DNA from: Gammaproteobacteria bacterium
Lineage (GTDB): Bacteria; Pseudomonadota; Gammaproteobacteria; HK1
Direction: 5' to 3'
Assembly (NCBI GenBank): GCA_011775625.1
Contig: JAABYT010000030.1
Coordinates: forward strand, 17,731-51,316
Length of the DNA stretch: 33,586 bases
Below, piece by piece: positions 1-33,586 of the stretch. Positions within the stretch are counted from its first letter, which is position 1. Each line of letters starts with the position of its first letter. Position numbers and translations under genes: made by a program. Below the pieces are notes generated by a model. It did not search any database. It worked only from the letters and a program-made list of their open reading frames with translations, and was not told the DNA's origin.

Positions 1-278
1 CGGCCGCGTACCAGGTCCATCTTTCCGACCAGGCCGTAGTCGCCGCGCCGGTTGCGAATAATCTGCCCGTCACGTTCCATGGCGCGCAGGCGTCGGGCGA
101 GCGCGCTGAGATCCCGTTCCGACTCGATACCCAGTGCCGCCGACAACTCGTCTGCCGCCAGCGGCCGCCCGCGCGCCTCCAGGGTTTGAAGCACGAGCTC
201 GCGGCTGGCAATCGGGTGAGCGTAGCGGCGCGCCTCGCGCGCGCGGTGTGGGTCCTTGCGGGGTCTACTCTTGGGCAT
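1..278 (-). CDS. rnr: Ribonuclease R, N-terminal part (cut by window edge)
   Basis: Only the first 92 codons are present; the gene runs off the left edge. The translation begins MPKSRPRKDPH and continues with YAHPIASRELVLQTLEARG and a winged-helix segment ending RRLRAMERDGQIIRNRRGDYG. This matches the N-terminal helix-turn-helix (RNase B OB-N leader) of RNase R, the processive 3'-5' exoribonuclease that degrades structured RNA. The S1 and RNB catalytic domains lie outside the window. The ATG at 278 was chosen because the family starts only a few residues before the DPHxxRE segment. No Shine-Dalgarno precedes it. A -10-like TATCAT on the minus strand at 292-287 would put transcription start almost on the ATG. 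It is divergent from tRNA-Leu, an arrangement also known in Pseudomonas. Identity is fairly sure even though the gene is partial. Confidence 0.88.
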   Translation of the reverse strand, partial: MPKSRPRKDPHRAREARRYAHPIASRELVLQTLEARGRPLAADELSAALGIESERDLSALARRLRAMERDGQIIRNRRGDYGLVGKMDLVRG

Positions 279-280
279 CG

Positions 281-309
281 TTGACAATGATACCTCTGCT
301 CGGTACAGT
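281..309 (+). promoter_or_regulatory. Sigma-70 promoter of tRNA-Leu
   Basis: A perfect -35 TTGACA (281-286) is followed by a 17-base spacer and a -10 TACAGT (304-309, four of six consensus bases). A GC-rich discriminator (cgcgcc) follows, typical of stable-RNA promoters under stringent control. Predicted transcription start is near 316, about 60 bases before the tRNA. The -35 lies only three bases from the start codon of the divergent rnr. Confidence 0.75.
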
Positions 310-374
310 CGCGCCCTTCCCGCCGACCGTCCCGAGAGCGCCAGCATCCGGTTGGCGCGGAAGGTGCCGCCCGT

Positions 375-461
375 GCCGAGGTGGCGGAATTGGTAGACGC
401 GCTGCGTTCAGGGCGCAGTGGGGGTAACCCCGTGGGGGTTCAAGTCCTCTCCTCGGCACCA
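375..461 (+). tRNA. tRNA-Leu (anticodon CAG)
   Basis: The acceptor stem GCCGAGG (375-381) pairs with CCTCGGC (451-457), and the ACCA end (458-461) is encoded. The anticodon stem ctgcg/cgcag (402-406 with 414-418) encloses the loop ttcaggg, with anticodon CAG at 409-411, reading CUG leucine codons. A long variable arm (ggggtaacccc) marks this as a class II tRNA, as expected for leucine, and the T-arm carries GGTTCAAGTCC. The gene sits between rnr and the plus-strand accessory block. Confidence 0.97.
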
Positions 462-511
462 GTTCGCGTCCCCGCAGCGCCCCCGGCGCCCGCTGCCGTC
501 ACGACGCCGTG

Positions 512-529
512 CCGTTCGCCGGCTTTTCT
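512..529 (+). terminator. Possible weak terminator after tRNA-Leu
   Basis: A short stem GCCG-TTCGC-CGGC is followed by TTTTCTT. The stem is only four pairs, so this is a weak candidate for the end of the tRNA transcript, placed about 50 bases after its 3' end. Confidence 0.35.
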
Positions 530-530
530 T

Positions 531-549
531 GCGCCAACGGCGCTATAAT
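531..549 (+). promoter_or_regulatory. -10 box and inverted repeat before the metallophosphoesterase
   Basis: A consensus TATAAT is at 544-549. Directly against it lies a perfect inverted repeat GCGCC-aac-GGCGC (531-543), which would sit between the -35 and -10 elements. No convincing -35 is present, so an activator, or a repressor at the palindrome, is possible. Predicted transcription start is near 556, before the GTG at 602 and after the ATG at 509, which argues against the longer reading frame. Confidence 0.5.
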
Positions 550-601
550 CAATTCACGCTCATTGTTTCGTCGGCCGGCTGCGACGCCAAAATCTCCCCG
601 C

Positions 602-1555
602 GTGAACGACCTCACCCGACCGAGACTGGAGGACGAGTCTCTGGCCAATCGGGTCAGCCGCTTTCACTTGCACCAGCGCCTCGGCATCGAGGATGACGCC
701 GAGGCACTGGTTTTCGGGCAAGGCCGGACCTTCTTTCACATCGAGAACTGGCGCTTTGCCCACTCGGTCATGCGCGTGATTCTGACTCTGATTGGTCTGC
801 GCGGGCGCGCGCGGCGCAACGCCCTCAGCATCGAGGTGCGGCATAACGAAATTCCAGTACCCGGATTGCCGACTCGCTTTGACGGATTCAGACTGCTGCA
901 CCTGAGCGACATGCATCTCGACACACACGCTGACTTTGCCCATGCGCTGATCGAACGGCTGCAGGGACTCGAATACGACGTAGCGGTCATGACCGGGGAT
1001 TTCCGGGCACAGACCTTCGGTCCCATTGACCTCACCGTGGACGCAATGACTCAGCTGCGACCCCACTTGAAGAGCCCGATCTACGCCGTGCTCGGCAACC
1101 ATGACAGTCTGCGCATGGTCCCGCATTTCGAGAACATAGGCATCCGTGTGCTGCTCAATGAATCTGTCGAGATCGACCATGGCGGGGAGACCATCTACCT
1201 CGCCGGAATCGACGATCCACACTATTTTCGTGCCGATAACATGGAGAAAGCGGCCGAGGGCATTGCGCCCGACACCGTCTCTGTGCTGCTCGCCCACTCG
1301 CCGGAGATATACCGTCAGGCCGCGCATGCGGGATTCTCCGTGATGCTGTGCGGTCATACCCACGGCGGACAGATCTGCCTGCCCGGGGGGATTCCGCTCA
1401 TCGTCAATGCGCGCTGCCCGCGCCGTTACTGCAAAGGCGCATGGCGCTATCGCGATCTCGCTGGGTACACTTCAGTGGGATCGGGCGTTTCGATGGTCGA
1501 CGCGCGCCTCAACTGTCCGCCCGAAATAACGCTGCACCGACTGAGGCCAGCGTGA
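602..1555 (+). CDS. Calcineurin-like metallophosphoesterase (YaeI/LpxG-like)
   Basis: A 317-aa protein carrying the full metal-binding set of the calcineurin-like phosphoesterase family: D103-M-H105 in LLHLSDMHLD, D133 in MTGDF, N166-H167-D in LGNHD, H232 in LLAHSPE, and H252-T-H254 in CGHTHGGQ. The spacing and the GHTHGGQ ending resemble YaeI and LpxG-type enzymes that hydrolyse pyrophosphate or phosphodiester bonds, for example in UDP-diacylglucosamine. The real substrate cannot be read from sequence. About 85 residues precede the catalytic domain, including a hydrophobic or amphipathic stretch (VMRVILTLIGL) that may touch the membrane. The GTG at 602 was chosen because the -10 box lies at 544-549; it lacks a clear Shine-Dalgarno, so the start is uncertain. 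The stop overlaps the next gene start by four bases (GTGA), implying translational coupling. Confidence 0.85.
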   Translation: MNDLTRPRLEDESLANRVSRFHLHQRLGIEDDAEALVFGQGRTFFHIENWRFAHSVMRVILTLIGLRGRARRNALSIEVRHNEIPVPGLPTRFDGFRLLHLSDMHLDTHADFAHALIERLQGLEYDVAVMTGDFRAQTFGPIDLTVDAMTQLRPHLKSPIYAVLGNHDSLRMVPHFENIGIRVLLNESVEIDHGGETIYLAGIDDPHYFRADNMEKAAEGIAPDTVSVLLAHSPEIYRQAAHAGFSVMLCGHTHGGQICLPGGIPLIVNARCPRRYCKGAWRYRDLAGYTSVGSGVSMVDARLNCPPEITLHRLRPA

Positions 1556-2154
1556 AGGACGGTGTCATAAAGTTCGATCTGCGCTGGCAGCGCGGGCCGC
1601 CACCCGGGAACATCGACGCGCTCTTGGAGTGGCGTGACAGAATGCGCGCGGCAGAGCTCATTGGTGTTTACCCCGACGGCGTCGGATACGGAAACATCAG
1701 CATACGCGCCGGCGCGGCTTTCATAATTTCCGGCAGCGGCACGGGCGCGCAGCTGACGGCGCGCCGGGAGCATTTCACCGAGGTCGTCGACTACGACTTC
1801 AATACCAACTCGGTGACCTGTCGTGGCCCGGTACGGGCAAGCTCGGAATCACTCACCCATGCCGCTGTTTACGAGGCAGACCCGTCGGCGGCCGCGGTCA
1901 TTCACGTCCACCACCCGGCGCTCTGGGAGGCGCTCATCGGCAAGATTCCCACCACCGCCGTGGACATCGAGTACGGTACGCGGGAGATGGCCGAAGAGGT
2001 GATGCGCCTGTTTCGCGACACCCCCATCGCCGAAGGCAGGCTCTTCGTGCTGGGCGGGCACCGCGACGGCATCGTCGCCTTCGGTGAGTCGCTGCGGGAA
2101 GCGGGGACGAGGCTTCTCGACACGCTGCACACGGGCCCCGGCGAAGACCCGTGA
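1552..2154 (+). CDS. Class II aldolase/adducin-family protein
   Basis: A 200-aa single-domain protein of the class II aldolase/adducin fold, zinc enzymes that cleave or epimerise sugar phosphates. The expected zinc ligands are visible: H118 and H120 (with H121) in VIHVHHP and a distal H170 in GGHRDGIV. E99 in the SSES segment is placed where these enzymes keep their acid/base glutamate. The YGNISIRAG and ISGSGTGA segments correspond to the phosphate-binding loops (GNxS and SGxxTG). The GTG at 1552 was chosen because it overlaps the upstream TGA, lies behind a GAGG, and starts just before the family-like sequence. The substrate is unknown. It may be a sugar-phosphate aldolase, an epimerase or an MtnB-like dehydratase. 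The overlap with the phosphoesterase suggests the two act on related phosphorylated compounds, but that is inference. Confidence 0.82.
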   Translation: MKDGVIKFDLRWQRGPPPGNIDALLEWRDRMRAAELIGVYPDGVGYGNISIRAGAAFIISGSGTGAQLTARREHFTEVVDYDFNTNSVTCRGPVRASSESLTHAAVYEADPSAAAVIHVHHPALWEALIGKIPTTAVDIEYGTREMAEEVMRLFRDTPIAEGRLFVLGGHRDGIVAFGESLREAGTRLLDTLHTGPGEDP

Positions 2155-2267
2155 GCCTGTCTTGCGCCCGCTTTCGCGCCCGCGGCCGCACCACCGATCG
2201 GGACATCGGCCACTTGACCCCCGGACGCTTACGGGCCACCCTCGATTCAAGCGAGGCCGCATAGATC

Positions 2268-4160
2268 ATGGGCGAACACGACGTTCGAGAATCGATCAGC
2301 TCACGCGAGGTTCGCGGCTTCACGCGCGCGATTCTCGGCGATCTGCGCGCTCTGGAAGCGATGCTCGAGCGGGAGATGATCGAGGACGGCGTGCGCAGGG
2401 CAGGCGCCGAGCAGGAGATGTTCCTCGTCGACACCGATTGCCGCCCGATGCCCATCGCCGAGGAGCTGCTCGCCGGCCTTGATGGCGGATCATTCACGAG
2501 CGAGCTCGGGCGGTTCAATCTCGAGGCCAACCTCGCACCGAGAAATCTGCACGGATCCTTTCTGCGCGATCTCGAATCCGATCTGGAGTCGGTGGTCTCG
2601 ACTGTGAACCGCGCGGCGGCGACGTTCGGCGCGCGCGTGCTCCTGACGGGCATCCTGCCGACGCTGCGCTACGACGATCTGGCGCTCGAGAACCTGACGC
2701 CACAGCCCCGCTTTCGTCGCCTGATCGACGCGCTGGCTCGACTTCGCAGCGGATCGTTCCCGATACACGTCGACGGCATCGACGTGCTCGACACCGAGTT
2801 CGACAGCGTCATGCTCGAGTCCGCCAACACCAGCCTGCAGCTGCACCTGCAGGTCGGTCAGCACGAGTTCCCCGGCGTCTACAATCTGGCCCAGCTGATC
2901 ACCGGCCCCCTGCTCGCCGCAGCCACCAACTCGCCGCTGCTGCTCGGACGGAGGCTGTGGCACGAAACCCGCGTTGCTGTGTTCGAACGTGCCGTCGATG
3001 TGCGCTCCAGAGCTCAGCTGGCGCGGGGACATCTGTCGCGCGTGAGCTTTGGCGATGCCTGGCTGAATGGCTCAATCCTGGATATCTTCCGAGAGAATCT
3101 CGAGCGCTTTCAGGTCCTCGTCACGCGGGACGTCGACGGTGATCCGCTGGCCATGGTCGAGCAGGGAATCGCGCCGGCGCTCTCGGCGCTGATGCTGCAC
3201 AACGGAACTGTTTATCGCTGGAATCGTCCGTGTTACGGCGTTGCCGATGGCATCGCGCACGTGCGTATCGAGAACCGGGTGCTGCCCTCCGGACCGACGA
3301 TACTCGATGAGGTGGCGAACGCCGCCCTCTTTTATGGTCTCATGCTGGGTCTCGAAGACTGCTACGGCGACGTATCGACTCGGCTTTCATTCGATCACGC
3401 CAAGGCCAACTTCGTCGCAGCGGCGGAGCATGGCATCAAGGCCGAATTCAACTGGATAGAAGCCGGCAAGGTGCCGGCTCGCACGCTGCTCGAACGCGAG
3501 CTCATACCGGCGGCCCGGGAAGGACTTCGCCGGGTCGAGGTTCCCTCAACCGACATCGAGCGCTATCTCGGCGTTATCGAAGAGCGCGTCGCATCGGGAC
3601 AGAACGGTTCGAGCTGGCTTCTCGAATCCTTCGACGCGATGCATGCATACGGAACGCATGAAGCGCGCTGCTCGGCGTTGACCAGAGCGATGCTGGAGCG
3701 GCAATCGAGCGGCGAACCCGTGCACCGATGGCAACCAGGGCAGGTCTCCATGCAACCAGAACAGAGCAACCGACCGCGCACCGTTCGCGACATCATGAGC
3801 ACCAATGTGTTCACAGTGCGCCCCGAGGATGTCCTCGACCTCGCCACCAGCATCATGGAGTGGCGTCACATTCGCCATGTGCCTGTGGAGGACTCCGACG
3901 GCTGCCTGGTCGGATTGCTTTCTCACCGAGCCTTGCTGAGGCTTCACGCACGCTCCGCGGGCGACGCCGAGCAACAGCCGACATCCGTGGAGCGGGTCAT
4001 GGATCGAAATCCCGTTACCGTGGCTGCGGATACGCAGCTCGACGAGGCGGCCGGGAAGTTACTCGACGCCGAATCAGGATGTCTGCTGGTCGTCGATCAC
4101 GACCGCCTCGTCGGTATCGCGACGGAGCGCGATTTTCTGCACGCCGCTTACCGACGCTGA
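2268..4160 (+). CDS. GCS2-family carboxylate-amine ligase fused to a CBS pair
   Basis: A 630-aa two-part protein. Residues about 10-490 form a GCS2 (glutamate-cysteine ligase type 2) domain. E48 and E50 in AEQEMFLVD fit the metal/ATP-binding acidic residues, followed by FNLEANLAP and later IENRVLPSGPT. Such enzymes join the gamma- or alpha-carboxyl of an amino acid, often glutamate, to an amine using ATP. A linker (about 490-500) leads to two CBS motifs, starting at TVRDIM (505-510) and SVERVMD (about 574-580), that together make one Bateman module binding adenine nucleotides. The protein is thus probably an ATP-dependent ligase gated by AMP/ATP or a related ligand. The ATG at 2268 follows GAGG. 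Downstream lie a SpuC-like aminotransferase and a VOC protein, hinting at amine or amino acid metabolism. Whether it makes gamma-glutamylcysteine or another conjugate is unknown. Confidence 0.85.
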   Translation: MGEHDVRESISSREVRGFTRAILGDLRALEAMLEREMIEDGVRRAGAEQEMFLVDTDCRPMPIAEELLAGLDGGSFTSELGRFNLEANLAPRNLHGSFLRDLESDLESVVSTVNRAAATFGARVLLTGILPTLRYDDLALENLTPQPRFRRLIDALARLRSGSFPIHVDGIDVLDTEFDSVMLESANTSLQLHLQVGQHEFPGVYNLAQLITGPLLAAATNSPLLLGRRLWHETRVAVFERAVDVRSRAQLARGHLSRVSFGDAWLNGSILDIFRENLERFQVLVTRDVDGDPLAMVEQGIAPALSALMLHNGTVYRWNRPCYGVADGIAHVRIENRVLPSGPTILDEVANAALFYGLMLGLEDCYGDVSTRLSFDHAKANFVAAAEHGIKAEFNWIEAGKVPARTLLERELIPAAREGLRRVEVPSTDIERYLGVIEERVASGQNGSSWLLESFDAMHAYGTHEARCSALTRAMLERQSSGEPVHRWQPGQVSMQPEQSNRPRTVRDIMSTNVFTVRPEDVLDLATSIMEWRHIRHVPVEDSDGCLVGLLSHRALLRLHARSAGDAEQQPTSVERVMDRNPVTVAADTQLDEAAGKLLDAESGCLLVVDHDRLVGIATERDFLHAAYRR

Positions 4161-4307
4161 GGGCATGGCTCGTCAGAGCGCACGGCGATACCGGCTAGCC
4201 CCGGTTATCCGATAAGGACGCGAGCTGCAACGGCGCGAGGCGCCGACTTGACCACCTGCGGCCAGCACACCACACTCGATTCTAAGCGCTAATACCGGAG
4301 CCTCGAA

Positions 4308-5708
4308 ATGGTCTCTAACGTTGAGTTCGACACCGAAGATCTCTGGCGCAAGGACAGAGATCACTACATTCATCCCTGGACCGATTTTTCCACCTTCAAG
4401 GACCAGGGCAGCGTCGTCATGGCCGATTCCGACGGTGCTTATGTCTACGATTCCGAGGGAACCCGTTTCCTGGACGGCATCGGCGGCCTATGGTGCGTCA
4501 ATATCGGTTACGGCAACGGTGAAATGGCGGATGCCATCGCCGAGCAGGTGCGCCGGATCCCTTATTACTCGACTTTTACCCACATCACGACGCCGCCGGC
4601 GGCGGAGCTCGCCGCGAAGCTCGCCGAGCTGGCTCCCGGGCCACTCAATCACGTTTTCTATGGGACCGGCGGCTCGATGTCGAATGACACCGCCGTGCGT
4701 ATCATTCATTTCTACTTCAACCGGCTGGGCAAGCCGGACAAGAAGAAGATCATATCCCGGGTCGACGGCTACCACGGCAGCACCTACCTGGCCATGTCCA
4801 TGACGGGCGTGGCATTCGATCACCAGGGTTTCGACGTCAACCGGGAGCTCGTGCATCACATCCCGGCGCCAAACTGTTACCGCCGGCCGAACGGCATGTC
4901 GCTCGAGGAATTTTGCGATGAGAAGGTCGCGGACCTCGAAAACAAGATCCTGGAGCTGGGTCCCGAGAACGTTGCCTGCTTCATCGCTGAGCCGATCATG
5001 GGCGCCGGTGGCGTCATCGTGCCGCCGCCTGGATACCACCGGCGCACAATGGAAGTCTGCCGGAAGTATCAGGTGCTCTACATCTCTGACGAGGTGGTCA
5101 CGGCCTTCGGTCGCCTGGGTCACATGTTTGCTTCCGAGGACGTGTTCGATCTCGTTCCGGATTTCATAACAGCCGCCAAGGGCATCAGCTCCGGCTACCT
5201 GCCGCTGTCCGCGAGCATGATTTCCGACGAGGTTTACGACGTCATCAGCGTCCCCCAGGCCGAGGGCGCCCTGTTCACTCATGGTTTCACCTATTCGGGG
5301 CATCCGGTCAGCTGCGCGGCCGGGCTGAAGAACATCGAAATCATGGAGCGTGAGAACATATGCGGGCATGTGCGAAGTGTTGGCCCGTATCTCGAAGAGC
5401 GGCTCGAAAGCCTGCTCGATCTCCCAATCGTGGGCGACGTCCGCGGTCAGAAATTCATGATGTGCATCGAGAACGTGGCCGACAAGCAGACCAAGGCACT
5501 GCTGCCCAAGGACGCGCAAATCGGCAACCGGATCGCGAAACATGCGCAGGCGCGCGGGCTGCTCGTGCGTCCCATTGCCCATTTGAACGTCCTTTCCCCA
5601 CCGTTGATACTGACTCGAGAGCAAATCGATTTCATGGTCGAAACGCTGCGCGAAAGCATTCTCGCGAGCATGGACGACATGGTCCGCGAGGGCATATGGA
5701 AGGGTTGA
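4308..5708 (+). CDS. Class III PLP aminotransferase, putrescine/omega-amino acid:pyruvate type
   Basis: A 466-aa fold-type I, class III (omega) aminotransferase. Visible hallmarks are the N-terminal LDGIGGLWCVNIGYG, the phosphate-binding YGTGGSMSNDT, RVDGYHGST with the ring-stacking region, FIAEPIMGAGGV, the cofactor-binding D261 in ISDEVVTAFGR, and the Schiff-base lysine K291 in AAKGISSGYLP. The pattern and length follow SpuC-like putrescine (or omega-amino acid):pyruvate aminotransferases, which turn a terminal amine into an aldehyde. Exact substrate is not decided by sequence; beta-alanine, GABA, taurine or diamines are all possible. ATG at 4308 has GGAG ten bases upstream. It sits 147 bases after the GCS2-CBS gene and 7 bases before the VOC gene, so the three genes probably act in one pathway, for instance amine conjugation, deamination and handling of the product. 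Confidence 0.88.
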   Translation: MVSNVEFDTEDLWRKDRDHYIHPWTDFSTFKDQGSVVMADSDGAYVYDSEGTRFLDGIGGLWCVNIGYGNGEMADAIAEQVRRIPYYSTFTHITTPPAAELAAKLAELAPGPLNHVFYGTGGSMSNDTAVRIIHFYFNRLGKPDKKKIISRVDGYHGSTYLAMSMTGVAFDHQGFDVNRELVHHIPAPNCYRRPNGMSLEEFCDEKVADLENKILELGPENVACFIAEPIMGAGGVIVPPPGYHRRTMEVCRKYQVLYISDEVVTAFGRLGHMFASEDVFDLVPDFITAAKGISSGYLPLSASMISDEVYDVISVPQAEGALFTHGFTYSGHPVSCAAGLKNIEIMERENICGHVRSVGPYLEERLESLLDLPIVGDVRGQKFMMCIENVADKQTKALLPKDAQIGNRIAKHAQARGLLVRPIAHLNVLSPPLILTREQIDFMVETLRESILASMDDMVREGIWKG

Positions 5709-5715
5709 GACGTTC

Positions 5716-6156
5716 ATGACCAAGAAGCGAACCGGCGACGCATGGATGCCAGCGCCGAAGTACGCGCAAACGCTGAAGGGTCTCACCATTAATCTGCTGG
5801 TTCGGGATATCGCGTTGGCACTGCCCTTTCATCGCCAGGTGCTGGGCGCGACGCTGGTCTATTCCGATCCGGATATCGCCGTCTTCCGCTTCCAGGACGC
5901 CGAATGGATGCTTCACGCCGATCACACGTACGACGGGCATCCGCTGCATGCGGCCCTGACCAGATCGCAAAGCCGCGGTGTCGGCGCCGAGCTGCGTCTG
6001 CACGGACGCGATCCGGACGCTGCGGAAAGCGAGGCACGGCGTCTCGGCTTCGAGGTGCTCGAAGCGAGCACGGACAAGGCGCACGGACTGCGAGAGGCGT
6101 TCCTGCGCGACGCGGACGGTTACGTGTGGGTGCCGGATGTACCGCTGACCCAATGA
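5716..6156 (+). CDS. VOC (glyoxalase/bleomycin resistance) family protein
   Basis: A 146-aa protein with one vicinal oxygen chelate module repeated as two beta-alpha-beta-beta-beta halves. The first half starts LTINLLVRDIALALPFHRQ and the second contains the FLRDADGYVWVPDVP ending typical of glyoxalase-like proteins. Potential metal ligands are an acidic or His residue in the WMLHADH segment and the late D/E residues, but the usual His-Glu-His-Glu set is not obvious, so metal use is uncertain. It starts 7 bases after the aminotransferase stop, behind AGGGTTGAG, and is clearly co-transcribed with it. A role in binding or converting a reactive aldehyde or ketone made by the aminotransferase is attractive but is inference. 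Confidence 0.8.
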   Translation: MTKKRTGDAWMPAPKYAQTLKGLTINLLVRDIALALPFHRQVLGATLVYSDPDIAVFRFQDAEWMLHADHTYDGHPLHAALTRSQSRGVGAELRLHGRDPDAAESEARRLGFEVLEASTDKAHGLREAFLRDADGYVWVPDVPLTQ

Positions 6157-6162
6157 GCCCGC

Positions 6163-6178
6163 GGCGACCAAGGTCGCC
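6163..6178. terminator. Hairpin between convergent genes
   Basis: GGCGACC (6163-6169), AA, GGTCGCC (6172-6178) form a perfect seven-base inverted repeat between the convergent VOC and aldo/keto reductase stops. No run of T follows on either strand, so it may slow polymerase or protect RNA ends rather than act as a classical intrinsic terminator. Confidence 0.45.
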
Positions 6179-6189
6179 GGCAGCGCCGC

Positions 6190-7182
6190 TCAACGAGGTG
6201 CATCAATCGCGCGGTATTCGGCCGTCGCCGCGTCCAGGCTCGCCTTCACGTCCTCCGAGAGCTCCATCTCCAGCGCGGCTATCGAGGCATCGAGCTGCTC
6301 GGGCCTGCTCGCACCGATAATCGGCGCGGTCACCACCGGGTTGGCGAGCACCCAGGCGATTGCCATCTCGACCATTCCCAGATCGGCGCCCGAAGCGATC
6401 TGGCGCAGCGTCTCGACTGTCGCGAACTCGCGTTCGTGCCAGTAGCGTTGCTGGTAATTGCCCGCGGCCGTGCCGAGCGTGAAGCGTGTGCCTTGCGGCG
6501 GCGGAGCATCGCCCCGGTGCTTTCCGGTGAGCAATCCGCCGGCAAGAGGGTTGTATGGGATCACGGCCAGGCCTTCCTGCGCGCACATCGGAAACATTTC
6601 CCTTTCCACATCCCGGTATAGGAGACTGTAGCGCGGCTGCACGCTCACGAACCGCTCGATCCCCAGCAGCTCGCTGCGTCCGATGGCGCGTGCAATTTTC
6701 CAGGCAGGGTGATTGGAGACGCCTATGTAGCGCACCTTGCCGCAGCGCACGAGATCGTCCAGGGCACGCAGGCTCTCGTCCAGAGGAGTGTCGGGATCCG
6801 GGTGATGCAGCTGCAGGAGATCGACGTAGTCGGTCTGCAGACGTTCGAGCGATGCGTCGATGGCTTCCAGGATGTGCTTGCGCGACAGGCCGGCGTTCCA
6901 GGGATGCGGGCCCATGCGTCCGTAGCATTTGGTGGCGACGACGTAGTCCGCACGTTTTCCGCGCAGCCACTTGCCGATGATCGACTCGGTCCGCCCTGCC
7001 GTCTCGGCAGTGCCACCGAGCGGGTAGGCGTCGGCGGTATCGATGAAAGTGATGCCGCCCTCGGCGGCCCGATCCAGAATCGCGAAGGAGGTCTGCTCGT
7101 CGCACTGAAGACCGAAAGTCATGGTGCCGAGACAAAGCCGGGAGACTTTCAGGCCCGTGTGTCCAAATCGTGTGGTTTGCAT
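6190..7182 (-). CDS. Aldo/keto reductase
   Basis: A 330-aa NAD(P)H-dependent oxidoreductase of the aldo/keto reductase superfamily. It begins with the usual hairpin (TTRFGHTGLKVSRLCLGTM). The catalytic tetrad is visible: Asp and Tyr in FIDTADAYPLGG, Lys in VVATKCYGRMG and His in LLQLHHPDPDTP. The NADP-binding VRYIGVSNHPAW and the PIIGASRPEQL motifs complete the barrel. The family reduces aldehydes and ketones; the physiological substrate cannot be named. The ATG at 7182 is preceded by a strong GGGGG and follows the purA stop by 11 bases, so it is the last gene of the long minus-strand operon. In the Pseudomonas-type order purA is followed more directly by tRNA-Leu, so this gene may be an addition. 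It is convergent with the VOC gene. Confidence 0.92.
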   Translation of the reverse strand: MQTTRFGHTGLKVSRLCLGTMTFGLQCDEQTSFAILDRAAEGGITFIDTADAYPLGGTAETAGRTESIIGKWLRGKRADYVVATKCYGRMGPHPWNAGLSRKHILEAIDASLERLQTDYVDLLQLHHPDPDTPLDESLRALDDLVRCGKVRYIGVSNHPAWKIARAIGRSELLGIERFVSVQPRYSLLYRDVEREMFPMCAQEGLAVIPYNPLAGGLLTGKHRGDAPPPQGTRFTLGTAAGNYQQRYWHEREFATVETLRQIASGADLGMVEMAIAWVLANPVVTAPIIGASRPEQLDASIAALEMELSEDVKASLDAATAEYRAIDAPR

Positions 7183-7193
7183 GTCGTCCCCCT

Positions 7194-9677
<2,484 letters not shown>

Positions 9678-9681
<4 letters not shown>

Positions 9682-9866
9682 ATGTTGACGGCGTAGAGCA
9701 GCAGGCAGCCAAGCACCATGGCGGACAACCCGGCAAAACGCAGCGTGTTGTCGCTCAGCTGAGAAATCATCGCGAGTGTCCTGCGCAGGCCCTCGGGACT
9801 CAAGAACGGCATGATGCCCTCGAGAATCAGAAGCAACGCAATGGCGACAAGAAGTTCATGCCACAT
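9678..9866 (-). CDS. DUF2065 small inner-membrane protein (YjeT family)
   Basis: A 62-aa protein with two hydrophobic segments (about residues 5-21 and 42-61) separated by SPEGLRRTLAMISQLSDNTLR. This is the DUF2065/YjeT pattern, including the EGIMPFLSPEG segment. Function is unknown. The gene conventionally follows hflC, which suggests, without proof, a link to the HflKC-FtsH membrane complex. It begins 111 bases after hflC and overlaps hisZ by four bases. Confidence 0.88.
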
Positions 9867-9977
9867 GAGAACGGCAACCCGCGCAAATCGAGGTCGTGCG
9901 ATACGATGCGGCGTGTTCTTGCCGCAATGGCTCCCTGCGCGCCCCCGCTGTCGCGAGCATGGGCGCCCCCTGCTTTT

Positions 9978-10844
9978 TTACTCTACGTCCGCGCCCTTGA
10001 AATACTTGAAGAACTGAGTGTTCGGTTCCACCAGCAAGACGTCCGAGGGATTATTGAACGTATTGCGATACGCATCGAGGCTTCGGTACAGCGAGTAAAA
10101 TTCTGTGTCCTGGCCAAACGCGTCGGCATAGATCTCGGTGGCGCGTGCGTCGCCGTCACCCTTGATCTTCTGGGCGTCTCGCTGCGCCTCCGCGAGAATG
10201 ACCTCACGCTCGCGATCGGCTTCCGCGCGGATTCGCTTGCCCTGCTCTTCACCCTCCGACCGAAACTTTTTCGCAACCTGCTCGCGCTCGGCGGCCATGC
10301 GCGCGTACACCGACGCGCTTACCTCTTCTGGCAGATCGATGCGCTTGAGACGCACGTCGATGATATCGATTCCCAGCTCATCAGCCTGATTTGCCGCGGA
10401 CAAGCGCAGCTTGTCCATAATCTCGGTGCGCTCGCCCGACACGACTTGCTGGATGGTGCGTTTACCGAACTCGTCCTTGAGGCCCTTCTGAATGACCGCG
10501 GCCAGACGATTCGAAGCCCTGCTGGGGCTGCCGCCGGTGGATGTGTAAAACCGCACCACATCGGCGATGCGCCATTTGACGAAGGAATCGACCTTAAGGT
10601 TTTTCTTCTCGTTTGTCAGATAAAGCTGGGGGTCCGAGTCCATGTTCTGAATGCGCTTGTCGAACTTGAGAATTTCCTGAATCAAAGGCAGCTTGAAATG
10701 CAGCCCGGACTCGTAGTCGGATCTCACGACCTCGCCGAGCTGCAGGTTGATGGCGCGTTCACGCTCGTCGACGGTGAAGATGGACATCGATGCGATGATC
10801 GCCGCAATGACCAGAAGAACCAGTACGACTTTTCCACTCATCAT
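9978..10844 (-). CDS. hflC: FtsH modulator HflC (SPFH protein)
   Basis: A 288-aa prohibitin/stomatin (SPFH) family protein. One N-terminal membrane segment (residues about 6-22, VVLVLLVIAAIIASMSIF) is followed by the SPFH domain with TVDERERAINLQLGEV and GLHFKLPLIQEI. A long charged coiled coil (about 165-245, with EAQRDAQKIKGDGDARATEIYADAF) precedes the C-terminal FNNPSDVLLVEPNTQFFKYF block. HflC forms a large periplasm-facing cage with HflK around FtsH and modulates its proteolysis. Two consecutive ATG codons open the gene; the first overlaps the hflK stop (ATGA), so the two proteins are made in a coupled, near equimolar way. Confidence 0.96.
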   Translation of the reverse strand: MMSGKVVLVLLVIAAIIASMSIFTVDERERAINLQLGEVVRSDYESGLHFKLPLIQEILKFDKRIQNMDSDPQLYLTNEKKNLKVDSFVKWRIADVVRFYTSTGGSPSRASNRLAAVIQKGLKDEFGKRTIQQVVSGERTEIMDKLRLSAANQADELGIDIIDVRLKRIDLPEEVSASVYARMAAEREQVAKKFRSEGEEQGKRIRAEADREREVILAEAQRDAQKIKGDGDARATEIYADAFGQDTEFYSLYRSLDAYRNTFNNPSDVLLVEPNTQFFKYFKGADVE

Positions 10845-12037
10845 CGCATCCTCGTCCGCAGAGCATCCCGGGCGCGCCGCGCGTCGTCCATATCGGCCGC
10901 CGACGCGCCGCCGTCGTCGCGGTTGGGATCACCGGGGCGCAGCACGCTGCCGGCCCCCTGACCCGAAAGCAGCTTGTCCAGGGGCAGAAACATGATGTTG
11001 TTGCCACTCTGGAGATCGACCAGCACCTTGCTGGAATTCGCCATGACCTGCTCGACCGTCTCGAGATAAAGACGGTCGCGCGTCACCTGGGGCGCCTTCC
11101 TGTACTCATTGAGCACTTTCAGGAAGCGATCGGTCTCACCCTCGGCTTCGGCAATGACCCGCTGGCGATAGGCCTGCGCGCGCTCGAGCATGGCATTGGC
11201 CTCACCACGGGCCTTTGGCACAACGTCCGCCTTGTAGGCGTTGGCCTGGTTGATGATGCGCTCCTGGTCCTCGCGTGCCTTGACGGCGTCGAAGAATGCA
11301 TCCTGAACCTGGGCAGGCGGCTGAGCGTCCTGCATGTTCACGCTGGTGATGCGTAGCCCCGCCTTGTAGCGATCGAGGATCTCCTGAATGAGCGTGCCGG
11401 TCTCGGCGGCGACCACGTCACGGCCGGCGGTAATGACGAAATCCATGCCGCTGCGACCAACCACCTCGCGCACCGCGCTCTCGGTCGCCTGGCGAAGGGT
11501 CAGGTCCGGATCGAGCACGTTGAAGAGATAGAACTGAGCGTCGCTGACGCGGTACTGGATCGAGAACTTGATGTCGATGATGTTCTCGTCCTCGGTCAGC
11601 ATCAGGGACTCGTGGGCGACGGAAGTCTGCGCGCCACCGGAGCTTCTGAATCCGACCTCCTGGTTGCGGATTTCCTGGACGTTCACCTTCTCGACGCGGT
11701 CGATGAAGTACGGCGCCCAGTGCAGACCGGGACCGGCGGTCGTGCGGTACTCGCCGAAGCGCAGCACCACCGCTTCCTCGGCCGGATCGACGATGAAGAA
11801 GCCGGCCAGCGCCCAGGCGCCGGCCAGGACCGCTGCGATGATGCCCATACCCGCCAGGCCGGTGCTGGGCAACCTGAAGCCGCCGCCGGGCGCGCCGCCG
11901 CCGCGCCCCCCGAACAGGCGTCCGAGGCGCGTCTGCAGCTTTTTCAATACCTCGTCGAGGTCGGGCGGACCCTGCTGGCCGCCTCGGTTACCCCAGGGAT
12001 CGCGTCCGCCGTTTCCGCCGGGCTGGTTCCACGCCAT
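10841..12037 (-). CDS. hflK: FtsH modulator HflK (SPFH protein)
   Basis: A 398-aa partner of HflC. The Gly/Pro-rich cytoplasmic N-terminus begins MAWNQPGGNGGRDPWG, the typical HflK opening, which fixes the ATG at 12037 over two upstream starts. GGAG lies seven bases before it. The transmembrane segment is at about 61-83 (GLAGMGIIAAVLAGAWALAG), then the SPFH domain (VDPAEEAVVLRFGEY, GLHWAPYFIDRVEKVNV, IIDIKFSIQYRVSD) and the coiled coil with AKGEAN-like KARGEANAMLERAQAYR. The C-terminal tail is Asp/Arg-rich. It lies downstream of hflX after 87 bases and overlaps hflC by four bases. Confidence 0.97.
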   Translation of the reverse strand: MAWNQPGGNGGRDPWGNRGGQQGPPDLDEVLKKLQTRLGRLFGGRGGGAPGGGFRLPSTGLAGMGIIAAVLAGAWALAGFFIVDPAEEAVVLRFGEYRTTAGPGLHWAPYFIDRVEKVNVQEIRNQEVGFRSSGGAQTSVAHESLMLTEDENIIDIKFSIQYRVSDAQFYLFNVLDPDLTLRQATESAVREVVGRSGMDFVITAGRDVVAAETGTLIQEILDRYKAGLRITSVNMQDAQPPAQVQDAFFDAVKAREDQERIINQANAYKADVVPKARGEANAMLERAQAYRQRVIAEAEGETDRFLKVLNEYRKAPQVTRDRLYLETVEQVMANSSKVLVDLQSGNNIMFLPLDKLLSGQGAGSVLRPGDPNRDDGGASAADMDDARRARDALRTRMR

Positions 12038-12124
12038 TAATCGACTCCATGCACACCCGTGCATCATTGGTTGGCCGCGCGGGCCGCCGTGTGACAGCCG
12101 CTGAGCGCGGGCGAACTGCGAATA

Positions 12125-13498
12125 TTAGGAGGCTTTCGGCGTGCCGGCAACCGGCAAGTCCGCCTCAACATTACAATTTTCGCCAACCTCGCGGCGGCTC
12201 ACGAGGGTCGGGGCGAGCCCCTCGCGACGGCGCAAACGCTCGAGCGCGGCGGGTGCGATGTTCACCTCGATGAGCCAGTCGCCGTTGTCCTCGGTGCGCT
12301 CGGCGACGACGCTGCCGAGCTCGTAGAGCCGCGCGCGCAGGCGTCCGGCGCTCGCCGGCAGACGAAGCTGCCTGACCACGGTGGCGGCCCGGAAATGCTC
12401 GCCGATGGCCTCGGTCAGTCGCTCGAGGCCGGTGGATTTCAGCGCCGAGACCCACACGCGCGTTGGCCCGGCGCTCTCGCCCTCGCGGCGCCGGGGCGCC
12501 GCGGCGCCATTCAGCGCATTCGCGCCCTGCGGGCACGCGTCGACCTTGTTGAACACGTGGATCTGCGCAATATCACCAGCACCAATCTCATCGAGCACGC
12601 GGTTCACCTGAACGATCTTGTCGGCGCGATGCGGGTCGCCGGCGTCGACAACGTGCAGGAGAAGGCTCGCGCGGCGCGTCTCCTCCAGGGTGGCGCGGAA
12701 TGCGGCGACCAGCTCGTGAGGCAGGTCGCTGATGAATCCGACGGTGTCGGCCAGGATGAGACGCTGGCCGCCCTCGAGCTCGATGCGCCGCAGGGTCGGG
12801 TCGAGGGTTGCGAACAATTGATCGGCGGTGCCGACGCGGGCGCCGGTGAGGGCATTGAAGAGCGTCGATTTTCCGGCATTGGTATAGCCGACCAGGGCCA
12901 CCACCGGCACCCCGGCGCGGCTGCGGGAACGGCGACTGAGCTCGCGTCGCGTGCCGACACGCTCGAGCCGTCGCTCGATGGCGCGGATGCGCTCGGTCAC
13001 CAGGCGTCGGTCTGTCTCGAGCTGCTTCTCACCCGGACCGCGCAGACCGATGCCGCCCTTCTGGCGCTCCAGGTGCGTCCAGCCGCGAACCAGTCGGGTC
13101 GAAAGGTGTCTCAGCTGGGCGAGCTCAACCTGCAGCTTGCCCTCGGCGGTGCTGGCACGCTGGGCGAAGATATCCAGAATGAGGGTGATGCGGTCGAGCA
13201 CGCGACAGCCGAGAGCCGACTCCAGGTTGCGCTCCTGGGCCGGCGACAGTGCCTGATTGAAGATGACCACGTCGGCGTGCTCGGCTGCGACCCGCGCGCC
13301 GAGCTCCGCGAGCTTGCCAGCACCGATGAAATGCCGGGGATCGGGCGCGCGGCGCCGGCCGGTGACCGTCGCCACGGGCGCGACGCCGGCGGAAATCGCC
13401 AGATCGGCGAATTCGTCGCGATCGTCGCCTCCGCGACCGTCCGGAAATGTGATGTGAACCAGAACGGCCCGCTCGCCGCTGTCCGGCCGTTCAAACAA
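12125..13498 (-). CDS. hflX: Ribosome-associated GTPase HflX
   Basis: A 457-aa Obg-HflX family GTPase that binds 50S subunits and splits stalled ribosomes under heat stress. The N-terminal nucleotide-binding domain covers LVHITFPDG to RHFIGAGK and ALSPAQERNLE. The glycine-rich segment LERQKGGIGLRGPGEKQLETD precedes the G domain: G1 GYTNAGKSTLFN, G3 DTVGFISDLPHELV, G4 NKVD, G5 VSALKSTG. The start is a TTG at 13498, giving (M)FERPDSGERAVLVHI, which lines up with the E. coli HflX start MFDRYDAGEQAVLVHI; no ATG fits. GGAG lies 11 bases upstream. It follows hfq after 29 bases and is co-transcribed with it. Confidence 0.96.
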   Translation of the reverse strand: MFERPDSGERAVLVHITFPDGRGGDDRDEFADLAISAGVAPVATVTGRRRAPDPRHFIGAGKLAELGARVAAEHADVVIFNQALSPAQERNLESALGCRVLDRITLILDIFAQRASTAEGKLQVELAQLRHLSTRLVRGWTHLERQKGGIGLRGPGEKQLETDRRLVTERIRAIERRLERVGTRRELSRRSRSRAGVPVVALVGYTNAGKSTLFNALTGARVGTADQLFATLDPTLRRIELEGGQRLILADTVGFISDLPHELVAAFRATLEETRRASLLLHVVDAGDPHRADKIVQVNRVLDEIGAGDIAQIHVFNKVDACPQGANALNGAAAPRRREGESAGPTRVWVSALKSTGLERLTEAIGEHFRAATVVRQLRLPASAGRLRARLYELGSVVAERTEDNGDWLIEVNIAPAALERLRRREGLAPTLVSRREVGENCNVEADLPVAGTPKAS

Positions 13499-13527
13499 AC
13501 GGGATGCTCCGCAACGTCCCCCCGAGA

Positions 13528-13782
13528 TTAACGCTCTTCGCCCTCGGAGCCACTTTCATCGTCGGGTCTCGGCAGCTTCACGTTGCGCGCGGGCACTACG
13601 GTGGAGATGGCGTGCTTGTAAACCATCTGGCTGACGGTGTTGCGCAACAACACCACGAATTGGTCGAATGACTCGATTTGCCCCTGCAATTTGATTCCGT
13701 TGACCAGAAAGATCGACACGGGCACCCGTTCCTTGCGCAGCGCGTTCAAAAAGGGATCTTGTAGTGACTGCCCCTTGCTCAT
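13528..13782 (-). CDS. hfq: RNA chaperone Hfq
   Basis: An 84-aa Sm-like protein that forms a hexamer and pairs small RNAs with mRNAs. The opening [20 protein letters not shown] contains the proximal-face Q8 and the Sm1 motif runs through [20 protein letters not shown]. The Sm2 motif [10 protein letters not shown] is intact. The C-terminal tail ([15 protein letters not shown]) is short and acidic, closer to Pseudomonas than to the long E. coli tail. Start ATG has AAGGAG at ideal distance. The preceding leader (13783-13833) is strikingly A- and purine-rich. Gene order miaA-hfq-hflX is the standard one. Confidence 0.99.
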
Positions 13783-13833
13783 CGTTGTTCTCCTTATAGA
13801 TCGTTATCCTTCTCTTGTTATCTTGTTCTCTCC
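13783..13833 (-). promoter_or_regulatory. A-rich hfq leader with repeated GAGAACAA/GATAACAA units
   Basis: Read on the minus strand, the last 50 bases before the hfq ATG contain GAGAACAA, GATAACAA, GAGAAG, GATAAC and again GAGAACAA. These are spaced, near-identical A-rich units in an otherwise GC-rich region. A-rich purine repeats are what the Hfq distal face binds, and E. coli Hfq is known to repress its own mRNA through its leader. The segment also contains the Shine-Dalgarno AAGGAG. Autoregulation here is inference. Confidence 0.45.
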
Positions 13834-13955
13834 CTGACTCCGCGAGCCCGCCGACAAGCCCCGGCGACGGGTGTCTTGACGGCCGTATTCGCCGGCCGTT
13901 AACCAGGCATTCGGACAGTGGTGCTTCCCTCGTGCGGCGGCTGCGCGAAAAACTG

Positions 13956-13961
13956 AGTATA
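13956..13961 (-). promoter_or_regulatory. -10 element of a possible hfq promoter
   Basis: TATACT on the minus strand, in the 246-base gap between miaA and hfq. Predicted transcription start is near 13949, giving a leader of about 165 bases. The best -35 match (TTGAGG) is only 14 bases upstream, so the assignment rests mainly on the -10. Confidence 0.35.
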
Positions 13962-14028
13962 CCCCATATCGCAACCCTCAATCTGGGTCCAAAGTCGCTT
14001 TTTCTCCCACTCGATGCCACCAGCGCCC

Positions 14029-14973
14029 TCAGCCGAGCGCCTGCAGGCGCTCAGCGAGGCTGTCGTGGACCGCTTCAGCCAGCCGCGGCGCGTGGCAATC
14101 GAAGCGCACGGCGCCGTTCTCGGCGCGCAGCCAGGTGAGCTGGCGGCGTGCCAGCTGACGGGTGGCAGCGATGCCGCGATCGCGCATCTGCTCGTGGCTC
14201 GAGCGCCCCTGCAGATATTCGCTCACCTGCCGATAGCCCACCGCGCGCATGGCGGGCAGCTCCGGGTCCAGCCGCCAACGTCGTTGCAAGGCTCGCACTT
14301 CCTCGACGAGACCGGCCCGCAGCATCGCGGCGAACCGCGCCGCGATGTCGGCGTGCAGCCTGGCGCGCTCGGCGGGCTCGATGATCACGCCGAGCACGGG
14401 ATTCGCGAGCCCGGTGCGGTCATCGTCGGCGAGCAGCTGCGACATGGGGCGCCCGGTCAACCGATAGACCTCGAGGGCCCGCTGAATACGCTGCGGATCG
14501 CTGGCGTGGATGCGACGCGCGGATTCCGGATCGACGTCCGCGAGCCGCGCGTGGAGCTGCTCCCAACCCATGCTCGCAGCCTCCGCGGCGAGCTGCGCGC
14601 GGACCTCGGCATCAGCCGATGGCAGCACCGAAAGACCCTCGCGAAGGGCACGGAAATACAGTCCGGTGCCGCCGACCAGGAACGGAATCTTCCCCTCGCG
14701 CGTCGCCAGCACGATTTCCTGCAGCGCATCGTCGCGGAATTCAGCGGCGGAATACGCCTGGTCGGGATCGCGAATGTCGACGAGTCGATGCGGCACGCGG
14801 CGCAACGCCTCGGCGTCGGGTTTGCCGGTACCAATGTCCATACCCCGGTACACCATGGCGGAGTCGACGCTGATGACGCGCAGGGGTAAGCGCTCGGCAA
14901 GCTGCAGCGCGAGCCGCGTCTTTCCCGACGCGGTCGGGCCCATCACAAACACCACCGGGCGCGGATCAGCCAC
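14029..14973 (-). CDS. miaA: tRNA dimethylallyltransferase MiaA
   Basis: A 314-aa enzyme that adds a dimethylallyl group to the N6 of A37 in tRNAs reading UNN codons. The P-loop GPTASGKT is near the N-terminus, followed by [38 protein letters not shown] and [13 protein letters not shown]. The zinc-finger-free C-terminus with [14 protein letters not shown] and [13 protein letters not shown] completes the family pattern. The start GTG at 14973 gives (M)[18 protein letters not shown] and has GGGA eight bases upstream, 14 bases after the mutL stop. A TTG two codons earlier is a possible alternative. Co-transcribed with mutL, upstream of hfq. Confidence 0.96.
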
Positions 14974-14987
14974 CGCAAGCGTCCCGT

Positions 14988-16754
14988 TCAGAAGGCGGAA
15001 ACGGGAGGCGCGACGCGCCGCTCTTCGGCAAGCAGGGCGGCGATGTCTTCGGCATCGAGCGCGCGCCAGACACGCTCGCCCCTGCCGGTGAAGGCGGCGG
15101 CGTCGAGCTGCTCCAGATCGCGCAGCAGCTCCGCCATCACGGCTCGATCCCACGACCAGCCGGCGGTCAAATCGCATCGCTCGAGCACCAAATCGAGCAA
15201 CGCCGCAAGCCCGGCGGGACTTTCGTCGAGCGAGTCCGTGCGCGCCAGCGCATCGGCGAGTGCCGTCACCAGCGCCTCGGGCGACGCGCCCGCGAGCGCC
15301 GCCGGTATGCCACGGCAAGAGACCGACTCCGGGGCGACGCGGCGCAGATCGAATCCGAGCCGCTCGAGCACCGGCGCCCGCCCCTCGAGAGCATCGGCCG
15401 TGTGCGCGTCGACGGCGACGGCCACCGGCACCAGCAGCGGCCGCGGCGTGACGCCGCCGCGGTTGATGGCGGCAGCGAGGCGTTCGCCAGCCACCTGCCG
15501 GCATGCGCGGCGCGCGTCGACAAGAATCAGGCCTCGGGGGGTTCGCGCGATGACGTAACGGCGAGCCACGTGCTGCACGACCTCACCGAGCGGCCGCTCG
15601 GCCGCCTCGGGCACCCCGCCCCCGGCTCTCTCGCGAAACGCTTCATAGGCCGCCGCGTGCTCGCGCACGCGCGTGGCAGGCACGGGCGCAGGGGCCGCTG
15701 GCCCGGGAGCCCCCTCGAGCGCCGCGCCGACGTCGATGCTCTGATCGACCGACAGGGCCCGGCGCAGGCTGCCGGCGATGAAGCCGTGCACGCTGCGGGC
15801 GTCGCGGAAGCGCACCTCGTGCTTTCCCGGATGCACGTTGACGTCCACCTCGGCGGGATCCAGGTGCAGGTAAAGCACGTAGGCCGGCTGCCGGCCGCGC
15901 TCGATGACGCCGTCGCACGCGTGGCGCACGGCGTGGCGCAGAAGATTATCGCGGACCATGCGTCCGTTGACGAAGAAGTACTGCAGATCCGATGCGCCAC
16001 GGCTGTAATCGGGACCGCCGACCCAGCCGTGCAGCCGCAGCCCTTCGGCCTCGAAATCGAGCGCCAGCGCCGCGTCGATAAAAGCGCCGCCGCACAGCCG
16101 CGCCACCCGCCGGGCGCGCTCGACGTCGCTCGAGGCGACCGCCAGCGCCAGCGTGCGGCGGTTGTTGTGACTCAGGGTGAAAGCGCAGCCGAATCGGCTC
16201 AGCGCGGCACGTCGCAGCACGTCCTCCATGTGGCGGAACTCGGTCTTCTCGGTGCGCAGGAACTTGCGGCGCGCCGGCGTGTTATAGAAGAGATCCCTGA
16301 CCGTCACCGTCGTACCCGGCGGATGCGACACCGGCTCGATGGTGGACTCCCCACCGGGCGCGGCGACGAGCCTCCAACCACTCTCGGCTTCGGCCGTGCA
16401 CGAGCTCAGCTCCAGACGCGCAACCGAGGCGATGCTCGGCAGGGCCTCGCCGCGAAAGCCCAGGCTGACGACGTTCACCAGGTCATCGAGGGTGGCGATC
16501 TTGCTGGTGGCGTGGCGACTCAGCGCGAGCGCCAGGTCGTCCCTGTGAATGCCGGCGCCGTCGTCGCGAACGCGGATGAGTCGCGAGCCGCCCCGCTCGA
16601 TATCCACGGCAATGCGCCCGGCACCGGCATCGAGACTGTTCTCGAGAAGCTCCTTGAGCACCGAGGCGGGGCGCTCGACCACCTCTCCAGCCGCGATCTG
16701 GTTCGCCAGCTGCTCGGGCAACGCGTGGATGCGCGCCGGCTCAGGCGCCGTCAT
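14988..16754 (-). CDS. mutL: DNA mismatch repair protein MutL (no endonuclease motif)
   Basis: A 588-aa GHKL ATPase coupling MutS mismatch recognition to strand incision. The N-terminal ATPase motifs are complete: [41 protein letters not shown] and [20 protein letters not shown]. The transducer domain carries [12 protein letters not shown] and [14 protein letters not shown]. After a Pro/Ala linker (about 345-390) the C-terminal dimerisation domain reads [17 protein letters not shown] where nicking MutL proteins have the DQHAxxE(x)4E metal site, and there is no CPHGRP box near the end. The protein therefore resembles the E. coli type that relies on MutH. The ATG at 16754 is the usual start. 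It lies 34 bases after rlmD and 14 before miaA. Confidence 0.97.
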
Positions 16755-16788
16755 CGACCTCGCGCTCCGCGCCAGGCCTTCGAGAGGC

Positions 16789-18147
16789 TCATTTGCCGCA
16801 CCGATGGAATACGGCCATGGCCTCGCAATGACTCGTGTGGGGAAACATGTCGATCACCCCCGCAGCCATCAGGCGGTAGCCGCTGCGATGCACCAGATGC
16901 TGCGCATCGCGGGCAAGCGTCTTCGGGTTGCAGGATACGTACACGATACGCTCGGGCAGATTGCCATCGAGCGCGGCGAGCACCTCGGCGGCACCGGCGC
17001 GCGGCGGATCGAGCAGCATCCGGTCCCAGCGTTCGTCGAGCCAGCGTCGCTCGGATTCGATCCGGCTCAGGTCGGCGCAAGCGAATTCGGCGTTGGCGAT
17101 GCCGTTGCGCCGTGCGTTGGCCCGCGCGCGCGCAACCAGCGCCGCATCACCCTCGATCCCCGTCACCCTGGCCGCGCGCCGCGCCAGGGCCAGGGTGAAA
17201 TTGCCGATTCCACAGAACAGATCCAGCACGCGCGCCTCCTGCGATACATCCAGATGATGAATCGCCGCGGCCACCAGCGCACGGTTCGTGGCCGCGTTGA
17301 CCTGGATGAAATCCGTCGGCTGGAACTCGAGCTCGAGTTCGAATTCGGGCAGCGCGTAGGTCAGCGGCGCCGGCTCATCGGGCCACAGCGGCGCGATGCT
17401 TTGCGGTCCGCCGGGCTGCACGTGAATCTGCCAGTCCCGCACGCGCGCGAATTCGACCAGCACGCCGCGATCGTGTGCGCTGAGGGGCTCGAGATGGCGC
17501 ACGACCAGGGCGGTGCCGGCATCGCCCATGGCCACCTCGATCTGCGGCACCCGGTGGCGTACATCGAGGCGATCGATCATCGCACGCAGGTCGCCGAGCG
17601 CATTGCCGACACGCGGCTCGAGGATGGCGCACGCACTCAGCTCGGCCAGCTTGGCACTCGATCTCTCACGAAAACCAACCAGCGCGCCGCCCTTGCCGGG
17701 CACGTGCTTGACGCCCAGGCGCGCGCGGCGGCGGTAGCCGATCGACGGGCCGCCGATCGGCTCGAGCAGGACCTCGGGCTGCACGCGGGCGCCCGCCTCG
17801 AGGACCCGCAGCAGGTGCCGCTGCTTGTGCTCGAGCTGAGCCCCGACCGGCATGTGCTGGAGCGTGCAGCCGCCACACATGCCGAAATGCGCGCACACGG
17901 GCGGGATACGTGCACTGCCCGCCTCGAGCACCTCCACCAGGTCCGCCTCGTGTCGCCGCCGGCCGCGCCGCTGTCTGAGTACGACCTTCTCCCCGACCAG
18001 CGTGCCGCCGACGCGCAGCTTGCGGCCGTCCACATCGACCACGCCGGCTCCGCTCGCATCGAGCGCCTCGACCCTGGCGACCAGGGTCGCCTCCGGCGGT
18101 CGCTTGCCGGCCCTGTCCGGGAGGGCCGCCGCGTGCCGCCCGCTCAA
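16789..18147 (-). CDS. rlmD: 23S rRNA (uracil-1939-C5)-methyltransferase RlmD
   Basis: A 452-aa SAM-dependent RNA methyltransferase. An N-terminal TRAM domain (about 18-65) precedes an iron-sulfur site formed by C85, C91, C94 and C173. The methyltransferase half shows FIQVNAATN, the SAM-binding LDLFCGIGNFTLALA, LLDPPRAGA and the catalytic C406 in YVSCNPKTLARD. Cys spacing and the DPPR motif place it with RumA/RlmD, which makes m5U1939 in 23S rRNA, rather than TrmA. The best start is a TTG at 18147 that overlaps the upstream gene's TGA (TTGA) and has GAGAGG upstream; an ATG at 18234 would overlap that gene by 90 bases and add unrelated sequence. Head-to-tail coupling with the exonuclease gene is therefore likely. 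Confidence 0.93.
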   Translation of the reverse strand: MSGRHAAALPDRAGKRPPEATLVARVEALDASGAGVVDVDGRKLRVGGTLVGEKVVLRQRRGRRRHEADLVEVLEAGSARIPPVCAHFGMCGGCTLQHMPVGAQLEHKQRHLLRVLEAGARVQPEVLLEPIGGPSIGYRRRARLGVKHVPGKGGALVGFRERSSAKLAELSACAILEPRVGNALGDLRAMIDRLDVRHRVPQIEVAMGDAGTALVVRHLEPLSAHDRGVLVEFARVRDWQIHVQPGGPQSIAPLWPDEPAPLTYALPEFELELEFQPTDFIQVNAATNRALVAAAIHHLDVSQEARVLDLFCGIGNFTLALARRAARVTGIEGDAALVARARANARRNGIANAEFACADLSRIESERRWLDERWDRMLLDPPRAGAAEVLAALDGNLPERIVYVSCNPKTLARDAQHLVHRSGYRLMAAGVIDMFPHTSHCEAMAVFHRCGK

Positions 18148-18926
18148 CGTGCCCGCCTCTCGGACCAGGCGGAGAGGAACTCCGCGACATGCGCGCGCTC
18201 GTCGCCAGTGAGCGCCTCGCGAAGCGCCTCGCATTCGCGCTCGTAGCCCGCCTCGTTCAGGTGACCGCGCACCAGCTCGAAACGCAGGTAGACGAGGTAC
18301 GTGTTCAGCACGTCGGTTTCACAATAGTTTCGAATCGCGTCCACATCGCCTGCAAGAAACCGCTCCCACACGAGCGAGCCGTGCATGCCGAGCTTTCCCG
18401 GCAAGCCGAGAAGCAGAGCCACCTCCTCGAGCGGTGCGGAGGCGCGTGGCTGGTAGCCGGCGAGCACGTCCATGAGGTCCGTGTGCCGCTCGTGATAGCG
18501 ACTGAGATAGTTGTTCCAGCGAAAGCTCGTATCGTCCGCGCCGGTCTCCCAGTAGCGGCTCGCAGCGACGCCGTGGAGCATGGAACGGTAGTGGAGCACG
18601 GGCAGGTCGAAGCCCGAGCCGTTCCACGATACCAGCGTCGGCGAGTAGCGATCGATCCCGTCGAAAAATCTTTGAATCAGCTCTTTCTCCGGTGAGCCGG
18701 CGTCACCGAGGGACCACAGCTTGAAGCGATCGCCGCTTCGCAGCGCCACCGAGATCGCCACGACGCGATGAAGGTGATGACGCAGGAAATCGTTTCCCGA
18801 CAGCTGCCGTTGCTTGTGGAACATGATCTCGGCGACGTCCTTGTCATCCAGACCGTCGAGATCGTAAAGCCGCCGCCCGGCGTCCACGTCCGGCACTGTT
18901 TCGATGTCGAAGACGAACAGATTCAT
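18144..18926 (-). CDS. PolB-like 3'-5' exonuclease (DEDDy)
   Basis: A 260-aa predicted 3'-5' exonuclease related to the proofreading domain of family B polymerases (PF10108 type). The four metal ligands are visible as D7 and E9 in FVFDIETVPD, the central Asp in LVSWNGSGFDLPVL and the final Asp in NYCETDVLNTYLVY, with the Tyr of the DEDDy form four residues earlier. It stands alone without a polymerase domain, so it probably works in DNA repair or RNA end trimming; the role is not established. The ATG at 18926 (MNLFVFDIET) was preferred to a GTG two codons upstream; neither has a clear Shine-Dalgarno. It sits in the same run as rlmD and mutL. Confidence 0.85.
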   Translation of the reverse strand: MNLFVFDIETVPDVDAGRRLYDLDGLDDKDVAEIMFHKQRQLSGNDFLRHHLHRVVAISVALRSGDRFKLWSLGDAGSPEKELIQRFFDGIDRYSPTLVSWNGSGFDLPVLHYRSMLHGVAASRYWETGADDTSFRWNNYLSRYHERHTDLMDVLAGYQPRASAPLEEVALLLGLPGKLGMHGSLVWERFLAGDVDAIRNYCETDVLNTYLVYLRFELVRGHLNEAGYERECEALREALTGDERAHVAEFLSAWSERRAR

Positions 18927-18977
18927 GGGCACTGCGAACGCGTGGTCCGCCTGCGGGATCGCTCCATGCGCGGGTTC

Positions 18978-19586
18978 CTACTTCGCTCTCCAGCCACCGC
19001 CCGACTGGTAGTACCAACCGCGCTGCGCGCGATCGATCCAGCGACGCGCAAATGTCTCCTGGATCTGCCTCTCCCATTCCGGGTGGCCGTTGGCGGCGGC
19101 AATCTCGCGATAGAGTGCCATGCGGTCACGATTCTCATCGGCCACCAGCTGATTGACCGTCTTGCGTGCGGCGAGCGGGATGGCCTTGGCATCGCGCACG
19201 GCCACCAGCCCATTGCCCGTGAGTCCGACGGCGCCCGAGTTGTAATGCGGCAGAAGCTGCCCGTGACGGGCGCGCATGGAAGCTTGCAGCTTCCCGATGG
19301 CAGGGCTCGAGATGTCGAGATTCGCCTCCTGGGCTCGGGCTGCGCTCACCAGCCACTCCAGGATGGCATACGCGACCCGGGACGGGATCGCGCCAAGAGA
19401 GCCCGCGTCGGAGGACTGCTCGTTGGCGGTCTTGTCGGCGTCGTCCCCCCAAACCTCCTCGATGATCTTGTCGGCTGCCTGCTCGGCAGCGGCGGCCGGG
19501 AAATACACGTTGATGGTCACGCAGGCGCCGCTGCTCAGAAAGGCGGCGGTGGCGAGCGCAGCGGCGAGATTTCTCAAGTAACTCAT
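18978..19586 (-). CDS. ydbL: YdbL-like DUF1318 lipoprotein with a YnbE-like N-terminus
   Basis: A 202-aa exported protein. The signal peptide MSYLRNLAAALATAAFLSSGAC ends in a possible lipidation Cys22, although Ser at -3 makes the lipobox imperfect. Directly after it comes VTINVYFPAAAAEQAADKII, similar to the short beta-strand of YnbE. The C-terminal 100 residues (LPHYNSGAVGLTGNGLVAVRD to WYYQSGGGWRAK) match the DUF1318 domain of YdbL. In E. coli ydbH-ynbE-ydbL encode an inner-to-outer membrane phospholipid transport system. Here ydbH lies directly upstream, but no separate ynbE fits into the 93-base gap. The ATG at 19586 has GGGAG eight bases before it. Gene name by homology; the fusion idea is inference. 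Confidence 0.8.
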   Translation of the reverse strand: MSYLRNLAAALATAAFLSSGACVTINVYFPAAAAEQAADKIIEEVWGDDADKTANEQSSDAGSLGAIPSRVAYAILEWLVSAARAQEANLDISSPAIGKLQASMRARHGQLLPHYNSGAVGLTGNGLVAVRDAKAIPLAARKTVNQLVADENRDRMALYREIAAANGHPEWERQIQETFARRWIDRAQRGWYYQSGGGWRAK

Positions 19587-19679
19587 TGGACGCTCCCAGC
19601 TTTGCAGACAGGATTGTGAATTTACGCGCATTGGAGATGAACCTACCATGAACGAAGTCTCCCCGGCGGTCCGGGCGGC

Positions 19680-21656
19680 TCAGCGGATGACGGGCCCCTC
19701 GCTGGCGACAATCTGGCGAAGCCTGCCGACCAGCACCTGCCAGTCCACGCGCCGGTTGAAACCGAGAACGTCGATGCGTGGTGGCAGACCACCACCTTCG
19801 ACGATGTAATAGCCGCGCTCGGCGGGCGCCACACCGTCCATCTCGCACACGCCACTCTCGAGGCGGCAGGCGATACCGAGCCGGCGATAAGAGAACTCGT
19901 CGAAGATTCGCAGCAGCGTCGACGAGAGAACCGCCCCCGCGCCACCCAGGCTGGCAAGGTTTTCGACTGCCCGCTGAGAGATGCGATGCCGGGAATCATC
20001 GTCCTCGGGCGTGGCAAAGCGCGCCTCGAATCTGGTCGGCTTCCAGTCTTTGAGAATCAGACCGTGCACGCGGCCCTGCAACTTTCCTTGAATGTTACCA
20101 AAGGAGAAGGTGCCGGTCAGGGCATCCAGGGAGAGATCCTCCAGATCGACGTCGGCGTACAGCACCGGAATGACACCGAAGGGATCGGCGATACGAAGTT
20201 CCCCGACGCGCACTTTGCCTTCGAAGACTTCCATTTCGAGACTACCGTCGACCGTGACCACGCCGCCCGCGTAGCCGACCAGCGGAATGTCGCCGCCGAG
20301 CGTGCCGCCGAAGCTCGGCCAGCCGAGCGCGCCGGTGAGCGCGGTGAGCGACATGGGCTGCACGCTGCCGCGAAACTGCCAGCTCAGGTCGGGGGTTGCG
20401 ATAGCATCCACGCGAAGGTCGCTTACCTGTATGCCACCCTCGAGCAGCGGTATCCAGAGCGGTGCCCCCAGGTCGAACCGCCGGCCGACGAAACGCCCGT
20501 CGAGCGTGCCGGAGCCGAAATCGATACGGTAGAGCCGGCCCCCGTCCCAGGTGAGCCTGCTCGCCTCTGCGCCGGGTGCCTCGCTCCATTCGACATGCCC
20601 GTGCACGCCGGAAAGGACGAAGCGCCCGGCCGAGTCGTCGACGTCGATACCATCGAGGTCGATGCGTACCCGTCGACGCTCGGGCACGGCGTGCCACTCG
20701 AGACGCGCCGCCGCTCGACCATCGACGGTGAGCGCATCAAACGGAGTGCCGATGGCGAAGGGCTGAAGGTAGGTGGCATGGAGGGGCGCTGCGGCAGTGC
20801 TGGCAAGCCCCAGGTCGAGCGCCTCGAGCGCACCATCGGCCGCCAGGCGCAGGTCGCCCTCGAGCGTGGCCACGGACCGATGGTGAAAACGCACCGGTGA
20901 GAGCGTCACACGTCCGGTTTCGGTATCGACGCTGCCGGCTGCGCTGACGCTAATCGGCGTTGCACCTGCATCCACGAAAACCGGATCGAGATACATCTGT
21001 CCGGCATCCACCTCGAGCTCCGCTTCGGTGCGCCAACCGCTCGCGGCGCGCGACACGCGCCCTTCGACCCGGGCGCTCACACCCTCGCCTGCATGCAAGC
21101 CCTGCGCATCGCTGAAGCCAAGGCCGGATACAACCGCGTCGAGGCGTGCGCCGCGAACGCCGGCATCGCCGTCGAGGGTCAGCTCCACCGACAACTCGCC
21201 GTCGCTCATATCGAGCGCCGGCACCAGGCCCTGCTCGGCGGCGGGACGCCAGAGCGATTTCGGCGCGATCCGCGCGGCTTTCGCCTCGAGCCGCCAGCGC
21301 CCGGCGTCCCAGTCGAGCCGCACGCCGAGGGGTAGTGATTGCGCTGCGCCGGCATCGCCGCGGACCGTGAGCGCGGCATCGGCGCATATTATCGAGGAGG
21401 TCTCCGCCACGGCCCCGGGACAGTCGAAAAACGCGCCGGCCAGCGCCGGCAAGCGTCCCGGCAGCTCGAGCTGTGAGCCGCCGAGCGCGAGCGCGAGCCG
21501 ATCCTCGCCTGTGAAGCCGAGACGCACGGTCACGTCGGCGACAGACCACGCGGCGCCATCCACGCGGGCGATTTCGAGAATCAGCTCCTCAACCGCCGCC
21601 GACGGGGTGGCGCGCATCAGAGCTACGAGCACCAGCAGACGCGCGGCAAAACCGAT
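19680..21656 (-). CDS. ydbH: YdbH-like AsmA-family intermembrane lipid transport protein
   Basis: About 658 aa, beginning with a hydrophobic leader (IGFAARLLVLVALMRATPSAA) and continuing as repetitive beta-rich sequence, typical of AsmA-like bridges that carry phospholipid between the membranes. The C-terminal third has the family-like blocks FGNIQGKLQGRVHGLILKDW, SQRAVENLASLGG and GVAPAERGYYIVEG. Neighbouring ydbL supports the assignment. The start is unsettled. A Shine-Dalgarno GAGG and a -10 (21689-21684) both point to about 21656, where the in-frame codon is ATC; no ATG, GTG or TTG lies there. The next usual starts, GTG 21632 or ATG 21617, would shorten or remove the signal peptide and have no Shine-Dalgarno. 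A sequencing error (ATG read as ATC) is possible. Open frame extending upstream to 22112 has no family-like sequence. Confidence 0.75.
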   Translation of the reverse strand: MGFAARLLVLVALMRATPSAAVEELILEIARVDGAAWSVADVTVRLGFTGEDRLALALGGSQLELPGRLPALAGAFFDCPGAVAETSSIICADAALTVRGDAGAAQSLPLGVRLDWDAGRWRLEAKAARIAPKSLWRPAAEQGLVPALDMSDGELSVELTLDGDAGVRGARLDAVVSGLGFSDAQGLHAGEGVSARVEGRVSRAASGWRTEAELEVDAGQMYLDPVFVDAGATPISVSAAGSVDTETGRVTLSPVRFHHRSVATLEGDLRLAADGALEALDLGLASTAAAPLHATYLQPFAIGTPFDALTVDGRAAARLEWHAVPERRRVRIDLDGIDVDDSAGRFVLSGVHGHVEWSEAPGAEASRLTWDGGRLYRIDFGSGTLDGRFVGRRFDLGAPLWIPLLEGGIQVSDLRVDAIATPDLSWQFRGSVQPMSLTALTGALGWPSFGGTLGGDIPLVGYAGGVVTVDGSLEMEVFEGKVRVGELRIADPFGVIPVLYADVDLEDLSLDALTGTFSFGNIQGKLQGRVHGLILKDWKPTRFEARFATPEDDDSRHRISQRAVENLASLGGAGAVLSSTLLRIFDEFSYRRLGIACRLESGVCEMDGVAPAERGYYIVEGGGLPPRIDVLGFNRRVDWQVLVGRLRQIVASEGPVIR

Positions 21657-21683
21657 GAGAGTTTCCTCGTTATGATTCTTTGA

Positions 21684-21689
21684 ATTATA
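21684..21689 (-). promoter_or_regulatory. -10 box of ydbH
   Basis: Consensus TATAAT on the minus strand; the spacing to the predicted start (about 21677) leaves a 20-base leader with the GAGG Shine-Dalgarno of ydbH. No recognisable -35 is found at 16-18 bases, so an activator may be required. Confidence 0.5.
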
Positions 21690-21929
21690 TGGGTGTGTGC
21701 AAAGACCGCGCTCGCCATGTGCCGGATCCCGGCGCCAGGTCGTGCGCCTGGAATGCCATGGCCGCAGTGTAGGGTAATCCTCGCGGTGGGCAAAAAGACG
21801 GTGTTCGAGCGACGGTGAAGCTGCCGTCGGAACCCTTGACAAGCCCCCGGCTGCAGAGCCCCCCGGGACTAACGCGCTGAATTGCAGCGGATTTCCCGGC
21901 CGCGGGTGAGGCCTCGAAACGTTCGGAGC

Positions 21930-21943
21930 GTGAACGGGTTCAC
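21930..21943. promoter_or_regulatory. Palindrome, possible enhancer-binding site
   Basis: GTGAAC-GG-GTTCAC is a perfect inverted repeat centred about 130 bases before the predicted sigma-54 transcription start, the usual distance for an activator of that sigma factor. The regulator is unknown. Confidence 0.4.
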
Positions 21944-22016
21944 ACAAGGTCGGCGAGCCGCTGTCGGAAAAGCTTACACCCGCACCGAGGGGCGCCGACC
22001 AGCCACCCGCAAGTCG

Positions 22017-22039
22017 TTGAAATGGGGCTGCCACTTCAA
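22017..22039. promoter_or_regulatory. Inverted repeat touching the sigma-54 promoter
   Basis: TTGAAATGG (22017-22025) and CCACTTCAA (22031-22039) form a nine-base inverted repeat with one mismatch, ending one base before the -24 element. It could be a binding site for a second regulator or a repressor. Confidence 0.35.
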
Positions 22040-22040
22040 G

Positions 22041-22057
22041 TTGGCATAAGGCTTGCT
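22041..22057 (+). promoter_or_regulatory. Sigma-54 (RpoN) promoter
   Basis: TTGGCATAAGGCTTGCT matches the sigma-54 consensus YTGGCACG-N4-TTGCW. The GG at 22043-22044 and GC at 22055-22056 are separated by exactly ten bases, as the factor requires. Predicted transcription start is near 22067. A Shine-Dalgarno (GGAGGA, 22082-22087) and a TTG start (22096) follow directly, and no sigma-70 elements are seen nearby. Confidence 0.75.
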
Positions 22058-22095
22058 TCGTTGCTACGCATACCGATGTGCGGAGGAACAGCTGC

Positions 22096-22317
22096 TTGCA
22101 CAACCGCATCACCGCGACGGAAGACCAGCTGATAGCGGAGATTAGCGGCCTCCAGCGCCGAGTTTCGGACGCGCCGGATAGCGGCGATTATCGCGCGCGC
22201 ACTGCGCGCAGTTATCTCAAGGAACTGTTGAGATTCAAACAGGAGATGCTGGAGCTAATCCGCTATCGGCGCGCCGGCAAGGTGGCACGCTGGCAGCGGC
22301 GCCCCGAGCTGCACTGA
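22096..22317 (+). CDS. Unknown 73-aa protein, sigma-54 controlled
   Basis: Not recognised. A 73-aa, basic, mostly helical protein beginning (M)HNRITATEDQLIAEISGL and ending GKVARWQRRPELH. The central part (YLKELLRFKQEMLELIRYRR) would make an amphipathic helix with clustered positive charges, as in small regulatory or nucleic-acid-binding proteins, but no family can be named. The TTG at 22096 was chosen because GGAGGA lies eight bases before it; an in-frame ATG at 22078 has no Shine-Dalgarno and lies only about ten bases after the predicted transcription start. The gene is bounded by a sigma-54 promoter and a strong terminator, so it looks like a complete one-gene unit. It could also be a small RNA with an incidental reading frame, though promoter, Shine-Dalgarno and terminator together favour a gene. 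Confidence 0.6.
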   Translation: MHNRITATEDQLIAEISGLQRRVSDAPDSGDYRARTARSYLKELLRFKQEMLELIRYRRAGKVARWQRRPELH

Positions 22318-22345
22318 ATCGTTTCGTGACATGTCCCTAGTGGCA

Positions 22346-22375
22346 CCCCGCTTGCTCTCAAGCGGGGTTTTTTTT
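22346..22375 (+). terminator. Strong intrinsic terminator of the small gene
   Basis: A perfect nine-pair stem CCCCGCTTG/CAAGCGGGG (22346-22354 with 22359-22367), loop CTCT, is followed by eight T (22368-22375). It ends the plus-strand transcript of the 73-aa gene. The last codons of the opposing rimI gene are laid over the right arm and the T-tract. Confidence 0.92.
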
Positions 22376-22861
22376 GTCCGTGTGATCGCCTGACCCGTCG
22401 AGGCTCATGGCGAGGATCAGCGCGTCCTCGCGCCCGCCGCGACCGGGGTAGTATCCGCGCCTCACGCCGACCTCGTTGAAGCCCACGGCCGCGTAAAGCC
22501 TGAGGGCGGCGAGATTGGTGGGACGGACCTCGAGCAGCGCGGTGTCCGCACGGTGCGCCTTCGCCACCTCGAGCAGATGGCTGAGCAGCAGCCGACCCAC
22601 CCCTTGGCGACGGTCGTCGGCACGCACGCACAGATTGAGAATATGCGATTCCCCAGCCGCTACCTGCATGATGCCGTAGGCCCTGATGGCACCGCCCTGC
22701 GCAACCACCCAGCAGCAGTATCCCGCCCGCAGGCAGTCGCGGAATATCCCCTCCGACCATGGAAACGAGTAGGCTTCACGCTCGATCGCCATGACCATGG
22801 CCAGATCCGAATCACGCATGGGCCGGATGTTTGGTATCTCGTCCTTGAGCACGGCGCTCAT
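22358..22861 (-). CDS. rimI: Ribosomal-protein S18 alanine N-acetyltransferase RimI
   Basis: A 167-aa GNAT acetyltransferase that acetylates the N-terminal Ala of ribosomal protein S18. The family-like start IRPMRDSDLAMVMAIEREAY, the FPWSEGIF block, the acetyl-CoA loop RRQGVGRLLLSHL and the late NLAALRLYAAVGFNEVGVRRGYY are present. The ATG at 22861 overlaps the stop of the uracil-DNA glycosylase gene (ATGA) and has GGAGG before it; an upstream ATG at 22906 would add a stretch lying inside that gene. The last codons (GSGDHTDKKNPA) are laid over the opposing gene's terminator, so its tail may have evolved around that element. Confidence 0.94.
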   Translation of the reverse strand: MSAVLKDEIPNIRPMRDSDLAMVMAIEREAYSFPWSEGIFRDCLRAGYCCWVVAQGGAIRAYGIMQVAAGESHILNLCVRADDRRQGVGRLLLSHLLEVAKAHRADTALLEVRPTNLAALRLYAAVGFNEVGVRRGYYPGRGGREDALILAMSLDGSGDHTDKKNPA

Positions 22862-23613
22862 TCGCAGGCCTCCAGGAGCTCGCGCACGCGTTTCAGGTCT
22901 TGCCACGCCTTGCGTTTCTCCAGCGGAGAACGCAGCAGATAAGCGGGATGATAGGTGACGACGAGGGGTATTCGCGTACCCTCCTCGGCATTCTCATAAA
23001 CATAGCTCTGCCCGCGCATCCTGCCGATGGGAACGGTCGACCCCACCAGGTGCTGAGCGGCGACGCGGCCGACGGCAACAATGACCCGCGGCTGCACGAG
23101 CGCGATCTGGCACCTGAGGTACGGGGCACAGGCGACCATCTCCTCGGGCTTCGGATCGCGGTTCTTCGGTGGCCGGCACTTGACGATATTGGCGATGTAG
23201 ACACCCTCGCGGGTGAGCCCGATGGCGCGCAGCATCGCGTTGAGCAGCTGGCCGGCGCGGCCGACGAACGGTTCGCCCCGGCGGTCTTCCTCGGCGCCGG
23301 GCGCCTCACCGATAATCATGCAGCGGGCACCCGGGTCGCCGGTGCCGAACACCGTCTGGGTGCGGCCGTCAGCGAGCGCGCACAGGTGACAGTCGGCGAC
23401 CGCGGCGCCGAGCGCCTCGAGCGATGCGAATTCCCGCTCGCCGCCGTGCGCGCTGCGCGCACCGTGCGAGGGCCGCGCCGCGGGCGCGGCGGGCCCGGCG
23501 TCGGCCGTCGAATCCGGCAAGCCAGGCGCGTGCCGGTCGCGCGCGAGCCATACGTCCACCTGCATGGCCTGCAGGTAGCTCTCGCGCCGGGCTCGGTCGG
23601 CCTGTTCAGCCAT
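22858..23613 (-). CDS. Family 4 uracil-DNA glycosylase (iron-sulfur)
   Basis: A 251-aa protein removing uracil from DNA. The four cluster ligands are C75 and C78 (CHLC), C146 ([10 protein letters not shown]) and C162 (ACAPYL). Catalytic blocks GEAPGAEED and HPAYLLRSP and the DNA-binding [13 protein letters not shown] are clear. It has an extra N-terminal part of about 60 residues, including a Pro/Ala-rich linker, which looks disordered. Such enzymes were first described as 'phage SPO1 DNA polymerase-related' proteins. The ATG at 23613 was chosen over a GTG at 23637 because the latter would overlap pssA by 14 bases. It lies 10 bases after pssA and overlaps rimI, a common pairing in gammaproteobacteria. 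Confidence 0.92.
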
Positions 23614-23623
23614 CGTCTGCAGC

Positions 23624-24412
23624 CTATGCCCCCTCACCGCCTTGCCGGGGCTCCTCCGGCACCGCGCTGCCGGCGCGCCGCTCCGCCCGGCGCCGGCGAA
23701 TCTGCACCAGCGTCACAACCGGACCCGAGAACATGTAGATGATGGAGAGCGCGAACAGCACCAGCGGAGGATCGCTCGATATGAACACGAACAGAACCAG
23801 GACCACGAGGATCGAAATGAATGGCACGCGACCCTTGAAGTCGAGCTCCTTGAAGCTGTAGTAGCGGATATTGCTGACCATCAGGGCACCGGTGATGATG
23901 GTGATGGCGAACGCTGCCGGCATCATGCGCGTGCCGTCGAGGCCATAGTCGGTGCTGAACCAGACCAGCCCGGCGACCACGGCCGCCGCCAGCGGGCATG
24001 GCAAACCCTGGAAGTAGCGCTTGTCGGCGGTCTCCACCTGGGTATTGAAGCGGGCCAGCCGGAGCGCCGTGGCCGCGGCGTAGAAAAATGCCGCCAGCCA
24101 GCCGAGCTTGCCCATACCGACGAGCGCCCACTGGTAGACCACCAGCGACGGCCCGATGCCAAACGACACCATGTCGGCGAGGCTGTCGTATTGTGCTCCG
24201 AATGCGCTCTGCGTATTGGTGAGACGCGCGACACGCCCATCGATGCCGTCGAGGACCATGGCCACGAAGATAGCCACCGCGGCAGCTTCGAAACGGTCCG
24301 CCATGGCCGCGACCACCGCGTAGAAACCGGCGAAAAGAGCCGCCGTGGTGAAAAGGTTCGGCAGCAGATAGATTCCGCGGCGTTGCCTTCTGGGAGCTTG
24401 CTGCGTTTGCAT
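23624..24412 (-). CDS. pssA: CDP-diacylglycerol-serine O-phosphatidyltransferase
   Basis: A 262-aa integral membrane enzyme making phosphatidylserine from CDP-diacylglycerol and serine. The CDP-alcohol phosphatidyltransferase signature DG(x)2AR(x)8G(x)3D(x)3D is complete: D58, G59, A62-R63, G72, D76 and D80. About eight hydrophobic segments are seen, with a charged C-terminus. It is the type II (Bacillus/yeast-like) enzyme, not the E. coli peripheral one. It follows the Psd homologue after 72 bases and the uracil-DNA glycosylase comes 10 bases later. An ilvC-pssA link is known in Pseudomonas. Confidence 0.93.
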   Translation of the reverse strand: MQTQQAPRRQRRGIYLLPNLFTTAALFAGFYAVVAAMADRFEAAAVAIFVAMVLDGIDGRVARLTNTQSAFGAQYDSLADMVSFGIGPSLVVYQWALVGMGKLGWLAAFFYAAATALRLARFNTQVETADKRYFQGLPCPLAAAVVAGLVWFSTDYGLDGTRMMPAAFAITIITGALMVSNIRYYSFKELDFKGRVPFISILVVLVLFVFISSDPPLVLFALSIIYMFSGPVVTLVQIRRRRAERRAGSAVPEEPRQGGEGA

Positions 24413-24484
24413 GGCGATGACGAGTGGCGCCCCCTGTGACTGCGTGGACCGCCCTACTCATGATAGCCAGTAATCGGGGAGCGA

Positions 24485-25138
24485 TCAGCCCGCCGCGGGG
24501 ATGTCCTGGGGTCCCCTCAGGCGGCCGAGCACGGTGGCGCCGGAAACGACCGCAGCGCCCGCGGTCACCTCGGTACGGGTGGTGATCGGCATGTACACGT
24601 CAATGACATGGCCGAAGTAGAGAAAGCCGGTGCGCTTACCGATGCCGATCCGCTCCCCTGGCGCGGCGTACAGCTTGAACCGCGAGATGGGGCGCAGCGA
24701 TGACACCGCGAACACGATGTCGTCACCCTCATCGGTCTTCAACCAGGTGCTGTAGCAGTTCGGGGAAAAACCGGTTGCCGGCAACACATCCGGCTCGTTG
24801 AACGGCTGCGACGAGGTCCAGTAATCCATGACCTTGCCTTCCACCGGGCTCCTCAGAACGCCGATGCCGAGGCCGTCGAGGTGTATGCGCACTCGGCACG
24901 ATTCCCTGTCGAGCCATGGATCGCGCCCCGTGGTGACGTCGACGACGCGCCCGTCCCCCGGGCTCAGCACGGCCATGGGCAGGTTCGGGATGTCGGGAGC
25001 GAAGTCGCGAAAAACGAACAGCAGCAGGACGGCAACGACCCACAGAGGCAAGGACCACGCAGCGCTTGCGAAATACGCGACGGCGATTGCCGAAACGACC
25101 GCCACGCCGATCGGAACAAGGCCCTCACGCGCGATCAT
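24485..25138 (-). CDS. Phosphatidylserine decarboxylase homologue lacking catalytic residues
   Basis: A 217-aa protein with two N-terminal membrane segments (about 8-43) and the Psd fold: LSPGDGRVVDV, retaining D62, then RVRIHLDGLGIGVLRSPVEG and CYSTWLKTDEGDD. In working Psd enzymes the first segment is followed by a His in the NVHVNR motif, and the C-terminal region has LGST or GS where the chain is cut and Ser becomes the pyruvoyl group. Here the motif reads GIGVLR, and the cleavage motif position reads YFGHVIDVYMP, with His177 in place of Ser. As read, the protein cannot make a pyruvoyl cofactor, so it is probably not an active decarboxylase. It may regulate or scaffold PssA, or have another role. 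The ATG has GAGG eight bases upstream and lies 42 bases after ilvC. Confidence 0.8.
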   Translation of the reverse strand: MIAREGLVPIGVAVVSAIAVAYFASAAWSLPLWVVAVLLLFVFRDFAPDIPNLPMAVLSPGDGRVVDVTTGRDPWLDRESCRVRIHLDGLGIGVLRSPVEGKVMDYWTSSQPFNEPDVLPATGFSPNCYSTWLKTDEGDDIVFAVSSLRPISRFKLYAAPGERIGIGKRTGFLYFGHVIDVYMPITTRTEVTAGAAVVSGATVLGRLRGPQDIPAAG

Positions 25139-25180
25139 GGCATCGCCTCGACGCCGCTCAAGCGTACTCGCGCGCGGCGC

Positions 25181-26224
<1,044 letters not shown>

Positions 26225-26716
26225 TCAAACGCGCAGGGCTTTCTCCCCGCGCCCGACACCGATGGCTCCCGATCGGACGACTTCCATGATGAGCTTGCGA
26301 TCTATCGCGGTGATGAACGCGTCGAGCTTGTCATCGGTACCGGTGACTTCAATGATGTAGGTCGAGTTGGTTACATCGACGATGCGGCCCCGGAAGATAT
26401 CGGACAGGCGTTTGATCTCCTCGCGCCCCGCCCCGGTGGCCCTGACCTTTATGAGCATCATGGCGCGCTCCACATGTGCTCCCTCGGTCAGCTCGAGTAG
26501 CTTTACCACATCGACGAGCTTGTTGAGTTGCTTCGTGATTTGCTCGAGGATGGCCTCCGAGCCCGTCGTGGTGATGGTCATGCGCGACACGCTCGGATCC
26601 TCGGTCGGCGCCACGCTCAAGCTTTCGATGTTGTAGCCGCGCGCGGAAAACAGACCCGCAACGCGCGACAGAGCGCCTGGCTCGTTCTCCAGCAGCAACG
26701 CGATGATGTGACGCAC
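26225..26716 (-). CDS. ilvH: Acetolactate synthase small (regulatory) subunit
   Basis: A 163-aa protein of IlvH/IlvN type binding valine through an ACT domain. It begins with MRHIIALLLENEPGALSRVAGLFSARGYNIESL, a complete ACT motif with the valine-binding GAL and NIESL segments, and has a C-terminal region with GRIVDV and TGTDDKLDAF. The start codon is GTG, sharing its G with the stop of ilvB (TAGTG), and no Shine-Dalgarno is present. Translation therefore depends on coupling to ilvB, which keeps subunits balanced. Confidence 0.97.
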   Translation of the reverse strand: MRHIIALLLENEPGALSRVAGLFSARGYNIESLSVAPTEDPSVSRMTITTTGSEAILEQITKQLNKLVDVVKLLELTEGAHVERAMMLIKVRATGAGREEIKRLSDIFRGRIVDVTNSTYIIEVTGTDDKLDAFITAIDRKLIMEVVRSGAIGVGRGEKALRV

Positions 26717-28443
26717 TAGGCCAGTTCCCGCTCTTTGCAGAAAGCCGGCAACAACATATCGGTCTGGCCCTTGCCCGCCATCATCATGGGAAAGACGTTC
26801 TCTGACGGGTCGGTGACGAAGTCCATGAACACCAGACGGTCCTTCATGGCAAAGGCTTCCTTCAGGGCGCTGTCGACGTCAGAGGGCTTGTCGATGCGCA
26901 TGCCCACGTGGCCGAAGCTCTCGGCGAGCTTGGCGAAATCCGGCAGCGAATCGAGGTAGCTGTGGGACTCCCGCTTCTCGTAGATGAATTCCTGCCACTG
27001 CCGAACCATACCGAGATAACCATTGTTGAGGTTGATGACCTTGATCGGCAGGTTGTACTGCTTGGCGGTGGACAGCTCCTGAATGCACATGACGATGCTG
27101 CCCTCGCCCGTCACGCAGGCGACCTGAGCTTCCGGAAAAGCGAACTGAACGCCCATGGCGGCTGGAAGGCCGAAACCCATCGTGCCGAGACCGCCGGAAT
27201 TGATCCAGCGATTGGGCTTGTCGAAGGGATAGAACTGCGCTGCCCACATCTGGTGCTGACCGACGTCGGATGTCACGAAAGCGTCCCCGCCCGTTGCCTC
27301 GTAGAGCTTCTGCACCACGTACTGGGGCTTGATACGCTCGTCGGACCACTCATAGTGCAGGCAATCGATGGATTGCCACTCGCGCACCTGCCGCCACCAG
27401 GCGGCGAGCGAATCGGCGTCGGGACGGCTGTTGGTCTCCTTTAACATGGCGATCATGTCGCGCAGGACGGACTTCACCGGGCCGACGATGGGCACATCGA
27501 CCTTGACCGTCTTGGAGATGGACGACGGGTCGATGTCGATGTGCACAATCTTGGCGCCGGGGCAGAACTGCTTCACGTCCCCGACCACACGGTCGTCGAA
27601 ACGCGCTCCGATCCCGATAAGCACGTCACAGTTGTGCATCGCCATGTTGGCCTCGTAGGTGCCGTGCATACCGAGCATACCCACGAACTGCTCGTCGGTG
27701 CCGGGATAAGCACCGAGACCCATCAAGGTATTGGTGATCGGGAAACCGAGAATTCGGGTGAACTCACGAAGCTCCTCGCTGGCCCCATCGAGGATCACCC
27801 CGCCACCCGTATAAACCATCGGGCGCTTGGCCGAAAGGATGAGATCGAGCGCCTTCTTCATCTGTCCGGTGTGACCACGGCTCACCGGATTGTAAGAGCG
27901 CATGGTGATATTGGCCGGATACTCGTAGGGAATCTTCACATCCGGCAGAGTGACGTCTTTGGGTATGTCGACGACCACCGGGCCGGGCCGGCCGGAGGAT
28001 GCCACGTAAAAGGCCTTCTTGAGGGTCGACGCGAGATCGTGCACGTCCTTGACGAGGAAATTGTGCTTGACGCAGGGGCGCGTGATGCCGATGCAATCGA
28101 CTTCCTGAAACGCGTCGCTGCCGATGGCCGGCGTCGGCACCTGGCCGGTGAGGACCACCATCGGTATCGAGTCCATGTGCGCGGTGGCGATGCCGGTGAC
28201 CGCATTGGTGGCGCCCGGCCCCGAGGTGACCAGCACCACGCCGGGCTTGCCGGTGGCGCGCGCATAGCCGTCCGCCATGTGGGTCGCGCCCTGCTCGTGA
28301 CGCACGAGAATGTGCTTGATCTTGTCCCGCCGGTAGATTTCGTCGTAAATGTGCAGTACGGCGCCGCCCGGATACCCGAAGATGAATTCGACCCCCTCGT
28401 CTTCGAGGAACTGCATGATTATCTGGGCGCCTGAGAGTTCCAC
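26716..28443 (-). CDS. ilvB: Acetolactate synthase large (catalytic) subunit
   Basis: A 575-aa thiamine diphosphate enzyme condensing pyruvate with pyruvate or 2-oxobutyrate. It shows YPGGAVLHIYDE with the catalytic Glu region HEQGATHMADGYARATGKPG, the FAD-binding middle, and the ThDP motif GEGSIVMCIQELSTAKQYN...NNGYLGM. The start was set at GTG 28443, giving (M)ELSGAQIIMQFLEDEGV, because GAGG lies ten bases upstream and the family opens with M-ELLSGA. A GTG at 28470 would put the terminator-like hairpin and T-tract inside the gene. First gene of the ilvB-ilvH-ilvC-psd'-pssA-ung4-rimI run. It is also known as ilvI in some gammaproteobacteria. Confidence 0.96.
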   Translation of the reverse strand: MELSGAQIIMQFLEDEGVEFIFGYPGGAVLHIYDEIYRRDKIKHILVRHEQGATHMADGYARATGKPGVVLVTSGPGATNAVTGIATAHMDSIPMVVLTGQVPTPAIGSDAFQEVDCIGITRPCVKHNFLVKDVHDLASTLKKAFYVASSGRPGPVVVDIPKDVTLPDVKIPYEYPANITMRSYNPVSRGHTGQMKKALDLILSAKRPMVYTGGGVILDGASEELREFTRILGFPITNTLMGLGAYPGTDEQFVGMLGMHGTYEANMAMHNCDVLIGIGARFDDRVVGDVKQFCPGAKIVHIDIDPSSISKTVKVDVPIVGPVKSVLRDMIAMLKETNSRPDADSLAAWWRQVREWQSIDCLHYEWSDERIKPQYVVQKLYEATGGDAFVTSDVGQHQMWAAQFYPFDKPNRWINSGGLGTMGFGLPAAMGVQFAFPEAQVACVTGEGSIVMCIQELSTAKQYNLPIKVINLNNGYLGMVRQWQEFIYEKRESHSYLDSLPDFAKLAESFGHVGMRIDKPSDVDSALKEAFAMKDRLVFMDFVTDPSENVFPMMMAGKGQTDMLLPAFCKERELA

Positions 28444-28460
28444 CTGACCATCCCTCAAGG

Positions 28461-28483
28461 AAAAAAACACCCGCCGGAGCGGG
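28461..28483 (-). terminator. Terminator-like hairpin in the ilvB leader (possible attenuator)
   Basis: On the minus strand CCCGC-TCCG-GCGGG (28483-28470), a five-pair GC stem with a UNCG-type tetraloop, is followed by TG and seven T. It lies between the predicted start of transcription and the ilvB Shine-Dalgarno, so it would stop transcription before the operon unless opened. An alternative hairpin GTTTC-CGGTGA-GAAAC lies just upstream. No leader peptide rich in Ile, Leu or Val was found. Confidence 0.55.
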
Positions 28484-28512
28484 CCTCAATCGGTTTCTCA
28501 CCGGAAACGGCC

Positions 28513-28541
28513 AAACTACTGAATCACCGGGTGATCGTCAA
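28513..28541 (-). promoter_or_regulatory. Predicted promoter of the ilv operon
   Basis: TTGACG (28541-28536) and TAGTTT (28518-28513) are separated by 17 bases on the minus strand. The -35 is good, the -10 only half matches. Predicted start is near 28506, giving a leader of about 60 bases that contains the terminator-like hairpin. Confidence 0.5.
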
Positions 28542-28629
28542 GAAATGCCCCGTCCCGGCGCGGCTGCCCCGGGCGGCGGCGAAAACGTGACGAAGGCCAC
28601 ATTTGGAAGCCCGGCACCCGCCTGCGTCA

Positions 28630-28659
28630 CTGACAGTGGCGGTCCGATGCGGCTATATT
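28630..28659 (+). promoter_or_regulatory. Sigma-70 promoter of the DUF4124 gene
   Basis: CTGACA (28630-28635), an 18-base spacer and TATATT (28654-28659) form a convincing sigma-70 promoter. Transcription start is predicted near 28666, 25 bases before the ATG. It is divergent from the ilv promoter. Confidence 0.65.
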
Positions 28660-28690
28660 TATCCACAGCCCCTCCGGAGTGCCCGCGACG

Positions 28691-29152
28691 ATGACCGCTC
28701 GACTTCGACTTTCTGCCATTGCCCTCGTAAGCGCGCTGGCCGCGGCCGCGCCGGCGCAGGCCGGCAAGCTGTACAAGTGGGTCGACGCGGACGGCAACGT
28801 GACTTACTCGCAGCAGAGGCCCCCCGGCCAGCAGGCCGAGGCCATCCGGCTGCGCAGCGCCACCTTGAGCGCCGAGGGCGCCCAGGAGAAGCTCGACAAT
28901 CTGACGGGGAAGGCTTCCGAGCAGCAGAAGGATCGCGAGTTCGCCCAGAATTCGGCCACTGCCAAGCAGGAGCGCAGCGAGCGCCTGGCCAACAACTGCA
29001 AGATTGCCCGCGAGAACATGCGCATTCTCAAGAACAGCTCGCGCATTCAGGACAAGGATGCCGAGGGTCAGCCGTATTTCCTGGACGAGGCAGGCATCCA
29101 GGCCAAAATCGCTCAAACGCAGCAGCAGATCGACGACAACTGCAATCCGTAG
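28691..29152 (+). CDS. DUF4124 periplasmic protein
   Basis: A 153-aa exported protein. A standard signal peptide ([20 protein letters not shown], cut after PAQA) is followed by [20 protein letters not shown], the DUF4124 motif found at the N-terminus of many proteobacterial envelope proteins. The rest is charged and helical, likely coiled coil, with a pair of Cys (near [10 protein letters not shown] and the terminal NCNP) that could form a disulfide. The function is unknown. The ATG at 28691 was chosen over the GTG at 28679 because GGAG lies 11 bases before the ATG. It stands alone, 191 bases before proS. Two hairpin-forming segments follow the stop (29155-29195), without T-tract. Confidence 0.85.
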
Positions 29153-29343
29153 AGGGCGTCACCGACGCCTGCGGCGGCGCCAGCCGCTCCTCGTTCAAAC
29201 CCTCACACGGTGTTCCGCCGCAGGGGCACGCGCCGCTGCGCCATTCCGGTAAAGAGGCAACCCTTGCCTTTGCAAGCGGGTTGGAGAATTCGACCGGATC
29301 GCCGATCATTGGGCTCGCGTTTCGAATTCGAGGGCATGCGGCG

Positions 29344-31065
29344 ATGCGGATGTCGCAGATTCTGATCCCGACGGTGAAGGAGACGCCGGCCGATGCCGAG
29401 ATCGTCAGCCACCGTCTGATGCTGCGCGCCGGGCTGGTGCGCCAGCTCGCCTCCGGGCTCTACACCTGGCTGCCGCTCGGCATGCGTGCCTTGCGCAAGT
29501 TCGAGAACATCGTCCGCGAGGAGATGAACCGGGCGGGCGCCCAGGAAATCCTCATGCCGGCCGTGCAGCCGGCCGAGATCTGGCGCGAGAGCGGGCGCTG
29601 GGAAAAGTACGGGCCGGAGCTGCTGCGGCTCCAGGACCGGCATCAACGCGACTTCTGCATCGGACCGACCCACGAGGAGGTGGTCACCGACCTGGCCAGG
29701 CGCGAGATCCGCAGCTACCGCCAGCTACCCACCAATCTCTACCAGATACAGACCAAGTTCCGCGACGAGATTCGGCCCCGTTTCGGTATCATGCGTGCGC
29801 GCGAGTTCATCATGAAGGACGCTTACTCGTTCGACCTGGATCGTGACGCGCACCAGAGCAGCTACGACGCCATGTACCAGACCTACTCGCGCATTTTCAC
29901 CCGCGCCGGGCTGGTGTTCCGCGTCGTCGAGGCCGATTCCGGCGCCATCGGCGGCAGCCGTTCTCACGAGTTCCACGTGCTCGCGGACTCTGGCGAGGAC
30001 GCCATCGCCTTCTCCCCGGGCAGCGAGTTCGCCGTCAACCTGGAGCTGGTTGCCTGCCCTGCGCCGGACGGCGAACGGGCGCCGCCGGGCGAGGCGATGC
30101 GAAGCGTCGACACGCCGGACGTTCACAGCATCGCCGAGCTGAGCGCCTTCCTCGCCGTTGCGCCGGAGCGCTGCCTGAAGACGCTGGTCGTGGAAGGTGA
30201 GGACGGCGATCTCGTCATGCTGGCGCTGCGCGGCGACCACGACCTCAATCTCATCAAGGCCGAAGCCCTCGAGACGGTGCGCAAGCCTCTCGCCATGGCG
30301 AGCGCGGAACGCATCTCGGCGCGCTTCGGGTGCGAGCCGGGATCACTCGGACCGGTCGGATCCGACATGACGCTGGTGGTCGACCAGGCCGCGGCGATCA
30401 TGAGCGATTTCGTGTGCGGCGCCAATCAGGAGGGCCGCCACCTGAGCGGTGTCAACTGGGGTCGCGATCTGCCAGAGCCCCGGGTGGCGGATCTGCGCAA
30501 CGCCGTCGAGGGCGATCCCGCCCCCGATGGCTCGGGTACCCTCTCCATCGCCCGCGGCATCGAGGTGGGACATATCTTTCAGCTCGGCACCGTCTACAGC
30601 GAGCCGCTCAAGGCGGTCATCCTGGATGACGAAGGCCACCCCTTCAACGCCTTCATGGGCTGCTACGGTATCGGCGTGACGCGCGTCATCGCCGCGTCCA
30701 TCGAGCAGAATCACGACGACAACGGCATCATCTGGCCGACCGCCATCGCACCGTTCCAGGTCGCGCTGCTGCCCATCAACATGCACAAGTCGAGGCGCCT
30801 GCGAGACGCCGTCGAGGCGCTTTACGCCGATCTCGAGGCAGCCGGCATCGAGGTGCTGATGGAAGACCGCGCGGTGCGCCCCGGCGTCATGTTCGCCGAG
30901 ATGGACCTGATCGGCATTCCCCACCGCCTGGTGCTGGGCGAGCGCGGGCTCGATGCGGGCAAGGTGGAGTACAAAGCGCGCGCGGAAAGCGAAACCGTCG
31001 AGATCGATATCGCCGATGTGGTGACCTTCCTCGCAGAGCGGATCCGCGCGGAGCTCGCCCCCTGA
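29344..31065 (+). CDS. proS: Prolyl-tRNA synthetase (bacterial type)
   Basis: A 573-aa class II aminoacyl-tRNA synthetase. It opens [19 protein letters not shown], the counterpart of the E. coli start MRTSQYLLSTLKETP, which fixes the ATG at 29344; the in-frame open stretch back to 28603 overlaps the DUF4124 gene and has no family-like sequence. GAGGGC precedes the start. The motif 2 region is [27 protein letters not shown]. The large editing (INS) domain, about 230-390, hydrolyses Ala-tRNA(Pro), and motif 3 is [13 protein letters not shown]. The anticodon-binding domain ends the protein. The bacterial-type length and INS domain exclude the archaeal/eukaryal form. Confidence 0.98.
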
Positions 31066-31085
31066 GGACGACTGCGCGTGCGCGC

Positions 31086-31358
31086 CTAGCCGGCGTCGAC
31101 ATCCGGCCAGCGCCCGGGCGGCAGCGTCTCGCAGGCCACGTCTACGACGCGCGCGTGCGCCGGCCCGCAGCGCAGCCAGCCGCAAAGCTCATCGACGGCA
31201 TCCTGTGGTCCCCGGGCGATGACCTCGACCCGGCCGTCGGCGAGATTGCGCGCACTCACCGCGATACCCAGGACGCGACCCTGCTGACGGGTGGCGAATC
31301 GGAATCCGACCCCCTGGACGCGTCCGCTCACGTGGCAGCGACGGCAGCACTCGGCCAT
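31086..31358 (-). CDS. acyP: Acylphosphatase
   Basis: A 90-aa protein with the full acylphosphatase pattern: the phosphate loop GRVQGVGFR with catalytic Arg, and catalytic Asn in SARNLADGRVEV. The enzyme hydrolyses acyl phosphates such as carbamoyl phosphate or 1,3-bisphosphoglycerate. Three cysteines near the start (AECCRRCHV) are unusual. The ATG at 31358 lies five bases after the DUF4398 stop; a GTG at 31367 overlapping that stop is an alternative. Convergent with proS. Confidence 0.95.
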   Translation of the reverse strand: MAECCRRCHVSGRVQGVGFRFATRQQGRVLGIAVSARNLADGRVEVIARGPQDAVDELCGWLRCGPAHARVVDVACETLPPGRWPDVDAG

Positions 31359-31363
31359 GAGCG

Positions 31364-31807
31364 TCACTGCAGGCTGCGGAGGGCCTCCGTGGCGAGCTCC
31401 CAGGCACGGCTCTCGTCGCCGTCGCGCCCGGCCGCCTGCGCCTCGCCGATGAGCCGCTCGGCGGCGGACGGGTCGTTGCCCCTGGCTTTGGCCTGCGCCA
31501 CGGCGGCACGCGCGTCGGCGATGGCGACCGCAACCTCGCGCGCCCTCATGGCGGCCTGACGCGCCTCGAGGGCCTCGTCGCGGGCCGTGTCGTAGCGCCC
31601 CTGCTTCAGCGAGCGCTCGGCGTCATCGAGCAGCCGCTCGGCGTCCTGCATGGATCTCGGCGCGTATTGCGACGCTTCGACGCCGCGCGCCGAGCCGATC
31701 GCCTGGCGGGCGTCGCTCATCTCCTGGGTGGGCGGGGTGGCACAGCCCGTGACGACGAGCGTCACGGCAAAAGCGGCGCCAAGCAAGCGAAGGGCATGCG
31801 CACGCAT
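31364..31807 (-). CDS. DUF4398 lipoprotein
   Basis: A 147-aa probable lipoprotein. The signal MRAHALRLLGAAFAVTLVVT ends in the lipobox VTGC; the mature part is an Ala/Arg/Glu-rich helical repeat (ARQAIGSARG, DAERLLDDAERSLKQGRYD, ARDEALEARQAAMRAREVA) resembling the DUF4398 coiled-coil domain of OmpA-associated envelope proteins. No function is assigned. A GTG at 31840 is a possible earlier start, but the ATG at 31807 gives a standard signal peptide. It is followed by acyP with five bases between. Confidence 0.78.
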   Translation of the reverse strand: MRAHALRLLGAAFAVTLVVTGCATPPTQEMSDARQAIGSARGVEASQYAPRSMQDAERLLDDAERSLKQGRYDTARDEALEARQAAMRAREVAVAIADARAAVAQAKARGNDPSAAERLIGEAQAAGRDGDESRAWELATEALRSLQ

Positions 31808-31947
31808 CGGCAAATCGGCTTCGGACGGCGTCGTTTTCACGCAGGGGAGCCCCGGGCGCGGCGTTGCCGGACGCTAACATCGCCCCGGTAGGCTGTCAAC
31901 GCGGGGCCGGATAGAATGCCTGGTGTACCGACAAAGGGGACCGAAGC

Positions 31948-33586
<1,639 letters not shown>

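Follow-up and report, generated by a model that had tools for sequence, protein, structure and literature searches.

The window (the whole stretch of DNA that was analysed, 33.6 kb) contains at 22017-22375 a genuine one-gene unit, in which a -24/-12 box, a Shine-Dalgarno (SD) sequence, a TTG-started frame and a strong terminator are confirmed. These limits were proposed in an earlier note on this DNA; the one-gene unit stands, but its start does not, because activator sites lie further upstream and the regulated unit therefore begins near 21825. The features of the unit are as follows.

21825-21841, plus strand: distal motif-1-like activator site CGTCGGAACCCTTGACA, the first conserved block past the upstream alignment break
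21930-21943, no strand assigned: GTGA-N6-TCAC dyad with CRP/FNR-family-like half-sites, kept in all three genomes
21962-21978, plus strand: proximal motif 1 TGTCGGAAAAGCTTACA, at which PrsR is predicted to bind, separated by a 62-nt spacer from the 17-nt sigma-54 motif downstream
22041-22057, plus strand: sigma-54 -24/-12 promoter, 17-nt motif TTGGCATAAGGCTTGCT, from consensus match and orthologue conservation
22096-22317, plus strand: TTG-started 73-codon gene for a two-helix basic protein, from dN/dS and an AlphaFold model
22319-22354, plus strand: 3'UTR block of 36 nt with no difference among the three genomes, candidate 3'UTR-derived sRNA
22345-22375, plus strand: intrinsic terminator with a 10-pair G+C-rich stem, a 4-nt loop and a U8 tail

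Orthologous units are found in two other Gammaproteobacteria MAGs, adjoining a convergent rimI-like gene in each. The first genome, G001, is identical in sequence to MAG JAACFO01 bin.98 (loci L002 and L016), and the second is MAG JAPUGB01 A5-S04_114 (locus L017, genome G382); with the genome of origin (G000), they account for the only three orthologous loci known. The sequence upstream of the unit is unalignable between genomes, and because alignment stops before the distal activator motif, the conserved unit can be taken to begin there.

The -24/-12 box, TGGCATAAGGCTTGCT at 22042-22057, matches 10 of the 12 consensus letters. As five GG-N10-GC sites in the window score at least 10/12, such a match alone is weak evidence, and conservation in relatives is what decides. 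The orthologous sites read TGGCACAGCCTTTGCT (11/12) and TGGCACGGGGCTTGCT (12/12), which bears out the near-consensus RpoN promoter described previously; the GG/GC pair with its ten-base spacing and the -24/-12 context around it are preserved in both orthologues, as is the reading frame. RpoN is encoded in all three genomes bearing the unit. Transcription is predicted to start at about 22068, in agreement with the 22067 proposed before, and to give an mRNA of approximately 308 nt. An SD-like GGAGG or GGGAG and the TTG start, both already described, occupy the same position in all three genomes.

Predicted activator sites and the PEP-CTERM element

The PEP-CTERM element of proteobacteria has three parts, namely motif 1 (17 nt, with TTTACA at its end), a spacer and a 17-nt sigma-54 motif 2; motif 1 is repeated in some cases, and the PrsK-PrsR two-component pair shares the phylogenetic profile of the element (Haft et al. 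2006, PMC1569441). The same arrangement is present here, with a 17-nt motif 1, a spacer of about 63 nt and a sigma-54 motif 2, and so are the single-gene unit, the long upstream intergenic region and, in the genome of origin, the PrsK-PrsR pair of that regulon. Motif 1 (TGTCGGAAAAGCTTACA) ends in CTTACA, one letter off the published TTTACA. It lies 62 nt from the sigma-54 motif, compared with a published spacer of 62.8 +/- 10.6 nt, and the sigma-54 motif lies 38 nt from the start codon, compared with 71 +/- 38.5 nt (PMC1569441). The distal site reads TGTCGGATTTCTTGACA and TGTCGGATTTCTTAACA in the relatives, and both motif-1 copies, along with the sigma-54 box, are conserved in all three genomes. 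Other motif-1 sites of G001 have the sequence TGTCGGAAAACTTTACA.

Between the two motif-1 copies sits the dyad at 21930-21943, which reads GTGAACGGGTTCAC in the genome of origin and GTGAACTGCGTCAC in both relatives, the centre being variable. There are two GTGA-N6-TCAC sites in the whole window, and on its sequence this one is possibly a CRP/FNR-family site that would give a second input.

When the pattern of motif 1, spacer and sigma-54 box was sought across 55 genomes, 16 sites were found in eight of them and none with the reversed control. Seven of these eight genomes are PrsR-positive above cut-off, versus 12 of the 55 overall (Fisher p = 2.8e-5), and several of the sites, in genomes examined, are upstream of genuine PEP-CTERM genes. 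The genome of origin has one strict-pattern site besides this unit, upstream of a gene for a membrane-TPR (PLDc_N-like) protein; this gene is preceded by a strict PrsR-type element in both G000 and G001 (L022, L021). Two further loci merit description. On contig 202 of G001 (L034, minus strand), a double motif 1 (TGTCGAAATTCTTGACA and TGTCGGAAAACTTTACA), with the two-site layout of the window, precedes a 66-aa hydrophobic protein ending in RRVRL. On contig 66 of G052 (L027, about 1330-1595, minus strand), another motif-1 and sigma-54 promoter (TTGGCATTACGTTTGCT) drives a Gly/Met peptide of about 30 residues (MGGGMGGRGGMGGGG...), followed by a terminator-like stem; judged by its sequence, this peptide is another candidate PrsR-controlled micro-protein.

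The genome of origin encodes PrsK (809 bits) and, next to it, PrsR (724 bits), both far above the curated cut-offs, and its PrsR retains GAFTGA. Given the PEP-CTERM cis-element at the promoter and the presence of PrsK-PrsR and RpoN in the same genome, PrsR is the likely activator, and the unit is very probably of the PrsK-PrsR/RpoN type. The earlier note's description of a stand-alone sigma-54 gene for an unrecognised protein is retained, but a better guess than the signals it suggested (nitrogen, motility or envelope stress) can be made, since the activator sites are laid out as for the PEP-CTERM/exopolysaccharide regulator PrsR. For a PEP-CTERM gene of Aquincola, rpoN1-dependence and a mapped -24/-12 start have been demonstrated (PMC9850573).

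PrsK is present in two of the three genomes, those of the window and of L017. In G001, no PrsK was found above cut-off among all 50 candidates, and no PrsR among the 24 of 66 candidates that were scored, though the promoter and both motifs are kept. The PEP-CTERM proteins encoded in G001 make a gap in this draft assembly plausible, if unproved; the missing genes may otherwise have another activator in their place. The genome of origin yielded no PEP-CTERM protein at E <= 0.001. Activation by some other enhancer-binding protein of the NtrC type, recognising a PrsR-like sequence, would account for the retention of the activator sites in G001, and many related enhancer-binding proteins are encoded per genome. 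This explanation is nevertheless improbable, given the agreement of the motif 1 sequence and the 62-nt spacing with the PEP-CTERM element, and the co-occurrence of the pattern with PrsR in genomes where it also precedes PEP-CTERM genes.

The 73-residue protein

In a pairwise comparison of the relatives, dN is 0.08 and dS 1.55, and third codon positions account for 33 of the 46 differences; the low dN relative to dS and the third-position bias argue that the 73-aa protein is real, and on these comparisons the frame is almost certainly coding. The opposite reading, a pure sRNA gene in which function lies with the RNA and the 73-aa frame is incidental, could appeal to the fact that the most conserved segment of the unit is non-coding, but it is hardly credible for a frame under strong purifying selection, with a conserved start and SD, in which the only length change between orthologues is an in-frame 3-codon indel, and for which paralogous proteins with their own SD and ATG exist elsewhere.

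The coding frame is predicted by AlphaFold to specify a two-helix hairpin, with helices at residues 2-25 and 32-67 (pLDDT 81.6), and its C-terminus, ARWQRRPELH, is invariant in the orthologues. This end has no hydrophobic stretch, and the product differs from PEP-CTERM proteins in having neither a hydrophobic signal stretch nor a PEP-CTERM tail, being instead small, cytoplasmic-looking and helical. It had been described as a small basic helical protein of no recognised family, and this holds: searches of Pfam, NCBIfam and PHROGs returned nothing usable for the protein or its paralogues. A PDB sequence search gave short coiled-coil matches only, and a PDB fold search gave nothing below E = 0.001, only generic helical hairpins.

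The protein is absent from 369 genomes sampled across the class, its own excepted, and within the order the family is detected only in G000, G001 and G007 among 17 genomes. By these searches, the family is new and lineage-restricted in the genomes covered. Paralogues of about 61-72 aa, all without motif 1, occur in G000, G001 and G007. The WTED-type paralogues (L003, L006, L007, L018) belong to the same two-helix family, with 33-38% identity and a shared (T/R)ED-L-EEI...SYLRQLLKD pattern; they differ in having no motif 1, no conserved 3'UTR block and an ATG start, and three are in an unrelated neighbourhood. Those at L003, L006 and L007, which form one short family (MLNYIRWTEDRLREEIDKL...), are spread over three genomes. 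The G000 and G001 copies are convergent to a gene that resembles, by eye, the end of a multicopper oxidase, and their upstream region is conserved and non-sigma-54. A shortened copy on contig 1 of G007 (L078, 1480-1625, reverse complement; RWTKDALHGEIERLGERIS...NQML stop) is probably decaying. A match in G028 (L004) was judged to be chance, being a low-complexity frame beside a tRNA. With low confidence, the protein could be a small adaptor or regulatory protein made with the matrix regulon.

The 3'UTR block and terminator

The most conserved part of the unit is its 3'UTR, not its protein, which the earlier note overlooked. All 36 columns of 22319-22354 are invariant despite saturated synonymous sites in the adjacent gene. 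Prediction on the window's own sequence leaves the block mostly unpaired until the terminator stem, with no stable structure in the 27 nt before it. The terminator (z-score -3.4) extends into the convergent rimI-like gene at its 3' end, and the rimI stop codon lies inside the stem-loop. It had been called perfect; the terminator, with its 10-pair stem and U8 tail, is real, and across genomes it is invariant but for the loop and one stem pair, at which a wobble change in L017 (UA to UG) keeps the pairing.

In a pattern scan, the block is single-copy in G000 and G001; it is absent from the family's other genomes at up to 3 mismatches, no copy was found in viral contigs, and Rfam has no match in this region. 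A covariance model of the block scores 91-94 bits at home and 20-34 bits elsewhere. Among the weakly matching loci whose sequence was examined, none has a good match to the 27-nt pre-stem segment; they are therefore regarded as ordinary terminators. No further extended site complementary to the 3'UTR was detected in the genome of origin (18-mer, up to 3 mismatches), and a limited test of pairing between the segment and the start regions of prsK and prsR gave no significant result, 8 and 60 of 100 shuffles, respectively, being at least as good.

3'UTR-derived sRNAs combine a conserved stretch of 3'UTR with a U-rich Rho-independent terminator, as is seen here, and the pre-stem segment, predicted to be mostly unpaired, is well suited to be an antisense pairing region attached to such a terminator. 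The glnA gene is transcribed from an NtrC/RpoN promoter. Its mRNA releases the sRNA GlnZ from its 3'UTR (PMC9731577), and, as in this unit, the promoter is of the sigma-54 type and the conserved part of the 3'UTR runs into the Rho-independent terminator of the mRNA itself; the host gene and sequence of GlnZ are unrelated to those seen here, where the sRNA is a candidate. The chances that this unit gives rise to a 3'UTR-derived sRNA appear to be about even.

The conserved 3'UTR might instead act only in cis, on terminator efficiency, on mRNA stability or as an end shared with the convergent rimI mRNA, with no trans-acting sRNA and with the promoter and protein unchanged. The position of the block directly on the terminator, the rimI stop codon within the stem-loop, the lack of predicted stable structure in the 27 nt before the stem and the failure to find another genomic copy or long complementary site are all compatible with this. 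However, terminators and stability elements do not need some 25 invariant unpaired bases while the loop changes freely, and the stem, read on the minus strand, lacks a T-run after it and is thus not an intrinsic terminator for rimI; a purely cis role is possible but somewhat doubtful. A second sigma-54 promoter at 22341-22356 (TGGCACCCCGCTTGCT) was also considered as the reason for the conservation of the 3' block, as it is the top-scoring -24/-12 match in the window (11/12). It was rejected and is extremely unlikely, since its essential -12 GC is replaced by GT in both relatives (TTGTT in each) and transcription from it would start within the terminator's T-run.

A probable PrsK-PrsR unit with a possible RNA output

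The locus is probably a one-gene unit of the PrsK-PrsR/RpoN (PEP-CTERM/exopolysaccharide) regulon, producing a small protein mRNA and a probable 3'UTR sRNA. The promoter, the activator motifs with their spacing, the selection on the coding frame, the invariant 3'UTR and the PrsK, PrsR and RpoN genes are all present in the sequences; to these we would add PrsR binding, a function for the hairpin and sRNA activity, which we infer. In the proposed mechanism, the histidine kinase PrsK would activate PrsR, which would bind the two motif-1 sites at 21825-21841 and 21962-21978 and drive open-complex formation by RpoN-RNA polymerase at 22041-22057. Translation of the resulting transcript, about 308 nt long, would begin at the TTG at 22096 and yield the basic helical hairpin, a small protein whose family is new and restricted to this lineage, and the transcript would end at the strong U8 terminator. 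The 36 nt of extreme conservation that separate stop codon and terminator would most likely serve an sRNA, either released from the 3'UTR or contained in it, as its pairing region.

The PrsR targets reported to date are mainly matrix proteins. When the full-text literature was searched for PEP-CTERM combined with small RNA and RpoN, a single paper was found, on response regulators of Desulfovibrio. The unit adds to known kinds of systems; its protein family is unnamed, and it is a testable addition to the PEP-CTERM regulon, offering a clear cis-element and RNA for testing. We propose tentatively, at somewhat short of an even chance, that the exopolysaccharide regulon of PrsK-PrsR also acts post-transcriptionally, through a PrsR/RpoN-induced mRNA that encodes the new helical protein and also releases, from its 3'UTR, an sRNA of strictly conserved sequence. 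If true, this post-transcriptional arm would link matrix-protein expression to the repression of other genes, and a widespread system of biofilm and floc formation would gain a regulatory output beyond surface proteins.
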